Assembly (NCBI RefSeq): GCF_000012885.1
Contig: NC_007498.2
Location: 1,488,001 to 1,552,000, forward strand
Direction: 5' to 3'
Length of the DNA: 64,000 nucleotides
DNA from: Syntrophotalea carbinolica DSM 2380
Lineage (GTDB): Bacteria > Desulfobacterota > Desulfuromonadia > Desulfuromonadales > Syntrophotaleaceae
This document shows, piece by piece, positions 1 to 64,000 of this stretch (position 1 is its first letter; each line of letters starts with the position of its first letter). The notes under the pieces were generated by a model, which worked only from the letters and a program-made list of their open reading frames with translations, had not been told where the DNA came from and searched no databases. Both the position numbers and the translations under genes were made by a program.

Positions 1-777
1 GATACCCGCGACGTTATCAAGACCTTTATGCAAAAACACAAGCTACCCGTCGGTCGCCTGCGCCTTTTGCATCAATCCAATCAAGGCCCCGCGGCTGCGC
101 GAAATCATGGTATTGCCAAGGCCAGGGGGGATTTCATCTGGTTCCTTGATTCCGATGACCGCCTGGCCCCCAATGCCCTTGAGCATCTGCGTCTGGCTGT
201 GGCTCAGCATCCTGACGGCGAGATGTTTTTCGGCGGTTACCGCTCGGTCGCGCAGTCCGGGGTGTCAACGGATAAACTTCCGGGAAATTTGAGTTCCGAC
301 CGGACGGAAAATTTTCGGCGGTTTCTGCGGAAAGATCTCAAAAGTCTCACCACCGGAGCCGTGGTCATTCGCAAGGCGGCTCTGGGGGAGCTTCGGTTTC
401 CCGAAGGTATTCATGTCAACGAGGATGTGGTCTTTTTCGGACAGATGATCGCTCGTTGCGATACGTTGGCGATTCCCCAGGTGCTGGTCGAAAAGATACG
501 TCATCCCGCCAGCTTGCGGGGAAATCTCGATCGTATCGAGGAAACCGGTCTACGTTCCGTCGATGCGCTGTTTGATCCCGCCCGGCTGACCCCCGAGCAA
601 ATGAAGCTGCGCTCCATGTATCGAGCCAACCGCTGCTTACGCCTGTTTCGTGCACACTACCTGGCTGGCAATCATGCCCGGGCCCGAGCCTATTATGCGC
701 AGGCACTGCAAACCTCCCCCCGCTGTTTGTTCAAGGGCTCGTATCTGTTGAAGTTTTTGCTGTGCCTGGGCAAATAA
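1..777 (+). CDS. Family 2 glycosyltransferase, 5' end outside window
   Basis: This is the C-terminal part of a GT-A fold, family 2 glycosyltransferase, probably adding a sugar to LPS core or O-antigen at the inner membrane. The frame is open from base 1, so the true start lies upstream; the ATG at 28 is internal. The motif [12 protein letters not shown] and the metal/nucleotide-sugar motif FLDSDD near residue 50 of the visible part are typical of GT2, and roughly 40-50 N-terminal residues with the first strand appear to be missing. A later EDVVF segment fits the acceptor-side acidic motif. The tail is rich in Arg, Tyr and Leu and has no membrane span. It lies upstream of LPS kinases and gmhA on the same strand, which supports an LPS role. 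Acceptor and donor cannot be read from the sequence. Confidence 0.85.
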
Positions 778-962
778 AAGACACCATAACGATAAAATCA
801 CGGTTGTCAGAACGATTTTTTGCCCCTATGATAGCTTGTTTTTCCCGTACTGTTCGTGATGCGTTCATTTGCGGATGCTTTTTATTCGATCTTCAGTTGC
901 GCTTGAACCCCGTTGTCGGATAAAAGCTGGTGGCGTGTGGCGCCTGATTTAGCACGGGGTGA

Positions 963-2453
963 GTGGTATTCGCTGACCTTATGGCGGCAAGCTGCGATCG
1001 ATACCTCAAGTACATGAGCGGGATGCAAAGGTTGAGAGGAAAATCAGGTTCGATGTTATGTGCCAAAACACCACCAACAACTGTCTGGCTTTATCGATCC
1101 AGCCGTTCGGTCGCTGCCGATACCTGCGAGGTGGTATCTGTTGTTTCCCCGAGGGGACACCTGTTCCACCGAGTCGCGCGTCGCACACAGCGGTTTCTGC
1201 GACACCTTGAAAACTGCGGGTGTCCGGCCTGGGGTGTCGTGGGTGTCGGGGTGCAGAGTGCCGGGTGGTTATCCGAGCGCATTGTTTTTCAGACACGGTC
1301 TGTCGGCAAGGCACTCCCCCTGGAGGCCTATTGGAATGGTGCATACGGTGATTTGACTGCTGCCGATAAGCGCCGGTTTGTTCGGGTTCTGGGGCGCTTT
1401 CTGCATCGTCTGCACGATGCCGGCATTGCTTTTGATCACCGTCTCTGGGGTGAGTTGCTGGTTGATGCGCAAAGATCGGAGATCTCCTTTGGGCTTTATG
1501 GTCATCCGCCGGGCCGTTGGGGAAAAGCGTTATCCGATAGACAACGTATGGTTTCCCTGGCCTCTTTGTATGCTTCGGTTTTTGGTCGTGCCAGCCGATC
1601 CGAGAGGTGGCGACTCATTACGGCTTATCTCGGTCCTCAAGTCAGCCGGGCGCTGCGACGCAGATGGTTAAAAGGGCTGCAGGCCCGCTGTCTCAGGCAG
1701 GCCAGGCGTTTATGGTCCCGGCAGGCTCGGCGCTGTTTTGGCATCAATGACGATTTTGTCAGAGAAAACCGTCAGGGCTACGATGTTTATCGCCAGCGCG
1801 GCGCCGAAGCTGAGGCCGCTTTACGCGCTTTGCTGCCGGATCCCGATCAGGCTTTCGAAAATGCCGTGATCTATAAACCGGGCAGTCGTACGCATGCCGG
1901 GCATGTTGTGCTGGGTGGGCGTTCTTATTTTTTAAAACGCTACAATCGTCGCGGTCTGTTTTACAGTTTGGTCCGTTTCGGTCGTTTTTCCCGCGCCCGC
2001 CGCACCTGGCTGGTTACCTGGAAGGGAATCTTCCGGCATCTGCCTATGCCCCGGCCATTGCTTTGTCTGGAAGAGAAGTCCTTTGGCGTGGTTCGACGAT
2101 CCTGGATCCTGATGGATTTTTTTGAAGGGCATCAACGACTGTGGCATCTTCAAAACATCCCGGAAGCCAGGCTTGGCCACCATCTGTACCGGCTCGGTCA
2201 AATGGTCGGTAACATGCATGCATCGGGGTTTTCCCATGGGGATTTAAAATGGGATAACATTCTGATTAACCCGCAACAGCCGGCTCAGGTATCGTTGGTC
2301 GATTTTGACGGCAGTCGGGTTAACCGTTGGGTTCGTTCCCGGCGGGTGCTGAAGGATTTGCGTCGTTTTTCCCGTGATTTCAAACGCTCCCGGTTGCCGG
2401 ATGGTTTTCTGGATATTTTTATGCGTGGCTGGCATCGGCAGAGGTACTGGTGA
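963..2453 (+). CDS. LPS kinase-like protein with degenerate N-terminal kinase domain
   Basis: This 496-residue protein carries a WaaP/KdkA-type lipopolysaccharide kinase domain in its C-terminal half. There the N-lobe lysine motif YFLKRYN (around residue 322), the catalytic loop HGDLKWDNIL (His425, Asp427) and the metal motif VDFDG (Asp447) are all present. The N-terminal half resembles a second kinase C-lobe: a helix with LGRFLHRLHDAGI leads into FDHRLWGELLVD, where the expected HxD catalytic loop is broken, and then SFGLYG where the metal-binding Asp should be. I read this as a pseudokinase fused to an active kinase; the family usually has one domain of about 250 residues. The start is a GTG at 963 behind a weak GGGGTGA and is uncertain. 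It overlaps the next kinase gene and shares its YFxKRYN and SRAxR segments, so the two are probably paralogues. Confidence 0.75.
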   Translation: MVFADLMAASCDRYLKYMSGMQRLRGKSGSMLCAKTPPTTVWLYRSSRSVAADTCEVVSVVSPRGHLFHRVARRTQRFLRHLENCGCPAWGVVGVGVQSAGWLSERIVFQTRSVGKALPLEAYWNGAYGDLTAADKRRFVRVLGRFLHRLHDAGIAFDHRLWGELLVDAQRSEISFGLYGHPPGRWGKALSDRQRMVSLASLYASVFGRASRSERWRLITAYLGPQVSRALRRRWLKGLQARCLRQARRLWSRQARRCFGINDDFVRENRQGYDVYRQRGAEAEAALRALLPDPDQAFENAVIYKPGSRTHAGHVVLGGRSYFLKRYNRRGLFYSLVRFGRFSRARRTWLVTWKGIFRHLPMPRPLLCLEEKSFGVVRRSWILMDFFEGHQRLWHLQNIPEARLGHHLYRLGQMVGNMHASGFSHGDLKWDNILINPQQPAQVSLVDFDGSRVNRWVRSRRVLKDLRRFSRDFKRSRLPDGFLDIFMRGWHRQRYW

Positions 2454-3211
2454 TGGGTATACAGCCAACACGAAGGGAAACGCCAGCAGGGGTTGAATTC
2501 GAGCGCAGAGGGGTTTATCGCTGCTATTTTGCAAGGGGAACATTTCTTGGAGAGATAAAGGAGGCGCTGCTTCCCGATCCGGAGCGCCTGTTCCGTCTTG
2601 GCGAGAAGGTTTCTTCGGGGCGTTCCGGCAATCCCCGCGATCAGGTCAAAGTTGTTGTCGGGAGTAAACCGTATTTTGTAAAGCGTTACAATTGCCAGGG
2701 TACTTACTACCGCATCAAGAATATATTCAGGGCTTCCAGGGCTCTACGCTCGATTCGCGCCGGACAGCTTTTGCTGTCTATCGGAATTCCGACGCCGGCG
2801 CCGCTGGTGGGTTTGGAAGAACGCCACCTGGGGTTGTTGGGTCGAAGCTATCTGGTCTGCCCGTTTCTGGAAGGGTGTCGTTCGCTGCGCGATCTTTGGC
2901 CGGAACTGGATGATTCCAGGCGGCAGTATTTTTTAAGGGTGTTGGGCGGCATGATGGGACGGATGCACCGGGCTCATGTCATTCATGGAGATAGTAACTG
3001 GCGCAATATCCTCATCGGGAATGAACATACGTCCCACCCCCAGATCTGGCTTGTCGACCTGGACGGCGTGCGCCGTTATCGACGGCTTCCCGCAGAGCGG
3101 GCAGAGCGAGATATCGGGCATTTTCTGCGTGACTTGTCTCGTATTGGTGCGGACCGGGAGACCGTGCAACTGTTTCGCCGCCACTGGCAGCATGCACTGA
3201 ACAATTTATAA
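2450..3211 (+). CDS. LPS core kinase, WaaP/KdkA-like
   Basis: This single-domain kinase of about 253 residues probably phosphorylates a Kdo or heptose residue of LPS core at the cytoplasmic face of the inner membrane. It has the N-lobe lysine in YFVKRYN, the catalytic loop IHGDSNWRNILIG and the metal motif LVDLDGVRR, all expected for the WaaP/KdkA/RfaY group. The coding region overlaps the end of the upstream kinase gene: a GTG at 2450 and an ATG at 2453 both lie on its TGA, which implies translational coupling. It ends 11 bases before gmhA. Family membership is firm from motifs; the exact sugar phosphorylated is not known. Confidence 0.82.
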   Translation: MMGIQPTRRETPAGVEFERRGVYRCYFARGTFLGEIKEALLPDPERLFRLGEKVSSGRSGNPRDQVKVVVGSKPYFVKRYNCQGTYYRIKNIFRASRALRSIRAGQLLLSIGIPTPAPLVGLEERHLGLLGRSYLVCPFLEGCRSLRDLWPELDDSRRQYFLRVLGGMMGRMHRAHVIHGDSNWRNILIGNEHTSHPQIWLVDLDGVRRYRRLPAERAERDIGHFLRDLSRIGADRETVQLFRRHWQHALNNL

Positions 3212-3222
3212 GGGGTACTTTA

Positions 3223-3813
3223 ATGACGACAGTCGCTATACAAACATATTTTCAGGAATTGCGGGATGTGGTTGATCGGGTTGGCCGTGAAAAGGTCGAC
3301 CAGATTCGGCAGAGCGTTCAACTTTTGACGGCGTGCCTGCGTTGCGGCGGTAAGGTTCTGATCATGGGCAACGGCGGTTCCGCGGCGGATGCACAGCATT
3401 TTGCCGCGGAGCTTGTGGGTCGGTTTCTTATGGAACGCAAGGCTTTGCCCTCCATCGCTTTGACCACCGATACGTCCATTTTGACGGCGGTGGGCAACGA
3501 TTACGGGTTTGATGAGATTTTTAAACGCCAGATCGAAGCTCTTGCCGATCCTCGGGACGTGGTTATCGGTCTCAGTACCAGCGGGATGTCGAACAATGTA
3601 TTTCATGCTCTGACGGCGGCTAATCAGGTTGGCTGCAAAACCATCGGTCTGCTTGGGCGCGAAGGCGGCAGCATTGCATCCATCGTCGATGTCAACCTGA
3701 CGGTACCGGAGCATCATACCCCTTATATTCAGACAGCGCATGGGGCGGTATTGCACCTGTTTTGCGATCTGCTGGAAAAGGAATTGTTTACCCCGTCCGG
3801 GCAAACGGAGTAA
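3223..3813 (+). CDS. gmhA: Sedoheptulose-7-phosphate isomerase GmhA
   Basis: GmhA converts sedoheptulose 7-phosphate to D-glycero-D-manno-heptose 7-phosphate, the first committed step of ADP-heptose synthesis for LPS inner core, in the cytosol. The protein is 196 residues, as usual for the family. It shows the SIS-fold phosphate loop MGNGGSAADAQHFAAEL with the His and Glu that bind zinc in homologues, a second SIS loop GLSTSGMSNNV, and the C-terminal IQTAHGAVLH segment carrying the remaining Gln/His ligands. The ATG follows AGGGG at good spacing and lies just after the kinase gene, so they are likely co-transcribed. The next enzymes of the pathway, HldE and GmhB, are encoded 12 kb downstream. 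Confidence 0.95.
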   Translation: MTTVAIQTYFQELRDVVDRVGREKVDQIRQSVQLLTACLRCGGKVLIMGNGGSAADAQHFAAELVGRFLMERKALPSIALTTDTSILTAVGNDYGFDEIFKRQIEALADPRDVVIGLSTSGMSNNVFHALTAANQVGCKTIGLLGREGGSIASIVDVNLTVPEHHTPYIQTAHGAVLHLFCDLLEKELFTPSGQTE

Positions 3814-4013
3814 TATGTAAAGTTGTTACAGATACGCAAGGCCTGGTTTTGCAGCACTGCGATCCACGGCCGAAACGTTTTGTGAAATAGCCGGCTATTG
3901 CAGGGCAATGAATCGGCCCTTGATTTGTCCAAAGGGTAACGGAAACGCATTTTCCCGCAGTGTTGCGACAGCGTCTACGGCTCATGTCCGCCATCCTATA
4001 AGATTGAGATATC

Positions 4014-4727
4014 ATGGAAAAAATTTCTTTTGTCATACCTATTTACAACGAGGAAGGCAACATCGAGGAGCTGTTCAAAGAGCTGACCTGTGTGGCCGAC
4101 ATGCTCAAACATCCTTACGAGATATTGCTGGTGGACGATTGCAGCAGCGATGGCAGCCTGGGTATCATCAAGGTTCTGGCGGCTCGCCATAAGCAGGTTC
4201 GTTATCTTTCGTTCGAAAACAATTGTGGCCAGTCGGCGGCGCTATATGCGGGGTTTCAACATGCCGACGGAGATATCATCATTACGATGGATGCGGATCT
4301 TCAGAACGACCCGGCCGATATACCGACCCTTTTGCAGCATTTCGGCGAATACGATATGATCAACGGCTGGCGTGCCGACCGGCAGGACACCTTGTCCAAA
4401 AAAATTGGCAGCCGCATCGGCAATTTTGTGCGCAATCGTTTGACTTGGGAGACTATTCACGATACCGGTTGCTCCCTTAAAGTCATGCGTGCTTCCATGC
4501 TTAAAGAAATTCGCATTTTCCGTGGTCTGCACCGTTTTTTACCGACGCTTATGCGCCTGGAAGGTGCCAGGGTTCTGGAGGTTCCGGTGCATCATCGGGC
4601 AAGGGTGCACGGTGTTTCCAAGTACAATAATCTGCAGCGCGGCATCGAAGGGCTGTACGATGTCATTGCCGTGCGTTGGATGATCAAGCGCCATCTCAAG
4701 GTAAGGATCAAGGAATTCAATGATTAA
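4014..4727 (+). CDS. DPM1/ArnC-like GT2 polyprenyl-phosphate glycosyltransferase
   Basis: This 237-residue GT2 enzyme resembles dolichol-phosphate-mannose synthase and ArnC-type enzymes, which move a sugar from a nucleotide donor to a polyprenyl phosphate at the cytoplasmic face of the membrane. The opening FVIPIYNEEGNIEEL, the LLVDDCSSDGS strand, the metal motif MDADLQNDPADI and the later HRARVHGVSKYN segment are the diagnostic motifs. It lacks the two C-terminal membrane spans of full ArnC. It overlaps the next gene, a LAB_N membrane protein, which is followed by an ArnT-like transferase. This three-gene order suggests that the sugar it loads onto the lipid carrier is later put on lipid A or core by the third protein. 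Confidence 0.85.
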   Translation: MEKISFVIPIYNEEGNIEELFKELTCVADMLKHPYEILLVDDCSSDGSLGIIKVLAARHKQVRYLSFENNCGQSAALYAGFQHADGDIIITMDADLQNDPADIPTLLQHFGEYDMINGWRADRQDTLSKKIGSRIGNFVRNRLTWETIHDTGCSLKVMRASMLKEIRIFRGLHRFLPTLMRLEGARVLEVPVHHRARVHGVSKYNNLQRGIEGLYDVIAVRWMIKRHLKVRIKEFND

Positions 4728-5001
4728 AACTGAAACGGCTATCCTGGTTTTGGGCCTGGCAGGACAAGCCCTGTTTTCCATGCGGTTTATTATTCAATGG
4801 GTTTATTCGGAAAAACGTCGTCAGAGCGTGATTCCGACAGCGTTCTGGTATTTTAGCCTGGGTGGCAGTCTTCTGCTGTTGATTTATGCTCTTTTGCGGC
4901 GCGACCTGGTATTCACCCTTGGACAGTCGACAGGGTTTCTCATTTATGGTCGTAATCTTTATTTTATTCACAAGCAACGCAAGCAAAATGCCATGGCCTG
5001 A
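4720..5001 (+). CDS. LAB_N (lipid A biosynthesis N-terminal) domain membrane protein
   Basis: This 93-residue integral membrane protein consists almost entirely of the LAB_N domain, first named from the N-terminus of some LpxB proteins and often found as a stand-alone gene beside ArnC/ArnT-like pairs. Signature segments are GQALFSMRFIIQW near residues 14-26, VIPTAFWYFSLGGS, and GQSTGFLIYGRNLYFI near the end, giving about three membrane helices. The ATG at 4720 follows AAGGA and overlaps the upstream GT2 gene by 8 bases, so the two are probably coupled. Its biochemical role is not established. Context suggests help in making or flipping a lipid-linked sugar. Confidence 0.85.
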   Translation: MIKTETAILVLGLAGQALFSMRFIIQWVYSEKRRQSVIPTAFWYFSLGGSLLLLIYALLRRDLVFTLGQSTGFLIYGRNLYFIHKQRKQNAMA

Positions 5002-5044
5002 CTGCTGATTATGGCTTCACTTCTTTTTCCCTTCCTTTTCCGGT

Positions 5045-6577
5045 ATGCCCGGTCTTTTGGCTTCTATGATGAATTTTACTGATCCGCCCGGTGGCTTTTT
5101 GCAACCCGAGCCTGATTGTGACAAGTTGTTTCGGCTCTTTTTCTGGTTGGTTTTTGTTGGCTCTCTGCTGGTTTACGGGTGGGGGATCTGGTCCGTACCG
5201 CTGCTGACCCACAATGAGGCCAGGCGATTGGTGGTATTACGGGAGCTCCTGGCCAGTGGCGATTGGTTGATACCGACCAAAAATGGTCAGGTATATCTGC
5301 AAAAGCCGCCTTTGTTTACCTGGTTCGGTGCGGTTTTTGCCTTGCTTAGCGCTAGTACTGCCGAATGGGTTTTGCGGCTGCCCTCGGCGTTGAGTGGGTT
5401 CGGAGCTACCTGGCTTTTGTTTTATCGGCTGAAGCGCTATATTGGTCAATGGCCTGCGCTGTTTGGGGCCGCGGTTTTGGTGACCTCGTATTTTTTTTCC
5501 ACCAAGGCCCGTCTTGCCGAGATTAATATGCTGTTGACGGTGTGCGTGTTCGCGGCGATTGTGTGCCTTTACGAATACATCTGCGGTGGTGCCCGCAGAT
5601 ATCTGTCTCTGGTTTATGGCGCATTGGGGTTGGCTTTTTTGACCAAGGGCCCCGTGGCGCTATTGTTTTTTATTCCACCCGTGCTTATTTTTGGGCTGTT
5701 GGAAAAAGATCGCCGGACACTCAAGGCTCTCGTTTATTGGCCTGGATGGCTGGTATTCGGTCTCATAGCTTTTCCCTGGTATCTGTATGTCAATCTGTAT
5801 CTCGAAGGTACGCCCATGCTTTCGGTGATACGCAGTGAAGTTTCCGCCAAGGTCGTGGAGGTAGCGCATCAAGCTGAGCCGGCATACTATTATATTCGCC
5901 ATCTGCTGGGATCCTTTGCCCCATGGGTTCTACTGATTTTTTATCGTCCCATGCACGTTTTTCGGCGTATAGTTGCTTCAAAATCCGGACGTTTTTTCGG
6001 TCTGGCGGCGTTGGTACCGCTTTTGCTTTTTTCATTGTTCGACTATAAGCGGGACAAATACATCCTGCCTATCTATCCGGCTATGGCCGTATGTCTTGGC
6101 ATGGTGGCGGAGCACTGGCGCATGGCGATGGCGCAGCGTGGGCGAGCCTGGGTAGGTCGTGTAATGGTCGGGGGAACCGCCGTATTGATGCTGGTTTTGA
6201 TTGGCTATTTTGGTTATGTTGAGCCGCGGGCCGTTGCTTATCGTTTTGAATCGCTAAAACCTTTAGCCTCCAGGATCGACTCATTACGAGGCGATGTGCC
6301 GGTTTATTATCTGGGCGAAGAACCGATTCAGCTGATTTATTATTACGGGCGGCCTCTTCCGGAAATCACGGCCGATAAAGTTGCCCTGTGGCAGGAGCAA
6401 CAGCGTCCCTTTCTGGTGTTGGTGAGAAAGAAGCATATTAAAAAGGCTGACGGTTTGAGATTAGAGATTATCGATCAGATGCAACCTTACCTGTCAAAGC
6501 GCGGCGTCATGTACATTATGGGCAGTGCCGAGTTTATGCGTACCATGGCGGCTGGCGATGGCCACCACTTGTTGTGA
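5045..6577 (+). CDS. ArnT/PMT-like GT-C glycosyltransferase
   Basis: This polytopic membrane protein of about 510 residues resembles ArnT and the PMT family, which transfer sugar from undecaprenyl phosphate to lipid A or another acceptor on the periplasmic side. After a first membrane helix comes the periplasmic loop WSVPLLTHNEARRLVV, matching the family's acidic loop with catalytic/metal residues (DE or NE in homologues), followed by QKPPLFTWF. Many hydrophobic helices follow, then a soluble C-terminal part with the YYLGEEPIQLIYYYGR segment. The start is uncertain: ATG at 5045, 5066 or 5069, none with a strong ribosome site. It is third in the GT2/LAB_N/ArnT-like cassette. Donor sugar is unknown; the two upstream genes probably make it. 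Confidence 0.82.
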   Translation: MPGLLASMMNFTDPPGGFLQPEPDCDKLFRLFFWLVFVGSLLVYGWGIWSVPLLTHNEARRLVVLRELLASGDWLIPTKNGQVYLQKPPLFTWFGAVFALLSASTAEWVLRLPSALSGFGATWLLFYRLKRYIGQWPALFGAAVLVTSYFFSTKARLAEINMLLTVCVFAAIVCLYEYICGGARRYLSLVYGALGLAFLTKGPVALLFFIPPVLIFGLLEKDRRTLKALVYWPGWLVFGLIAFPWYLYVNLYLEGTPMLSVIRSEVSAKVVEVAHQAEPAYYYIRHLLGSFAPWVLLIFYRPMHVFRRIVASKSGRFFGLAALVPLLLFSLFDYKRDKYILPIYPAMAVCLGMVAEHWRMAMAQRGRAWVGRVMVGGTAVLMLVLIGYFGYVEPRAVAYRFESLKPLASRIDSLRGDVPVYYLGEEPIQLIYYYGRPLPEITADKVALWQEQQRPFLVLVRKKHIKKADGLRLEIIDQMQPYLSKRGVMYIMGSAEFMRTMAAGDGHHLL

Positions 6578-6760
6578 AGAATCGTTATGGCTTTAACGGT
6601 TCGCGAATGGGCCAATCTCAGCATGGTTATCGGTGCCTTTTTACCTTCAACCGGATAGATCGGATTTTGGCTTGTTCAGTCGCAAAACAAATCAAATCGT
6701 TTTTTGTTGCCCTGAGTAATGATCACGGTGATTTTTTAATAAGAATATAGGAAGCCGTTC

Positions 6761-7912
6761 ATGGATATAGGATTCGCTACTTTTCAGTATTATCCCTTTG
6801 GGGGGTTAGAGAAAAGTATGCACAACATTGCCCGGGAGGTTTTGAGGCGTGGGCATAAGCTCACGTTTTATTGCCATTCCTGGGAGGGGCCTCATCTTTC
6901 GGGTGCCAAGATTGAAATAATTCCCGCCAAAGGCTGGACCAATCACGGAAAGATGCTTTCGTTTGTTCGGAAGTTTCAGAAAACAGTTCATAAATGTGAA
7001 CATGATCTGGTTGTGGGATTTAAGCGGATGCCCGGGCTCGATCTTTACTATAATGGGGATGTCTGTTACCAACATGAAGTCGGTTTAAAATACATCCCAT
7101 TGCTCAAGCTTGCTCCTCGTTACAAAATTCTGTCTTCCTTTGAAAAAGCGGTTTTTTCCAAGGAAGCGTCCACGCATATCATGTATATTGCGGAACGTGA
7201 AAAACGTATCTTTCAGTCCTGCTACGAGACACCCGAGCAGCGATTTCATCCATTGCCGGCAGGAATCGATAAAAAGTCTATTCGGGATGCTAGTTCGTCC
7301 GGCCAGCGCACCAGAACGCGTTCCGCTCTGGGGGTGTCCGGGGATTCTTTGGTACTGTTGATGATCGGATCCGATTTTCAACGTAAAGGGGTGGATCGTT
7401 CCATGCGTGCGCTGGCCGCACTGCCTGCAGACTTGCGCCAGAATACGCAGCTCTGGGTGGTGGGAAAGGGCGACGCGCGCCCCTTTGCCAAAATGGGGGC
7501 AGAGTTGGGTATTGCTGACCAGGTTGTCTTTTTGGGGCCTCGCGACGATGTTCCCCACTTGCTTGCCGCTGCCGATATTTTGTTGCATCCCGCTCTGAGC
7601 GAAACTGCCGGCAACGCCATTCTTGAAGGTTTGGTCGCCGGCATTCCGGTCGTTGTCAGTGAAAGTGCCGGATTTAGTGTGCATGTTGCCAGGGCGGATG
7701 GGGGCTTGGTCGTATCCGACATACCTTGGCATCAACATTTGCTGGATAAGGCACTTTTGCGACTCGCAAGCGATCAGGAGTTCAGGAAACAACTCGGCCA
7801 AAATGGTTGGTATTATGCCGATATCACGGATCTTTACGGCCGCCCGCGGGTGGCCTGCGATATCATTGAGAAACTCGTCAAGGAAAAAGTGCATGCAGAT
7901 CTGGCTTGCTGA
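6761..7912 (+). CDS. waaG: LPS core glycosyltransferase WaaG-like (GT4)
   Basis: This 383-residue GT-B fold enzyme of family GT4 resembles WaaG (RfaG), which adds the first hexose to heptose II of the LPS core. The N-terminal FATFQYYPFGGLEKSMHNIA loop region and the C-terminal SETAGNAILEGLVAGIPVVV block (the EX7E motif of GT4) are both visible, as is the GSDFQRKGVDRS phosphate-binding region. The ATG follows AGGAA. Its end overlaps the predicted waaP start by 20 bases, and waaG followed by waaP is a familiar LPS-core arrangement, which strengthens the call. The sugar specificity, glucose in enteric bacteria, is not provable here. Confidence 0.85.
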   Translation: MDIGFATFQYYPFGGLEKSMHNIAREVLRRGHKLTFYCHSWEGPHLSGAKIEIIPAKGWTNHGKMLSFVRKFQKTVHKCEHDLVVGFKRMPGLDLYYNGDVCYQHEVGLKYIPLLKLAPRYKILSSFEKAVFSKEASTHIMYIAEREKRIFQSCYETPEQRFHPLPAGIDKKSIRDASSSGQRTRTRSALGVSGDSLVLLMIGSDFQRKGVDRSMRALAALPADLRQNTQLWVVGKGDARPFAKMGAELGIADQVVFLGPRDDVPHLLAAADILLHPALSETAGNAILEGLVAGIPVVVSESAGFSVHVARADGGLVVSDIPWHQHLLDKALLRLASDQEFRKQLGQNGWYYADITDLYGRPRVACDIIEKLVKEKVHADLAC

Positions 7913-8729
7913 TGAATTGCGGCATATGGCGCCACAGGGCCCCAAAGCGACCTTTGATTGGGTTATGGGGCTGGCGGGAGAGAGTGTTCGTCGGATCGAG
8001 CGGCGTCACACGTTTCGGGTCGAACTTGGGGGACGGGACTATTTTGTCAAACAACATTACGGATTGACCTGGGCCGATATCGTCGGAGAAGTCATACGTT
8101 TGCGGCGTCCGGTTTTGGGCGCTGGCAACGAATATCGTATGACTGCGTTGCTCAACTGTATCGGTATCGACACCGCGCAACTCGTTGCCTTCGGGGTTGA
8201 TGGTCGCTGGCCTACGACACAGCGCTCCTTTATCATTACCCGTGCCCTGCCTCAGAGTTGTACTCTGAACGAACTGTGCATGCAGTGGAAACAACAACCG
8301 TCGGCAAAACTGAAAAGACAATTGATACGTGCGGTGGGTGAGATCGTGGCAAAGATGCACGGTGCCGGGATAAATCATAGGGATCTTTATGTTAATCATT
8401 TCCGCTTGCCTCTAAACTGGCTGGAAAATCCCATCGGCGAACCTCCCTTGTTTCTAATGGATCTGCATCGGGCTCAAGAGCATACAGTTCTATCATACCG
8501 GTGGCGGGTGAAGGATCTGGCTGCTTTGTTGTTTTCGGTTCTGGGTAAACCGTTATCGAAGCGTGACCACCTGCGTTTTTTACAAACCTATTTCGGTGAA
8601 CGGTCTTTGTCACGTATATTTGAGGCAAATGGGGGCTTGTTTCGTGCGATTACTGAAAAAGCCGAGGCCATACTGCATCAGCAGGAAAGACGCATCAAAC
8701 GAAAATCAGCTGCCAATAGGGATGAATAG
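7893..8729 (+). CDS. waaP: LPS core heptose(I) kinase WaaP-like
   Basis: WaaP phosphorylates heptose I of the LPS inner core. The 278-residue protein carries FRVELGGRDYFVKQHYG (N-lobe lysine), ITRALPQSCTLNEL, the catalytic loop INHRDLYVNHFRL and LFLMDLHRAQ (metal-binding Asp), all close to WaaP. A longer reading frame runs back to 7623 but lies inside waaG. I chose ATG 7893 because AAGGA sits about 8 bases upstream, the length matches the family (about 265), and family similarity starts just after it. The gene overlaps waaG by 20 bases. This is the third kinase of this type in the window and the one closest to canonical WaaP. Confidence 0.88.
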   Translation: MQIWLADELRHMAPQGPKATFDWVMGLAGESVRRIERRHTFRVELGGRDYFVKQHYGLTWADIVGEVIRLRRPVLGAGNEYRMTALLNCIGIDTAQLVAFGVDGRWPTTQRSFIITRALPQSCTLNELCMQWKQQPSAKLKRQLIRAVGEIVAKMHGAGINHRDLYVNHFRLPLNWLENPIGEPPLFLMDLHRAQEHTVLSYRWRVKDLAALLFSVLGKPLSKRDHLRFLQTYFGERSLSRIFEANGGLFRAITEKAEAILHQQERRIKRKSAANRDE

Positions 8730-8731
8730 TT

Positions 8732-9745
8732 GTGAAATTGTTTATGGTTGAATCGCCGCTTCAACTGATCAATGCGATAGAGGCTCAGCGGCATTTTGGG
8801 GTTTCTCCGGATCAGTCCTTGCTGCTTGTTCTGGAGGGCGTGTCGCCTCTGAATCAGCGCCAAACCCTATCTTTGATTCGAGAGTCGGACTGGAGTGAAG
8901 TTAAATCGATTGGGTCTGCACAGTCTTTGGTGTCGTTTCTCTCCGCACGCATGTTTTTTCATCGCTGGTTGCATGGGAGGTACGAAAGCATTGACCAAGT
9001 CATTATCGGGGATTTCCGCTCCAGATTCATGCGCCACGTGGCGAATACTCTAGGGCAACCCGTGGTTTTGCTCGACGATGGGACGGCGACTCTTGCCGTG
9101 GCCGACAGACGTCGGCAGAACGTCACACCCGATGCCAAATATGAACGGGGGTGGCGTCGTTATTTAAATAAACGTCGCCTCTTTGGGTATCGCGATCATG
9201 ACATTCCCGCACTGACTTTTTTTTCTACCTTTAATTTTCAAGTTCCGGACCAGGATCGGATCGTAAAGCATCGTTATGAGGCTTTACGTCGGGGCATGTC
9301 TGTCTGCAAGCGCCAGCCTGTAAGGTATTTTATCGGTTGCCCATTGGTGGAAATGGGGATTGTGAGCGAAAGTCACTACCGGGGATATCTCGAACGGATA
9401 GCACAGGATTTCAAAGAAACGATCTGTTACATTCCTCATAGGCGTGAGGATGCTCCGCGCGTTCGTGACCTTGCAACATGTCTCAACTGGCAGGTCAAAT
9501 CCTTCGATAAGCCTATTGAATTGGTTCTTCTGGAAAAGGGGGAGCTCCCTCTGGGCTTGATCGGACTTTATTCCACCGCATTGGATAATGCTCATACTCT
9601 TTTCGGGGAACAGTTGCCGATACACAGTTATGAGATTCCCGTTGAAGACATCCTTAAATCAGAGCGGAAAGTATTTACCGAACGTGTTTACACCTATTAT
9701 CGCCAGCATTATCTAAGTGACCATTTTCAGATTGTAAACCTCTAG
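8732..9745 (+). CDS. Sialyltransferase-like GT-B glycosyltransferase (GT52-like)
   Basis: This 337-residue protein looks like a GT52/polysialyltransferase-type GT-B enzyme, which moves a sugar from a CMP-nonulosonate onto a surface glycan. The start MKLFMVESPLQLINAIEA is typical of that fold; LLDDGTAT matches the (D/E)(D/E)G motif of bacterial sialyltransferases, and YIPHRRED lies where these enzymes have an HP motif, with Arg in place of Pro. A Ser/Thr-rich LYSTALDNA segment follows, as in GT52. The family call is by motif and is moderate. Genes for a NeuB-type synthase and a CMP-sugar synthetase lie directly downstream, so the donor is plausibly CMP-KDN or a CMP-sialic-acid relative. Start is GTG 8732, two bases after waaP; ATG 8744 is an alternative. 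Confidence 0.6.
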   Translation: MKLFMVESPLQLINAIEAQRHFGVSPDQSLLLVLEGVSPLNQRQTLSLIRESDWSEVKSIGSAQSLVSFLSARMFFHRWLHGRYESIDQVIIGDFRSRFMRHVANTLGQPVVLLDDGTATLAVADRRRQNVTPDAKYERGWRRYLNKRRLFGYRDHDIPALTFFSTFNFQVPDQDRIVKHRYEALRRGMSVCKRQPVRYFIGCPLVEMGIVSESHYRGYLERIAQDFKETICYIPHRREDAPRVRDLATCLNWQVKSFDKPIELVLLEKGELPLGLIGLYSTALDNAHTLFGEQLPIHSYEIPVEDILKSERKVFTERVYTYYRQHYLSDHFQIVNL

Positions 9746-9848
9746 GTGGTGTGTTAGGCATTCATGTCCGATCTGGGCGGTTATGTATGTCTATGACCCT
9801 AATAAATGACACCAACTCGGATTTCCGGGAGTTTCAGGAAGGATTTTT

Positions 9849-10715
9849 ATGTTGACACCGAAAGTTATTGCCGAAATAGGCTGCAACCATAAAGGCGATA
9901 TGGATATCGCCAAGGAGCTGATCGTTGTTGCCGCAACTTTTTGCAAAGCAGACGTTGCCAAGTTTCAAAAGCGCCATAATGTTGAATTGTTGAGCAAGGA
10001 AGAATACGATGCTCCGCATCCCAATCCTGCCAATTCCTATGGCTCTACCTATGGAGAACATCGCGAATTTCTGGAATTGTCTTTAGATCAGCATCGGCAA
10101 CTCAAGAAATGGTGCGAGGAGTTTGGCATCGTTTACAGTACCTCCGTCTGGGATTTGACTTCCGCAAAGGAAATTGCCAGCCTCAATCCCGAATTGATCA
10201 AGGTTCCCTCGGCTTGCAATCTGCAATTCAAGATGCTCGAATATCTGTGCGATCATTATAAAGGGGAAATTCACGTATCTTTGGGTATGACTACCCAAGA
10301 GGAAGAAGAGCAGATCGTGGCCTTCTTCGAGAAAAAAGGACGTGCTCAAGATCTGGTTCTTTACGGTTGTACATCCGGATATCCCGTGGCCTTTGAAGAT
10401 ATTTGCCTTTATGAAATTACCCGTTTAAAAGAACGCTTCGGCAGTCGGGTCAAGGCCATCGGTTTTTCCGGCCACCATTTGGGGATCGCTGCCGATATTG
10501 CCGCACTGCCTCTTGGTGTGCAATGGATCGAGCGGCATTTCACTCTCGACCGCACCTGGAAAGGCACCGATCATGCCGCATCTCTGGAGCCTGATGGGTT
10601 ACGTAAGCTCGTGCGTGATGTGCGCAATGTCAGTAAAGCTCTTTCCTATAAAAAAGAAGAGATCCTGGATGTTGAAAAAGTTCAGCGTGCAAAATTAAAA
10701 CGGACTGCGAAGTGA
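9849..10715 (+). CDS. NeuB-family nonulosonate (KDN-9-P/Neu5Ac-like) synthase, no SAF domain
   Basis: This enzyme condenses phosphoenolpyruvate with a mannose-type aldose or its 6-phosphate to give a nine-carbon 2-keto-3-deoxy sugar acid. The TIM-barrel signature is clear: IAEIGCNHKGDMDIAKEL at the start, VAKFQKR, STSVWDLTSAKEI, IKVPSACN, HVSLGMTT, GYPV, GFSGHHLG and ERHFTLDRTWKGTDHAASLEP. At 288 residues it lacks the C-terminal SAF (antifreeze-like) domain of classical NeuB, which is about 340-360 residues. From memory it resembles the Bacteroides KDN-9-phosphate synthase type, but this was not searched. The ATG follows AGGAAGG. It overlaps the next gene by one base, so the two are coupled and probably act in sequence. 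Confidence 0.8.
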   Translation: MLTPKVIAEIGCNHKGDMDIAKELIVVAATFCKADVAKFQKRHNVELLSKEEYDAPHPNPANSYGSTYGEHREFLELSLDQHRQLKKWCEEFGIVYSTSVWDLTSAKEIASLNPELIKVPSACNLQFKMLEYLCDHYKGEIHVSLGMTTQEEEEQIVAFFEKKGRAQDLVLYGCTSGYPVAFEDICLYEITRLKERFGSRVKAIGFSGHHLGIAADIAALPLGVQWIERHFTLDRTWKGTDHAASLEPDGLRKLVRDVRNVSKALSYKKEEILDVEKVQRAKLKRTAK

Positions 10716-11878
10716 TGGAAAAAATTATTGCATTTATCCCGGCCAGGGGAGGCAGTAAGGGGATTCCACGTAAAAATATCAAAAATCTGGCAGGGCGGCC
10801 ATTAATCTACTGGGTGCTCGATGCCGCTACCCGTTGCGACCTTATCGACAAGGTGTATGTTGCCACGGACGACGCCGAGATTGCCGAGGTGGTCGACCGT
10901 TTCGGCAGTGAGCGGGTCGAAGTCGTGTCTCGTGGCAGCGAAACCGCTACCGACACGGCCAGTACCGAATCGGCGATGCTTGAATTTTCACGCCAACGGA
11001 ATTTCGAGCATATGGTCCTGATTCAGGCTACCTCCCCCCTACTTGAAGCCGGCGACTTGGACAGGGGAATTCGGAAATATCTGAATAATAAGGCCGATGG
11101 GTTGGTTTCGGTTGTTCGGCAAAAACGATTTTACTGGCAAGTGGCCGATGAGGGCCGTGCGGTACCGGTTAATTACGATCCCTGCAGTCGGCCGCGCAGG
11201 CAGGATTTTGATGGCATACTGGTTGAAAACGGTGCGTTCTATGTCAGCCGAAAGGACAGCTTGTTAAAAAGCGGTTCCAGGCTTTCCGGTCATGTCGTAA
11301 CGTACGAAATGCCTGAAGCCACCTACTTCGAAATCGATGATGAGGTCGATTGGCAAATTATCGAAGGTATGCTGGCTAATCGCAAAATCAGTGTAACGTC
11401 TGAACAAAGCGGCAAATTGAAAAAGGTGAAATTGTTTCTGACGGATGTCGATGGTGTCTTGACCGATGCAGGCATGTATTACGGTGAGAGTGGCGAAGAG
11501 TTGAAAAAATTCAATACCCGGGACGGCAAAGGTATTGAGTTGCTCCGAAACCATGGGATCAAGACGGGAATCATTACCAGTGAAGCCACCCGGATTGTGC
11601 TTAACCGGGCCAAAAAACTTAAAATGGATTATGTGTTCACCGGGATTAAAGACAAGCTGTCGGTGTTCAATAAATTGCTCCTTGAAACCGGCATAGACGC
11701 TTCTGAAACCGCCTATATCGGTGATGACATTAACGATCTTGAGGTGTTGGCTGCTGCCGGCCTCTCTGCTTCACCGGGAGATGGGGTTGCCTCTGTTAAA
11801 AGAGTCGTTGATTACGTCTGTGACAAGCGTGGAGGTGAAGGTTGTGTGAGGGAGTTTGTGGAGAAGATTCTTGAATGA
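10715..11878 (+). CDS. CMP-nonulosonate synthetase fused to KdsC-like HAD phosphatase
   Basis: The N-terminal 220 residues are a NeuA-type cytidylyltransferase: IPARGGSKGIPRKN, ATDDAEIAEV, QATSPL and the ENGAFYVSRK stretch, which activate a nonulosonic acid with CTP. The C-terminal 150 residues are a KdsC-type HAD phosphatase with LFLTDVDGVLTDAG (nucleophile and acid/base Asp), ITSEATRIV, GIKDKLSVF and YIGDDINDLEVL. Similar two-domain proteins include animal CMAS; in Bacteroides the two activities are separate proteins. The fusion suggests that the upstream synthase product is a 9-phosphate that is dephosphorylated and then activated by one protein. The start is ATG 10715 or GTG 10712; the former overlaps the upstream TGA by one base. 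Confidence 0.85.
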   Translation: MEKIIAFIPARGGSKGIPRKNIKNLAGRPLIYWVLDAATRCDLIDKVYVATDDAEIAEVVDRFGSERVEVVSRGSETATDTASTESAMLEFSRQRNFEHMVLIQATSPLLEAGDLDRGIRKYLNNKADGLVSVVRQKRFYWQVADEGRAVPVNYDPCSRPRRQDFDGILVENGAFYVSRKDSLLKSGSRLSGHVVTYEMPEATYFEIDDEVDWQIIEGMLANRKISVTSEQSGKLKKVKLFLTDVDGVLTDAGMYYGESGEELKKFNTRDGKGIELLRNHGIKTGIITSEATRIVLNRAKKLKMDYVFTGIKDKLSVFNKLLLETGIDASETAYIGDDINDLEVLAAAGLSASPGDGVASVKRVVDYVCDKRGGEGCVREFVEKILE

Positions 11879-12215
11879 TATCTTTCCCCAAAAGCTTTCT
11901 TGTTGAATTGCACCTGAAACATAATTTTGTATGCGCCCGCAGAAGAATGCTTGTAAATTATGCCGATAAATACATGCTTTCGGTGTTTTTGTTATGGCTT
12001 TTGACTGTTCAATGTGTAGGCGCTATTCAGTTTTGATTATTTCTTCGTGCCAAACTCCACGGCCTTGTTTCCGTTATCTTGGCGAAAAGGGATAGTGTGC
12101 TTTACCAAAAGAGTTTGTCCAGGGTTTGTCAAGTTATCGATCAAAAATCAGTACATATTCGCCGTCGGCTAACTTTCAATAGTTGGGGCAATGGTTCCAC
12201 TCAGGAGCACTTACC
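11879..12215. other. Intergenic region without identified gene
   Basis: This stretch of about 337 bases between the CMP-sugar synthetase and manC has no convincing gene. It is visibly more A/T-rich than the flanking coding DNA. A weak CCGA/TCGG hairpin followed by GTTTTTG near 11960-11992 might end the upstream transcript but is too short to call a terminator. I found no confident sigma-70 promoter, although manC, which has its own ribosome site, probably needs one here. Confidence 0.5.
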
Positions 12216-13637
12216 ATGATCGTACCTGTTATTCTCTCCGGCGGTTCGGGTAGTCGGCTCTGGCCTTTGTCCCGCGAAATGTATCCTAAGCAATTTCTCT
12301 CCCTGGTTAACGAGAAGTCTATGCTGCAGGATACTGTTACGCGCTTGGGTGATATGGCCGATTTAGCCGCCCCGATGGTGGTTTGTAACGAGAGCCATCG
12401 TTTTATTGTGGCCGATCAGATGGCAAACATCGGACATCCGCCCTCTGCCGTTCTGCTCGAACCGATAGGTCGCAATACCGGGCCGGCTGTAGCCCTTGCC
12501 GCTATGCATGCCATCGCCGCAGGGGATGATCCTGTTTTGCTGATTCTTCCCGCCGATCATGTCATACAAGACAGTGAAAAATTCTGCGAAACCTTTGCGG
12601 CTGCAAAGTCCTACGCGTTGGATGGGAAACTCATAACCTTCGGGGTCGTTCCCACGGTGCCGGAAACCGGTTACGGGTATATCCGGAAGGGCGACCCGGC
12701 ACAGACAGGCGGTAATGCGGGTCTGGCCTATGACGTTGTAAAATTCCAGGAAAAACCCGATGTTGAAACGGCAAGACGATACCTTGATTGCGGGGATTAC
12801 CTATGGAACAGCGGAATATTCATGTTTCTTGCCTCACGCTATCTCGAAGAGTTAGAGAGGTTTTCTCCGGAAATAATTGAGGCCTGTCGGCTGGCTTTGT
12901 CGTCTTCCAGAAAAAAAGATCATTGTATCTTTTTCGATTCCGAAACATTTGCCCGTTGCCCGGGCATTTCCATTGATCATGCCGTCCTCGAGAAGACGAC
13001 CGAAGCGGTTGTTCTGCCACTGGAGGCAGGTTGGAACGATGTCGGTTCCTGGGACGCCTTGTGGGCGATGGCATCACCTGATGGCAATGGTGATGTGGTT
13101 ATCGGGGATGTGGTTCGTAAAGACACGCGGAACTCCTATTTTCGTGCCACAACCCGTCTCCTCGCAGCTGTGGGGGTAGAGGGTGTGGTCGTTGTGGAAA
13201 CCGACGATTCCGTCTTGGTTTGCAGCAAGGATCGCGTGCAGGATATCAAGAGCGTGGTTGATGAGTTGCGCAGTAAAAATCGGGATGAAGTGGTGCTGAA
13301 CAACACTGTTTATCGTCCCTGGGGTAGTTATAAATGCATGGATCGGGAACAAGGTTTTCAGGTGAAACGAATTACCGTGAAGCCTGGGGCCAGTCTTTCT
13401 TTGCAGATGCACCATCACCGGGCTGAACATTGGATTGTCGTTAAGGGAGAGGCCAAGGTGACAAGAGGGGATGAGATTCTTATGTTAAGCGAGAATCAAT
13501 CCACCTATATCCCTTTAGGGGTCATCCATCGGTTGGAAAACCCCGGGGAAATACCTCTTGAGCTTATTGAGGTGCAGTCCGGATCTTATCTGGGGGAGGA
13601 TGATATTGTGAGATTGGATGATCAGTACGGTCGTTAA
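12216..13637 (+). CDS. manC: Mannose-1-P guanylyltransferase / mannose-6-P isomerase (type II)
   Basis: This bifunctional enzyme makes mannose 6-phosphate from fructose 6-phosphate and GDP-mannose from mannose 1-phosphate. The 473-residue length, the N-terminal nucleotidyltransferase signature GGSGSRLWPLSREMYPKQFL, the FQEKPD motif and the C-terminal cupin block with RPWGSY, KPGASLSLQMHHHRAEHW and IPLGVIHRLENPG fit the AlgA/ManC/CpsB family. The ATG at 12216 is preceded by AGGAG; a longer frame from 12183 has no better ribosome site. The isomerase activity could also supply mannose 6-phosphate to the upstream nonulosonate synthase if that enzyme makes KDN 9-phosphate, which is inference. Confidence 0.93.
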   Translation: MIVPVILSGGSGSRLWPLSREMYPKQFLSLVNEKSMLQDTVTRLGDMADLAAPMVVCNESHRFIVADQMANIGHPPSAVLLEPIGRNTGPAVALAAMHAIAAGDDPVLLILPADHVIQDSEKFCETFAAAKSYALDGKLITFGVVPTVPETGYGYIRKGDPAQTGGNAGLAYDVVKFQEKPDVETARRYLDCGDYLWNSGIFMFLASRYLEELERFSPEIIEACRLALSSSRKKDHCIFFDSETFARCPGISIDHAVLEKTTEAVVLPLEAGWNDVGSWDALWAMASPDGNGDVVIGDVVRKDTRNSYFRATTRLLAAVGVEGVVVVETDDSVLVCSKDRVQDIKSVVDELRSKNRDEVVLNNTVYRPWGSYKCMDREQGFQVKRITVKPGASLSLQMHHHRAEHWIVVKGEAKVTRGDEILMLSENQSTYIPLGVIHRLENPGEIPLELIEVQSGSYLGEDDIVRLDDQYGR

Positions 13638-13708
13638 AATCGCCTGTCGTTTTCGACCGGAATACTATTCATACCATCGATTGGATAAAAAGAAAAAGGA
13701 AGTGAACG

Positions 13709-14356
13709 ATGCTCATAGTTGCAATACCAAAAAGTGCGAGCACATCACTAGTGAAAACAATGGGACTCCTTCACGGTTTGCCTGCACAACAAAAATTTTT
13801 CAAAGATGCTCCTGTCCCTGCAACGACAAAATTACTACATAGATACCATAGCGATATTCGCGAATTTAATTCCGAACAGACTGATGTCTTTGGAGATAGT
13901 GGTCAGTTTTTTAAACAGCATATTCCTCCTACTGATAATAATTTAGAGTTAGTTAGAGGACAAAAAAAGGTGATTCTTCTCAGGGATCCCAGAGAAATTA
14001 TCGAGGCTTACTATAGGGCCTCGAAAAAGAAAATCCATAAAGAGCGTGATGAGTTTAAAAATTGCACGACTGTAGATGAGTGGCATCAAGCTGCATGTGA
14101 TAATGGCCTTTTCGATGATCTGCAGTGGTTCTACGATAGGTGGAATTCCGAGGCAAAAAAACATGCCGAGGAAAATCTTGTTATCGATTACTCAAGCTTG
14201 ATAGCCGATTCGGAATTTGTGATAAATGAAATAGAAAAATTTTTCAATTTAAGTATCTCGGAAAATGTTTCTCTATCCAAAGAAAGATTTTCAAGAACAT
14301 TCTCCTTTTCGGATGTCTTTTCTGCTCTTAAAAGAATAATTGTTCGGAAAAAATAA
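13709..14356 (+). CDS. Sulfotransferase-like P-loop protein in A/T-rich DNA
   Basis: This 215-residue protein resembles small PAPS-dependent sulfotransferases. The N-terminal IVAIPKSASTSLVKTM matches the 5'-phosphosulfate loop (PKSGTTSL in relatives), and VILLRDPREIIEAYYRA matches the 3'-phosphate-binding segment, though the usual Ser there is not obvious. WFYDRWN and LVIDYSSLIADSE fit the later part of the fold. The gene is visibly richer in A and T than its neighbours, with runs such as ggacaaaaaaagg, and uses many AAA and ATA codons, suggesting recent transfer. It lies between manC and an unrelated gene in the LPS locus, so sulfation of a surface glycan is a reasonable but unproven role. 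The ribosome site AAAGGAAGTG precedes the ATG. Confidence 0.6.
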   Translation: MLIVAIPKSASTSLVKTMGLLHGLPAQQKFFKDAPVPATTKLLHRYHSDIREFNSEQTDVFGDSGQFFKQHIPPTDNNLELVRGQKKVILLRDPREIIEAYYRASKKKIHKERDEFKNCTTVDEWHQAACDNGLFDDLQWFYDRWNSEAKKHAEENLVIDYSSLIADSEFVINEIEKFFNLSISENVSLSKERFSRTFSFSDVFSALKRIIVRKK

Positions 14357-14510
14357 CCAGTAATACATTTGATTATTTGCCTGGTAAGTCGTTGTTTGAG
14401 GCAGATTGTTCTTGTTTTATCCTTTACGTTGGCGAATATTCCCGAAGTAATAAAAAATTATTGCTTGTGGGGATGCGTTTTCGATTTTCCGAATACGGAG
14501 GTTAACTCCT

Positions 14511-15461
14511 GTGAAACGTTATAAACCGATGGATTTTTCCGGTGTTAAACGCTATTCGATAACCACGCGGGACAACAAGGTCAAAGTCGGTGAACATTTT
14601 GCCGAACCTCCGCGTGCGGGGCGCTCTTTCCAGGATTTCTTCGACAGTCTGCCCCATCTGCTCGGCGCCGACAATCTGCGCGGCGTGGTCGATGCGGTGG
14701 TGGCGGCTCGCGAAAAAGGCAAGCCGGTGGTGCTGGCCATGGGCGGGCACGTTATCAAATGCGGTCTGCAGCCGGTTCTCAAGGCCCTCATCGAGGCCGA
14801 TGTGATTACGGCGGTGGCGACCAACGGTTCGGTTACGATTCACGATTATGAAGTGTCCTTGGTTGGCGCCACCTCCGAGGATGTGGCTGCGGTTCTCGCG
14901 GCCGGCGATTTCGGTTTTTCCCTCGAAACCGGTCAGGGGATGAACGCTATCCTCAAGCAGGCGGTGGCGGGTGACAACGGCTTTGGCCGGGCTATAGGTC
15001 AGGCCATAATCGAGCAACAGCATCCGTACCGGGATTACAGCTTGCTGGCAGCCTGTGTCGGTAAGGATATTCCTGTTACGGTGCATGTGGCCATCGGTAC
15101 GGATATTATTCATCAGCATCCGGAAGCCGACGGCGGGGTGATCGGCGAGATGAGCTATCGGGATTTTAAGCTTTTGACTTCCGTGGTGGCGGATCTCGGC
15201 GACGGCGGTGTCTGGCTGAATGTCGGATCGGCGGTGCTGTTGCCGGAAGTTTTTCTTAAGGCCTTGTCCATCGCTCAGAACCTGGGTTACCATGTGGACG
15301 GTTTTACAACCGCCAATTTCGACATGATCCAGCACTATCGTCCGTTGACCAACGTCGTCAAGCGTCCCACGCTGGGCAGTGGTCGCGGGTTTACCATTAC
15401 TGGACATCACGAAATCAACATCCCGCTGTTTGCCCAGGCGGTACTTGACCGGCTGGCCTGA
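14511..15461 (+). CDS. Conserved protein, possible deoxyhypusine-synthase-like fold
   Basis: I do not recognise a defined function for this 316-residue protein. It is soluble, with no signal peptide or membrane span. Glycine-rich segments such as LAMGGHVIKCGLQPVL, VATNGSVTIHDYE, GFSLETGQGMN and DGGVWLNVGSAVLLPEV look like a Rossmann-type nucleotide-binding protein and faintly recall deoxyhypusine synthase, but the match is by eye and weak. The GTG start at 14511 follows a strong GGAGG. A terminator-like hairpin follows the gene at 15540. It sits immediately upstream of hldE, so a link to heptose or envelope metabolism is possible but not shown. Confidence 0.45.
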   Translation: MKRYKPMDFSGVKRYSITTRDNKVKVGEHFAEPPRAGRSFQDFFDSLPHLLGADNLRGVVDAVVAAREKGKPVVLAMGGHVIKCGLQPVLKALIEADVITAVATNGSVTIHDYEVSLVGATSEDVAAVLAAGDFGFSLETGQGMNAILKQAVAGDNGFGRAIGQAIIEQQHPYRDYSLLAACVGKDIPVTVHVAIGTDIIHQHPEADGGVIGEMSYRDFKLLTSVVADLGDGGVWLNVGSAVLLPEVFLKALSIAQNLGYHVDGFTTANFDMIQHYRPLTNVVKRPTLGSGRGFTITGHHEINIPLFAQAVLDRLA

Positions 15462-15539
15462 ATTCTGACGGGCCAGGCTGCCGAAAGGTATTGCATGTTG
15501 CGGGCGGATATGGTAAGCGCAGTTGCGTTGTTAACGAGG

Positions 15540-15566
15540 CCGGCCCCTCTGGCCGGTTTCTTTTTG
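15540..15566 (+). terminator. Probable rho-independent terminator
   Basis: A GC-rich hairpin, CCGGCC at 15540-15545 and GGCCGG at 15551-15556 with a five-base loop, is followed by TTTCTTTTT. It lies between the unknown gene ending at 15461 and hldE at 15604, so it probably ends the upstream transcript and implies separate transcription of hldE. Confidence 0.6.
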
Positions 15567-15603
15567 CTGATTCCCCGTGGATCTCGCGGGTAACGGAAGA
15601 GTC

Positions 15604-17076
15604 ATGGACCGAACAAACATAGAAAATTTCCTGAGCCGGTTGAAAGACCTCCGAGCGCTGGTCATCGGCGATCTGATGCTGGATGAATATCTGTGGGGGC
15701 GTACCGAACGGATTTCCCCCGAGGCCCCGGTGCAGGTGGTGGATGTTGTGCGCGAAGACCTGCGCCTTGGAGGGGCCGGCAACGTCATTAATAATCTGGT
15801 AACCCTCGGTTGCCAGGTGCATGTCGCCAGTGTGCTTGGCGAAGGGCACGACGGTTTGTTGTTGCGCCGTCGTCTGGAAGAGAAGCAGGTCGGTATCGAG
15901 GGGTTGCAGTTCGACGCTAAGCGTACTACCAGCCGCAAAACCCGGATCCTCGCTTCGGGTCAGCAGATGATGCGGTTTGATCGGGAAAGCCGTTGTCCGA
16001 TCGATGCAACGCAGGAGGCCGTGCTGGCCGAATTTGTATCGAACAGCGCCGATCGTTTTGATGTGATCCTGGTATCCGATTATCTCAAAGGCGTTCTGAC
16101 CGAGGATTTGCTGCAGTCCGTGATCGCAGTCGGCAAGCAAAAAGGCATCCCGGTTGTGATCGATCCCAAAGGTAACGATTACGCCAAGTATCGTGGCGCC
16201 ACCCTGCTGACGCCCAACCGCAAGGAAACCGAGGTTGCTTCCGGCATATCCATCGTTGACGAAGAAAGTTTGCGTCTCGCGGCGCGCACTCTCATGCAGC
16301 GCATCGATCTGGAAACTCTGATGGTGACTCGCAGTGAGGAGGGGATTTCGATCTTCTTCCGTAACGGCGAGGAGGTGCACCTGCCGACGCAGGCTCGGGA
16401 AGTTTATGATGTCACAGGGGCCGGAGATACGGTGTTGTCGCTGGTCGGGCTCGGTCTGGCAGGGGGGCTGCCTGTCAGTGAGGCTGCCGCCCTGGCCAAT
16501 ATCGGTGCCGGTATTGTGGTCGGCAAGGTTGGTACCTCAACGGTCAATGTCGAAGAACTGCATGAGGCCATGGCGCATCATGCTTTGGAGTACGATTCCA
16601 AAATAAGGCTGCGTGAATCGCTGCGGGATGTGCTTGAAGTGGAACGCCGGCGGGGCAAAACCGTAGTATTCACCAATGGTTGTTTCGATCTGTTGCACGT
16701 CGGGCATGTTAAATACTTGCAGAAGGCCCGGCGCCTCGGCGATCTGTTGGTTCTGGGGCTGAATTCCGATGCTTCCATACGCCGACTTAAGGGGCCCAGT
16801 CGCCCGCTGATAAGCGAACAGGAGCGTGCGCATATCCTGGCAGCCTTGAGTTGCATCGATTACGTGGTGGTGTTCGATGAGGATACGCCCCTGGAATTGA
16901 TCGATACCTTGCGACCGGATATTCTGGTCAAAGGTGGCGACTATACGCCGGAAACCGTGGTTGGCAAGGATCTGGTCGAAAGTTACGGCGGTCGGGTAGA
17001 GCTTATCGATCTGGTGGACGGGCGTTCCACCACCAATATCATCGAACGCATTCTGGATCGCTATGAGCAGGGGTGA
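15604..17076 (+). CDS. hldE: Bifunctional heptose-7-P kinase / heptose-1-P adenylyltransferase HldE
   Basis: HldE catalyses two steps of ADP-heptose synthesis: phosphorylation of heptose 7-phosphate at C1, and later adenylylation of heptose 1-phosphate. The first domain (about residues 1-320) is a ribokinase-type kinase with [18 protein letters not shown], the proline/Asp segment [10 protein letters not shown] and the catalytic DVTGAGDTV. The second (about 345-490) is a nucleotidyltransferase with [18 protein letters not shown] (HxGH) and [15 protein letters not shown] 15604 gives 490 residues and follows GGAAGAG; a longer frame begins at 15577 but adds a non-homologous tail. It overlaps gmhB by 14 bases. 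Together with gmhA at 3.2 kb this supplies most of the pathway; the epimerase hldD is not in the window. Confidence 0.95.
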
Positions 17077-17671
17077 GGCCGTTGCCCCGCGTAAAGCGGT
17101 TTTTCTGGATCGCGACGGTACCGTCAACGTTGAAAAAAACTACCTGCATCGGGTGGAGGATTTCACGTTTATACCGGGAGTGCCGCAAGCCATAAGGCGA
17201 TTGAACGACGCCGGTTTCCTGGTGGTCGTGGTGACCAACCAGTCGGGGGTGGCGCGGGGGTATTTCGAGCTGGACGATGTCCACCGATTGCATAACCACA
17301 TCGGTCGCCTGCTGATTTCCGAAAGCGCCCATATCGACGGATTTTTTATCTGTCCGCACCATCCCGAAGCCGGGCAGGGGCAGTGGCGCAAACGGTGTGA
17401 TTGCCGCAAGGGCGAGCCGGGTTTATTGCTGCAGGCCGCCGAGCAGTTGAATATCGATCTGCATCGTTCGTTTATGGTAGGCGACAAGCCGGCTGATATG
17501 GATGCTGGGCGACGGGCCGGTTGTACGCCTCTGCTGGTGTTGACCGGTTACGGGGCCGAAACGGCGCAGAGTCTTGATCCTTCCATCGGGCGTTATGCCA
17601 GCCTGGTGGAAGCGGTGGATTTTATTTTACGGCAGGGCGGAAGTGAATGCTTTCCGCCCCGTCCGACATAG
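17063..17671 (+). CDS. gmhB: Heptose-1,7-bisphosphate 7-phosphatase GmhB
   Basis: GmhB removes the 7-phosphate from D-glycero-beta-D-manno-heptose 1,7-bisphosphate between the two HldE reactions. It is a HAD phosphatase of 202 residues with the nucleophile motif [20 protein letters not shown], a zinc-binding set C-x-H in [10 protein letters not shown] and CDCRKGEPG (the GmhB/HisB Cys/His cluster), and [12 protein letters not shown]. The start at 17063 overlaps the end of hldE in another frame, so translation is probably coupled. It leads directly into yicC. Confidence 0.94.
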
Positions 17672-17685
17672 AGAAAGGGCTGTTC

Positions 17686-18564
17686 ATGATCAAAAGCATG
17701 ACAGGATATGGCAAGGGGCAGGCAACTGCCGGCGAGATTTCCCTTACGGTGGAGGTCAAATCGGTAAATCATCGTTATGGGGACGTTTCCGTTAAAGCGC
17801 CGCGCTTTCTGCTCGGTTTCGAGGGCGAGATCAAAAAACGCGTTGGGGAACGACTGAAACGCGGCAAAATCGATGTCTTCATCAATATCGAAAACAACGC
17901 CTGTGGCGGTCGTGCCCCGGTGCTCAACAAGGAACTTGCTGCTGCATATATGGTCCTGTTTCGGCAGATGCGGGCCGAATTCGCTCTGGATGGAGATGTC
18001 ACTGTCGGTTTGCTTGCCGGACAAAAGGAAGTGATTACCTTGACCGAAGGCGATCCGGATGAACAGGATGTTCGAAACTGTCTGACCGACGCGCTGGCCA
18101 AGGCACTGACAGCCATAGAGCAGATGCGACATGCCGAGGGCACGGCGACTCGGCAGGACATGGATGAGTATCTGACCCATATCGAGTCGTTACTGAGTTC
18201 GGCTCGGGAAAGGGCGCCCCAGGTGCCGCTGGAGTGGAAAGAGAAGCTTATGGAGCGCCTGGCGCGGCTGGAAAACGGGTTTGAGGTCGATCCCCAGCGT
18301 GTCGCGCAGGAGGTTGCGGTGTTTGCCGATCGTTGCGATATCTGCGAGGAGCTGGCCCGGTTCGCCAGCCATATTGAACAGTTCCGGGGACTGTTCAGTG
18401 TTGAGGAGGCTGTTGGGCGGCAGATGGATTTCATTCTCCAGGAGATGAACCGCGAAGCCAATACCATGGGCTCGAAATCCAACGATCTGGAGTTGACCCG
18501 CCTGGTCGTGGCCATGAAGGCCGACCTGGAAAAAATCCGCGAGCAGGTTCAGAATATCGAATAG
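17686..18564 (+). CDS. yicC: YicC family endoribonuclease
   Basis: YicC-family proteins are about 290 residues and have recently been described as endoribonucleases; this one is 292 residues from ATG 17686. The N-terminal MIKSMTGYGKGQ, EVKSVNHRYGDVSVKAP and the C-terminal MDFILQEMNREANTMGSKS, followed by EKIREQVQNIE, are the family signatures. A longer frame begins at 17647 but the family start is at ATG 17686. It is followed 42 bases later by gmk and then rpoZ, the same order found in many Proteobacteria, suggesting one transcript. The surrounding order gives no further clue to target RNAs. Confidence 0.93.
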   Translation: MIKSMTGYGKGQATAGEISLTVEVKSVNHRYGDVSVKAPRFLLGFEGEIKKRVGERLKRGKIDVFINIENNACGGRAPVLNKELAAAYMVLFRQMRAEFALDGDVTVGLLAGQKEVITLTEGDPDEQDVRNCLTDALAKALTAIEQMRHAEGTATRQDMDEYLTHIESLLSSARERAPQVPLEWKEKLMERLARLENGFEVDPQRVAQEVAVFADRCDICEELARFASHIEQFRGLFSVEEAVGRQMDFILQEMNREANTMGSKSNDLELTRLVVAMKADLEKIREQVQNIE

Positions 18565-18606
18565 TGCAATGGCCCGCTACGGCTGGTAACCGCTGGAGAA
18601 TAACGT

Positions 18607-19239
18607 ATGAAAAGAAATGGCATCCTGTTTGTCATATCCGCGCCGTCAGGTGCTGGTAAGACCTCATTGTGTCGGCAGATTGTTGACATTTTCCCCGATA
18701 TGCGGCACTCTATCTCCTTTACCACGCGTCCCCGTCGAAATGGCGAAACAGACGGTGTCGATTATCACTTTGTCACTCCGGAGGTTTTCGATACCATGGT
18801 GGCGGAAGGTGCTTTCGCCGAATGGGCCAGGGTTCACGGAAACTGCTACGGGACTGCACTGGCTACCCTGCAGGAAGCACGTGAACAGGGTCAGGATCTG
18901 CTGCTGGATATCGATTGTCAGGGTGCGGCGCAGCTTAAGCGCAACTGCCCGGATGACGTCTTTATTTTTATTTTGCCGCCGAGCTTCGAAGAACTTGAGC
19001 GCCGGTTGCGCGGGCGCAATACCGATACCGCCGAGGTCATTGCCCGACGGCTGGACAATGCTCGCCGCGAAATTCGCGAGTTGGTCTGGTATGATTATCT
19101 CATCGTGAATGAGGATCTGCCGCGTGCGGTGGAGGAATTCAAGAGTATTATCCTGGCAGAAGGCTGCAGGGCTTCACGTATCAGAAGTGAGGCCGGCCGT
19201 CTGTTCGACATTGATATGCAGGACAATTCAACGATTTAA
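18607..19239 (+). CDS. gmk: Guanylate kinase
   Basis: Guanylate kinase phosphorylates GMP to GDP in the cytosol. The 210-residue protein has the P-loop SAPSGAGKTSLCRQ, the GMP-binding SFTTRPRRNGETDGVDYHF, and the IDCQGAAQLK segment, with the lid RLRGRNTDTAEVI. All key residues appear present and the length is normal. It sits between yicC and rpoZ. The neighbouring gene for a (p)ppGpp synthetase uses GDP and GTP, and Gmk is a known target of ppGpp in some bacteria, though nothing in this sequence shows that. Confidence 0.97.
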   Translation: MKRNGILFVISAPSGAGKTSLCRQIVDIFPDMRHSISFTTRPRRNGETDGVDYHFVTPEVFDTMVAEGAFAEWARVHGNCYGTALATLQEAREQGQDLLLDIDCQGAAQLKRNCPDDVFIFILPPSFEELERRLRGRNTDTAEVIARRLDNARREIRELVWYDYLIVNEDLPRAVEEFKSIILAEGCRASRIRSEAGRLFDIDMQDNSTI

Positions 19240-19260
19240 CACGAAAAGGACAATAACCCC

Positions 19261-19467
19261 ATGGCGAGAATAACGGTCGAAGATTGCCTTCAGCAGATTC
19301 CCAACCGCTTTTTGCTGGTAATGGTGGCTGCCAAGCGGACCAAGCAGCTGTACAAGGGCGGTCAACCGCTTATCGAAAACAAATCCAATAACAAGCGGGT
19401 GGTTCATTGCCTGCGTGAAATCGCCGCCGGGAAAGTCGATTACGAAATTCCCGCGCGCAAAGCTTAG
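19261..19467 (+). CDS. rpoZ: RNA polymerase omega subunit
   Basis: Omega is a small core subunit of RNA polymerase that helps fold beta-prime and contributes to a ppGpp binding site in Proteobacteria. The 68-residue protein starts [20 protein letters not shown] and contains [12 protein letters not shown] and [14 protein letters not shown], the family pattern. The start follows AAAAGGA. It is 21 bases downstream of gmk, in the same operon. A strong terminator at 19622 separates it from the Rel gene, so the usual rpoZ-rel linkage is kept in order but probably not in one transcript. Confidence 0.95.
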
Positions 19468-19621
19468 CCCCTGGCCGGTCGGTCTTTTCGGTATTCTGTC
19501 TTTTGCGGGGACCAAAGCGTGATTAACCACGGTTTTCGAACCGGTCATAAAGACGCATTTGGAGTCACAATTTAAAGCGCAGAGGCGAAGGAAAAGACTG
19601 ACTGTGGTGATGATCAGCCAT

Positions 19622-19657
19622 GAGGCCGGGCCCAAAGGACCCGGCCTCGTTTTGTTT
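19622..19657 (+). terminator. Rho-independent terminator after rpoZ
   Basis: GAGGCCGGG at 19622-19630 pairs with CCCGGCCTC at 19640-19648 and is followed by GTTTTGTTT. It lies in the 273-base gap between rpoZ and the Rel gene and most likely ends the yicC-gmk-rpoZ transcript. I see no gene or known riboswitch in the rest of this gap. Confidence 0.85.
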
Positions 19658-19740
19658 GCCGGGCCATGAGCCCGGTGAGGCGGTCTGTCGCGAAGTGTTC
19701 GCTCCTTTAGCGTCTCTGCTTTGAAACCGATGGAATCGGA

Positions 19741-21897
19741 ATGCTCCGTTTAGATGAAATAATCGAAAAGATTCTGCTCTACAATCCTCAGGCCGATGTC
19801 GACGTTCTGCGTAAGGCATACGTTTACAGTGCCAAGGTTCATCGTGGCCAATCACGCTTGTCCGGTGAGCCTTATCTCAACCACAGCCTTGAAATTGCCA
19901 ATATTCTCATCCGGCTCAAAATGGATGTGCCGACCATCACCACCGGTTTGCTGCACGATATCCTTCAGCAGAATCTGGTCGATGCGACGGAGTTGCAGAC
20001 TCATTTCGGTGAAAATGTCGGGGAGTTGGTACAGAGCCTGACCCGCCTCGGCCGCATAACCTTTACCACGAGTGAAGAGCAGCAGGCCGAGAATTTCCGT
20101 AAAATGTTGCTGGCTATGGCCAGCGATATACGGGTCATTCTGGTCAAGCTTGCCGAGCGACTGCACGATATGCGTACCCTGGAAAGCCGCGATGCCGCCG
20201 AGCAGCGGCGTATTGCCCAGGAAACCCTCGATATTTATGCGCCGCTGGCCAATCGCCTCGGTATCAGTTGGATGAAATGCGAACTGGAAGATTTGTCCTT
20301 ACGCTACGTTTTGCCCGAGGTCTATTCCGAACTGCGCACCAAAGTCGAACTGCAGAGTAAAAACCGGGCGGGTTATGTGGAGGAAGTTCGTAAGCAGTTG
20401 TACGAAAAAATGGTGCAGAACGGCATCGAGGGAGAGTGCTACGGCCGTCAGAAACATCTGTATTCCATCTGGCGTAAAATGCAGCGTCAGGGCATCGAAT
20501 TCGAACAGGTCTATGATCTTATCGCTTTTCGGGTGCTGGTAAAGGACGTGCGGGACTGTTATGCCATGCTGGGCGTGATTCATGCGGCCTGGAAGCCTAT
20601 CGCCAGCCGTTTCAAGGATTATATCGCCATGCCCAAGGCGAATATGTACCAATCGCTGCATACCACGGTTATCGGGCCCTACGGAGAGCGGATGGAGGTC
20701 CAGATCCGGACCGAGGAGATGCATCGGGTCGCTGAGGAAGGTATCGCCGCCCACTGGAAATATAAGGAAGGGCGGGGTGGCGACAGTGTCGTCACCAAAG
20801 ATGAGAAGCAATTCGGCTGGTTGCGGCAAATGCTCGATTCCCAGCAGGAGTTCTCCGATTCCCACGAATTTGTCGGTTCGGTGAAAGGCGATCTGTTTTC
20901 CGAGGAGGTCTATGTCTTTTCCCCCAAAGGTGAGGTGAAGGCTTTCCCTCGTGGCGCAACGCCCATTGACTTCGCTTACAGCGTGCATACGGAGGTCGGT
21001 AATCGCTGCGTCGGCGCGCGCGTCAACGGTAAGCTGGTGCCGCTGAAAACCCCTCTTAGCAATGGCGATGTGGTTGAGGTCGTGACATCCCCCAACCAGA
21101 CACCCAGCAAAGACTGGCTCAAGTTTGTCGTCACCTCGCGGGCGGCCAGTAAAATCCGCCACTGGGTCAAGACCCAACAGCGGGAAAAAAGTATCGAGCT
21201 CGGCAAGGAGCTGTTTGAAAAACGACTGCGCAAGTACGGATGCAGTCTCAAGAAAGTTTTGGCCTCCAAGGAGTTTTCCCAGGCGATGCAGGAGCTTGGT
21301 TATCATGCCTCCGCCGATTTGCTGGCCGGGATCGGCTACGGCAAGGTGCCGCTTGGCCAGGTGGTCAGTCGGGTGATTCCCGCCGATGTACGGCGCCCTG
21401 AAACGGAAGATAAGGAGACGCTTCTGCCGGAAGCCGGACCTGTCCGTAAAAAGCCTTCAAGCGCCATCAAGATTCAGGGGATTGGCGATATCATGGTGAG
21501 GTTCGCCAAATGCTGCAATCCGTTGCCGGGTGATCCGGTGGTAGGTTTTATTACCCGTGGTCGTGGTATTACCGTGCATACGGTCGATTGTCCAAGCGTT
21601 TTGGAAAGTGATGCGGACCGGCAAATCGAGGTTGAATGGGATGTCAAGAAAAAGGCATCGCATACGGCCAAGATCCGCCTGGCTACCGAGGACCGCAAAG
21701 GGGTCCTGGCCAACGTCAGCAATGCCATCAGTGCCTGTGAAGCCAACATTTCCAGCGCCAGTGTTCAGCGGACCAAAACCCATAAGAGTCTTATTGTTTT
21801 TGCGGTGGAGGTGGACGATGTGGAGCACCTCAATCGCGTAATCAATGCCCTGCATCAGGTAAAAGGAGTCTATCAGGTCGATCGCTTGCGGCACTGA
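19741..21897 (+). CDS. rel: RelA/SpoT-type (p)ppGpp synthetase with altered hydrolase site
   Basis: This 718-residue protein has the full RSH layout: HD hydrolase domain (about 20-170), synthetase domain (about 225-350, with RFKDYIAMPKANMYQSLHTT and EVQIRTEEMHRVAEEGIAAHW), TGS domain (about 380-445, with VFSPKGEVKAFPRGATPIDF) and a C-terminal ACT domain. The synthetase motif RFKD looks active. The hydrolase domain keeps His48, His72 and Asp73, but the canonical HDxxED reads HDILQQ (Gln76, Gln77), and the DRLHNMRT segment reads ERLHDMRT (Glu139, Asp143). Four positions tied to manganese binding or catalysis in characterised Rel proteins are therefore changed. I infer strong synthetase and weak or absent ppGpp hydrolase. 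It follows rpoZ, where the single bifunctional Rel is usually found. Confidence 0.9.
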   Translation: MLRLDEIIEKILLYNPQADVDVLRKAYVYSAKVHRGQSRLSGEPYLNHSLEIANILIRLKMDVPTITTGLLHDILQQNLVDATELQTHFGENVGELVQSLTRLGRITFTTSEEQQAENFRKMLLAMASDIRVILVKLAERLHDMRTLESRDAAEQRRIAQETLDIYAPLANRLGISWMKCELEDLSLRYVLPEVYSELRTKVELQSKNRAGYVEEVRKQLYEKMVQNGIEGECYGRQKHLYSIWRKMQRQGIEFEQVYDLIAFRVLVKDVRDCYAMLGVIHAAWKPIASRFKDYIAMPKANMYQSLHTTVIGPYGERMEVQIRTEEMHRVAEEGIAAHWKYKEGRGGDSVVTKDEKQFGWLRQMLDSQQEFSDSHEFVGSVKGDLFSEEVYVFSPKGEVKAFPRGATPIDFAYSVHTEVGNRCVGARVNGKLVPLKTPLSNGDVVEVVTSPNQTPSKDWLKFVVTSRAASKIRHWVKTQQREKSIELGKELFEKRLRKYGCSLKKVLASKEFSQAMQELGYHASADLLAGIGYGKVPLGQVVSRVIPADVRRPETEDKETLLPEAGPVRKKPSSAIKIQGIGDIMVRFAKCCNPLPGDPVVGFITRGRGITVHTVDCPSVLESDADRQIEVEWDVKKKASHTAKIRLATEDRKGVLANVSNAISACEANISSASVQRTKTHKSLIVFAVEVDDVEHLNRVINALHQVKGVYQVDRLRH

Positions 21898-22029
21898 GAC
21901 ATCGGTTTCGGAGCATCGGTGTTGGAACCGGATGGCCATGAAAACGAGATGGAAACTTTTGGTTTCCATCGTTGATTCGGTTTTGATAGCGGTAAAACTA
22001 TAATCAGCTAACCACAAGGATCGTATGCC

Positions 22030-22416
22030 ATGCCGATTGAAAAGATAACTACAGAGCAGGCACCGGCCGCTATCGGGCCGTATTCGCAGGCCGTGCGGGC
22101 CGGGGATTATCTGTTCTTTTCAGGGCAGATTCCTTTGGATCCTGCGACCGGAAACATGGTTGGAAAGGATGCCGAGAGTCAGACTTTGCAGGTGGTGAGC
22201 AATATCAAAGCCGTACTGGCGGCCGCCGGTCTTGGCGTGAATGATGTGGTCAAGACGACCGTTTATCTTACCGATCTGCAGGATTTTGAGGTGGTTAACC
22301 GCGTCTATGCGGAATGTTTCGGCTCGGCAGCCCCGGCGCGTGCCACTGTCCAGGTGGCAGCTTTGCCGAAAGGGGCTCTGGTGGAAATCGAGGGGGTGGC
22401 CTACGCAGGGGATTGA
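22030..22416 (+). CDS. ridA: RidA family enamine/imine deaminase
   Basis: RidA (YjgF) hydrolyses reactive enamine/imine products of PLP enzymes such as threonine dehydratase. The 128-residue protein shows PAAIGPYSQAVRAGDYLFFSGQIPLDP, VKTTVYLTDLQDF and the conserved Arg in APARATVQVAALPKGALVEIE, which binds the substrate carboxylate in homologues. The start ATG follows CAAGGATCG. It ends just before a strong bidirectional terminator. Length and motifs are entirely ordinary. Confidence 0.95.
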   Translation: MPIEKITTEQAPAAIGPYSQAVRAGDYLFFSGQIPLDPATGNMVGKDAESQTLQVVSNIKAVLAAAGLGVNDVVKTTVYLTDLQDFEVVNRVYAECFGSAAPARATVQVAALPKGALVEIEGVAYAGD

Positions 22417-22466
22417 CTCCGTCTGCCGTGATTGCGGCCGGAATTTAAATAAACAGGTTGAACGTA

Positions 22467-22494
22467 ACAGGGGAAGCCGAATGGCTTCCCCTGT
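22467..22494. terminator. Bidirectional terminator between ridA and rpmB
   Basis: ACAGGGGAAGCC at 22467-22478 pairs perfectly with GGCTTCCCCTGT at 22483-22494 around a four-base loop. T-rich flanks exist on the plus side (TGTTTG). It sits between convergent genes ridA (plus) and rpmB (minus) and probably serves both. Confidence 0.85.
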
Positions 22495-22521
22495 TTGCGT
22501 CTCTTATGGCAGGCCCCTGGA

Positions 22522-22713
22522 TCAGATGGCCTTGGTGACGGCGCCGGAACGAAGGCACCGGGTGCAGACTTTGATGGCCTGCACTTTGCCCTTGTGCAGA
22601 GCCCGTACCTTTTGAAGGTTGGGATACCAAACCTTGCGGGTTTTGTTATGGGCATGGCTGACGTTATTGCCAGTGGTCGGTTTTTTACCACAGATATCGC
22701 ATACTCTGGACAT
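22522..22713 (-). CDS. rpmB: 50S ribosomal protein L28
   Basis: L28 is a small protein of the large ribosomal subunit. The 63-residue product starts [12 protein letters not shown] and has [15 protein letters not shown] and [10 protein letters not shown]. The two CxxC pairs mark it as the zinc-binding (C+) form of L28. I chose ATG 22713, which follows AGGAGG on the minus strand; a frame extending to 22773 lacks homology. A likely promoter sits at 22745-22773. Confidence 0.96.
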
Positions 22714-22744
22714 TTTCTTACCTCCTGGAAATTTAGAGCGCCTA

Positions 22745-22773
22745 TATGTACCATTTGCGGTGTCGTATTGCAA
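22745..22773 (-). promoter_or_regulatory. Predicted sigma-70 promoter for rpmB
   Basis: On the minus strand TTGCAA (22773-22768) and TACATA (22750-22745) are separated by 17 bases, about 30 bases upstream of the rpmB start. The -35 box has five of six and the -10 box four of six consensus bases. This is a by-eye prediction. Confidence 0.45.
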
Positions 22774-22809
22774 CCTCTTTTTCTTTTGTCTGTTGCCGGG
22801 GTCTCTCTT

Positions 22810-24108
22810 TTATCCCCGTATCGGTAGCAGTAACTGCTCTGCCAGGGCGAATCCCAGCACGACCTCGCCGTTGCTGCCGAGTCCGGGGCACATCCATTCG
22901 GGGATGGCTGTAATCGGATAGCGACCGGCAGGGCGGCATGGCAGACCGCTGAGGCCGACATGGCGGTCTGCGAACGGACGGCTGCGCTGCGGAAGGTGGA
23001 TTTCCTCTATGTGGAAATCGGCAAAGGGCAACAGAGTCCGCAGGTGCTCGGTGAGTCGCTCGGGAGTGTAGGGATGAGATTCATTTTCATTGCCGGCTTC
23101 TATCAGGTAGCGTATCCCACCGGCAACCTCCTGCCGGGTGACAAGGAATGTTGTGGCGTCCGACAGCACGATACGGCTGGCTAACAGCGGCGAAATATTT
23201 TCGCTGATGGTTGTCGTCTGCCAGGTAGGGCGCGTGGCGCGCTGCATCGCCCGGGGTGCTTTTTTGCCGGCGGGAAGAAAGGTCGTGGCCGACTGACTGG
23301 CGATAACGAATTGTGATGCCTTGATGCGGGCCCCGTCTTTGAGGAGGATGCCTTCAAGCTTGCGCCCGGACCCATGCAGAAGATCAAGCCGGTCCAAGGG
23401 GATTTCCGTAACATGGAACTGGGCGGTGCGTCGGGACAGTAATTCTGAAAACAATACACTGTCCATAGCTTTTGGCAAGCGGCTCCAGTGCCACAACAAG
23501 GCAGCCTGCGTTGTTGTAAGCTGGGCCGCGGGCAAGCCGGACAGACCGGTAAAAAGGGTCCGGAGCAGGGTGTGCGCTTCGCCTTCGACATGGCGGGCAA
23601 GATACTTTGCAAGCGGTCTGGACAGTGGAATCCTGCCGGCTTCGGATTTCCAGCCCGATGCAGCCAGGCGGATTTGACTGCGCAGGCTGAAGAGGGCAGA
23701 AGGCGTTTGTGTTGCAAGCGCCCGGCTAAGCCAGGTGCCCCAACGATCCAGGTTCTGCAACAGTTTGACGGGGGCGTCCGAAGGTGTGGTCAGTTCCCGT
23801 TGCCATTCATCTGCGAGGTCGGGAGCCGAAAGGTCCAGGCGATGATGTTTGTCAATCAACTGCAAGCCACCGGCGCTGCGCAGTTGCTGGCGCTGCTGGC
23901 CGAGAAGATTCAGAAGTTTCTCCAGGTGCGTTCCGCATGCCAGCTCGGGGTTTAGCAAGGGCTCGCTATGGTCACTAAGTAGCAGAATCCGACGGCCACG
24001 TCGCCCTGCCAGAAACGCAGCGATGCGTGCAGCCAGGCCACTGCCGAGAATGATGACATCAAAATGCTGGGATTTCACCCGGATAACTTTCTGTATGCTG
24101 GCAGGCAC
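22810..24108 (-). CDS. FAD/NAD(P)-binding oxidoreductase-like protein, GlpB-like
   Basis: This 432-residue protein begins with a Rossmann dinucleotide-binding motif, FDVIILGSGLAARIAAFLAGRRG, around residues 15-37, followed by the acidic end of the second strand (LLLSD). A second flavoprotein-like segment near the C-terminus, GLGSNGEVVLGFALAEQLLL, fits an FAD-binding ending. The layout recalls GlpB, the membrane-anchoring flavoprotein subunit of anaerobic glycerol-3-phosphate dehydrogenase, but no glpA or glpC is nearby and the match is loose. The substrate is unknown. It follows the DUF523 gene by only 17 bases on the same strand, so they are probably co-transcribed. The start is a GTG at 24108 with AGAGG close by. 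Confidence 0.6.
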   Translation of the reverse strand: MPASIQKVIRVKSQHFDVIILGSGLAARIAAFLAGRRGRRILLLSDHSEPLLNPELACGTHLEKLLNLLGQQRQQLRSAGGLQLIDKHHRLDLSAPDLADEWQRELTTPSDAPVKLLQNLDRWGTWLSRALATQTPSALFSLRSQIRLAASGWKSEAGRIPLSRPLAKYLARHVEGEAHTLLRTLFTGLSGLPAAQLTTTQAALLWHWSRLPKAMDSVLFSELLSRRTAQFHVTEIPLDRLDLLHGSGRKLEGILLKDGARIKASQFVIASQSATTFLPAGKKAPRAMQRATRPTWQTTTISENISPLLASRIVLSDATTFLVTRQEVAGGIRYLIEAGNENESHPYTPERLTEHLRTLLPFADFHIEEIHLPQRSRPFADRHVGLSGLPCRPAGRYPITAIPEWMCPGLGSNGEVVLGFALAEQLLLPIRG

Positions 24109-24125
24109 CTCTTGGAGAGGAGCTA

Positions 24126-24575
24126 TTAAAGGTCTTCTTCGCTTATGATCTGCAGACCGTTACGTTGCAGCAGTGCGGTGGTTATGCCCTGCCCGGCGAC
24201 CTTGGAGCCCTGGCGACAGATTCTGTGTACGCCGCAGGAAGGACTGCCATCCTTGAACAGAGCATGGGTGCAACCCGTCAGCTGGGCTATTTTCAAGGTC
24301 TCTTTCGCGCCCTGGACAAAAACCGTGTTCATATCTGTTTGGTCCGTGCGGATGACAAGCCCGCTGCCGTTCAATACTTCGGCACCGCTGCCCTCGGCGA
24401 AAAAGGTCATAGGCCGCGGCGTCGGTAGTCCCGCCAGCTGTTCAGGGCAGACGGGTATCGGGATCATTTTGTGTTGTTGCAGATAGTGGCGCACTTTTTC
24501 ATTGTACTTGCTGCGTCCGTCATAACGGGTTGCAAGGCCAAGCAGGCAGGCGCTTACCAGTATCGGATGGGACAT
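24126..24575 (-). CDS. DUF523 / TudS-type thiouracil desulfidase-like protein
   Basis: This 149-residue protein belongs to the DUF523 family, some members of which (TudS) are iron-sulfur enzymes that remove sulfur from thiouracil. It has SACLLGLATRYDG at the N-terminus, PVCPEQLAGLPTPR, and KDGSPSCGVHRI. The three cysteines thought to hold the cluster (in SACLLG, VCPE and SPSCG) are all present. Many relatives read CRYDG in the first motif where this protein reads TRYDG. A desulfidase role is inferred from family only. A terminator at 24604 separates it from purN, so it is probably transcribed from its own promoter. Confidence 0.8.
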   Translation of the reverse strand: MSHPILVSACLLGLATRYDGRSKYNEKVRHYLQQHKMIPIPVCPEQLAGLPTPRPMTFFAEGSGAEVLNGSGLVIRTDQTDMNTVFVQGAKETLKIAQLTGCTHALFKDGSPSCGVHRICRQGSKVAGQGITTALLQRNGLQIISEEDL

Positions 24576-24593
24576 CGCGGCAGCCTCTTCGTG

Positions 24594-24630
24594 GATAAAA
24601 AACGGCCGGGCGTTTGCGGGCGCCCGGCCT
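24594..24630 (-). terminator. Terminator after purM-purN
   Basis: On the minus strand GGCCGGGCG and CGCCCGGCC form a nine-base-pair stem (24604-24629) with an eight-base loop, followed by GTTTTTTA. It lies just after the purN stop and before the DUF523 gene, so it should end the purM-purN transcript. Confidence 0.85.
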
Positions 24631-24650
24631 GGGATGGGTGTATGGCGCCA

Positions 24651-25307
24651 TCAAAACGATGGGTTCTGCAAGGCCCGGTCTTTTGCCATCAGTGGAGGGG
24701 TGATGCGCACACGGCGTCCTTCGATGCGCAGCCGTCCCTCGGCAAATAACCGGATGGCTTGCGGATAGATTCGGTGCTCCTGCTCCAGAATACGCCTGGA
24801 AAGCGTCGTTTCGTTATCATCGTCCCGTACCGGGACCGCAGCCTGGATAATAATGGGACCGCTGTCAACGCCCGGATCTACAAAATGCACGGTGCAACCG
24901 GCAATTCTGACCCCGTAATCCAAGGCCTGTCGCTGGGCGTGTATGCCGGGGAAGGCCGGTAGCAGTGCCGGATGAATATTCATGATACGCTGCGGAAACG
25001 CTTCCAGAAAGACAGGCGTCAGGATGCGCATGAACCCGGCCAGCACCACAAGCTCGACCCCGCTTTTTTTCAGCACCTCGACCATGGCCTGGTCGAAAGC
25101 TTCCCGGTCAGGGTGTGTCCGGTGCTCGACGACGGCAACGGGAATGCCGGCCCGGCGAGCACGTTCCAGCGCACCGGCTTGTGGTTTGTTGCTCAGGACC
25201 ACGGCGACTTCGGCAGATACCGAACCTGCCAGGCATTGGTCTATAATCGCCTGAAGGTTGGTGCCACCGCCGGACGCCAGTATTCCGAGACGCAATTTCT
25301 TACTCAA
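24651..25307 (-). CDS. purN: Phosphoribosylglycinamide formyltransferase PurN
   Basis: PurN formylates glycinamide ribonucleotide with 10-formyltetrahydrofolate in purine synthesis. It has LGILASGGGTNLQAII at the start, IMNIHPALLPAFPG with the catalytic Asn and His, and CTVHFVDPGVDSGPII with the catalytic Asp. I chose TTG 25307 because GGAGGG lies 9 bases upstream, while the in-frame ATG at 25328 overlaps that ribosome site. This gives 218 residues, normal for PurN. It follows purM by about 50 bases on the same strand and ends at a terminator, giving a two-gene purMN operon. Confidence 0.93.
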   Translation of the reverse strand: MSKKLRLGILASGGGTNLQAIIDQCLAGSVSAEVAVVLSNKPQAGALERARRAGIPVAVVEHRTHPDREAFDQAMVEVLKKSGVELVVLAGFMRILTPVFLEAFPQRIMNIHPALLPAFPGIHAQRQALDYGVRIAGCTVHFVDPGVDSGPIIIQAAVPVRDDDNETTLSRRILEQEHRIYPQAIRLFAEGRLRIEGRRVRITPPLMAKDRALQNPSF

Positions 25308-25357
25308 TGGTACTCGCCCTCCATGCAAGACACAGGTTTCGATACGATGCCCGATGA

Positions 25358-26410
25358 TTAAATCAGGGTAACCGTCGGTTCACCTTCTTCAGCACTTTTG
25401 GCGATTTCACCGATGATAAAAGCATCTTCTTTGAGCCCGGAAAGCCGTACCATGATTTCTTCAGCTTCGGTTTCGGGTACCACCAGCACCATACCGATAC
25501 CGTAGTTGAGGGTACGGTACATTTCTTCCTCCTCGATGTTGCCGGCTTTGCGCAGCAATTCGAAGATGGGGGGCTTGGGCCAGCTGTCCTTGTGAATAAT
25601 GGCCTGGCAGTTTTTCGGCATCATGCGGGGAACGTTTTCCACCAGACCGCCGCCGGTAATATGCGCCATGCCTTTGATCTGAAAATCGCGCAGCAGGTTA
25701 AGGATGGTCTTGACGTAAATGCGGGTGGGTTTCAGCAGTTCCTCGCCAACACTCAAGTCGAGTTCTTCGACCTTGGAGTCGGCGTTCAGGCCGAGATGTT
25801 CAAACAGAACTTTGCGTGCCAGGGAGTAGCCGTTGGAGTGCAGACCGCTGGAGGCGAGGCCGATGAGGCGATCGCCCACAGTGATGCCGGAGCCGTCGAT
25901 GATGCTGGTGTTGTCCACGATGCCGACGGTGAATCCGGCCAGGTCGTATTCGCCCTCGCCATAAAAACCGGGCATTTCCGCCGTTTCGCCACCGATCAGG
26001 GCGCAACCGGCCTGGATGCAACCCTCGGAAATCCCCTTGACCACATCCTGGGCTTTTTCGGGGGTAAGCTTGCCGGTTGCCATGTAGTCGAGGAAAAACA
26101 GCGGTTCGGCTCCCTGTACCACGATGTCGTTGACACACATGGCGACCAGGTCGATACCGACGGTATCGTGCTTGTCCATCATGAAGGCCAGCTTGAGCTT
26201 GGTGCCTACCCCGTCCGTGGACGCTACCAGGGTCGGTTTCTTGTATTTGTCGGCATGCAGCGAAAACAGGCCGCCGAAACCGCCGATGTCGGTCAGTACT
26301 TCGGGGCGGGAGGTGGCTTTGACCAGAGGTTTGATCAATTGCACGAAACGGTTGCCCGCGTCGATATCGACGCCGGCATCTTTATAGGTCATTTTTTTTT
26401 GGTCGCTCAA
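25358..26410 (-). CDS. purM: Phosphoribosylformylglycinamidine cyclo-ligase PurM
   Basis: PurM closes the imidazole ring to make aminoimidazole ribonucleotide. Family segments include MTYKDAGVDIDAGNRF, the ATP-related STDGVGTKLKLA, MCVNDIVVQGAEPLFFLDY, GGETAEMPGFY and HITGGGLVENVPRM. The start is probably TTG 26410, preceded by GAGAGG five bases upstream, giving 350 residues. A longer frame opens at ATG 26461, but that lies upstream of a strong predicted -10 box (26450-26455), so it should not be in the mRNA. ATG 26392 is the other candidate, with a poor ribosome site. Confidence 0.93.
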   Translation of the reverse strand: MSDQKKMTYKDAGVDIDAGNRFVQLIKPLVKATSRPEVLTDIGGFGGLFSLHADKYKKPTLVASTDGVGTKLKLAFMMDKHDTVGIDLVAMCVNDIVVQGAEPLFFLDYMATGKLTPEKAQDVVKGISEGCIQAGCALIGGETAEMPGFYGEGEYDLAGFTVGIVDNTSIIDGSGITVGDRLIGLASSGLHSNGYSLARKVLFEHLGLNADSKVEELDLSVGEELLKPTRIYVKTILNLLRDFQIKGMAHITGGGLVENVPRMMPKNCQAIIHKDSWPKPPIFELLRKAGNIEEEEMYRTLNYGIGMVLVVPETEAEEIMVRLSGLKEDAFIIGEIAKSAEEGEPTVTLI

Positions 26411-26449
26411 GTGAACCTCTCTTTTCTTTGGTAAAAAGTATGACTCCCA

Positions 26450-26478
26450 TTTGTAAATCAACCTTTTTGGCTTGTCAA
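26450..26478 (-). promoter_or_regulatory. Predicted sigma-70 promoter for purM-purN
   Basis: On the minus strand a perfect -35 TTGACA (26478-26473) and a -10 TACAAA (26455-26450) are 17 bases apart. Transcription would start near 26443, about 33 bases before the TTG start of purM. I looked for but cannot confirm a PurR operator nearby. Confidence 0.65.
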
Positions 26479-26663
26479 CGGCAAAGTCCTGTACGATCGA
26501 TTTGGTCTTGACTCTTTACAGACCCGTGCCGGTGCTTTATCATTCGCCAAATATGCTGGAGAAGCAGGGTACGTGCATTGTGTTGTTCGCAGCCGGGGAT
26601 TTTTTCTCCGGCTTCGTTGGCGGTTGGTCTCACGCGTTAAATCGTCGCAGAGGAGAAGGTCGC

Positions 26664-26741
26664 ATGCCTGGTTTTCCGGGCGTTTTTTATAGATGGGTTT
26701 GCAGTCCGACGTTTTTTTCAAAAAGGTATTTTTATGGCTGA
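26664..26741 (+). CDS. Possible 25-residue leader ORF overlapping rimI
   Basis: An ATG at 26664 follows AGGAG at 8-base spacing and opens a 25-codon frame (MPGFPGVFYRWVCSPTFFSK...) that ends inside the first codons of rimI, overlapping its start by 8 bases. The peptide is rich in aromatic residues. It may be a translated leader that couples to rimI, or simply chance. There is no homology I recognise. The rest of the 270-base gap upstream holds only the purM promoter on the other strand. Confidence 0.3.
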   Translation: MPGFPGVFYRWVCSPTFFSKRYFYG

Positions 26742-27198
26742 CTTCCCATCGGGATCCTTCACTGTCCGTACCATGACCGCAGATGATCTGGCCAAGATTG
26801 TCGAGCTGGAAGGACGTTGCCATATTACCCCCTGGTCCGCACAGCTGTTTGAAGAAGAGCTGTCCCGTGCTTATTCCACCATCGACATCCTGTGGCAGGC
26901 GGATCGGCTTGTCGGCTATATTTGTTTCTGGCAGGTTTGCGATGAGCTGCACATTCTCAATGTCGCAGTGGATCGAGCGTTCCGGCGGCGTGGTCTCGGC
27001 CGAGTACTGGTAGAGCACGTTTTACAGCACGGTCGAGCCGGTGGGTGCGATCGCGCTTTTCTTGAGGTGCGAACCGGTAATCGTGGTGCTATCGCCCTTT
27101 ATGACTCTCTTGGTTTCGAAGTTATCGGGCGCCGTGTGAAATATTACCCGGATGGCGAAGATGCCCTGGTTATGGAACGCAAAATCCTCCACAGTTGA
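26734..27198 (+). CDS. rimI: Ribosomal-protein-alanine N-acetyltransferase RimI
   Basis: RimI is a GNAT acetyltransferase that modifies the N-terminal alanine of ribosomal protein S18 in E. coli. The 154-residue protein has FTVRTMTADDLAKIVELE, CHITPWSAQLFEEEL, LHILNVAVDRAFRRRGLGRVLVEHVL with the acetyl-CoA motif RRRGLG, and FLEVRTGNRGAIALYDSLGFEVIGRR. These fit RimI better than other GNAT proteins. The ATG at 26734 has AAGG eight bases upstream. A downstream gap of 229 bases separates it from pyrK. Confidence 0.88.
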   Translation: MADFPSGSFTVRTMTADDLAKIVELEGRCHITPWSAQLFEEELSRAYSTIDILWQADRLVGYICFWQVCDELHILNVAVDRAFRRRGLGRVLVEHVLQHGRAGGCDRAFLEVRTGNRGAIALYDSLGFEVIGRRVKYYPDGEDALVMERKILHS

Positions 27199-27427
27199 AA
27201 CAGGTTTTCTTGCAGCAGCTTTCGGGCTGTTTTCGCGGTCGGATTGCAGGTTATGGCAGGGCGTTTTGATGGCCCCTGCCGGTGTCGGACACCAAATCCG
27301 GTAGCCGCTGTTTGTCAACAGGCTCCGGAGAATATTCAGCGAGTCTGTCTTTCATGCCGGGCAGGACTTCATTGTGACTTGCCTGGGTCTTTTACCAATA
27401 GATCATTAAATCCATGGGATAATTTGT

Positions 27428-28288
27428 ATGCAAAACTTCAATACAACCATCCTTTCCAACCAGGAGCTTTCGCCTGGTTACTATCGCATGCGCATTCTGG
27501 CACCCGGTTTTGTCGCGGCCGCCAAGCCCGGTCAGTTTGTTATGGTTCGGGTCAGTGGCGGACTTGAACCGTTGCTGCGGCGGCCTTTCGGTATCTTCCG
27601 TACCGGATTCTTACCGGCCGACTGTGATGGCTTGCCGGATAAGGAGTATGTGGAAATTCTTTACAAGGTGGTTGGCAGCGGTACTTCCATTCTTAAAGGC
27701 CTGCATCAGGGTGACGGGGTCGAATTGCTGGGTCCGCTTGGCAACGGCTTCGAATTACGACCTGCGGCCGAACAGATCCTGGTCGGCGGCGGCATAGGTC
27801 TGGTGCCCTTGTATATGCTGGCGCGCGAATTGGTGAAAAACGGCAATGTGCGTTTGCTCATGGGCGGACGCTGCCGCGATGATATCCTGGCCGTGACGGA
27901 ATTTGAACGGCTGGGGGTGGCCACCTATGTTTCCACCGACGACGGTTCGCTTGGCGAAGAGGGGTTGGTGACCGATGTGTTGCAGCGCAAACTTGCCAGG
28001 TATCCCGAGGCGGCGGTGTACGCCTGCGGTCCCATGCCGATGCTTCGCGCCGTCCATGAATTATGTGCTGCCGGCAAAGTGCCGTTGCAGGTTTCGCTCG
28101 AGGCATTCATGGCCTGCGGAGTAGGGGCGTGCCTCGGTTGCGTAGTCAAAGGGGCCGGACATAGTGAAACCGATCCTCATTATTTATGTACCTGCAAGGA
28201 AGGTCCGGTATTCATGGCCGATCAGCTGGAGTGGGATTTGCTCGAAGATCGCCAGGACGGTTGCGGCTGTGGGGAGGATGAGGCATGA
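27428..28288 (+). CDS. pyrK: Dihydroorotate dehydrogenase electron transfer subunit PyrK
   Basis: PyrK carries FAD and a [2Fe-2S] cluster and passes electrons from the catalytic PyrD subunit to NAD+. In the 286 residues one sees the flavin motif RRPFGIF, VGGGIGLVPLYMLAREL for NAD(H), the CGPMPMLRAVHE segment, and the cluster-binding cysteines in CGVGACLGC and YLCTCKEGPVF. It overlaps pyrD by 4 bases (ATGA), which implies coupled synthesis of the heterotetramer. This NAD-linked class B enzyme suits an anaerobe. Confidence 0.96.
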   Translation: MQNFNTTILSNQELSPGYYRMRILAPGFVAAAKPGQFVMVRVSGGLEPLLRRPFGIFRTGFLPADCDGLPDKEYVEILYKVVGSGTSILKGLHQGDGVELLGPLGNGFELRPAAEQILVGGGIGLVPLYMLARELVKNGNVRLLMGGRCRDDILAVTEFERLGVATYVSTDDGSLGEEGLVTDVLQRKLARYPEAAVYACGPMPMLRAVHELCAAGKVPLQVSLEAFMACGVGACLGCVVKGAGHSETDPHYLCTCKEGPVFMADQLEWDLLEDRQDGCGCGEDEA

Positions 28289-29229
28289 GCGAAGGCAAAA
28301 TGAACATGGATAAGAAACCGAATCTGGCCGTGGATATTGCCGGCCTGCATCTTAAAAATCCCGTTATGCCCGCTTCCGGGACCTTCGGTTACGGTCAGGA
28401 GTACGCCCCCTTTTTCGATCTTGATCAGCTCGGTGGCATCGTCACCAAGGGATTGTCCCTGAACCCCAAGGCCGGCAACCCGACCCCACGTATCGCCGAA
28501 ACCACCAGCGGCATGCTCAATGCCATAGGTCTGCAGAATGTCGGGATTGAGGCTTTCATTCGCGACAAACTCCCTTTTCTGCGTCAATACCGTACTCCGG
28601 TCATCGCCAACTTCTTCGGTAACTCCCTGGAGGAATACGGCGAAGTGGCTCGCCGGTTGTCCGATCTGTCCGAAGTGGCGGCCGTTGAACTCAATATTTC
28701 CTGCCCCAATGTTAAAAAGGGCGGTATCGTGTTCGGTACCGATCCGCAGGCTGCCGCTGAGGTCGTGACGTTGGTGCGGCGACATTTGAGCAAGCCGCTG
28801 ATTGTCAAGCTGACCCCCAACGTGACCGACATCACGGTTATGGCCCGTGCCGTCGAAGAGGCCGGTGCCGATGCCATCTGCTGTATCAATACCCTGACCG
28901 GCATGGCTGTCGATGTTCATCGTCGCCAGCTGCGAATTGCCAATGGGACCGGCGGCCTCTCGGGGCCGGCTATTCGTCCGGTGGCGGTGCGCATGGTTTA
29001 TCAGGTGGTGCAGGCAGTAAATGTGCCGGTTATCGGAGTCGGCGGCATTACCTGTGCTGAAGATGCTCTGGAATTTCTTATCGTCGGGGCCAGGGCGGTG
29101 CAGGTGGGGACAGCCAATTTTGTCGATCCCCAGGCGATGCCGAAAATCGTTACGGGTCTCGAGCAATACTGCCGCGACCAGCATGAGGACGACATCAATA
29201 ACATCATCGGGTCACTGAAACTGTCCTGA
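28285..29229 (+). CDS. pyrD: Dihydroorotate dehydrogenase B catalytic subunit PyrD
   Basis: PyrD oxidises dihydroorotate to orotate with FMN. The 314-residue barrel shows LKNPVMPASGTFGYGQEYA, GLSLNPKAGNPTPRI, NISCPNVKKGG with the active-site Cys of class B enzymes, INTLTGMAVDVHRR, and VPVIGVGGITCAEDALEFL with GARAVQVGTANF for FMN phosphate. It partners with PyrK, whose gene overlaps the start. pyrE is encoded 31 kb away in the same window. Confidence 0.96.
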   Translation: MSEGKMNMDKKPNLAVDIAGLHLKNPVMPASGTFGYGQEYAPFFDLDQLGGIVTKGLSLNPKAGNPTPRIAETTSGMLNAIGLQNVGIEAFIRDKLPFLRQYRTPVIANFFGNSLEEYGEVARRLSDLSEVAAVELNISCPNVKKGGIVFGTDPQAAAEVVTLVRRHLSKPLIVKLTPNVTDITVMARAVEEAGADAICCINTLTGMAVDVHRRQLRIANGTGGLSGPAIRPVAVRMVYQVVQAVNVPVIGVGGITCAEDALEFLIVGARAVQVGTANFVDPQAMPKIVTGLEQYCRDQHEDDINNIIGSLKLS

Positions 29230-29394
29230 TATACTGCATATTTACTCTGCGTTAAATAATCATCGGTGGGGCGACTCGGCCCACCGGTGGTATGCTTGTG
29301 TAAGGGCGGATAAAAAGGTATGGTCGCCATGCTGAAACACTGCGCTGCGGAAACAGGCACCGGCAACAGACTGCCAGGGAGTCGGTAATCCTTT

Positions 29395-32061
29395 ATGGAT
29401 GTTATAACCACGCACATCAATGCCGATTTCGATTGTTTGGGGGGCATGATTGCCGCTAAAAAGCTCTATCCCGATGCGGCCATGGTCTTTGCCGGCGCTC
29501 AGGAACGGAGCCTGCGCGAGTTTTTCATGCAGAGTGCCTGTTATGCCTATGAATTCAAACGCATCAAGGATATCGATCTCGAGGATATCACACGTCTGAT
29601 CCTGGTCGATGTCTGTCAGGCGGAGCGCATCGGCCCCTTCGGCGAGGTGGCAAAACGCCCCGGTGTCGAAGTGCACATCTACGACCATCACCCCAACAAA
29701 CCCCACGCCTTGCGCGGAACGGTGGAGGAAGTGCGGTCCGTCGGTTCTACCGTGACGGTGCTTACCCATATCTTCATGGAACGCGGCATCCATCCGAATG
29801 CGGACGAAGCGACCATGATGCTGTTGGGGTTGTATGAAGACACCAGCAAACTGCTCTCCCATGCGACATCCTCCGCCGATTACCAGGCGGCCGCATATCT
29901 GGTGGAACACGGCGGCAATCTGAACACCGTATCCGATTTCCTCGTTCAGGAACTAACTTCCGACCAGGTGGCCCTGCTGCATGAACTGCTGCAATCTTTG
30001 ACGGCCATCAATGTCAACAGCATCGATGTCCACGTGGCCCATGCGTCTGTCGACGATTTTGTCGGAGATCTGGCGGTATTGGCGCACAAAATCAAGGACA
30101 TGCATGCCTTGAACGCCCTGTTTGTAGCCGTGCGCATGGGGGACCGTATCTTTATGGTGGGGCGCTCCCGTCTGCCCGAGGTATCGGCCGGTGAGATTCT
30201 CGAGGAGTTCGGCGGCGGCGGTCATGCGTTTGCCTCCTCGGCTACCGTTAAGGACTTGACCCTGGTTCAGGTATTGGACAAGCTGCCCGTGGTCCTCAGG
30301 CGGCATGTCAATCCCCACTGGGAAGCGCGCCATATCATGTTTTCGCCGGTCAAATCGGTGCAGAAAGCGGACACCATAGCGCAGGTACGCGAGATTCTGA
30401 CCCGCTACAATATCAATGCCATGCCGGTGCTCGACGGTGACAGGGTGGTTGGTATCATTACCCGTCAGGTTGTCGAAAAGGCCGCTCATCATCTGTTGGA
30501 AGATATTCCTGTCAGCGAGTATATGAGCTCCGACTTTTCCTCGGTAACGCCCGATACGGCGCTGCAGACGTTGCAGGAGTTGATTGTCGGACGGCACCAA
30601 CGCTTTGTCCCGGTGGTGGAGGATGACGGACAGCTGGTTGGCGCCCTGACCAGAACCGATCTGTTGCACCATCTCGTTTCCGGTGCCGTGGCGCGCCGCA
30701 GACAAGGTATTGGCGATCCGGGCAACGGGTTGACACTCAAAAAACGTACTGTCGCTCATCTGCTGCGTAATCAATTGCGCGATTCCCTGCAAAAAACGCT
30801 GTCCACTATCGGGGCGGTGGGCGATGCTCTGGGCCGCAGCGTGTTCGTGGTCGGTGGGTTTGTGCGAGACCTGTTGCTGCGCCAGGAGAATTTTGACGTG
30901 GATATCGTGGTGGAAGGCGATGGTATCGCTTTCGCCGAAGAATATGCCAGACGTTACGATTGCCGGGTCCGGGCGCATAAGAAATTTGCAACCGCCGTGC
31001 TGATCTTTGCCGATGGTTTCAAGGTCGATGTGGCCTCGGCTCGTACCGAATATTATCTGGAACCGGGAGCTTTGCCGACAGTCGAAAACGCTTCCATAAA
31101 ACTCGATCTGTATCGGCGGGATTTTACCATCAATACCCTTGCCATTGCGCTGAACGGACCCCATTTCGGGGAGCTTCTCGACTATTTCGGAGGCCAGAAC
31201 GATCTGCGGGGAAAAGCCATCCGGGTTTTGCACAATCTTAGTTTTGTGGAGGATCCGACCCGTATGTTTCGTGCCATACGGTTCGAGCAGCGCCTTGGCT
31301 TTCAAATGGGGCGGCATACCGTGCATTTGCTCAAGAGTGCCGTGCGCATGGGGTTCCTCGACAAGATCAGCGGGCCGCGGGTTTTCAACGAGTTGGTGTT
31401 GATTTTTCGGGAGTCGGATCCATTGCCGGCCATGCGACGCCTGGATGAACTCGGATTGCTGGCTTTTATCCATCCCACATTGTCGGTGCGTCACTTGTCG
31501 GACGGGACGTTTGCCGCTGCCAAGCAGGCTGTCGACTGGTATGAATTGCTTTATACGGGAGAACGCTGTCAGCGTTGGAAAGTTTTCTTTTTATGTTTGC
31601 TTTCCGATCTGGATCATGGCGAAGTACAACAGATTGTGCAACGTCTGGCCATGCCGCCGCAGTGCGAGGAGTTCTTCGGTTCTGAACGGGACGCTGCGAC
31701 TCGGATATTGAATCAGATCGAATGGCGCAGCATGCAATCGTATCGATGGCGCGACAGCGATATCCATGCCTTACTCAAAGACTTGCCTGTTGAAGCGCTT
31801 CTGTACGGTATGGCGATTACCGAACATGAAGAAGCCCGTCGCACTATTTCTCATTTCATTACGCACCTTCGTCATGTGAAATGCCTTTTGCGGGGGCACG
31901 ATCTGCAATCTTTGGGATTGGCGCCCGGACCGATTTACCGGGAGATCTTCGATGCGTTACTCGACGTGCGTCTGGACGGGCAGGTCGTCACGCGTGAGGA
32001 TGAATTGCAGTTCGTAACAAATCGCTATGTGGAGAAAATAGAGGAAAAACCCTCGAGATAA
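29395..32061 (+). CDS. A-adding tRNA nucleotidyltransferase with DHH and CBS domains
   Basis: This 888-residue protein joins several domains. Residues about 1-310 are a DHH/DHHA1 phosphoesterase of the NrnA type, with THINADFDCLGG, VDVCQAERIG, IYDHHPNKPH and the GGGGHAFAS end. Two CBS motifs (about 315-430) follow. The C-terminal half is a class II nucleotidyltransferase/poly(A) polymerase with VVGGFVRDLLLRQENFDVDIVVEGDG, RRDFTINTLAIALNG and RMFRAIRFEQRLGF. In relatives such proteins add the terminal A to the tRNA CCA end, with another enzyme adding CC. The DHH part may trim or degrade short RNA, which is inference. It ends 66 bases before an M50 protease start. Confidence 0.9.
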   Translation: MDVITTHINADFDCLGGMIAAKKLYPDAAMVFAGAQERSLREFFMQSACYAYEFKRIKDIDLEDITRLILVDVCQAERIGPFGEVAKRPGVEVHIYDHHPNKPHALRGTVEEVRSVGSTVTVLTHIFMERGIHPNADEATMMLLGLYEDTSKLLSHATSSADYQAAAYLVEHGGNLNTVSDFLVQELTSDQVALLHELLQSLTAINVNSIDVHVAHASVDDFVGDLAVLAHKIKDMHALNALFVAVRMGDRIFMVGRSRLPEVSAGEILEEFGGGGHAFASSATVKDLTLVQVLDKLPVVLRRHVNPHWEARHIMFSPVKSVQKADTIAQVREILTRYNINAMPVLDGDRVVGIITRQVVEKAAHHLLEDIPVSEYMSSDFSSVTPDTALQTLQELIVGRHQRFVPVVEDDGQLVGALTRTDLLHHLVSGAVARRRQGIGDPGNGLTLKKRTVAHLLRNQLRDSLQKTLSTIGAVGDALGRSVFVVGGFVRDLLLRQENFDVDIVVEGDGIAFAEEYARRYDCRVRAHKKFATAVLIFADGFKVDVASARTEYYLEPGALPTVENASIKLDLYRRDFTINTLAIALNGPHFGELLDYFGGQNDLRGKAIRVLHNLSFVEDPTRMFRAIRFEQRLGFQMGRHTVHLLKSAVRMGFLDKISGPRVFNELVLIFRESDPLPAMRRLDELGLLAFIHPTLSVRHLSDGTFAAAKQAVDWYELLYTGERCQRWKVFFLCLLSDLDHGEVQQIVQRLAMPPQCEEFFGSERDAATRILNQIEWRSMQSYRWRDSDIHALLKDLPVEALLYGMAITEHEEARRTISHFITHLRHVKCLLRGHDLQSLGLAPGPIYREIFDALLDVRLDGQVVTREDELQFVTNRYVEKIEEKPSR

Positions 32062-32127
32062 GGTCCTTGGTTGACTCTTCGTCCGGTCCTTTGCTACAAG
32101 GGACTGTTAAAATCTTTTTTATTCTGG

Positions 32128-32814
32128 ATGAATATGGATCTGTTTTTTCAAAAATTGTCGATTATCCTGGTGCCGGGTCTGCTGGCCATCACCGTGCATG
32201 AGGTGGCTCATGGCTGGGTTGCGGAACGTTTGGGGGATCCGACCGCGCGCTTGCTCGGTCGCCTGACCCTTAATCCCTTCAAGCATGTCGATCCTATCGG
32301 CACCTTGTTGCTGTTTTTCATCGGCTTTGGCTGGGCGCGTCCGGTACCGGTCAACCCCGGCAACCTCAAAGACCCGCGTCGCAATATGATGTGGGTAGCT
32401 CTTGGCGGTCCGACAGCCAATCTGGGATTGGCTTTATTGTCCGCTCTGGTTCTGCGGGGACTTGGACCTTTGTCGGGTGCGGCGGCGCATGGCGGTCTGG
32501 CTCTGGTGGTCGATCCTCTGGTGCTGATGGCGGCATTCAGCTTGTATGTCAACGTCATTCTGATGGTGATAAATCTTATGCCGATACCGCCGCTGGATGG
32601 AGGCCGGGTGTTGATCGGTCTTTTGCCGGAAAAACCCGCTGCGGCTGTGGCACGGCTCGAGCCTTTCGGGTTTTTCGCGGTTATCCTTCTGTTCTTTTTC
32701 TCGCCGTTGTCGGAACGTGTACTTTTGCCGGTAGTGGTGTCTGTGACATCCGTGCTTGCGGGTCCGCAATGGTTTCTGGTGCAGAAAGTCTTCGTCATGC
32801 TTTTCAGGTCGTAA
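32128..32814 (+). CDS. Site-2 protease family (M50) membrane metalloprotease
   Basis: Members of this family cut substrates inside the membrane. The zinc motif HEVAH lies near the N-terminus in LLAITVHEVAHGWVAERLGDPTARLLGRLTLNPFKHVDPIG, and the third ligand motif INLMPIPPLDGGRVL lies near residue 165. Four to six membrane spans are expected, including LLLFFIGFGWARPVPVNP. I chose ATG 32128 (228 residues) because homologues start shortly before the HEVAH helix; frames from TTG 32071 or ATG 32134 are possible. It lies immediately upstream of scpA with a 3-base gap. Substrates are unknown. Confidence 0.88.
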   Translation: MNMDLFFQKLSIILVPGLLAITVHEVAHGWVAERLGDPTARLLGRLTLNPFKHVDPIGTLLLFFIGFGWARPVPVNPGNLKDPRRNMMWVALGGPTANLGLALLSALVLRGLGPLSGAAAHGGLALVVDPLVLMAAFSLYVNVILMVINLMPIPPLDGGRVLIGLLPEKPAAAVARLEPFGFFAVILLFFFSPLSERVLLPVVVSVTSVLAGPQWFLVQKVFVMLFRS

Positions 32815-32817
32815 GCC

Positions 32818-33582
32818 ATGTCCTACCAAGTCGAGCTTGAGGTTTTCAAGGGACCCCTGGATCTCTTGCTGCACCTTATTAAAAAGCATGAGATGGATAT
32901 CTACGATATCCCCATTGCCGAGATTACCGCGCAATACCTTGCGGCGCTGGATACCATGAAATCCCTGAATCTCGATATTGCAGGCGAATTTCTGGTCATG
33001 GCCTCGACGCTTGTACATATCAAGTCACGCATGCTGCTGCCGCTTGAAGTGGATCCGGAATTGGAAGAGGACGATGTCGACCCTCGGGCGGAACTTGTTC
33101 AGCGGTTACTTGAATATCAACGTTATAAAGAGGTAGCCGTGGCCCTGGATGAATACGATATGCTTGGGCGCGATGTATTTAATCGTTCCTGTCATGATGC
33201 GGCAGCGGATGAGGCGAATGACGGCCCATTGCAGCCCGTCGGTGTTTTTGAACTGGTCAACGCCCTGCAGGAGCTACTTAAAGAATCGCCGCCCGAGCGG
33301 GTTCATGAGGTCGTTCGGGAACGACTTACGGTTGCCGAGCGCGTGAGCATGCTGTTGAAGCTTCTGAAAGACAATCAGAGTCTGGCCTTTGATGCCTTGT
33401 TGCCCGAACTGCCTGATCGCGAGGAGCTGGTGGTTACCTTTCTGGCCATGCTGGAGTTGGTCAAATTGCGCATGATTCGCATTATGCAAAATCAGCGCTG
33501 TGGAGCCATCTGGCTCTTTTCCGCGATGTCCGACTCGGTCGGTGAATTGCCGCTCCAGGATGAGACTTTTGGATACTGTTGA
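32818..33582 (+). CDS. scpA: Segregation and condensation protein A
   Basis: ScpA is the kleisin that joins SMC and ScpB in the chromosome condensation complex. The 254-residue protein has the N-terminal YQVELEVFKGPLDLLLHLIKKHEMDIYDIPIAEIT, MASTLVHIKSRMLLP, and the C-terminal winged helix with VVTFLAMLELVKLRMIRIMQNQ. The gene overlaps scpB by 23 bases in another frame, so translation is coupled. smc itself is not in this window. Confidence 0.94.
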   Translation: MSYQVELEVFKGPLDLLLHLIKKHEMDIYDIPIAEITAQYLAALDTMKSLNLDIAGEFLVMASTLVHIKSRMLLPLEVDPELEEDDVDPRAELVQRLLEYQRYKEVAVALDEYDMLGRDVFNRSCHDAAADEANDGPLQPVGVFELVNALQELLKESPPERVHEVVRERLTVAERVSMLLKLLKDNQSLAFDALLPELPDREELVVTFLAMLELVKLRMIRIMQNQRCGAIWLFSAMSDSVGELPLQDETFGYC

Positions 33583-34162
33583 GCTTAAAGCCATTATTGA
33601 AGCGCTGCTTTTCGCTGCTCCGGGGCCCGTTCGCCTTGAGCAGTTGGCATTGGCCGCCGATGCCGACCCTGCACGGGTGGCACCTCTGCTGGCAGAGCTC
33701 GAAACCGAATATCTTCGGGCCGGCCGGGGTTTCGTGCTGGTCGAATTGGCAGAAGGGTATCAACTGCGCACGCGGCCGGAGCATGCAGAGTGGGTGCGAC
33801 GTCTTCATAGCAGCCGCCCGACGCGTCTTTCCCGCGCAGCACTGGAGGCCCTTGCCATTATTGCCTACCAGCAACCGGTGACGCGGGCCGACATCGATTA
33901 TCTGCGCGGTGTCGATTCCGGTGGGGTTGTCAAGAGCCTGCTGGATAAACGGCTGGTGCGGATCGTGGGAAAAAAAGATGTCCCGGGTCGCCCCTTGTTG
34001 TACGGTACCAGCAGGGAGTTTCTGGAGTTTTTCGGTCTGCGCTCCCTGAGCGACCTTCCAACGCTCAAAGAGTTTACGGAGCTGACCAAGGAAAGCGAAA
34101 GTTTACTGTTCGATTTTGACGCCGGCGCCGGCGGGGCAACGGCATCGTCCGAACAAGCCTGA
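33560..34162 (+). CDS. scpB: Segregation and condensation protein B
   Basis: ScpB is the winged-helix partner of ScpA. The 200-residue protein shows LKAIIEALLFAAPGPVRLEQLA, LVELAEGYQLRTRPEHAEWV, LSRAALEALAIIAYQQPVTRADIDYLRGVDSGGVV and GRPLLYGTSREFLEFFGL, all family landmarks. I used ATG 33560, which follows CCAGG; a longer frame from 33500 reads unrelated residues. It is followed by a 200-base gap and rluB, the usual order in many bacteria. Confidence 0.94.
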   Translation: MRLLDTVELKAIIEALLFAAPGPVRLEQLALAADADPARVAPLLAELETEYLRAGRGFVLVELAEGYQLRTRPEHAEWVRRLHSSRPTRLSRAALEALAIIAYQQPVTRADIDYLRGVDSGGVVKSLLDKRLVRIVGKKDVPGRPLLYGTSREFLEFFGLRSLSDLPTLKEFTELTKESESLLFDFDAGAGGATASSEQA

Positions 34163-34361
34163 CGGCTGTGGCGCAAATCTGTCATTTCTGTCGCCGATCA
34201 TCATGGTGCGGCTCGCACCCGCCAATATGAGACGGTCAGGCATTCACCCCCCCCTGTCTGCAGCGTGGATTGATTGTACCTTGGCGAGCGGGAGCTTATA
34301 TCCAGGTTGATCCTGCTTGCTTTCGGGATACCGCGCCGAGCGGAATAGAATAAAGAGGATC

Positions 34362-35072
34362 ATGAAACAACGATTGCAAAAACTTATTGCCGCCGCCGGA
34401 CTGACTTCCCGGCGCAGGGCCGAGGAGTGGATCGCCAATGGCCGGGTAACGGTTAACGGTCGGGTGGCCGAACTCGGTGCCCAGGCGGATCCTGATAAGG
34501 ATCGCATCCTGGTGGACAATCGCCCGTTGCCGCAGGCCGAGGAACCCGTGTGTGTGCTTTTGCACAAGCCGGTCGGTTATGTCACCAGCCGTCGGGATCC
34601 GCAAGGCAGGCCCGTGGTCACCGATCTGTTGGGCAAATTCCGGGCCCGCCTGTTTCCAGTGGGGCGTCTCGATTTGAATACCGAGGGCTTGTTGTTATTG
34701 ACCAATGATGGAGATCTGGCCTGGCGTCTGAGTCATCCCAGTCACGAGGTCTGTAAAACCTACCTGGTCAGGGTGCAGGGCAGTCTCTCTTGCGAGGCGC
34801 GACGCCAGCTGCAAGAAGGTGTGTTGTTGGAGGAGGGGGTGACGGCACCGGCTAAGGTAGCGCGGGTTCGACAGGCTGGCAGTCATACATGGATGGAGTT
34901 GAGTATCCATGAAGGACGTAACCGGCAAGTCAGGCGCATGTGCGAAGCGGTAGGATGCCCTGTGAGCCGCTTGAAGCGTATACGTTATGCCTTTCTCGAT
35001 CTGGGGGACTTGCGTCCGGGACAGCATCGGCAACTGAGTCGTAATGAGGTGGCCCGACTCAAAAAGCTGTAG
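34362..35072 (+). CDS. rluB: 23S/16S rRNA pseudouridine synthase RluB/RsuA-like
   Basis: The enzyme makes pseudouridine in ribosomal RNA. An N-terminal S4 RNA-binding domain (MKQRLQKLIAAAGLTSRRRA, GRVTVNG) is followed by the catalytic domain with the essential Asp in VGRLDLNTEGLLLLTNDG and the C-terminal EGRNRQVRRMCEAVG. The 236-residue length lies between RsuA and RluB; placement next to scpB favours RluB. The ATG at 34362 follows AAAGAGG. A longer frame from 34317 adds residues without homology. Confidence 0.93.
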   Translation: MKQRLQKLIAAAGLTSRRRAEEWIANGRVTVNGRVAELGAQADPDKDRILVDNRPLPQAEEPVCVLLHKPVGYVTSRRDPQGRPVVTDLLGKFRARLFPVGRLDLNTEGLLLLTNDGDLAWRLSHPSHEVCKTYLVRVQGSLSCEARRQLQEGVLLEEGVTAPAKVARVRQAGSHTWMELSIHEGRNRQVRRMCEAVGCPVSRLKRIRYAFLDLGDLRPGQHRQLSRNEVARLKKL

Positions 35073-35417
35073 ATGTTGGCGCTGTCATACGGGTTCTGCA
35101 TATTGTAAGGTTCGTCGGGGATACGGTGTTTCATCTTGAAAAACAAGTATTTTTCCCGGTTTTTGCGAAGTTCATCCAGCTTGACAGGGTGCGTGGAACT
35201 GGTTTAAATTAATTCTCTGTATCTCATCGCCTGAAGCCTTGGGTCTGAGGGCGGGAAAACACCTACTGACTTTTATGTAGATATGCATTCTCAATAATCC
35301 GAGACATACTTACTGTAACTGCACGTTGACGACTTCGGAATTGTTGAAGCCTGACAATGGCAGTCGCTATAGCCTTCTTGATAAGACGGTTTCAGGATCA
35401 ACCATAACGACAGGTGG
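35073..35417 (+). other. Long intergenic region with predicted promoter and untranslated leader
   Basis: No gene is visible in these 345 bases. A strong promoter at 35181-35209 would produce an unusually long leader of about 200 bases before the TPR gene at 35418. The leader can form small hairpins, such as ATTGT/ACAAT near 35338-35360 and CTAC/GTAG near 35264-35282. No known riboswitch or small RNA was recognised. Confidence 0.5.
35181..35209 (+). promoter_or_regulatory. Predicted sigma-70 promoter upstream of TPR-ExeA genes
   Basis: TTGACA at 35181-35186 and TTAAAT at 35204-35209 are separated by exactly 17 bases. The -35 box is perfect and the -10 box has three to four consensus bases. 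Transcription would begin near 35216, leaving a leader of about 200 bases before the first gene. Confidence 0.6.
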
Positions 35418-37958
35418 ATGGCTTTGTCCAAAAAGGATAAGCTGCTTCAGGCGGCGCAAAAAAATATTCAAAAAGGTCAGTGGCTCAAGGCTGCGAAAGA
35501 CTATAAAAAAGTTCTTGATCTTGACTCTAAGGACATGCGCATTCGTCAGCGCATGGCCGAGTTGTATAACCGTGCCGGTTTATCTGCCGAGGCTTTGGAA
35601 GCTTACGAAGTCGTTGCCAAACATTATGCGAATAATGGCTTTTATCTGAAGGCCATCGCCGTCTACAAGCAGATGCAGAAGATCGATCCTTCGCAATCCC
35701 GGATTTACGGGTGCCTTGCTCAGTTGAACGAAAAGCAGGGACTCGTTGGCAATGCTCTCGGGGAATACCGCCAACTGGCGGAGATTTACGAGAAATCGGG
35801 GAACGTCGAGGAGTTGAACGCAACCCTGCGCAAGATGATAGAGCTGGATCCGCAAAACAGCGGGTTGCATTTGCGACTTTGCCAGTCTTGCCTGGAAAAC
35901 GGCATTTCGGACGAAGCCAACGATGCGCTACAGGCTGCTCTTGTCGTGTTGGAGGAGCTTAAAAAGCCGGCGGCGACCAATAAGATGAAGGATCTGGTTC
36001 TGGCTCATTTGCCGGAGGATATGACTCTGAAAAATCATATCGGCCGCATTTTGCTGCTCTGCGATCAGCCGGAAGATACGGTGGCTCTTCTGGCGGGGGA
36101 GATAGATCGGCATCCGGCGGATAAAGAAATGCTTCAGGTGCTGGCTCTTGCTTATCGTCAAATGGACGATTTCACCAGTGAACGGCACCTGTGCGAGCAA
36201 CTGATTTTACAGGAGCCGGACAATCTCGATTACCAGGAGTCCTTTGCGCGGTCCTGCCTTGACAGCGGCGATGATCAGGCGGCACTCGATTGTCTCGAAG
36301 GCTTGAAAGAAAACTTCCTGGCGCAGGGGCGCACCGCGGTTCTCAAGGAATTTTACGAAAAACTGCAGGTTATGCGCGGCGAAGATGAGGCCGTCCGTCA
36401 AGCGTTGCATCAGATCTACGAAAATACCGGCGAAGGGGGCAAGCTTTTCGATCTGCTTTCCGATGAAGCGCCCAGGCCCGTTGCGTCCGATGTCGCTGAA
36501 GATAGCCAGATAGGCGATTCCGGCGAATGGTTTGGCGATGCGTCGTTGGAGATGGACGAAGGCGTGGTTGGCGAAGACAAAGAATCCGCCGACCAGCAAG
36601 AGGACATGGTTGTTGCGAGCGGCGAAGAAACCTTCGCAGAAAAACCATTGTTACCGGAGCAGGAACCGCTTCTTTCGGTGGAAGAAAGCGAAGATTTTGT
36701 CGATGCATCCGTCGAGCCTGTTGTTGAAGCCGTTGCGGACGATGATTTAGAGCCTGTCCCGCTTGCCGAGGAGAAGGATGCCGAAATCGAACTGGAGTTC
36801 GATCTCGATCTGGAAACCTCGGAAGACTTTGCCTTGGTCGAGGACCTTCCGGAAGCCACGCTGATTGAAGATCCCGATGGAATCGAGTTGCAGATTGAAG
36901 ATCTCGATCCTGATCCTGATGGAATCGAGCTGCAGATTGAAGATCCCGATTCCGATGAAATCGAGTTGCAGAGCAACAGTGATTTTGCTGGACCGGATCC
37001 CGGTGGCGAAGAGGACACGCCTCAAACAGGTGCACCTTTTCATGACCCCTTTGCTGCTGGCGACGTCGGTTCCGCACCTGTGGCCGAGGCTTCCGAAGCC
37101 TCCGACATAGAGGATAGTTTCGCCGGTATGGACGACGGGCTTGCCGATCTTCAAAAGGAGCTCGGCGAGGTGTTCGAGATGGATTCATTCGATCTGGACG
37201 ACGATGACGATGAGCCCGATTTGACCACCGATCTGGAAGAAGCCGAATTCTATCTGCAACAGGATTTTCTGGAGGATGCGTTCAAGAAATGTCAATCGTT
37301 GCTGGAGCGGCATCCCAACAATCGTGAAGTCCGGGAGCTGCTGCAGCAGGTTGAAGAACGTATGGCTGAACAGCAGCCTGCGGCCGATGCTCCCTCCGAG
37401 GAGGTAGCTGCCGTACCTGAAGAGACCGCTCCGGAGGTGCCCGACGACGGCAAGGATCGGAGTCGGCTTGAAGGTAATATTTCCGCCTTTAAAAAGGGAA
37501 TTGAGGATGCGGTCGCTCAGGATGATTGCGAGACGCATTACGAACTCGGTATCGCTTATAAGGAAATGGGCCTTTTTGATGAAGCCATGGACGAGTTCAG
37601 CAAAGCCATGGGACATCCCAGCCGTTATGTGGATGCCTTGACGTTGACCGGTATCTGTCTGTCGAGCAAAGGTCTTTTTGACCAGGCTGCAGAGCTGTTC
37701 AAAAAAGGTCTGCACCGCGAGGCTCTGGACGAAGGCGACAGGCTTAACCTTTATTTTGAGCTGGGGCAGTTGTACGTTGCATGGGGGCGTCCCCTGGAAG
37801 CCCTGGATAGTTTTCAGCAGGTTGCCGATGCCGACTTGTCCTATCGGGATGTGGGCGATCAGATCTGCAAGTTGCGTGAGGAGCTTGGCCTCGATGATGG
37901 AGGTGACTCCGGAGGTTCGGCAGGTGGTTCCGGAAGCAATCGCGTTTCGTACCTGTAA
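35418..37958 (+). CDS. Large TPR protein with acidic low-complexity linker
   Basis: This 846-residue protein is a scaffold built from TPR units. Residues about 1-330 are packed with TPR helices (AAKDYKKVLDLDSKDMRIRQRMAELYNRAG and later units), residues about 360-590 are a very acidic, Glu/Asp-rich linker, and about 600-820 hold more TPR units with LGIAYKEMGLFDEAMDEFSKAM. The linker contains three near-identical copies of a DPDGIELQIED-type unit encoded at 36864-36971. No signal peptide is present. The downstream gene encodes an ExeA-type ATPase with a 65-base gap. The biological role is unknown; protein assembly or secretion is only suggested by context. Confidence 0.85.
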   Translation: MALSKKDKLLQAAQKNIQKGQWLKAAKDYKKVLDLDSKDMRIRQRMAELYNRAGLSAEALEAYEVVAKHYANNGFYLKAIAVYKQMQKIDPSQSRIYGCLAQLNEKQGLVGNALGEYRQLAEIYEKSGNVEELNATLRKMIELDPQNSGLHLRLCQSCLENGISDEANDALQAALVVLEELKKPAATNKMKDLVLAHLPEDMTLKNHIGRILLLCDQPEDTVALLAGEIDRHPADKEMLQVLALAYRQMDDFTSERHLCEQLILQEPDNLDYQESFARSCLDSGDDQAALDCLEGLKENFLAQGRTAVLKEFYEKLQVMRGEDEAVRQALHQIYENTGEGGKLFDLLSDEAPRPVASDVAEDSQIGDSGEWFGDASLEMDEGVVGEDKESADQQEDMVVASGEETFAEKPLLPEQEPLLSVEESEDFVDASVEPVVEAVADDDLEPVPLAEEKDAEIELEFDLDLETSEDFALVEDLPEATLIEDPDGIELQIEDLDPDPDGIELQIEDPDSDEIELQSNSDFAGPDPGGEEDTPQTGAPFHDPFAAGDVGSAPVAEASEASDIEDSFAGMDDGLADLQKELGEVFEMDSFDLDDDDDEPDLTTDLEEAEFYLQQDFLEDAFKKCQSLLERHPNNREVRELLQQVEERMAEQQPAADAPSEEVAAVPEETAPEVPDDGKDRSRLEGNISAFKKGIEDAVAQDDCETHYELGIAYKEMGLFDEAMDEFSKAMGHPSRYVDALTLTGICLSSKGLFDQAAELFKKGLHREALDEGDRLNLYFELGQLYVAWGRPLEALDSFQQVADADLSYRDVGDQICKLREELGLDDGGDSGGSAGGSGSNRVSYL
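36864..36971 (+). repeat. Three short tandem DNA repeats in the TPR gene
   Basis: Three imperfect in-frame copies, at 36864-36893, 36894-36935 and 36936-36971, share ATTGAAGATC at the start and ATCGAGTTGCAG or ATCGAGCTGCAG at the end. They differ by insertion of GATCCT-type units, so copy length is 30, 42 and 36 bases. They encode an acidic linker and look like slippage-expanded sequence that may vary between strains. Confidence 0.8.
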
Positions 37959-38023
37959 AGCGGTCTTGTCCGGATACTCCGGAAGCAAACCAAACACTAG
38001 TCAGTACAGTTGAGGATGGGCGC

Positions 38024-38935
38024 ATGAGTTATCTTGAGCATTTCGGTCTGGACCGGGAGCCTTTCTCCAATGCACCGGATGCACGTTTTTATTACCACAG
38101 TGAGCAGCACCGACAGGCCATGTTGCGCTTGATGCATGTGGTCGATTCCAACAAGGGACTTGCTGTGGTGATCGGTGGCGTGGGTACGGGGAAGACGACC
38201 CTTGCCCGCAGGATGCTCGATCACCTTGACGAGGAACACTATGTGTCGTCGTTGCTGGTTATGGTTCACTCCGGAGTCACGCCGGAGTGGATTCTGACCC
38301 GCATTGCATTGCAACTCGGGGTGGAAAATCCGGCTCCTGATCGCATGACTCTGCTTAAACAACTCTATGATCGGTTGATTGAAATCGATGCTTCAGGCCG
38401 TAAGGCCGTCGTGCTTATCGATGAAGCGCAAATGCTGCAAACGCGTGAGCTCATGGAGGAGTTTCGCGGGCTTTTAAATCTTGAGATTCCGGCAAAGAAG
38501 CTTCTCAATATTCTGTTCTTCGGGCTCCCCGAGGTCGAAGATTGCTTACGACTGGACGAACCGCTGGCGCAACGGGTAGCGGTCAAGTACCGGTTGCATT
38601 CCTATACCCATGCTACCGCCGAAGCCTACATCGGGCATCGTTTGCAGGTTGCCGGTGCCCGTGATGCGATCATCGATCCCGAGACTGTTCCGATCATACA
38701 TAATTATGCCGGCGGCGTTCCGCGTTTGATCAATACCATCTGTGATAATTGTTTGTTTGAGGCCTTTTTGCGCAAACATGACCAGGTTAGCGCCGCTATC
38801 GTGGAGAGTGTGGCCGGAGACCTGGGCTTGTCCCGAAACCCCGCCCAGCCGTCGGCAGCCGAAGGCCTTGAGGAGGATTTCGAGGATATTGACGATATCG
38901 ACGAGATGCTTGACTCCCTCGAACGAAAATTCTGA
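38024..38935 (+). CDS. ExeA/GspA-like AAA ATPase
   Basis: The 303-residue ATPase resembles ExeA, which helps place type II secretion secretins, and related TniB-like AAA proteins. Motifs are MSYLEHFGLDREPFSNAPDARFYY, Walker A GGVGTGKTTLARRM (about residue 57), Walker B AVVLIDEAQML, and the sensor region GGVPRLINTICDN. It has an acidic C-terminal tail instead of the periplasmic peptidoglycan-binding domain and membrane span of classical ExeA, so it is probably fully cytosolic. The upstream TPR gene is likely in the same operon. Confidence 0.85.
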   Translation: MSYLEHFGLDREPFSNAPDARFYYHSEQHRQAMLRLMHVVDSNKGLAVVIGGVGTGKTTLARRMLDHLDEEHYVSSLLVMVHSGVTPEWILTRIALQLGVENPAPDRMTLLKQLYDRLIEIDASGRKAVVLIDEAQMLQTRELMEEFRGLLNLEIPAKKLLNILFFGLPEVEDCLRLDEPLAQRVAVKYRLHSYTHATAEAYIGHRLQVAGARDAIIDPETVPIIHNYAGGVPRLINTICDNCLFEAFLRKHDQVSAAIVESVAGDLGLSRNPAQPSAAEGLEEDFEDIDDIDEMLDSLERKF

Positions 38936-39023
38936 TAATCATTCCCCCTTCAGTGTGTGGTGGGAATCCTACCGCTAATTCGTATTATTTCTTATTTCGC
39001 CTGAAAATATTAAGTGAGGACAG

Positions 39024-40910
39024 GTGTCCCAAAAAATCCACATACTCCCCGAATCCCTGTGCAACCAGATTGCAGCTGGAGAAGTGGTGGAAAGGCCGGC
39101 TTCAGTCGTCAAGGAGCTGGTGGAGAACGCACTCGATGCTGGTGCTTCCCGTATTCAGGTTGATGTGGAAAACGGGGGGAAGCGGCTTATCCGTGTGACG
39201 GACAACGGTTGCGGCATGTCCCGCGAAGATGCCTTTTTGTGTCTTGAACGGCATGCTACCAGCAAAGTTCGCGCCGAACAGGACTTGTTTCGGTTGACGA
39301 CACTGGGCTTCCGTGGTGAAGCGTTACCTTCCATCGCTGCCGTGTCGCGGTTTACTTTACGCACCCGGCTGGCGGAAGACGTGGAGGGGTGGGAGCTTGT
39401 TGTGGAGGGGGGGACCGTCAAAAGGTCCTCAGCAGCGGGCGTTCCTCCCGGAACCATCATCGAGATTCGCAATCTGTTTTTCAATACGCCGGCGCGCCGA
39501 AAATTTCTGCGGCGCGACGAAACGGAACTGGGCCATATCGGAGAAACCCTGACCCGGTTGGCTCTTTCCTGTCCCGAGGTGTGTTTTCGTTTCATGCATA
39601 ACGGCCGTATGCTTTGGGAGGTGAATCGACAGAAGAGCCTGGTCGAGCGCGCAGCTGAGCTTTTGGGACGTGAAGCTGTTCGTGATATGCTCCCAGTTGA
39701 GCGGCAAGGCCCGGAAGGCATGCGTCTTCATGGCCTCATTTCGAGCCCCCGCCTTAACCGGTCGGGACTTGGCGGCATGTTCACGTTCATAAACGGCCGC
39801 TTTATCCGGGATAAGGTTGTCCAGCACGCCCTGGCCGACGGTTACCGTAATCTGCTGGCAAAAGGCCGTCATCCCGTGCTGGTGTTGTTTCTTGAGATCG
39901 ACCCTTCGCAGGTTGATGTCAACGTTCATCCCACCAAACATGAAGTGCGTTTTCGCCAGCAGGCGCTGGTTCACGATTTCATCGTCAAGGCTCTGCGGGA
40001 TCATCTGCAGCAGGTGCCGACGTCGGCAATGCCGGCACCCGGGAACAGTCCTTTCACGGTGCCCGCCCGCGAAAACGCAGCATCCGTCAAGCCGGATGAA
40101 ACGAAACCGGCTCTTGCCGACACTCCGGCTGCCTTTTCGGCGGGGGAAGGTTCTTCTCGTTCAGATGTACCGTATCCGTCCGCTTCGCAGGTGACGGAAA
40201 CGACGGATTCCTATGACGCGCATGACAGCGGCGTCGAGGGGGCGTCGACTGCTCCTCCTTTGTCCGAAGAGGGGCTGTTTTCCGTCACGGCGGATGTGCG
40301 GCCTTCGGAGCAAACGGAAAACTCGGGTTTTTTTGCCAGCCTGCGACTCATCGGGCAGTATCAAAACAGTTATCTGGTGTGTCAGTCCGAGAAGGACCTC
40401 ATTCTTATCGATCAGCATGCCGCGCATGAGCGGATCGGTTTCGAGCATCTTAGGAAACAATATCTTGCCGGATCGATAGAAAGACAGTTGTTGCTTTTTC
40501 CTCTGGTCCTGGAATTCGATTTTCGCCTGGGACGCATCGTGGAGGAACAGCGCGATTCATTATTCCGGCTTGGTTTCGCCCTGGAGAATTTCGGTGGCAA
40601 CGCCTTCGCGCTCAAGGAATTGCCCCGCATGCTCAAGGAGGCCGACGCCGAGCGCCTGGTACGGGATGTGGTAGACGAGTTTGCCGCCATCGGTCGCAGC
40701 CAGGCGGTTGAAATCGAATTGGAACGTATTTTGCTAAAAATGGCGTGCCATGCTATGGTGCGTGCCCATCAACGCTTGAGCTTTGATGAAATGCAAGCCT
40801 TGCTGGATGAACTCGATAAAACGCCCTTTAGTAGTAACTGTCCCCATGGCCGGCCGACATTTCTGCGTTGGAGCCTGGGGGAGCTGGAGCGGTTGTTCAA
40901 GAGGGCTTGA
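39024..40910 (+). CDS. mutL: DNA mismatch repair protein MutL
   Basis: MutL links mismatch recognition to strand incision. The GHKL ATPase domain shows LVENALDAGASRI, VTDNGCGMSREDA, HATSKV and TLGFRGEALPSIAAVSRF, with the transducer motif VDVNVHPTKHEVRF. The C-terminal domain has IDQHAAHERIGFE, which matches the metal-binding endonuclease motif DQHAx2Ex4E, so this MutL probably nicks DNA itself, as in bacteria without MutH. The linker (about 340-430) is variable. The start is GTG 39024 behind GTGAGGACAG. It overlaps miaA by one base. Confidence 0.95.
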   Translation: MSQKIHILPESLCNQIAAGEVVERPASVVKELVENALDAGASRIQVDVENGGKRLIRVTDNGCGMSREDAFLCLERHATSKVRAEQDLFRLTTLGFRGEALPSIAAVSRFTLRTRLAEDVEGWELVVEGGTVKRSSAAGVPPGTIIEIRNLFFNTPARRKFLRRDETELGHIGETLTRLALSCPEVCFRFMHNGRMLWEVNRQKSLVERAAELLGREAVRDMLPVERQGPEGMRLHGLISSPRLNRSGLGGMFTFINGRFIRDKVVQHALADGYRNLLAKGRHPVLVLFLEIDPSQVDVNVHPTKHEVRFRQQALVHDFIVKALRDHLQQVPTSAMPAPGNSPFTVPARENAASVKPDETKPALADTPAAFSAGEGSSRSDVPYPSASQVTETTDSYDAHDSGVEGASTAPPLSEEGLFSVTADVRPSEQTENSGFFASLRLIGQYQNSYLVCQSEKDLILIDQHAAHERIGFEHLRKQYLAGSIERQLLLFPLVLEFDFRLGRIVEEQRDSLFRLGFALENFGGNAFALKELPRMLKEADAERLVRDVVDEFAAIGRSQAVEIELERILLKMACHAMVRAHQRLSFDEMQALLDELDKTPFSSNCPHGRPTFLRWSLGELERLFKRA

Positions 40911-41854
40911 TGATTTTTGATCACAATGACAAACGTCCGCCGATCGTGGTTTTGTGCGGGCCTACGGCGGCAGGGAAGACGGCCCTGGCAGTACGCCTGG
41001 CCGGCGAGTTACCGGTAGAGGTGGTTTCGGCCGATTCCCGGCAGGTGTATCGCCATATGGATATCGGCACAGCCAAGCCGACATCCGAAGAGCTTGCCGC
41101 AGTTCCGCATCATTTGATCGATGTCGTCGATCCCGATGAAAATTTCACGGCCGGCAATTTTTGCCGGCTGGGCCGTCAGGCTTTGAATGACATTCTTGGT
41201 AGAAACCGTCTGCCCATCGTGGTGGGCGGCACGGGTCTTTATATCCAGGCGCTGTTGCACGGCCTGATCGATGTGCCCGACGGTGACAGTGAGCTGCGCG
41301 CGACCCTGTTGCGGGCCGAACAGCTTCATGGCGAGGGGACCCTGTATCAACGTTTGCAGATCGTTGATCCCGTTCTGGCAAAAAGGCTGCCCCCCAACGA
41401 TCTGGTGCGTATTGTGCGGGGACTTGAAGTGTACGAACTGTGCAACCGTCGGCTCTCCGATCTGCAGGCGGAACATGCCGGTCAAAAATCCCCCTACCGG
41501 GTGCTTACCCTTGGCTTGACCATGTCGCGGGAAGCTTTGTACGAGCGTATCAATCATCGTGTCTGGCGGATGCTGGAGGATGGTCTTGCTCAGGAGGTGG
41601 AGTTTCTTTTGAAACGGGGATACGCTGCCGAGTGCAAAGCCATGCAGACCATTGGTTACAGAGAACTTGTGCAACATGTGTTGGGAAATCTGTCCATGGA
41701 TGAGGCCGTAAGGCTCATTCAGCGCGATACAAGGCGTTATGCCAAACGCCAACTTACGTGGTTCAATAAGGTGAATTCAATAATTTGGCTTGATTCCTTC
41801 GGAGAGTTTGCTAAGGTATTGAAGTTAATTGACAGTTTTATTTATGCAGCATGA
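40910..41854 (+). CDS. miaA: tRNA dimethylallyltransferase MiaA
   Basis: MiaA adds a dimethylallyl group to A37 of tRNAs that read codons starting with U. The 314-residue protein has the P-loop CGPTAAGKTALAV, SADSRQVYRHMDIGTAKP, VGGTGLYIQALLHGL and QTIGYRELVQHVLG. ATG 40910 overlaps the mutL stop codon by one base, implying coupling; a longer frame from 40868 lies inside mutL. mutL-miaA-hfq is a conserved order. Confidence 0.95.
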   Translation: MIFDHNDKRPPIVVLCGPTAAGKTALAVRLAGELPVEVVSADSRQVYRHMDIGTAKPTSEELAAVPHHLIDVVDPDENFTAGNFCRLGRQALNDILGRNRLPIVVGGTGLYIQALLHGLIDVPDGDSELRATLLRAEQLHGEGTLYQRLQIVDPVLAKRLPPNDLVRIVRGLEVYELCNRRLSDLQAEHAGQKSPYRVLTLGLTMSREALYERINHRVWRMLEDGLAQEVEFLLKRGYAAECKAMQTIGYRELVQHVLGNLSMDEAVRLIQRDTRRYAKRQLTWFNKVNSIIWLDSFGEFAKVLKLIDSFIYAA

Positions 41855-41866
41855 AAAGGAGTGGCT

Positions 41867-42100
41867 ATGTCCAAGACGCCGTTTAATATTCAGGATCAGT
41901 ATTTGAATCAGGCCCGTAAAGAACGTGTTCGGGTAAACATTATCATGATGTCCGGTGAAAAACTGGACGGTTTTATCAAGTCATTTGACAGCTTTTGTGT
42001 GCTGATCGAGAGTAAAGGAGATCTGCTGCTGTATAAACACGCTATCTCTTCCATTACTTCGGCGGATGGATCGTTCCGGCTACACGGCGGACGCGATTAA
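41867..42100 (+). CDS. hfq: RNA chaperone Hfq
   Basis: Hfq is the hexameric Sm-like protein that pairs small RNAs with mRNAs. The 77-residue protein has the N-terminal NIQDQYLNQARKERVRVNIIMMSGEKLDGFIKSFDSF, which keeps the rim residues RKER, and the Sm2 motif LLYKHAISSI with the Tyr-Lys-His of the U-binding face. ATG 41867 lies 5-6 bases after AAGGAG; a GTG at 41861 overlaps that ribosome site, so it is not the start. The C-terminal tail is short. It probably shares the mutL-miaA transcript and ends at a terminator. Confidence 0.96.
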   Translation: MSKTPFNIQDQYLNQARKERVRVNIIMMSGEKLDGFIKSFDSFCVLIESKGDLLLYKHAISSITSADGSFRLHGGRD

Positions 42101-42134
42101 TTGAACGTCAAAGGCGCCGTTCCGCTTTTGAGGC

Positions 42135-42178
42135 CCCTGCTGAATATCGTAAAGTTGGTTCAGTGGGGGTTTTTTTTA
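42135..42178 (+). terminator. Terminator after hfq
   Basis: CCCCTGCTGAA at 42135-42145 pairs, with one bulge, with TTCAGTGGGG at 42160-42169, and a run of at least seven Ts follows. It should end the mutL-miaA-hfq transcript. The rest of the 298-base gap to pgsA has no gene that I can support. Confidence 0.75.
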
Positions 42179-42398
42179 CTAAACGGCCGAATCGATGCAA
42201 GCTAGATCTGCCTGCATGATCGTTGACTACTGAAGACTGACGTCATGTCACCGGCAGGGAAGGTATCCGCTCGTTTGACCTTGATGTCTTGCGCCGTCTT
42301 GAGGTGTTTCTGGCGCGACTGCCAAGTACGCGTAGGTTCGGCGGTGATTGCCGGGATGAGCCAAAGGCAGGGGGCGCAAGCTCCGTGAAGATACATCC

Positions 42399-42956
42399 AT
42401 GACGATTCCCAACATGTTGACGCTGGCGCGTATTGCCCTGGTTCCCGTTTTTTTGATCAGTATAATTTACGGCCAGCTGCACCTATCTCTCGGGATTTTT
42501 ATTTTCGAGGCTCTCACCGACGCGTTGGACGGTTATCTTGCGCGTCGTCTTCACCAGGAAACCCAACTCGGTCTTTATCTCGATCCGCTGGCGGACAAGT
42601 TGCTGAGTACTGTATCCTTTGTTTCTCTGGCAATCATTGGCCTGCTGCCCGCCTGGTTAGCCGTTGTCGTTTTTTTTAAAGATTTATTCATAGGCCTTGG
42701 TGTTGCCGTTATCTTTTTCACCGGGGGCGATCCCAAGGCGATGCCGACCTTATGGGGAAAGCGAACCATGTTCGTTCAGGCGGTTTGTGTCGGTGCGGCT
42801 TTGCTCTGGGCCCTGATGGGTTACGAGTTTATCTGGCTTGATGGTCTTTTCTGGCTTACCGCGGGCATGACGATTCTTTCCGGGGGGCATTATATTTACC
42901 AGGGCCTCGACCGAATGGGACAGGGGCGGAATGAAAACTCAGGTGCGCGCATCTGA
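42399..42956 (+). CDS. pgsA: CDP-diacylglycerol-glycerol-3-phosphate phosphatidyltransferase-like
   Basis: This membrane enzyme joins a CDP-alcohol to glycerol phosphate in phosphatidylglycerol synthesis. The CDP-alcohol phosphotransferase signature is clear: DALDGYLARRLHQETQLGLYLDPLADK has D-x2-DG-x2-AR-x8-G-x3-D-x3-D. Several hydrophobic helices follow in the 185-residue sequence. The start MTIPNMLTLARI is the normal PgsA opening. A related synthase for another lipid head group cannot be excluded by sequence alone. A TPR gene follows after 47 bases. Confidence 0.88.
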   Translation: MTIPNMLTLARIALVPVFLISIIYGQLHLSLGIFIFEALTDALDGYLARRLHQETQLGLYLDPLADKLLSTVSFVSLAIIGLLPAWLAVVVFFKDLFIGLGVAVIFFTGGDPKAMPTLWGKRTMFVQAVCVGAALLWALMGYEFIWLDGLFWLTAGMTILSGGHYIYQGLDRMGQGRNENSGARI

Positions 42957-43003
42957 GAAAATACAAGTATACGTGTGTATGCAAACCGGAGCACTCGAAT
43001 GGT

Positions 43004-43822
43004 ATGGCAATGATAGATAATAAACAGTGGCAGACATTGGCACGCAAGGCAGACCGTTTACTTGAGTCCGGCGACTGGGCGGCGGCAGTCAAATACTACA
43101 GGCAGGCGCTTGTAGCGAACGAGGATGTTGCCGAACTGTACGCCGGTCTTGGCGAAGCTCTTGCGGAAGGCGGCAAGCTGGAAGAGGCTGTTGAGGCTTA
43201 TCAGGCTGCGCTGGACCGCGTTCCTGAAGATATGGAAAGCCTGTTTGCATTGGGCGATTTGCATTTTGAATTGGGCCAGGACGATTTGGCGCTGGCGTGT
43301 TATAGCCGTCTGGCTTCCGATGCGTCCGAGGCAGGTGAAGCTTTGGCCAGGATGGGGATTGTCCATGCCGGTCGTGAAGAATACCGGGAAGCTCTCGATT
43401 TATTGGAGCAGGCCCGCAAGGCCGACCCCGATTCGTCTTTTGTTCTGAACGGATTGGCACAGGTTTATAGTGCCCTCGGGCGACAGGAAGATGCGCAGAA
43501 AGTATTGCGACAAGCTTTGCAGATCGATTCCGAGGATTCTCAAATCCTGCTCGCCCTGGGAGAGCTGGAGCTCGACATGGGGCATACCGATGTCGCTGAG
43601 CGGCTTTATCGCCAGGTCCTTGAACTGGAGGCCGACCTCCCTGAGGTTCACCTGGCGCTGGGCAGTCTCATGTTGAGTCGGGAACGGACCCGTCAGGCCC
43701 TTGATTATTACCGCCGTTTCCTTGAACTGGAAAAAGATCCGGGCTCTGAGGATCTTAAAAAAGAGGTGGCTGCGGTAGTGGAAGGACTGGAATCGGAACT
43801 GGGCAGGGGCGCCAAAAAATAG
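43004..43822 (+). CDS. TPR repeat protein
   Basis: This 272-residue protein is made of about seven TPR units (for example AELYAGLGEALAEGGKLEEAVEAYQAALDRVPEDME and LGRQEDAQKVLRQALQIDSED). It has no signal peptide, membrane span or other domain, so it should be a cytosolic adaptor for protein complexes. The GTG/ATG start lies shortly after pgsA and may share its transcript. Partners are unknown. It ends at a strong hairpin terminator shared with the convergent PxxKW gene. Confidence 0.85.
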   Translation: MAMIDNKQWQTLARKADRLLESGDWAAAVKYYRQALVANEDVAELYAGLGEALAEGGKLEEAVEAYQAALDRVPEDMESLFALGDLHFELGQDDLALACYSRLASDASEAGEALARMGIVHAGREEYREALDLLEQARKADPDSSFVLNGLAQVYSALGRQEDAQKVLRQALQIDSEDSQILLALGELELDMGHTDVAERLYRQVLELEADLPEVHLALGSLMLSRERTRQALDYYRRFLELEKDPGSEDLKKEVAAVVEGLESELGRGAKK

Positions 43823-43834
43823 TGGGCAATAAAA

Positions 43835-43860
43835 AAGGGCAGCCCGGCCGGGCTGCCCTT
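43835..43860. terminator. Bidirectional terminator, perfect palindrome
   Basis: AAGGGCAGCCCGG at 43835-43847 is followed at once by its exact reverse complement CCGGGCTGCCCTT at 43848-43860, flanked by an A run on the left. It lies between the convergent TPR and PxxKW genes and should terminate both transcripts, most clearly the minus-strand one (a T run follows on that strand). Confidence 0.85.
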
Positions 43861-43885
43861 CAGTTTCATCCCTGGGCAAAAAAAC

Positions 43886-44170
43886 TTACTTGCCTTTGGA
43901 AGCCTTTTTGGAAGCTTTGAGGGGATTGACTTTTTGAGCGTTGCTCTGGATTTCAACTTTTTTGTGGCTGGCCAGATTGCACAGTCCCTGCGCCCATTTA
44001 CGCTCAGGGGCGGGATAAGCCGAGCAAACGGGGCCAATGGAGCTTTCCACGATCCGGTCGCAACCCTCGCAGGCTTCGACGACCGGCTGGCAGGAGTTGC
44101 CTTCAAAGATGCAGCCGTTTTTGGTCCAGAAGGTACACTCGGTACCGGGAAGAATCGTTTCACATTTCAT
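43886..44170 (-). CDS. PxxKW family cysteine-rich protein
   Basis: This 94-residue protein is rich in cysteine (CETILPGTECTFW, NGCIFEGNSCQPVVEACEGCDRI) and contains PERKW, matching the PxxKW family of small cysteine-rich proteins seen in deltaproteobacteria. The cysteines probably bind a metal such as zinc or an iron-sulfur cluster, but no function is established. The C-terminus is lysine-rich, perhaps for nucleic-acid contact. AGGAGG lies about 12 bases before the ATG. A promoter with a perfect TTGACA is predicted upstream. Confidence 0.8.
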   Translation of the reverse strand: MKCETILPGTECTFWTKNGCIFEGNSCQPVVEACEGCDRIVESSIGPVCSAYPAPERKWAQGLCNLASHKKVEIQSNAQKVNPLKASKKASKGK

Positions 44171-44234
44171 GGGATATTGTTGCCTCCTTTATCTCGTTTT
44201 TTCCGAGGAACATTTCGGTCCTAAAGACGACCAT

Positions 44235-44262
44235 TATTTAACAGCTTGGTGAAATTTGTCAA
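44235..44262 (-). promoter_or_regulatory. Predicted sigma-70 promoter for the PxxKW gene
   Basis: On the minus strand a perfect TTGACA (44262-44257) and TAAATA (44240-44235) are 16 bases apart, about 65 bases upstream of the ATG at 44170. The -10 box is weaker than the -35 box. Confidence 0.45.
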
Positions 44263-44349
44263 TCATTAATTCCCTGCAGTGCCGGTCGTTTTTTCCCTGA
44301 GGAAAATCCGGCGGTTCGGTACTGCTGTGGCTGGGAGTATATACAGCAT

Positions 44350-44619
44350 ATGAATCAGGTCTGGGAGCAGCTATGCCGCCGTTGCGGTCGCTGCTGTTAT
44401 GAAAAGATAGAATTCGAAGGGGAAATTTATTTCACGGACGAACCATGCGAGTATCTTGATCTGGAGACCCGGTTGTGCCGAGTCTATTCTGACCGCTGCC
44501 GGCTGCGTCCCGGATGTGTCGCGCTCACTCCGCAGCTGGTAAAAAGCGGCCTGCTGCCCGACGACTGTCCGTACGTCGATTATGTGTTGACCGAGATGGT
44601 TAAGGGGGTACTCGATTGA
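44350..44619 (+). CDS. YkgJ family cysteine-cluster protein
   Basis: The 89-residue protein contains CRRCGRCC near residue 9, then further cysteines (EPCEYLDLETRLCRVYSDRCRLRPGC and DDCPY). This is the pattern of the YkgJ/YcgN family, thought to bind zinc or iron through the CxxCxxCC motif. It is short for the family but complete by pattern. The function is unknown. It lies alone between a divergent PxxKW gene and a phosphohexomutase. Confidence 0.78.
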   Translation: MNQVWEQLCRRCGRCCYEKIEFEGEIYFTDEPCEYLDLETRLCRVYSDRCRLRPGCVALTPQLVKSGLLPDDCPYVDYVLTEMVKGVLD

Positions 44620-44757
44620 GGGGGTACAGGAAGAAACCGTCCCATGACTCCTGCTTTGAGCTTTTCCTTTGTTACAATAGACACGAGGTGAATCTGTCGT
44701 CAGCGTGCTGGTAAGTTCTTTAAACCTATTGCAGGTTTTGCGTTTTGCAGGAGGAAT

Positions 44758-46182
44758 ATGATGCACAAAATCACGTTCGGAACGTCTGGTTGGCGGGGAA
44801 TTTTTTGTGAGGATTTCACCCTCGACAATGTGCGTGTCGTTACTCAGGCCATCGCGGACCATCTGCGATCGAAGAACCTGCATGAGCGCGGCCTGGTCAT
44901 TGGACACGACAGCCGATTTCTTGGGGAAAAATTTGCCCGGGAGACAGCTTGCGTGCTTGCCGGGGACGGCATCCCCTCGTTTCTTTGCAACCGGGATACG
45001 CCGACTCCTGCTATTGCTTTTGAAATTCTGCGGCGAGGAACCGCTGGCGCCATCAATTTTACGGCCAGCCACAATCCGGCCGATTACAACGGCATGAAAT
45101 TCTCCCCGCAGTCGGGCGGTCCGGCCTTGCCGGAGCTGACCAGCGATATCGAACTGCGGGCCAATGCCATGCTCGGCGAAATCTGTTATCGGGTCATGCC
45201 TTTGTATGAGGCTTTTCAAAGTGGTCTGGTGGAGGAGATAGATCCGAAACCCGACTATCAGAAAGCTCTCGAGAAATTGGTTGACCTGTCGGTGATCGGA
45301 CGCGCCGGGATTACCGTCGCCGTCAATCCGTTGTATGGCACCGCACGCGGTTATCTCGATAGCATGCTGCGTAAATCCGGAGCCCGCGTTCTTTGTATCA
45401 ATGACCGGCGTGACCCCTATTTCGGAGGTTTCCCGCCGGAGCCCGCACAGAACTATATCGGGGATTTTGTCGATCTGGTAAAAAAGGACGCCACGATTTC
45501 TCTTGGCCTCGCAACCGACGGCGATGCCGATCGCTTCGGCATTCTTGATTGTGACGGTACTTTTATCGAACCCAATTACTTTTTGGCGCTGCTGTACGAT
45601 TATCTTGTCCGGGTGCGTGATATGAAAGGGCCGGCGGCCCGTTCTGTGGCGACTTCGCACTTTATCGATGCCGTTGCCGCTTACCATGGGCAGCAGGTGC
45701 ATGAAACTCCGGTAGGTTTTAAATATATCGGCGAACTGATAAGCTCCGGAAAAGTGCTGTTGGGCGGTGAGGAGAGCGCGGGTCTGACCATAGCGGGGCA
45801 TGTGCCGGAAAAAGACGGTATTCTGGCCTGTTTGCTGGCGGCCGAGATGGTTGCCATGACTGGCAAGTCGCTTGGCACTCAATTGCGGGATTTGTATAAT
45901 CGCGTCGGTGCGTTTTATACCCGGCGTAAAAATATTCGTCTCTCGGCCGGATATGAGGAACATTTTATCCGTAAAATGACGAGCCCCCCCCATCGGATAG
46001 GTGACTGGCGGGTCAAGGACATTGTGACGGTTGATGGATGGAAATTTCTGTTGGAAAATGACGCCTGGATCTTAATGCGTAAATCAGGTACCGAACCTGT
46101 GGTGCGGCTGTACTGCGAAGCACGCAGCGAAACGGAGCTGATGCAGCTGGTCGAGGCCGGCAAGGCATTTATCGAGGCCTGA
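44758..46182 (+). CDS. Phosphoglucomutase/phosphomannomutase family protein
   Basis: The 474-residue alpha-D-phosphohexomutase moves phosphate between C6 and C1 of a hexose. It shows the start ITFGTSGWRGI, the phosphoserine loop FTASHNPADYNGMKFSP, the metal loop ATDGDADRFG, the sugar-binding GGEESAG and the phosphate-binding RKSGTEPVVRLYCEA. All catalytic elements seem intact. Sugar specificity (glucose, mannose or glucosamine) cannot be assigned by eye. It could feed the ManC or LPS pathways. A ribosome site GCAGGAGG precedes the ATG. Confidence 0.9.
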   Translation: MMHKITFGTSGWRGIFCEDFTLDNVRVVTQAIADHLRSKNLHERGLVIGHDSRFLGEKFARETACVLAGDGIPSFLCNRDTPTPAIAFEILRRGTAGAINFTASHNPADYNGMKFSPQSGGPALPELTSDIELRANAMLGEICYRVMPLYEAFQSGLVEEIDPKPDYQKALEKLVDLSVIGRAGITVAVNPLYGTARGYLDSMLRKSGARVLCINDRRDPYFGGFPPEPAQNYIGDFVDLVKKDATISLGLATDGDADRFGILDCDGTFIEPNYFLALLYDYLVRVRDMKGPAARSVATSHFIDAVAAYHGQQVHETPVGFKYIGELISSGKVLLGGEESAGLTIAGHVPEKDGILACLLAAEMVAMTGKSLGTQLRDLYNRVGAFYTRRKNIRLSAGYEEHFIRKMTSPPHRIGDWRVKDIVTVDGWKFLLENDAWILMRKSGTEPVVRLYCEARSETELMQLVEAGKAFIEA

Positions 46183-46225
46183 GAGGGGGCCGCATTTCCG
46201 TGGATGGTCGAAAGGGTATGTGTTT

Positions 46226-46723
46226 ATGGCTGAAAATTGCCGTTATTGGTTGATGAAATCCGAGCCGGGTTGTTTTTCTATCGATGATCTCAAAGATTGT
46301 CCGGACGGTATTTCGCCGTGGGATGGAGTGCGTAACTACCAGGCGCGCAATTTGTTGAGAGATGAAATAAAAGCAGGGGACGGAGTGCTGTTTTATCACA
46401 GTAACATCCGCGAACCGGCCATTGTCGGTGTGGCCCGGGTCGTGCGCGCAGGCTATCCGGACCATACGGCCCGAGATCCGCAATCGGAGCATTTCGATCC
46501 CCGGTCCACCGACGCGGCTCCCATCTGGTATATGGTTGATGTCCAGTACGTCGCTCACTTGGTGCGGCCTCTGACCAGGGACGATCTTAGGCAACATCCC
46601 CGCTTGATGGATATGGCGGTCTTGAAGCGTGGTAACCGTTTATCCGTGCAGCCGGTCAGCGAGGAGCAATGGCGTGATGTGCTAAGGTTCGGAGGCATGT
46701 CGGAATTGCCGGATAAGATATAA
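46226..46723 (+). CDS. EVE domain protein
   Basis: The 165-residue protein is a stand-alone EVE domain, a relative of the PUA and YTH folds. Typical segments are YWLMKSEPGCFSIDDL, WDGVRNYQARNLLRD, DGVLFYHSNIREPAIVGVARVV and WYMVDVQYVAHLVRPLTRDD. EVE domains in animals and bacteria are linked to reading modified bases in DNA or RNA. I used ATG 46226, which follows AAAGGG; a GTG frame from 46220 adds two residues. The neighbours give no clue to a target. Confidence 0.9.
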   Translation: MAENCRYWLMKSEPGCFSIDDLKDCPDGISPWDGVRNYQARNLLRDEIKAGDGVLFYHSNIREPAIVGVARVVRAGYPDHTARDPQSEHFDPRSTDAAPIWYMVDVQYVAHLVRPLTRDDLRQHPRLMDMAVLKRGNRLSVQPVSEEQWRDVLRFGGMSELPDKI

Positions 46724-46729
46724 CATTTC

Positions 46730-46752
46730 CCGGGTCGCATGCGGACCCGGTT
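46730..46752 (+). terminator. Possible weak terminator after the EVE gene
   Basis: A CCGGGTC/GACCCGG stem with a seven-base loop is followed by only TTTCG. It lies between the EVE gene and the AsmA-like gene and may reduce read-through. The short T tract makes it doubtful. Confidence 0.4.
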
Positions 46753-46779
46753 TCGTCGGAATGAACCTTGGGAGGATAC

Positions 46780-49209
46780 ATGAAAAAGACACTGCGTTAC
46801 GTGGGCTTTGCCTTGGGCGGTCTGGCGGCACTGGTGTTGGTACTTCTGGTCTTGGCCAGGTTTCTCATCAGTTCCGAACAGGTGCGCGAGGCTGTGCTGC
46901 CATTGGCAAAAAACGCGTTGCAACGCGATGTTGTCCTCGGCGATATCGATATCAGTTTGTTTTCCGGCATTGTCCTGCATGATCTGACAGTGATGGATAA
47001 GGAGGGACGTACGCCGTTTGTCGAAGCCGGTACGGTGCGGCTGCGATATCGTTTCTGGCCGCTGTTGAAACTCAAGGTCGTGGTCGATGAGATCGGATTG
47101 GAACAGCCGAGGTTGCGGGTTGTGCGTAACGCTGACGGCAGTTTCAATTTCAGTGATCTGTTGCAAAGAAAACAGACAGCCGGATCGCAGATACAGACAT
47201 CGGCCAGCGAAACCGGGGAGGGTCGTTCTTTCGACCTGTTGGTATCGGAGGTGCTCCTGTCAGACGGTAAGGTGCAGTTTGTCGATTATCAGCCCAATCC
47301 CGATAATCCCTTTACTTTGGAGTTGACCGAGTTTAAGGTACGCGCCGAAAACATCTCCGCAACCCATGTCTTTCCCATCGAAGCCGAAGTTGCCATAAAC
47401 CAGGCCAGGCTCGCCGCTAGCGGGCAAGTCGATCCTTCCGCTAAAGGTGGCCAGCTCAAAATCCACCTGACCGATCTCAATGCTCCCGATTTTTCCGCCT
47501 ATTATCAAAAACAAAAAGCCGTGGGGCTCAAAGCCCTTAAAATAAATGCCGATCTCGATGTCGAGGGGACTGTCGGGCAATTGCATACCGCCGGGCGCAT
47601 TGTACTGGACGGTTTGCATCTTGAGCCTGCAGCAACGTCAGGCCGGACTATACGTGATCTCGATATTTCGCTTGATTACGATCTCGAACTCGATCGCTCT
47701 GCTGGTGTCGTCGACTTGAAACGTGGTCATTTGTTAGTGGGGGGGCTGCCTGTCGATGTGCAGGGGCGGGCCGAGCCTTTTGGGGGCACACCTTCTGTCG
47801 ATGGCACGTTAAGCCTGTCCAGGCTTGATCTGGCCACCTTGCCGAAGCTGTTGCCGCCGGCGTTGCTGGGAAATGTTCCGGCATTGAAACCTGGCGGGTT
47901 CGTGCACGGACGGTTTCATCTTGCCGGTTCCCTTAAAGATCCCAAAGCGTTGCTGAAGACCGGCGAGGTGCGTCTGGAATCGGTGCAAATCACCGCGGGG
48001 AACCTTCGCCCGGAGGTTACCGGAACCTTGACCCTGGCCAAAGATACCCTGCACGGCCGCCAGCTGAACCTGGTGCTCGGCGAAGATCGTGCCTTGTTGG
48101 ATCTGAAGGCGGCAAATCTGCTGGGCAAGCCGATACGGATCAACTCCGATCTTGCCGCCGATCGCCTGCAACTCGACGCACTGCTGGGGTCGAAAGCCGC
48201 AGTCGGCGGTAAAAAGCAGCAGGGTTCTCAGCCTTCTGCCAAAACCGTTCAAAAACAGTTGGGGCCCTTTGATCTTCCCGTTATTGCCGTGGGGACCTTG
48301 CACGTGGGGCAAGCTCTCTGGCGTGGGCTGCTGATCGAAGATTTATCCGCCCGTTATCAGCTCAAGAATAATATCTTTACCCTGGAACAATTTTCCGGCA
48401 AGACCGCTGGCGGAACTTTCTCGGAAACGGCGCATGTCGACCTTAGCAAGCCGGGACTGGCCTACAAGACCCACATCGAGACCAGCGGCATTCAGTCCGA
48501 TTCCATGTTCACCGCTCTGGCCCCCAAAATGGCCGGTACGGTTTTTGGTTTGCTGAATCTCAACGTCGATCTGCAGGGGCGCGGGACAGGGCTGGAAGGC
48601 TTGAAACAAAGCTTGTCCGGCAGCGGTGACCTTAAGGTTGCCGATGGTAAGATTACCGGTGCCGGCCTGGTTTCCGGCCTCGCCGATTTCCTCGATCTGG
48701 AGGAGCTGCGTGTGCTGCGATTCGCACAGGCCGCCGGACAGTTGGAGGTAAAGGATGGCCGTGTCCAGGTCGATGGTCATCTTGCCGGGGAGCAGGTGCG
48801 GCTGAGGCCGACCGGCAGCGTGGGTCTGGACGGAACCCTCGATGTCGGCCTGCCTGTGCGTCTGGCCCCGGCCCTGACCGCACGTCTGGATAGCCAAAAT
48901 AAGTTCAGCCGCTTTTTAACCGACTCCCAGGGCTGGGGAGAGTTGCCCCTCAAGGTAACCGGAACCGTCAAGGCCCCACGTTTTGCTCTCGATACAGCGG
49001 CCTTGAGCGGAAGCATCCGGCGCGGAGTACAGCAGCAATTGCAAAAGACACTGGAAGAAAAGGTTTTCAAGTCCAAACAGGATGCATCCCAAGAGCCTGA
49101 TGCTGGGCAACCCGGGGAACAAAAGGCAACCGAAACCGATGAAACGCATAAAAAAAGTACCGAAGAAAAGCTTCTTGAAGGCGTCATGAAGGGGCTTTTC
49201 GGAAAATAG
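46780..49209 (+). CDS. AsmA family envelope protein
   Basis: AsmA-type proteins span the periplasm and are linked to phospholipid transport to, or assembly of, the outer membrane. This 809-residue protein has one N-terminal membrane helix (about 8-28, VGFALGGLAALVLVLLVLAR), then a long repetitive beta-rich region (GIVLHDLTVMDKEG, the LEQPRLRVVRNADGSFNFSDLL segment typical of AsmA/DUF748, and a C-terminal VADGKITGAGLVSGLADFL). The C-terminal tail is charged and rich in Lys/Glu. ATG 46780 follows GGGAGG. It is a large, otherwise ordinary member. Confidence 0.85.
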   Translation: MKKTLRYVGFALGGLAALVLVLLVLARFLISSEQVREAVLPLAKNALQRDVVLGDIDISLFSGIVLHDLTVMDKEGRTPFVEAGTVRLRYRFWPLLKLKVVVDEIGLEQPRLRVVRNADGSFNFSDLLQRKQTAGSQIQTSASETGEGRSFDLLVSEVLLSDGKVQFVDYQPNPDNPFTLELTEFKVRAENISATHVFPIEAEVAINQARLAASGQVDPSAKGGQLKIHLTDLNAPDFSAYYQKQKAVGLKALKINADLDVEGTVGQLHTAGRIVLDGLHLEPAATSGRTIRDLDISLDYDLELDRSAGVVDLKRGHLLVGGLPVDVQGRAEPFGGTPSVDGTLSLSRLDLATLPKLLPPALLGNVPALKPGGFVHGRFHLAGSLKDPKALLKTGEVRLESVQITAGNLRPEVTGTLTLAKDTLHGRQLNLVLGEDRALLDLKAANLLGKPIRINSDLAADRLQLDALLGSKAAVGGKKQQGSQPSAKTVQKQLGPFDLPVIAVGTLHVGQALWRGLLIEDLSARYQLKNNIFTLEQFSGKTAGGTFSETAHVDLSKPGLAYKTHIETSGIQSDSMFTALAPKMAGTVFGLLNLNVDLQGRGTGLEGLKQSLSGSGDLKVADGKITGAGLVSGLADFLDLEELRVLRFAQAAGQLEVKDGRVQVDGHLAGEQVRLRPTGSVGLDGTLDVGLPVRLAPALTARLDSQNKFSRFLTDSQGWGELPLKVTGTVKAPRFALDTAALSGSIRRGVQQQLQKTLEEKVFKSKQDASQEPDAGQPGEQKATETDETHKKSTEEKLLEGVMKGLFGK

Positions 49210-49223
49210 AGGGGATAAGGTTC

Positions 49224-49724
49224 ATGCGAGGTGCCGCCCATTTCAGTGCGTTTGAAGCTATTCGGCTGGCTATGGAAATTGAACACAGAGAACACCGGTT
49301 TTTCGTTGCTTTGGCGCGTAAAACCAAGCGTGAGGCTCTGCGTGAAGTATTTAGCCGTATAGCCCAGGATAAAGCCGCTTTATTGCGCTCGTTGCGTCTG
49401 CGACTGGGGCGATATCCCCATGAAGGGTTCTGGGACGATGAAGAGGAAATCCTTCCTTATCTGCAGCGTTTGCCCGATGACCTTGCCGATGTCAGCGATA
49501 AGGCCAGAAACCGCGTAAGGGGACTGTCCACGGATTCGGAGGCTCTGACCCTGGCTATCGAAGTCGAGGATAACCTGGCTGCCTATTTCAGGGATACGGC
49601 GGAAAGGTCTACCCATCCGGATGGTGGCGAGGTGTTCGTCTGGCTGGCGCAGGAAAAAGATCGCCATGTTCATTTGTTGCGGGCAAGTCAGAGTCTTTCG
49701 GAGATGGAAGGGGTGCCTGGCTGA
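49224..49724 (+). CDS. Ferritin-like protein with degenerate metal site
   Basis: This 166-residue protein shares the four-helix rubrerythrin/ferritin-like layout with the next gene: helix A EIEHREHRFFVALA and helix C AIEVEDNLAAYFRD match the glutamate-bearing helices. The helix B position reads RIAQDKAALL, where an ExxH pair is expected, and helix D reads LAQEKDRHVHLL, with Glu and His one residue out of register. The di-iron site may therefore be lost or altered. It starts 15 bases after the AsmA gene and 77 bases before a canonical paralogue. Peroxide or iron handling is likely for the pair but not certain for this copy. Confidence 0.7.
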   Translation: MRGAAHFSAFEAIRLAMEIEHREHRFFVALARKTKREALREVFSRIAQDKAALLRSLRLRLGRYPHEGFWDDEEEILPYLQRLPDDLADVSDKARNRVRGLSTDSEALTLAIEVEDNLAAYFRDTAERSTHPDGGEVFVWLAQEKDRHVHLLRASQSLSEMEGVPG

Positions 49725-49801
49725 CGCACGGCTCGCCGTTTCTTCATGTATCTGCTAAGCTGAATAAAGGATTCATTATTTTTCCGGCAAAGGAGAAGAT
49801 C

Positions 49802-50317
49802 ATGAATGTGTTCGATTTCGCCATGCAAATGGAGACAGATGCTGAAGCATTTTATCGAAAATTGGCCGGCAGAAGTCCCGTGGCCGGGATCAAGAAGATC
49901 TTTACCGATTTGGCCGAAGATGAGCAGAAGCATTACCAGATTTTTCGTAACCTGAAAAATGCCATGGTTTCCAAGGCATCGTTGGAATCCAGGGTGCTTG
50001 AAGATGCCAGGAATGTTTTTGCCGAATTGCTTGAAAAAAAAGCCGACGTTACGATGATGCAGGATAACCTTGAAGGGTACCGCTATGCCATGAAACTGGA
50101 GGCCGATGGCGCCCGGTTTTATGAGGATGCTGCACGGCGGGAAGGGGATGCGGAGACCAGGATGCTCTTGTTGCGTATTGCTAAAGAAGAGCGTCGTCAT
50201 TTCAATATCGTTGAAAACGTTTATCGTTATGTCAACGCGCCGAATGAATATCTGGCCTGGGTGGAGTTCAGCAATCTCGATGAATTTCAAGCCTTTGGCA
50301 GGGATATTGACCTGTAA
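49802..50317 (+). CDS. Rubrerythrin-like ferritin-family protein
   Basis: This 171-residue four-helix protein has a full set of di-iron ligands by pattern: helix A METDAEAFYRKLA, helix B LAEDEQKHYQIF (ExxH), helix C KLEADGARFYEDAA and helix D IAKEERRHFNIVENVY (ExxH). It lacks the C-terminal rubredoxin-like domain of classical rubrerythrin. Such proteins reduce peroxide or store iron in anaerobes. It is followed by a terminator and then a group II intron. The ATG follows AAAGGAGAAG. Confidence 0.85.
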   Translation: MNVFDFAMQMETDAEAFYRKLAGRSPVAGIKKIFTDLAEDEQKHYQIFRNLKNAMVSKASLESRVLEDARNVFAELLEKKADVTMMQDNLEGYRYAMKLEADGARFYEDAARREGDAETRMLLLRIAKEERRHFNIVENVYRYVNAPNEYLAWVEFSNLDEFQAFGRDIDL

Positions 50318-50365
50318 ATCCGCAATGCCTGCCCGTGTTGTCCGGGAAATGTTTATCGTTTTTGC

Positions 50366-50394
50366 AGCCGGCTACTTTGTGAGCCGGCTTTTTT
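50366..50394 (+). terminator. Terminator after ferritin gene, intron insertion target
   Basis: AGCCGGCT at 50366-50373 pairs with AGCCGGCT at 50383-50389 and adjoining bases around a loop, and is followed by TTTTTT (50389-50394). It ends the ferritin transcript. The group II intron begins only four bases after the T run, so this hairpin is probably its target. Confidence 0.85.
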
Positions 50395-50397
50395 ATG

Positions 50398-52331
50398 GTG
50401 CGCCAGGCATGGCGCGTAGCGCCTTGACTGGCGCTGTTCTGGCTGCTGTGGTGGCAGTCGGATGACTTGGGGGTGCAAGTCCCCTACGGACCCTGATGAC
50501 GGGAACCGTTAGCTGAACAGCAAGGGTGTCCACCGCGAGGTGGAATCTGAAGGAAGCTGTAGGCAAACTTCCGGCCCGACGAACAGGAATCGCATACGAG
50601 GCAGTGCCATCCGGGCGAGAAGGCCATAGTCTTCAAAGCCCGATAGTCATCCGGGAGGGTGGTGCTGTATATGCGGCGGGTATGTGGAAGGAAGGTCACG
50701 CGTCTTACCCTGGGAGATCTGTCAACCTGCCTCGTGCTACCGGCATCGCAAGGTGTCGGGATGGGTTGGCAGAAGTCAGCAGAGGCCATAATAGCCGGGC
50801 TAACCACCTTGGCGAAGGGCCGAACACGAGGCGCTTTTCAGGAGGCACGAATTTCGATGACGATCGAAGAAGCAGAAGCCCTGGTTGAGATGCCGGGGGC
50901 TATGTCCGAGGGTAGCGACCGGAAGTCGCGAGAGTACGGCATCGGTGCGTCAAACGTCACGGCATGCAGTGAATCATCCTGGACGGAAGTGGCAACGCGG
51001 CTGATGGAAGAAGTCGTCAGTCGCGGCAACATGATGGCGGCTTACCAGCGAGTGGTCAGGAACAAGGGCGCGGCGGGCATCGACGGAATGCCGGTTGGCG
51101 ACCTTAAGACCTACCTGCAGGAGCAGTGGCCGCGCATCAAAGAAGAACTGCTGACCGGAACCTACCAGCCTCAGCCGGTGCGGAAGGTGGAAATTCCCAA
51201 GCCCGGTGGCGGGATGCGTATGCTCGGCATTCCCACGGTGCTGGATCGGCTCATTCAGCAGGCGCTGCATCAGGAGCTGATGCGGCTGTTTGAACCGGAA
51301 TTCTCCGAGCACTCCTACGGGTTTCGTCCCGGACGGAGCGCCCACCAAGCCGTTCAGTCCGCCCGCCGGCACGTAGCCTCCGGGCGGCGCTGGGCGGTCG
51401 ATATCGACTTGGAGAAATTCTTTGACCGCATGGGCCACGACATACTCATGTCGCGGGTGGCCCGCAAAGTCAAAGACCGCCGGGTATTAGGGTTGATTCG
51501 CCGATATCTGACGGTCGGTGTGCTTGAAGGGGGGATTATTTCGCCAAGGGTACAGGGGACGCCGCAGGGCGGCCCTCTCTCGCCCCTGCTGTCGAACATC
51601 CTTCTCGACGAGTTTGACAAGGAACTGGAGAGGCGGGGCCATGCCTTCTGTCGCTATGCCGACGACTGCAATATTTACGTGCATAGTCGCCGGGCGGCCG
51701 AGCGAGTCATGACCTCGTTGACACGGTTTCTGGAACAGCAGCTCAAGCTCAAAGTCAACCGCGTCAAAAGCGCCGTTGGCCGCCCCTGGGAAAGAACCTT
51801 TCTAGGCTACAGCATGACCTCTCACAAAAAGCCCCGTCTGAAAGTGGCGGGATCTTCCGTGAAGCGGTTCAAGACTAGCCTGCGAGAAATCTTTCGGCGG
51901 GGAAGGGGACGCCGTCTCAAGCGGGTCATCGAAGAGTCCACTCCGAAGCTTCGAGGTTGGATCGCCTACTTTCGCCTGGCGGAGGTTAAGGGTATCTTCG
52001 AGGATCTTGATGGTTGGATCAGGCGGAAACTGCGCTGCATTCTGTGGCGACAGTGGAAGCGCCCCTTTACCCGAGCCAGGAATTTGATGCGGCGGGGATT
52101 GCCAGAGCATCGGGCGTGGCGATCCGCCACAAATGAGCGAGGCCCCTGGTGGAACTCAGGAGCCTCGCATATGCACGATGCACTTCGGAAATCCTACTTC
52201 GACAGACTGGGGTTGGTCTCGTTAGTAGATTACCGCAGACGCTTTCAGTGCGCTTTGTGAACCGCCGTGTACGGAACCGTACGCACGGTGGTGTGGGAGG
52301 ACGGCGGGGGTAACCCCGCCTCCTACCCGAT
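50398..52331 (+). mobile_element. Group IIC intron with reverse transcriptase ORF
   Basis: The element of about 1,934 bases begins GTGCGCCAGGCATGGCGC, the normal 5' end of bacterial class C introns, and contains the domain I block GGTGGAATCTGAAGGAAGC. Near its end is a domain V-like hairpin at about 52261-52290, with ACCGCCGTG paired to CACGGTGGT (one wobble) and the CG bulge before CAC. A domain VI hairpin then leads to CTACCCGAT, the usual 3' end. The intron carries one ORF (50857-52260) for a maturase. Its 5' boundary lies just after a terminator, as expected for class IIC. Whether it is mobile or only a relic is not known; both ends look intact. Confidence 0.9.
50857..52260 (+). CDS. ltrA: Group II intron reverse transcriptase/maturase
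   Basis: The intron-encoded protein of 467 residues has reverse transcriptase motifs NKGAAGIDGM, EIPKPGGGMRMLGIPTVLDRLIQ, YGFRPGRSAHQAV, IDLEKFFDRMGHDILM, GTPQGGPLSPLLSN and the catalytic YADD in CRYADDCNIYV, followed by a maturase (X) domain with LRGWIAYFRLAEVKGIFEDLDGWIRRKLR. There is no HNH endonuclease domain, as in class C introns, so target nicking is not expected. I used ATG 50857 behind AGGAGG; a longer frame to 50659 runs through the intron's own structured RNA. The stop codon touches domain V. Confidence 0.93.
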   Translation: MTIEEAEALVEMPGAMSEGSDRKSREYGIGASNVTACSESSWTEVATRLMEEVVSRGNMMAAYQRVVRNKGAAGIDGMPVGDLKTYLQEQWPRIKEELLTGTYQPQPVRKVEIPKPGGGMRMLGIPTVLDRLIQQALHQELMRLFEPEFSEHSYGFRPGRSAHQAVQSARRHVASGRRWAVDIDLEKFFDRMGHDILMSRVARKVKDRRVLGLIRRYLTVGVLEGGIISPRVQGTPQGGPLSPLLSNILLDEFDKELERRGHAFCRYADDCNIYVHSRRAAERVMTSLTRFLEQQLKLKVNRVKSAVGRPWERTFLGYSMTSHKKPRLKVAGSSVKRFKTSLREIFRRGRGRRLKRVIEESTPKLRGWIAYFRLAEVKGIFEDLDGWIRRKLRCILWRQWKRPFTRARNLMRRGLPEHRAWRSATNERGPWWNSGASHMHDALRKSYFDRLGLVSLVDYRRRFQCAL

Positions 52332-52386
52332 ACATCTATTTTCCGACAGGCATGCAAGGAGGGCTTGAAAGCTGTAATCCGCGGCG

Positions 52387-53274
52387 CTAATCGGTTTCGC
52401 CATTCTTCAGGATATTTTGCATAGCCTGTTCTTTTGCGGCCGCAGCGGCTTTGTGGTTTTGGGCCACTTCCAGCGTTTTTCGGCCGAGGGCCTGGTAGAG
52501 TTTTGCCATGTCCGGTTGCCATGTCCGGAGCGCGTCCACATGGCGTTTGACAATCATACCGTCACGGCGCGCGATGGGGCCTGTAAGGGCTGCGCCTGGT
52601 CCGAGAGTGAAGATGTTGTCCACGGTATTGCGTACCATGGGTTCTAGAACCTGCAACGCCGTTTCTGCCGGTAACCCGGCTTGTTCAAGGGTCTCAATGC
52701 TCATTTGCATCAGGGTTACCAGGTAATTGGCGCTGATGGTCATGGCGGCATGGTAGAGGGTCTTGGTATCACCGGAAAGGGGCAGCAGCTTACCGCCAAT
52801 GCCCTCAAATAGAGGCTTTAAGCGTTCTGTAGCAGGCCGATCCCCTTCAATGCCGCAGAAGGTTCCGGGAAAACTGCTGGTGGCGGAAGCCGGGTCGGCG
52901 AAACTTTTGATGGGATGCACACTGGCAAGTAGGGCTTTGCAGCGGCGTAGCGGCGCCAATATTTCAGAACCAAGAGCTCCGCTGCAATGAAAAACGATGT
53001 CGCCGGGACGCAGGATACCCGTGGCGTCGAGTTGGGCTGCACATGCTGCGATGGATGCGTCATCCGTTGCGATCAGGGTGATATCGGCCGGATGCAGTTC
53101 CTCGGCGCCGCAGGCTGTGCCGGCACCGATGAAATCGATCGCGGCCTGCGCACTTGGCAGGGAGCGATTCACGACATCCTGCACCTGCAGCATGTCGTGT
53201 TTCCGCCATAGGCATGCCAGGGTTTTACCGAGACGGCCGCAGCCGATGATGTTCATGGTTGTCGTCGGTGTCAT
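52387..53274 (-). CDS. Rossmann-like and DUF2520 domain protein
   Basis: This 295-residue protein has an N-terminal Rossmann domain with MNIIGCGRLGKTLACLW and a C-terminal DUF2520 helical domain, including LYHAAMTISANYLVTLM, RNTVDNIFTLGPGAALTGPIARRD and GRKTLEVA. The pair resembles a pyrroline- or ketopantoate-reductase-like fold, and the substrate is unknown. Its ATG overlaps the nagZ stop by 4 bases (ATGA), so both are probably made from one transcript. Confidence 0.85.
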   Translation of the reverse strand: MTPTTTMNIIGCGRLGKTLACLWRKHDMLQVQDVVNRSLPSAQAAIDFIGAGTACGAEELHPADITLIATDDASIAACAAQLDATGILRPGDIVFHCSGALGSEILAPLRRCKALLASVHPIKSFADPASATSSFPGTFCGIEGDRPATERLKPLFEGIGGKLLPLSGDTKTLYHAAMTISANYLVTLMQMSIETLEQAGLPAETALQVLEPMVRNTVDNIFTLGPGAALTGPIARRDGMIVKRHVDALRTWQPDMAKLYQALGRKTLEVAQNHKAAAAAKEQAMQNILKNGETD

Positions 53275-54419
53275 GGCTGCCTCTGTATATTGGAACGCAG
53301 GTGGGACTTGAGGTCATCGATACGTTTCAGGGCTTGCACGATACGTTTCCGGGTGACACGGCCGGAGTCGATAAGTTTTTGCATGATCGCAATCATGCGG
53401 CTGGTGGTGTCCGGGCTGTTGTCGGCCAAAAGGAGGATGTCGACGCCGGCATTCAAAGCTTTTTCCACCGCATCTTCAAGGCGGTACTGATCGGCGATGG
53501 CCCCCATGGTCAGATCGTCACTGATGACTACCCCCTGAAAACCGAGCTGTTTTCGAAGCACACCATGAACGGTCCTTTCCGACAAGGTTGCCGGATACCT
53601 GGGGTCGAGTTCGCTGTTGAATACATGCGCCGTCAATACCGCATCGGCCAGACCTTCATCGATCAGGGTGGCAAAGGGCAATAATTCCCTGGGGCTCCAG
53701 GTGTTCGTTACGTCCACGAACCCTTTGTGGGAATCGGCTGTTGAACTGCCATGGCCGGGGAAGTGTTTCAAGCAGCAGAGGACACCCTGTTGGTGATGGG
53801 CACGGATAACTTCGCGGGCATGGGATATGACGGTTCCTGGCTCTGCGGAAAAGCTTCTTTGCAGCCTGCCGATGATGGGATTGGCTGGGTTGACGTTCAG
53901 ATCCACGACCGGACTGAGGTTGAGATTGATGCCGGCTTGTTGCAGTGTTCGAGCCGTATTTTGGGCCTGGCGGCGGGTAAGGGCAAGATCATTGCGTCGC
54001 CCCAATGATGCATACGACACGGTGGGAGGAAAGCCATACGCCTGTTTGAGGCGGTTGATGCGACCGCCCTCCTGGTCAATGGCAATCAGCAGCGGTGTGT
54101 TTCCGGCGGCTTGCTGAAGTTGTGCGGTAAGCCGCCGCAGTTGTTGCGGCGAGCGGATATTGCCTGCGGGATGGTTGCGGTCCGGACCGTAATTGAATAA
54201 CACCACCCCGCCGAGATGGCGTTGCTTTATGTCCTCAAGGATGGGGTGGTGCTTGTCAAGATCCGCACCGGCAAACCCGACCATGAGCAATTGCCCCAGA
54301 GGCAGCTTCGCCTGGGCGCGGGCGGCTGCTTTATGCACGGATCCGGTAGCGGCGTGAACGGGGAGGGCCCAGCTGGCAACTATGATCCCGATGCATGATA
54401 GTATCAGACGTAGCGCCAT
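53271..54419 (-). CDS. nagZ: Beta-N-acetylhexosaminidase NagZ-like (GH3)
   Basis: NagZ removes N-acetylglucosamine from peptidoglycan fragments. The GH3 signature KHFPGHGSSTADSHKGF (about residues 210-226, with the His/Asp catalytic dyad) and the nucleophile segment VVISDDLTMGAI are clear. An N-terminal hydrophobic signal (MALRLILSCIGIIVASWALPVHAATGS) with an Ala-x-Ala site suggests export, unlike the cytosolic NagZ of enterics. The 382-residue length reflects this signal. The next gene is coupled by ATGA. Confidence 0.9.
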   Translation of the reverse strand: MALRLILSCIGIIVASWALPVHAATGSVHKAAARAQAKLPLGQLLMVGFAGADLDKHHPILEDIKQRHLGGVVLFNYGPDRNHPAGNIRSPQQLRRLTAQLQQAAGNTPLLIAIDQEGGRINRLKQAYGFPPTVSYASLGRRNDLALTRRQAQNTARTLQQAGINLNLSPVVDLNVNPANPIIGRLQRSFSAEPGTVISHAREVIRAHHQQGVLCCLKHFPGHGSSTADSHKGFVDVTNTWSPRELLPFATLIDEGLADAVLTAHVFNSELDPRYPATLSERTVHGVLRKQLGFQGVVISDDLTMGAIADQYRLEDAVEKALNAGVDILLLADNSPDTTSRMIAIMQKLIDSGRVTRKRIVQALKRIDDLKSHLRSNIQRQP

Positions 54420-54488
54420 GAGGTACTCCGAACACTGCAGGCGGGTGCAGGGGAAAGGCCAGGGAAAAAGCCCGGTTGTGTTGCCGGC

Positions 54489-54923
54489 TTAAAGTCCATA
54501 CACCTGTTTGGCGGTGAGGGTCTGCACGCCGGCCGAATCAAAAATCCGCTGCACGTGCTGGGAGTTTTCCACATCGATGATAAGTATCGCCGTCTGGTGG
54601 TCGCCCAGCACCGTGCCGTATGCGTTCTGTACGTTGAGACCTGCCTGCGCCAGCACGCTTAGCATATCGTGCAGCGCCCCGGCCCGGTCCTGCATGCTGA
54701 CGGCGACGATTTCCCTCAGAACCGCCGGATGACCTTCCTCGGACAGTTTGTCGCAGGCCGTTTCGGGGTGATCGACCAGCAGGTTGAGGATGCCCCATCC
54801 CGCCGAACTGGTCGACAGGGTCATGGCGCGAATATTTATGCCGATATTCTTAAGCACGGCAGTGACCTTCTCGAGACGACCGGGTTTGTTCTCCAGAAAA
54901 ATCGAAACCTGATGGGCAATCAT
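54489..54923 (-). CDS. Tandem ACT domain protein
   Basis: The 144-residue protein contains two ACT domains, which bind small ligands such as amino acids (MIAHQVSIFLENKPGRLEKVTAVLKNIGINIRAM and IVAVSMQDRAGALHDMLSVLAQAGLNVQNAYG). It overlaps the end of the phenylacetate-CoA ligase gene by 4 bases, an arrangement common in anaerobes, where such proteins may regulate aromatic amino acid fermentation. Ligand and target are unknown. It ends about 70 bases before nagZ on the same strand. Confidence 0.85.
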   Translation of the reverse strand: MIAHQVSIFLENKPGRLEKVTAVLKNIGINIRAMTLSTSSAGWGILNLLVDHPETACDKLSEEGHPAVLREIVAVSMQDRAGALHDMLSVLAQAGLNVQNAYGTVLGDHQTAILIIDVENSQHVQRIFDSAGVQTLTAKQVYGL

Positions 54924-56230
54924 AACGCCTCCTTGGGGTCACGGGAATCCTGGACCCGAATAGCTTTACCTTCACTCTTTGGCAGACTTCCCGGTTCAAC
55001 CAACTTTATGGCAGGTGTGACCAGTATCTCGTCACGGAGTTCATGGGCGATGCGCCGGGAAAGGTTTTCCAGGGCCTCGAGATCTCCGGTGAACCATGAT
55101 TTTTGAAGCTCAATCTTGACGGTGATTTCGTCGTTTCCGTCTACCGTATCCAGTGCGATGATGTAATCGGTACCGACTTCGGCAAACCGCATCAATACTT
55201 TTTCGATCTGCATGGGGAAGACATTGCATCCCTTGATGATAAACATGTCATCGGTTCGTCCGGAGATGCGGGCCAGCCTTCGGTGCGTGCGGCCGCAGGG
55301 GCAGTCGCCGGGCAGAAAACGGGTAAGATCCCGGGTCCGGTATCGCAGCAGCGGCATAGCGTGACGGTCGAGAGTAGTGAACACCAATTCTCCTTCTTCG
55401 CCGTCCGGAACCGGTTCCAGGGTGTCGGGATCGATGATTTCAGTCAAAAAAGCATCCTCCCAGACGTGCAGGCCGTTCTGATACTCGCATTCGAAGGCAA
55501 CACCCGGGCCGTTCATTTCCGACAGGCCGTAGGAATTGAACGCCTTGACGCCGAACAGATTCTCGATGCGGCGTCTTTGAGCATCGGTGTGGGGTTCCGC
55601 GCCGATGACAAACAGCTTGAGATTGGTGTCGTGCTGCGGATCCAGCCCCATGTCCTGAAACGCGGCATACAATCGGTACAGGTAGCTGGGGATGGTATGA
55701 ATAGCCGTTGTGCCGAAATCCTGCATCAATTTGATCTGGCGTCGCGTGTTGCCGGCGGCGGCGGGGATGACGAGGGCGCCAAGACGCTCCGCGCCGTACT
55801 GAAATCCGAGACCGCCGGTGAACAAGCCGTAACCGCATATATTCTGGAAAACGTCGGTGTCGCGCAGTCCGGCACAATAGAGGGAGCGGGCCACCAGATC
55901 CGCCCATGAACTCAAATCGTGATTGTCGTGAAAAATGACCGTTGGATTGCCGGTGGTCCCGCTGGAACAGTGCAGGCGAACAGCTCCCTGTTTCGGAACG
56001 GTCAGGAAACCGTATGGAAAGTGGCTGCGCAGATCCTCTTTGGTCGTAAAGGGCAGGCGTCGTATATCGTCGACGTTTTTAATCATCTCGGCTGAGATGC
56101 CATGCTGTTTGAACTGTTGGCCATAAAAAGGCGAATTTGCGGCTCTGCTCAGAGTTTCCTGCAGACGCTGAGCCTGAAGGATGTGCAGTTGCTGCTGAGG
56201 CAGGATTTCAATTTCAGGTTTCCAGTACAT
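54920..56230 (-). CDS. paaK: Phenylacetate-CoA ligase
   Basis: This 436-residue adenylate-forming enzyme activates phenylacetate or a related aryl acid with CoA. Motifs are LHCSSGTTGNPTVIFHDNHDLSSW, YGLSEMNGPGVAFECEYQNGLHVWEDAFLTEI, LVFTTLDRHAMPLLRYRTRDLTRFLPGDCPCGRTHRRLARISGRTDDMFIIKGCNVFP. These fit PaaK closely. In anaerobes it often works with indolepyruvate:ferredoxin oxidoreductase in aromatic amino acid degradation; those genes are not in the window. It leads into the ACT gene by ATGA overlap. Confidence 0.92.
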   Translation of the reverse strand: MYWKPEIEILPQQQLHILQAQRLQETLSRAANSPFYGQQFKQHGISAEMIKNVDDIRRLPFTTKEDLRSHFPYGFLTVPKQGAVRLHCSSGTTGNPTVIFHDNHDLSSWADLVARSLYCAGLRDTDVFQNICGYGLFTGGLGFQYGAERLGALVIPAAAGNTRRQIKLMQDFGTTAIHTIPSYLYRLYAAFQDMGLDPQHDTNLKLFVIGAEPHTDAQRRRIENLFGVKAFNSYGLSEMNGPGVAFECEYQNGLHVWEDAFLTEIIDPDTLEPVPDGEEGELVFTTLDRHAMPLLRYRTRDLTRFLPGDCPCGRTHRRLARISGRTDDMFIIKGCNVFPMQIEKVLMRFAEVGTDYIIALDTVDGNDEITVKIELQKSWFTGDLEALENLSRRIAHELRDEILVTPAIKLVEPGSLPKSEGKAIRVQDSRDPKEAL

Positions 56231-56505
56231 GGTAAGTGCGTCCTTTCGCTGATACGATGGATGGTCGCAGCGGGTATGTCGGAAATGGCTCCCGGGGCCG
56301 TTTGGTCGGCTCGGAAGAGCGAAGCGCCGGACAGCCGTTTAGGCCGAAACTGAAGATAGCAGATTTTTCCCCGAAATGGTAGAAAAGTGCAGGATCGGAT
56401 AGCTCTATAATGTGCCAAGCCGGGTTGACGCAGATCTGTTCCGATGGATATTGCCGGATGTGGGGAAATGGTCCTGGATTAGCGGAGAGGGCTGGGCGTA
56501 ACGTA
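56231..56505. other. Intergenic region between paaK and tRNA-Gly terminator
   Basis: This stretch of about 275 bases holds no supported gene. It should contain the paaK promoter on the minus strand, but I found no clear -35/-10 pair. Confidence 0.4.
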
Positions 56506-56540
56506 AAAAGGCCCCGAACGTGAATATTCGGGGCCTTGAT
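56506..56540 (-). terminator. Terminator after second tRNA-Gly copy
   Basis: On the minus strand AAGGCCCCGAA and TTCGGGGCCTTTTT form a stem of nine or more base pairs around an eight-base loop, and a T run follows. It ends transcription of the tRNA-Gly copy at 56543-56617. Confidence 0.85.
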
Positions 56541-56542
56541 TC

Positions 56543-56617
<75 letters not shown>

Positions 56618-56671
56618 AGAGTGTATGTCTTTGGCGACTTGGCGTTAAAACGCTCCCGCGAGGGATTGAAA

Positions 56672-56699
56672 AGCCCCGAACCCAGAAGTTCGGGGCCTT
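56672..56699 (-). terminator. Terminator between the two tRNA-Gly copies
   Basis: On the minus strand GCCCCGAA and TTCGGGGC make an eight-base-pair stem followed by TTTTC. It is nearly the same hairpin as the one after the second tRNA copy, which suggests the tRNA and terminator were duplicated together. Confidence 0.8.
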
Positions 56700-56705
56700 G
56701 TTCGC

Positions 56706-56780
<75 letters not shown>

Positions 56781-56816
56781 AGTGTCGCTTACTGCTCCGT
56801 GTTGCGAGCGGGGTTA

Positions 56817-56845
56817 TTAATAGCAAAAGGCATTTTTCAAGTCAA
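56817..56845 (-). promoter_or_regulatory. Predicted promoter for tRNA-Gly
   Basis: On the minus strand TTGACT (56845-56840) and TATTAA (56822-56817) are 17 bases apart, about 36 bases before the tRNA. Both boxes are close to consensus. The 240 bases further right to the transglycosylase stop hold no gene I can support. Confidence 0.65.
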
Positions 56846-57086
56846 CAAAAAATATCAGGGAATTTCGTTTTGTTCTGCGATGGTCCATGTAGCGATAAAC
56901 AATGAGACATGCAACCGGGTCGCCGGAGCCCGCTTATTTTTGGCTGTGGTGGGGGTGAGTGGACATCGGCGTTCCCAAAAATGTTGTCCCGATTTCGCGA
57001 AAAGGCCACAGGTGTGCAAGTCGATGGCAGATAAAGCCCAGGGTACAGTCTTTTGGTGTCAAGGAGAAGAAGGCCGACATCCGGTT

Positions 57087-57653
57087 TTAGCGATAGGATT
57101 GAAGGAAACGTTTGACACGCTGGACGTATTGACGGGTCTCGGCGTAGGGGGGGATGCCGCCATGCCTGCGAACCGCACCCGGGCCGGCATTGTAGGCGGC
57201 CAGGGCCAAATCGAGATTGCCGTTGAAAAGGTCAAGCATTTTGCGTAAGTAGCGTGTGCCTCCACGGATGTTATCCTCGGGGTCGAAAGGGTCGGAGACC
57301 TTCATTTCCCGGGCCGTTTCGGGAACCAGTTGCATCATGCCTTTTGCCCCCTTGCGGGACACGGCACGGGGATTGTAGTCGCTTTCAGCCTTGATGACAG
57401 CCCGCACCAGAGCCTTTTCCAGGCGGTTGGCAACGGCGTATCTTTCGATGATGTCATCAAGGCTTTTGGGACCGGGCCGTTTGGTCGGAGATTCTTTGAG
57501 GTAAAAGCTGTATCGGGAATTGGTGGGTGTGTTGGTGAAGTGCATGACGCCATGGCTGTCGACGTACCTGTAGATATCCGCCCGGCAGGCAGTGGCATCG
57601 AAGGATAAGATCCCTCCCATAATAAATAAACATATGACTGGAAAATTTTTCAT
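57087..57653 (-). CDS. Lytic transglycosylase with N-terminal DUF4124-like segment
   Basis: This secreted 188-residue enzyme probably cuts peptidoglycan glycan strands. It begins with a signal peptide (MKNFPVICLFIMGGILSFDATACRA), followed by a short DUF4124-like segment (IYRYVDSHGVMHFTNTP), then the SLT domain with the catalytic Glu in AVIKAESDYNPRAVSRKGAKGMMQLVPETA and the AYNAGPGAV and YAETRQYVQRV motifs. The layout is common in deltaproteobacteria. It has its own predicted promoter. Confidence 0.93.
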   Translation of the reverse strand: MKNFPVICLFIMGGILSFDATACRADIYRYVDSHGVMHFTNTPTNSRYSFYLKESPTKRPGPKSLDDIIERYAVANRLEKALVRAVIKAESDYNPRAVSRKGAKGMMQLVPETAREMKVSDPFDPEDNIRGGTRYLRKMLDLFNGNLDLALAAYNAGPGAVRRHGGIPPYAETRQYVQRVKRFLQSYR

Positions 57654-57679
57654 TTTCTCGGTATTCCGTACATTTGGCG

Positions 57680-57708
57680 ACTATATCCTGAAAGCGGTTG
57701 TATTTCAA
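57680..57708 (-). promoter_or_regulatory. Predicted promoter for the transglycosylase
   Basis: On the minus strand TTGAAA (57708-57703) and TATAGT (57685-57680) are separated by exactly 17 bases. It lies about 27 bases upstream of the ATG. Both boxes have five of six consensus bases. Confidence 0.65.
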
Positions 57709-57730
57709 GCTGTTTGCACATGCAAAAACC

Positions 57731-57759
57731 TTGACAATGTTCAGGGGGGTTCCGATAAT
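57731..57759 (+). promoter_or_regulatory. Predicted sigma-70 promoter for nadB
   Basis: TTGACA (57731-57736) and GATAAT (57754-57759) are 17 bases apart. The -35 is perfect and the -10 has five of six consensus bases. It would give a leader of about 135 bases before nadB. It is divergent to the transglycosylase promoter, with about 22 bases between the two -35 boxes. Confidence 0.65.
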
Positions 57760-57900
57760 GGTTCAGTTTTTTTGGATCGTTGCCTGTCGGCTTCCTTGTC
57801 CGTCGTGGCTTGCGAATAACGGCAGATGTTCGGATCAAGTTTTTGTAGGCGGCTGTCTCAGTGGGTTTGCGTTGCTATTAATTGGAAGTGAGGTCTTGCA

Positions 57901-59499
57901 GTGAATATCACCACGGATTTTCTTGTTATCGGCAGCGGTATCGCCGGTTTGTCCTATGCTCTTAAGGTCGCTGATTTCGGTCAGGTGGCTGTGGTAACCA
58001 AACGGGAAATTTCCGAGACAGCAACCAATCTGGCGCAAGGCGGTATTGCTTCGGTTCTTTCGTCGGAAGACTCTTTTGCCGCCCATGTGCGCGATACCAT
58101 GGTTGCTGGAGTCTATCTGTCGGATGAAGATGTGGTCCGCATGGTGGTGCAAAGAGGGCCTCAGGCTATCGCCGATTTGATCAACTGGGGTGTGCGTTTC
58201 AGCAAAAAAGACGATGACACCTACGATCTTACCCGTGAAGGCGGGCATAGCCGGAGGCGTATTCTGCATGCCAAGGACATGACCGGTCAGGAGATCGAAC
58301 GGGCGTTGGTGGAAGCGGCCAGAAATCACCCCAACATCACGATCTACGAACACCATATCTGCATTGACCTGATTACCGATGCCAAGGCCGGGTCGAGCGA
58401 AAAACGATCCAATCGCTGTCTCGGCGCGCATGTTCTCGATATTGAAAGTCGCAAGGTGCAGACCTTCGGTGCGCGTGTGACGGTTCTCGCAACCGGCGGC
58501 GCCGGCAAGGTCTATCTCTATACCTGCAATCCCGACGTGGCGACCGGCGACGGGATCGCCATGGCTTATCGAGCCGGTGCCACCATTGCCGATATGGAGT
58601 TCATGCAGTTTCATCCCACCACCCTTTACCACCCTAAAGCCAAATCCTTTCTCATTTCTGAATCGGTACGTGGTGAAGGGGCGATTTTGCGGCGTCGGGA
58701 CGGTACGGCCTTTATGGACCAGTATCATGAGCTGAAGGATCTGGCGCCGCGGGATATTACCGCCAGGGCGATCGACAACGAAATGAAAATTCACGGTGAC
58801 GAGAGCGTTTTCCTCGATATTACCCACCGGGATCCCGAGTATATCCGCAACCGATTTCCCCATATCTATGAAACCTGTTTGAAGTACGGCATTGACATCA
58901 CCACGGAAGCGATTCCGGTGGTACCTGCAGCGCATTACGTATGCGGTGGCGTGAAGGTCGACAAATGGGGGGAATCGGACCTGGTCAACCTGTTTGCCAT
59001 CGGCGAAGTCGCGTGTACCGGGCTGCATGGTGCGAATCGCCTGGCCAGTAACAGCCTGCTCGAAGGCGTGGTTTTTGCCGAGCTGGTGGCGCAGCGTTCT
59101 TTAGGGCGGATCAAAGAAAAACATGAGGTGGTTCCCCAGGTGAAACCGTGGGATTACGGCAAGGCTACCGACAGCGACGAAGAGGTTGTGGTCGCCCATA
59201 ACTGGGATGAAATCCGTCGTTGCATGTGGAATTATGTCGGTATCGTTCGGACCAATAAGCGTCTTAAACGCGCCTTGCGACGCCTTCAGATGATCAAGGA
59301 AGAGATTACCGAGTATTACTGGGACTTTTATCCCACCTCCGACCTTATCGAACTCCGGAATATAGCCACCGTCGCCGAACTGATCGTTCGCTGTGCCCGC
59401 CAGCGTCGTGAAAGTCGCGGATTGCATTACAATATCGATTATCCGGAGCGGGACGATGTGCATTGGAAAAAAGATACTTTGATACGTAAAAAATTATGA
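57901..59499 (+). CDS. nadB: L-aspartate oxidase NadB
   Basis: NadB oxidises aspartate to iminoaspartate in NAD synthesis. In anaerobes it commonly uses fumarate or another electron acceptor. The 532-residue flavoprotein has FLVIGSGIAGLSYALKVADFG, ATNLAQGGIASV, FMQFHPTTLYHP, SESVRGEGAILRR, PRDITARAID and HGANRLASNSLLEGVVFAE. Start is a GTG at 57901 behind GTGAGG. nadA and nadC are not in the window. The C-terminal helical domain (about 420-532) is present. Confidence 0.95.
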   Translation: MNITTDFLVIGSGIAGLSYALKVADFGQVAVVTKREISETATNLAQGGIASVLSSEDSFAAHVRDTMVAGVYLSDEDVVRMVVQRGPQAIADLINWGVRFSKKDDDTYDLTREGGHSRRRILHAKDMTGQEIERALVEAARNHPNITIYEHHICIDLITDAKAGSSEKRSNRCLGAHVLDIESRKVQTFGARVTVLATGGAGKVYLYTCNPDVATGDGIAMAYRAGATIADMEFMQFHPTTLYHPKAKSFLISESVRGEGAILRRRDGTAFMDQYHELKDLAPRDITARAIDNEMKIHGDESVFLDITHRDPEYIRNRFPHIYETCLKYGIDITTEAIPVVPAAHYVCGGVKVDKWGESDLVNLFAIGEVACTGLHGANRLASNSLLEGVVFAELVAQRSLGRIKEKHEVVPQVKPWDYGKATDSDEEVVVAHNWDEIRRCMWNYVGIVRTNKRLKRALRRLQMIKEEITEYYWDFYPTSDLIELRNIATVAELIVRCARQRRESRGLHYNIDYPERDDVHWKKDTLIRKKL

Positions 59500-59551
59500 T
59501 GGGTGTTCATTCGGAGAAATCCGAAAGCATTCGAACTATCGGGAGCTGGAT

Positions 59552-59824
59552 TTGACTATTGACGAAATCAGACAGGAAATCGACGCGCTGGATGACGAGC
59601 TGCTGAAGATTTTTAACCGTCGGGCCGCTTTGGCGCTTGCCATCGGTGAAATTAAAAAAGCTGAGGGACGGGCGGTGTACGACCCCACGCGAGAACAGAA
59701 GATATTTGATCGCATGCAAGGTACCAATCCCGGTCCCCTCGAAAATAGCGCCATTGTTCGACTTTTCGAGCGTGTTATTGACGAGACCAGGCGATTGGAG
59801 CGTATCCGGACGAAAGGGGAATAA
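59552..59824 (+). CDS. Chorismate mutase (AroQ type)
   Basis: This 90-residue all-helical enzyme converts chorismate to prephenate for phenylalanine and tyrosine synthesis. The first helix IDEIRQEIDALDDELLKIFNRRAALALAIGEIKKAEGRAVYDPTREQKIFDRM keeps the Arg and Lys residues that bind substrate in AroQ enzymes. It stands alone, with no fused prephenate dehydratase. The TTG at 59552 follows GGGAG. The next gene, 4 bases downstream, encodes only the regulatory-type domain of DAHP synthase, so the two may form a small operon. Confidence 0.9.
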   Translation: MTIDEIRQEIDALDDELLKIFNRRAALALAIGEIKKAEGRAVYDPTREQKIFDRMQGTNPGPLENSAIVRLFERVIDETRRLERIRTKGE

Positions 59825-59827
59825 ACC

Positions 59828-60034
59828 ATGCTGGTGGTTATGAGGTCAACAGCTACGGAGAAGGATCTTAACGAGCTCAAACAGTATCTGGTCGATCTTG
59901 ACTACGATTTTCATCAGTCAACCGGTGCCAATCGTGTGATCATCGGCATCATTGGCGAAACGGCCCGCCTCGATATGCAGGAACTTCAGGCTCTGCCCGG
60001 CGTGCTGGCGGTGTTCAAAATTCCTGAGGAATAA
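59828..60034 (+). CDS. Orphan DAHP-synthase N-terminal ferredoxin-like domain
   Basis: The 68-residue protein matches the N-terminal ferredoxin-like domain of class I-beta DAHP synthases such as the Thermotoga enzyme, in which it mediates feedback inhibition. Segments are MLVVMRSTATEKDLNELKQYL, HQSTGANRVIIGIIGETARLD and ELQALPGVLAVFKIPEE. The usual catalytic barrel (about 270 residues) is absent: a stop codon and a strong terminator follow within 60 bases. It is either a truncated gene or a free regulatory subunit, perhaps acting on the chorismate mutase just upstream. It has a normal start 3 bases after that gene. Confidence 0.8.
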   Translation: MLVVMRSTATEKDLNELKQYLVDLDYDFHQSTGANRVIIGIIGETARLDMQELQALPGVLAVFKIPEE

Positions 60035-60054
60035 CGCTCGATTAAATGATCCAA

Positions 60055-60088
60055 CAAAAAAGGGAAAGCCAATGGCTTTCCCTTTTTT
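60055..60088. terminator. Bidirectional terminator
   Basis: AAAAAAGGGAAAGCC and GGCTTTCCCTTTTTT pair almost perfectly around AAT. It lies between the orphan domain gene and pyrE, which converge, and has a T run on both strands, so it should serve both. Confidence 0.9.
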
Positions 60089-60115
60089 AGTATGCATTAC
60101 CGTGTCCGTTGAAAA

Positions 60116-60679
60116 TTAATCGGAGACGATTTGGCTCTTGGTGAAGATGGAGTGCAATTGCAGACCGGCGGCTTCCACAATTTCGCGACCGCCTTCCTGG
60201 CGGTCGACCAGGGTGATGATGCCGAGTACTTCAAGGCCTTCTTCACGGGCCCGGTCGACGGCTTTGAGCGCCGAACCGCCGGTCGTTAAAACGTCTTCCA
60301 CGATCACTACTCGGGCCCCGGGACGAAGATTTTTGCGGCCTTCCAGCCACTGGCCGGTGCCGTGTCCTTTCGGTTCCTTGCGGATAATGAAAGCCGGGAT
60401 CGGCGTGTCGCCCATGGAGCTCACCAGGGCCGCCGCCGTGGCGATCGGGTCGGCGCCGAGCGTTAACCCCCCGACTCCGTCGATAGGACCGGGGAAGTGC
60501 TTGAGTTCTTCAAGTACGGCTTTTCCTACCAGCATGGCACCGCGCGGATGCAAAGTGGTCTGTTTGCCGTCGAAATAAAAGTTGCTTTTGCGTCCTGACG
60601 CCAGTGTCACCTCGCGTTCTTCATAGGACAGCTGGCGAATGATGTTTTTAAGTTCTGCGCGATCGCTGGTCAAAACCAA
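60116..60679 (-). CDS. pyrE: Orotate phosphoribosyltransferase PyrE
   Basis: PyrE joins orotate to PRPP to form OMP. In the 187 residues are LASGRKSNFYFDGKQTTLHPRG, GVGGLTLGADPIATAAA, AFIIRKEPKGHGTGQWLEG and the PRPP-binding VVIVEDVLTTGGSALKAV. This is the long, non-enteric form of the enzyme. It lies in a purine/pyrimidine gene region, 100 bases from purF on the same strand. Confidence 0.95.
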   Translation of the reverse strand: MVLTSDRAELKNIIRQLSYEEREVTLASGRKSNFYFDGKQTTLHPRGAMLVGKAVLEELKHFPGPIDGVGGLTLGADPIATAAALVSSMGDTPIPAFIIRKEPKGHGTGQWLEGRKNLRPGARVVIVEDVLTTGGSALKAVDRAREEGLEVLGIITLVDRQEGGREIVEAAGLQLHSIFTKSQIVSD

Positions 60680-60779
60680 ATCTCCTTGTTATGGACAATG
60701 CACCCATCGGTCAATCTTCGATCCGGCAAACGTGGGTCTTTGTGCCGGAGAAGATACAAGCCGCAGGTGTTAACGAAAC

Positions 60780-62186
60780 TCAGAACAGCCCGAGCTGATC
60801 ATCGGATTTCAAGCGTGGGAATTTAACCGGGTAATTGCCGCTGAAACAGGCTTCGCAAAAGTGCCCCTTCGCCCCCTTGGGCGCCCCGGCGATTTCCAGC
60901 ATACCCTCGAGTGACAGATAACCGAGGGTGTCTGCAGTGACATATTTGCGGATTTCGTCGATGGTGTGCGATGACGCGATCAGTTCTTTGCGGGTGGGCG
61001 TGTCGATGCCGTAGAAACAGGGGTAAGCTGTTGGCGGCGACGAAACCCGCATATGAACTTCCTTGGCACCGGCGTTGCGAATCATTTTAATGATTTTACG
61101 GGATGTGGTGCCGCGCACGATGGAGTCGTCGATAACCACCACCCGTTTGCCTTGCAGCACTTCGCGAATGGCGTTGAGTTTGATTTTGACGCCGAAATGC
61201 CGGATCGACTGCTGGGGCTCGATGAAGGTGCGGCCGACGTAATGGTTGCGGATCAGGGCCATTTCAAAGGGGATTCCGGCTTCTTCGGCATAGCCGATGG
61301 CAGCTGGGACGCCCGAGTCGGGGACCGGGATGACGATGTCGGCTTCCACCTGGTGCTCACGGGCCAACTGATGACCGAACCCCTTGCGCATCTGGTAGAC
61401 CTGCTGTCCGAAAATGGTGCTGTCCGGTCGCGCGAAATAGACGAATTCGAAAATACAGGGGGAAGGGGTGCGTTCTTCAAACGGGTGGTACGATGTCATG
61501 CCGTTTTTATCGAAAATCACCATTTCGCCCGGTTCGATTTCCCGTATAAACCGCGCTTCGATAAGATCCAGCGCGCAGGTTTCGGATGCTACCACGTAAG
61601 CACCGTCGACTTCTCCGAGCACCAGCGGCCTGAATCCGTGAGGGTCGCGTGCTGCGACCATGCGTGTTTCGGTGAGAAACACCAGGCTGTACGCACCACG
61701 GACCTGGCGCAGGGCTTCCGAAATACGATCCCCCAAAGAATCGCTCTGGGAACGGGCCAGTAAGTGGATGATGACTTCGGTATCAGCCGTGGTGGAGAAG
61801 ATGGAGCCTTTTTCCTCCAGGGCGTTGCGCACCTCCCGGGCGTTGACCAGGTTACCGTTGTGCGCGACCGCAACGCTGCCACGGGCGTAATCGACAGCGA
61901 TGGGTTGGCAGTTGCGGATATTGTCGCCACCGGCTGTGGAGTAGCGCACATGGCCGATGGAGGCGTCACCCGACAGTTTGTTGAATATCTCGTCATCCTT
62001 GAAGACATCAGCTACCAGCCCGCTGCCGAGATGGGTTCGCAGTCGCATTCCGTCGGCGGCTGAGATGCCGCAGCTTTCCTGACCACGATGCTGAAGGGCG
62101 TAAAGTCCCAGATATGTCATGTTGGCGGCTTCCGGATGACCGTAGATACCGAATACGCCGCACTCGTCCTCGTATTTGTCAAACAT
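60780..62186 (-). CDS. purF: Amidophosphoribosyltransferase PurF, iron-sulfur type
   Basis: PurF starts purine synthesis from PRPP and glutamine. It has the glutaminase N-terminal Cys in DECGVFGI, which becomes residue 1 after removal of a short leader (MFDKYEDE), then [12 protein letters not shown], and the PRPP motif [15 protein letters not shown]-terminal [12 protein letters not shown], with other cysteines, indicates the [4Fe-4S] form found in Bacillus and many anaerobes. I place the start at ATG 62186 (468 residues); a frame from 62243 adds 19 non-homologous residues. It is followed by pyrE. Confidence 0.93.
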
Positions 62187-62311
62187 AATACCGTTGAGCT
62201 CCCTGCTGGATGCCGTTTGGCGCGGCGCATCGAATAGCGCCATCGCCGTAAATATTCAATATACCATACCTCTGTCTGTTGAGGCATGCTGTTCCGTTGG
62301 GTCGTGTCATG

Positions 62312-62347
62312 GAAGAGCCCATTCGCTTGACCTCGAATGGGCTCTTC
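62312..62347 (-). promoter_or_regulatory. Large hairpin between purQ and purF
   Basis: GAAGAGCCCATTCG and CGAATGGGCTCTTC form a 14-base-pair perfect stem around an eight-base loop. It lies 11 bases after the purQ stop and about 125 bases before purF. The minus strand has only a short T run after it, so it may be a terminator, an mRNA stabiliser or an attenuator. The rest of this gap of about 170 bases shows nothing further. Confidence 0.6.
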
Positions 62348-62357
62348 ATGGTGGAAG

Positions 62358-63185
62358 TTAGAGCAGTTCGTCCCGGATGAAGCGTACCGCGTTTTGATAC
62401 AGCCACAGCCCCATGCCTTCCTCGGGGAGATTCTCCTCGCGGGTCCAGCGGGGGTGGTGGGTGCGGTGAACGTAGGCTTCCGGATGCGGCATGAGCCCGA
62501 ACAAGCGCCCTGTTTCATCGCAGAGCCCGGCTATCGCAGCGGTAGAACCGTTGGGGTTCAGAGGATAGTCCTGGGTCGGCGCGCTGTAATCCGGCAGGCT
62601 GTACTGGAGGACCCCCAGATGCTTTGCCGTGATTTGTTCCAGTGTGGCATCGCTTTCGACAACAAGTTTACCTTCGCCATGACGTACCGGCAGGGTAATG
62701 CCGTCGAGGCCGCGAGTGAAAATGCACGGCGACTCAGGGTCGGCCTTGAGGTACACCCAGCGGTCTTCAAAACGGCCGTTGTCGTTGAATGTCAGAGTGA
62801 CACTCTGGGTAAAATCCTTTTCCAGAGCCGGCAGCAGCCCCATTTTGACCATCAGCTGAAAGCCGTTGCAGACGCCCATGATCAGCTTGCCGTCAGCGAT
62901 GAATTTGCGCAGGTGTTCGCTCAGGTGTTCTTCGCTGTCCTTGATCGGAGCGTGCAGCAGCCGATTGGCGCCGGCCTTGGCGCTGCCGAGGTCATCGCCG
63001 TCGAGAAAGCCACCGGCCAGATTGAGGAAGTGGTAGTCCTGCAGCAGCACCCGGCCACTTAACAGTTCGGAAATATGGACGATGTCGACCACTTCGGCAC
63101 CGGCCAGGCGGCAGGCATGGGCCGTTTCTCTTTCGCAGTTGGTGCCGTTGCCGGCAATAACGATGGCACGTACTTGTTTCGACAT
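62358..63185 (-). CDS. purQ: Phosphoribosylformylglycinamidine synthase glutaminase subunit PurQ
   Basis: PurQ is the class I glutamine amidotransferase that feeds ammonia to PurL. The 275-residue protein starts MSKQVRAIVIAGNGTNCERE, has the nucleophile elbow GVCNGFQLM and the His/Glu pair in GLMPHPEAYVHRTHH. It is longer than Bacillus PurQ (about 227) and matches the longer form that resembles the glutaminase domain of single-chain PurL. It follows purL by 3 bases on the minus strand. Confidence 0.93.
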   Translation of the reverse strand: MSKQVRAIVIAGNGTNCERETAHACRLAGAEVVDIVHISELLSGRVLLQDYHFLNLAGGFLDGDDLGSAKAGANRLLHAPIKDSEEHLSEHLRKFIADGKLIMGVCNGFQLMVKMGLLPALEKDFTQSVTLTFNDNGRFEDRWVYLKADPESPCIFTRGLDGITLPVRHGEGKLVVESDATLEQITAKHLGVLQYSLPDYSAPTQDYPLNPNGSTAAIAGLCDETGRLFGLMPHPEAYVHRTHHPRWTREENLPEEGMGLWLYQNAVRFIRDELL

Positions 63186-63188
63186 AGT

Positions 63189-64000
63189 TTACATCTCCCT
63201 TAACGGCGCCTGCCACGCCTCTTTGAGATCATCAATTTGGGTCCGGACCAGAACCTCGCCACCGAGGCCGACGATACGCAGTTCCTGATCTTCGGTGATG
63301 GTGCCGAGCATGGATACATCCTGACCGTTGAAAAGTTTTTCGAAGGCCGTTTTGTTGTCGGGCTTTACGGTTACAAGCAGGCGGCTGGCCGTTTCGGAGA
63401 ACAGCACGGCGTCTTCGCGCAGCACTTCGTCACATTTGACGTTGCGCAAATCGACATGCATGCCGAAACCGCCGGCGAAAGCCGTTTCTGCCAGGGCGAT
63501 GCCGAGGCCGCCGTCGGACAGGTCGTGGCAACTGGCCAGCAGCCCCTGTTTCTGGGCCTGGTTCACGGTGCGGTATCGTTGCAGGGCGGTGGCGGCGTCG
63601 ACCTTGGGGACGTTCTTGCCGAGGTGGCCGAGCATGTCGTAATACTCGGATGCGCCCAGCTCGTTGCGCGTGATGCCAAGCAGGTAAATCAGGTCGCCGG
63701 GGCGTTTGGCGTCCATGGTGACGCCTTTGCGGATGTCGTCGACTTTGCCGATCACCGAGAATAGCACTGTCGGCGGAATGGAAATTTTGGTGTCCCCGAT
63801 CTGGTAGTCGTTTTTCATGGAGTCCTTACCTGAAATCAGGGGCACGCCGAAGGCCAGGCAGTAGTCGTAGAGCGCCTTGTTGGCACGAACCAGCTGTGCG
63901 GCCTTGTACTCTCCGTCGGGAGTTTTTTCGCTTTGTACCGGATCGCACCAGCAGAAGTTGTCGAGACCCGCGACGTGATCGATGTTGCCGCCGACGGCGA
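63189..64000 (-). CDS. purL: Phosphoribosylformylglycinamidine synthase PurL, 5' end outside window
   Basis: This is the C-terminal part of PurL, which makes formylglycinamidine ribonucleotide. The frame is open to the window edge; the visible sequence includes AVGGNIDHVAGLDNFCW, ANKALYDYCLAFGVPLISGKDSMKN, CHDLSDGGLGIALAETAF and VLFSETASRLLVTV, standard PurL/AIRS motifs. An apparent start at 63845 is internal. It is directly upstream of purQ, so the two subunits are likely co-translated. PurS, if present, lies outside. Confidence 0.93.
   Translation of the reverse strand, partial: AVGGNIDHVAGLDNFCWCDPVQSEKTPDGEYKAAQLVRANKALYDYCLAFGVPLISGKDSMKNDYQIGDTKISIPPTVLFSVIGKVDDIRKGVTMDAKRPGDLIYLLGITRNELGASEYYDMLGHLGKNVPKVDAATALQRYRTVNQAQKQGLLASCHDLSDGGLGIALAETAFAGGFGMHVDLRNVKCDEVLREDAVLFSETASRLLVTVKPDNKTAFEKLFNGQDVSMLGTITEDQELRIVGLGGEVLVRTQIDDLKEAWQAPLREM

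Follow-up and report, generated by a model that had tools for sequence, protein, structure and literature searches.

The Rel protein of Syntrophotalea carbinolica DSM 2380 combines an intact (p)ppGpp synthetase site with an altered hydrolase site, and the second RSH of the same genome, RshD, displays the reverse pattern of residues. Comparison across the order Desulfuromonadales makes it highly probable, given the residues found in both proteins, that a dedicated hydrolase, RshD, made Rel's own hydrolase dispensable and that Rel repeatedly became a RelA-like synthetase. The window that holds rel is a stretch of 64,000 nucleotides (contig NC_007498.2, positions 1,488,001 to 1,552,000), and positions given below without a genome or locus label are those of the window.

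The rel open reading frame (19741 to 21897, + strand), recognized by its profile and Pfam matches, encodes a complete long RSH of 718 amino acids (TIGR00691, 755 bits against a cut-off of 499) that we predict to make (p)ppGpp and to carry a pseudo-hydrolase domain. Pfam matches on the + strand delimit an HD_4 hydrolase domain at residues 26 to 175 (19816 to 20265), whose active site is altered, a RelA_SpoT synthetase domain at residues 235 to 344 (20443 to 20772), a TGS domain at residues 390 to 449 (20908 to 21087), an alpha-helical and RIS (zinc-finger) region (AH/RIS) at residues 462 to 622 (21124 to 21606), and an ACT (RRM) domain at residues 639 to 715 (21655 to 21885). The gene is flanked by a 68-amino-acid open reading frame (19261 to 19467, + strand), which we take to be rpoZ (omega), and by a Ribonuc_L-PSP (RidA) family member.

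Codon reading and a residue-by-residue alignment, with RelSeq (1vj7) and other solved Rels as references, confirmed both of the hydrolase site changes described in the initial annotation. The HDxxED motif reads HDILQQ (H72, D73, I74, L75, Q76, and Q77; 19954 to 19971, + strand, codons CAC GAT ATC CTT CAG CAG). The canonical DRLHNMRT segment reads ERLHDMRT (ERLHD at 20155 to 20169, + strand), with E139 (GAG, 20155 to 20157) replacing the Mn ligand D144 and D143 (GAT, 20167 to 20169) replacing N148. Residues H72, D73, Q76, Q77, E139, and D143 align with RelSeq positions 77, 78, 81, 82, 144, and 148, so that in RelSeq numbering the changes are E81Q, D82Q, D144E, and N148D, and the string of seven key positions reads HHDQQED, with four of the seven changed. 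The Rel proteins of B. subtilis, S. aureus, and M. tuberculosis, like RelSeq, carry E, D, D, and N at these four places, and Q76, Q77, E139, and D143 are common to all six genomes of the genus that were read, including that of the window. His53, His77, and Asp144 are the Mn2+ ligands of RelSeq (PMC13299517), and the HD and ED motifs of SpoT are catalytic, with Mn2+ being essential (PMC9974481), according to the available portions of these two sources. H48 (19882 to 19884, + strand), which aligns with the Mn ligand H53, is retained, as are H72 and D73 (H77 and D78), and the replacement of D144 by Glu is conservative; with these residues, some residual hydrolysis by the protein is possible.

The synthetase motif had been called conserved, and it is: RFKD, an RxKD motif and not the ExDD of E. 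coli RelA, occupies residues 290 to 293 (20608 to 20619, + strand), and all 11 of the synthetase residues checked are canonical. Set against the residues of a bifunctional Rel[HS], the protein departs at the hydrolase site and agrees at the synthetase site, RxKD included. These residue states support the earlier proposal that this Rel would mostly make (p)ppGpp.

It had also been proposed that the cell would need another hydrolase, and a search of the genome, which is a single contig of 3,665,893 bases, yielded exactly one RSH besides Rel. Two HD_4 and two RelA_SpoT matches are present, and they belong to Rel and to RshD, a protein of 477 amino acids encoded outside the window (G000:C1:1250715-1252148; L002:706-2139) that is 29% identical to Rel and whose hydrolase site appears intact and synthetase site degenerate. 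A genome with no second hydrolase is excluded by this gene. A candidate third RSH at G000:C1:1666254 (L007; 60 residues, 30%, TGS region) was rejected after no HD_4 or RelA_SpoT match was found there.

The Pfam matches of RshD are HD_4, a weak RelA_SpoT (31 bits, cut-off 27), and TGS; beyond TGS the Pfam scan returned no match, and neither a RIS nor an ACT domain was detected. RshD has a canonical hydrolase site (RKSGEP, H, HDVVED, and DRMDN), and all seven key hydrolase residues are canonical in each of the 69 RshDs read across the order. The synthetase site is degenerate in the same 69 as aligned: S, A, T, K, or N stands at the equivalent of D264, and R, S, and R replace K243, K304, and the E of EVQIRT, respectively. 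Because 25 of these proteins come from genomes in which Rel is still intact, RshD was probably hydrolase-only before most Rels changed. The equivalent of RelSeq K45 is Lys in 68 of the 69 RshDs (Arg in the other) and Leu in eight intact Rels used for comparison; judged by this position, RshD may have an origin other than a recent duplication of the order's own Rel. An AlphaFold model of RshD has a moderate mean pLDDT of 76.5 and is poor beyond about residue 350. In Foldseek searches with this model, full-length SpoT (7qpr) had the best PDB E value (4.5e-26), followed closely by B. subtilis Rel (6yxa, 6.0e-26), and E. coli RelA had a higher TM-score, so the fold match does not discriminate among them. 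Matches to small alarmone hydrolases were far weaker than those to long RSHs.

In the genome of the window, a dksA/traR zinc-finger gene (Pfam zf-dskA_traR; L002:173-661, - strand) lies divergent from rshD. DksA acts with ppGpp on RNA polymerase; as a general functional link to rshD, however, this neighbor was rejected, the pairing occurring in just 5 of the 48 loci that have full 3-kb flanks. On its downstream side, rshD has a UPF0047 (yjbQ-type) gene (L002:2157-2573), and the same arrangement, either direct or with a gap of about 1 to 2 kb, is seen in 31 of these 48 loci. Directly after rshD in Malonomonas rubra is an open reading frame (L265:4423-5571) whose product presumably resembles a polysaccharide deacetylase.

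RshD was present in 113 of 121 order genomes that are at least 80% complete. Matches at about E 1e-111 or better, some of them partial, account for 112, and the 113th (G069) is a contig-end fragment of 115 amino acids that is 81% identical to the RshD of G062. None of 119 class members outside the order gave a match at RshD level, and in a 394-genome sample of the phylum such scores were confined to its 11 genomes of the order. In that sample the RshDs of the order scored at least 842 bits, and the next match, at 335 bits, fell in a frame of 725 amino acids, the length of a long Rel. A contig scan for relatives with two peptide patterns, which finds close relatives only, gave records (80 of 90 kept) that were all titled either as Desulfuromonadales types or as unspecific deltaproteobacteria or Thermodesulfobacteriota. 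Among the titles of carrier records are Pelobacter, Desulfuromonas, Desulfuromusa, and Malonomonas, and two named strains are Malonomonas rubra DSM 5091 and Desulfuromusa kysingii DSM 7343.

Eight order genomes did not yield RshD: two with an intact Rel (G021 and G055), four with an altered Rel (G065, G068, G077, and G084), and two in which no Rel was seen either (G031 and G087). All eight assemblies are fragmented drafts of 120 to 470 contigs, and it is possible that the missing RshDs are due to assembly gaps. Three of the genomes with an altered Rel (G065, G077, and G084) yielded neither RshD nor another hydrolase in their draft assemblies, which counts against our preferred explanation; G065 is rated 100% complete, though it is in about 470 contigs. 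G068 (L338) encodes a 181-amino-acid HD protein with an intact HDxxED motif, which resembles small alarmone hydrolases and could serve as a stand-in for RshD. An HD protein with an HDxxED motif, in a frame of 272 amino acids, is likewise present in G055 (L337).

The hydrolase site of Rel was found to vary widely within the order. Of the 123 order genomes seen, we read Rel in 107; two with split frames (G025 and G085) were left out, leaving 105, five of which (G017, G037, G089, G091, and G114) have frames that are short but span both sites. Hydrolase residues were intact at all seven positions in 35 of the 105 and altered in 70, including those of G080 and G058. The number of changed positions was one in 10 Rels, two in 8, three in 27, four in 16, five in 6, and six in 3. 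Changes at E81 or D82 affect 69 of these 70 altered Rels, and 33 have a change at a position of the metal site (H53, H77, D78, or D144). D82 has given way to different residues in different lineages (Q, S, N, K, T, E, R, P, A, and V), a pattern that looks like decay. Some losses are recent, since G098 (HDTFADT) adjoins G099 (HDTLEDT) and G029 (HDTIENT) adjoins G023 (HDTIEDT). The synthetase residues, meanwhile, were intact in all 105, as were the R and K of RxKD. Outside the order, the hydrolase site was intact in all 40 Rels read from the 119 genomes (the 18 top HD_4 scorers, 20 taken from the lower and middle ranks, and two further genomes, G124 and G125); two partial reads, cut by a contig end or by the frame, were intact where seen (DRLHN in G179 and H53 in G183), and G123 gave no Rel. 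The split rel frames of G025 (L043) and G085 (L118), each running over two frames, may be assembly errors, and their first halves show altered sites.

Intact and altered Rels are interspersed in such a way that several independent losses are needed to explain them. On a tree of the Rel SYNTH-to-CTD region, built with the hydrolase domain omitted from 103 order and 10 outgroup sequences (113 rows; G037, G089, G025, and G085 left out), at least 10 changes are needed. Rooting this tree on the other class members and treating losses as irreversible gives 12 changes, and 5 are forced if only the well-supported branches are considered. A tree of a different gene, rshD (68 rows; G012, where Rel was lacking, was dropped), likewise requires at least 10 changes, 4 of them forced by well-supported branches. 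Both trees were built by a quick method.

The altered hydrolase domain (HD) has diverged faster than the synthetase domain (SYNTH). The mean HD/SYNTH divergence ratio was 1.28 to 1.83 in six altered families and 1.50 within the genus of the window (15 pairs), as opposed to 0.71 to 0.89 in six of seven intact groups; the family comparison excluded eight genomes whose frames were truncated, short, or split, along with all pairs closer than 0.03 in SYNTH distance. Family f19 (G119, G120, and G121) has intact hydrolase residues and a ratio of 1.45 (3 pairs), and this family has possibly been caught early in the loss of the hydrolase. Omega was calculated for 31 hand-chosen close pairs, 20 of them containing an altered Rel and 11 of them intact-intact, with dS saturated in one domain for two of the intact pairs. 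HD omega was 0.02 to 0.25 in the 20 pairs containing an altered Rel and exceeded SYNTH omega in 15 of them, versus 3 of the 9 usable intact pairs. The altered domain is thus somewhat relaxed but still firmly under purifying selection, and the low HD omega after the change indicates that the fold is still selected.

These data bear on the possibility that Rel is still bifunctional, with HDxxQQ and E139 forming an unusual hydrolase site that still works and RshD acting as an auxiliary enzyme. We regard this as unlikely, although several observations are compatible with it: the equivalents of H53, H77, and D78 are kept within the genus of the window (except for H53 in G008), a Glu in place of D144 could still bind metal, and in three close pairs of this genus HD omega is 0.020 to 0.042, about as low as SYNTH omega, so that relaxation is not visible there. 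Both E81 and D82 have become Gln, however, and sister genera in the same family have lost either H77 (to Ile or Val) or both H53 and D78. Moreover, HD outpaces SYNTH in the altered families and in this very genus, and does not do so in the intact groups other than f19.

Less probable still is that the pseudo-HD domain now recognizes another nucleotide or ligand and has not simply lost its activity. Persistent purifying selection after the change and the fixation of four changes in all six genomes of the genus would fit such a gain, but D82 substitutions that differ by lineage resemble decay rather than convergence toward a single new site, and constraint would be expected in any case, the pseudo-HD of E. 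coli RelA being described in the available part of PMC8012599 as regulating its synthetase. Finally, neither a mistake in base calling or assembly nor a decaying pseudogene has more than a negligible probability: split rel frames occur elsewhere in the order (G025 and G085) and none in the window, where the 718-residue frame is intact, the synthetase residues are conserved, omega is far below 1, Asp to Gln requires two base changes, and the same four residues recur in all six genomes of the genus, so that the changes are not sequencing errors.

The observations are best accommodated by a model in which RshD, its synthetase already degenerate, was in place no later than the base of the order. 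Its presence would have removed the need for the hydrolase of Rel, which would then have been lost about ten times independently. Rel would make (p)ppGpp on starved ribosomes and keep its dead HD domain as an allosteric or regulatory part, and RshD, with its intact Mn-dependent hydrolase site, non-catalytic synthetase remnant, and TGS domain, would degrade (p)ppGpp. Lacking RIS and ACT, RshD is probably not controlled through the ribosome. What we infer from residues and pattern is which reactions the two enzymes carry out, that the pseudo-domain is regulatory, and which change led to the other; the contrast between lineages with and without RshD is one phylogenetic event and is thus correlational with respect to cause. 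Counting against the model are the 10 of 70 altered Rels that differ at only one of the seven positions, the high HD/SYNTH ratio of the still intact family f19, and the small numbers of changes (5 and 4) that well-supported branches force on the two trees. The initial annotation had suggested a lineage-specific split of functions, and a split is supported by the residue patterns, but its scope appears wider than was guessed, being order-wide and, on the Rel side, of repeated origin. As a broader statement, we hold it somewhat likely that in the Desulfuromonadales the gain of a short, probably ribosome-uncoupled RshD freed Rel from hydrolysis and that a change to one-way, RelA-like synthesis then recurred about ten times without ExDD or a longer loop.

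If this is true, neither ExDD nor the longer loop is needed for a one-way synthetase, and the order constitutes a replicated natural experiment on the transition from bifunctional to monofunctional RSH, with stages of one to six altered residues visible. An independent division of synthesis and hydrolysis would then span a whole order and be recurrent on the Rel side. Close pairs of intact and altered Rels (G098 and G099; G023 and G029) allow a comparison of which residues fail first, and the system makes it possible to ask what role a retained pseudo-hydrolase domain plays and whether one-way synthesis results from ExDD and the longer loop or produced them as side effects. There is a caution here, too: annotation alone is not enough to call a Rel bifunctional.

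The existence of RshD has been reported before. Atkinson et al. (2011; PMC3153485) described, in the part of their paper available to us, RshD as a second long RSH in Pelobacter carbinolicus, labeled both it and the Rel of that organism [HS], and listed RshD from four deltaproteobacteria as a group formed for convenience. The second RSH found here is probably this same P. carbinolicus RshD, but the family now appears order-wide, with a hydrolase-only residue pattern in place of the bifunctional label. The same source placed P. carbinolicus RshD beside RshC[HS] of Bacillus at 76% in its tree, and RshC[HS], like RshD, is truncated after TGS. It treated the RelA/SpoT division as a Beta- and Gammaproteobacterial event and labeled deltaproteobacterial Rel bifunctional. 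A search of titles and abstract openings, with subscription journals mostly outside its range, found no description of the Rel/RshD split, and in the literature so covered the reciprocal loss, its order-wide spread, and its recurrence went without mention.

Among known systems, the small alarmone hydrolases (Mesh1, RelH, paSpo, and others) likewise place a separate ppGpp hydrolase beside Rel, but these are single HD domains, whereas RshD has 477 residues with a synthetase remnant and TGS. The RelA/SpoT pair of Beta- and Gammaproteobacteria is similar to the arrangement seen here in that a predicted pseudo-hydrolase long RSH with intact synthetase residues is accompanied by a second RSH with a putatively working hydrolase. 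The Rel of the window nevertheless falls below the RelA equivalog cut-off (567.5 bits versus 728; NCBI PRK10872) and keeps RxKD where RelA has ExDD (motif rule in the accessible part of PMC3153485). Its alpha6-alpha7 loop, lengthened in RelA according to the portion of PMC8012599 at hand, is not lengthened, measuring 25 residues in every Rel examined (67 altered and 70 intact). The closest match, to judge from the available text of PMC9974481, is the RelA[hS] and SpoT[Hs] pair of the Moraxellaceae, in which the second RSH has a pseudo-synthetase too. RshD shows the SpoT[Hs] residue pattern in 69 of 69 proteins, but without the RIS/ACT C terminus of SpoT. The order of loss also differs: in the Gammaproteobacteria the change in RelA came first and that in SpoT followed, in the Moraxellaceae (PMC9974481, same text), whereas in the Desulfuromonadales the synthetase of RshD appears to have gone first and the hydrolase of Rel later and repeatedly.
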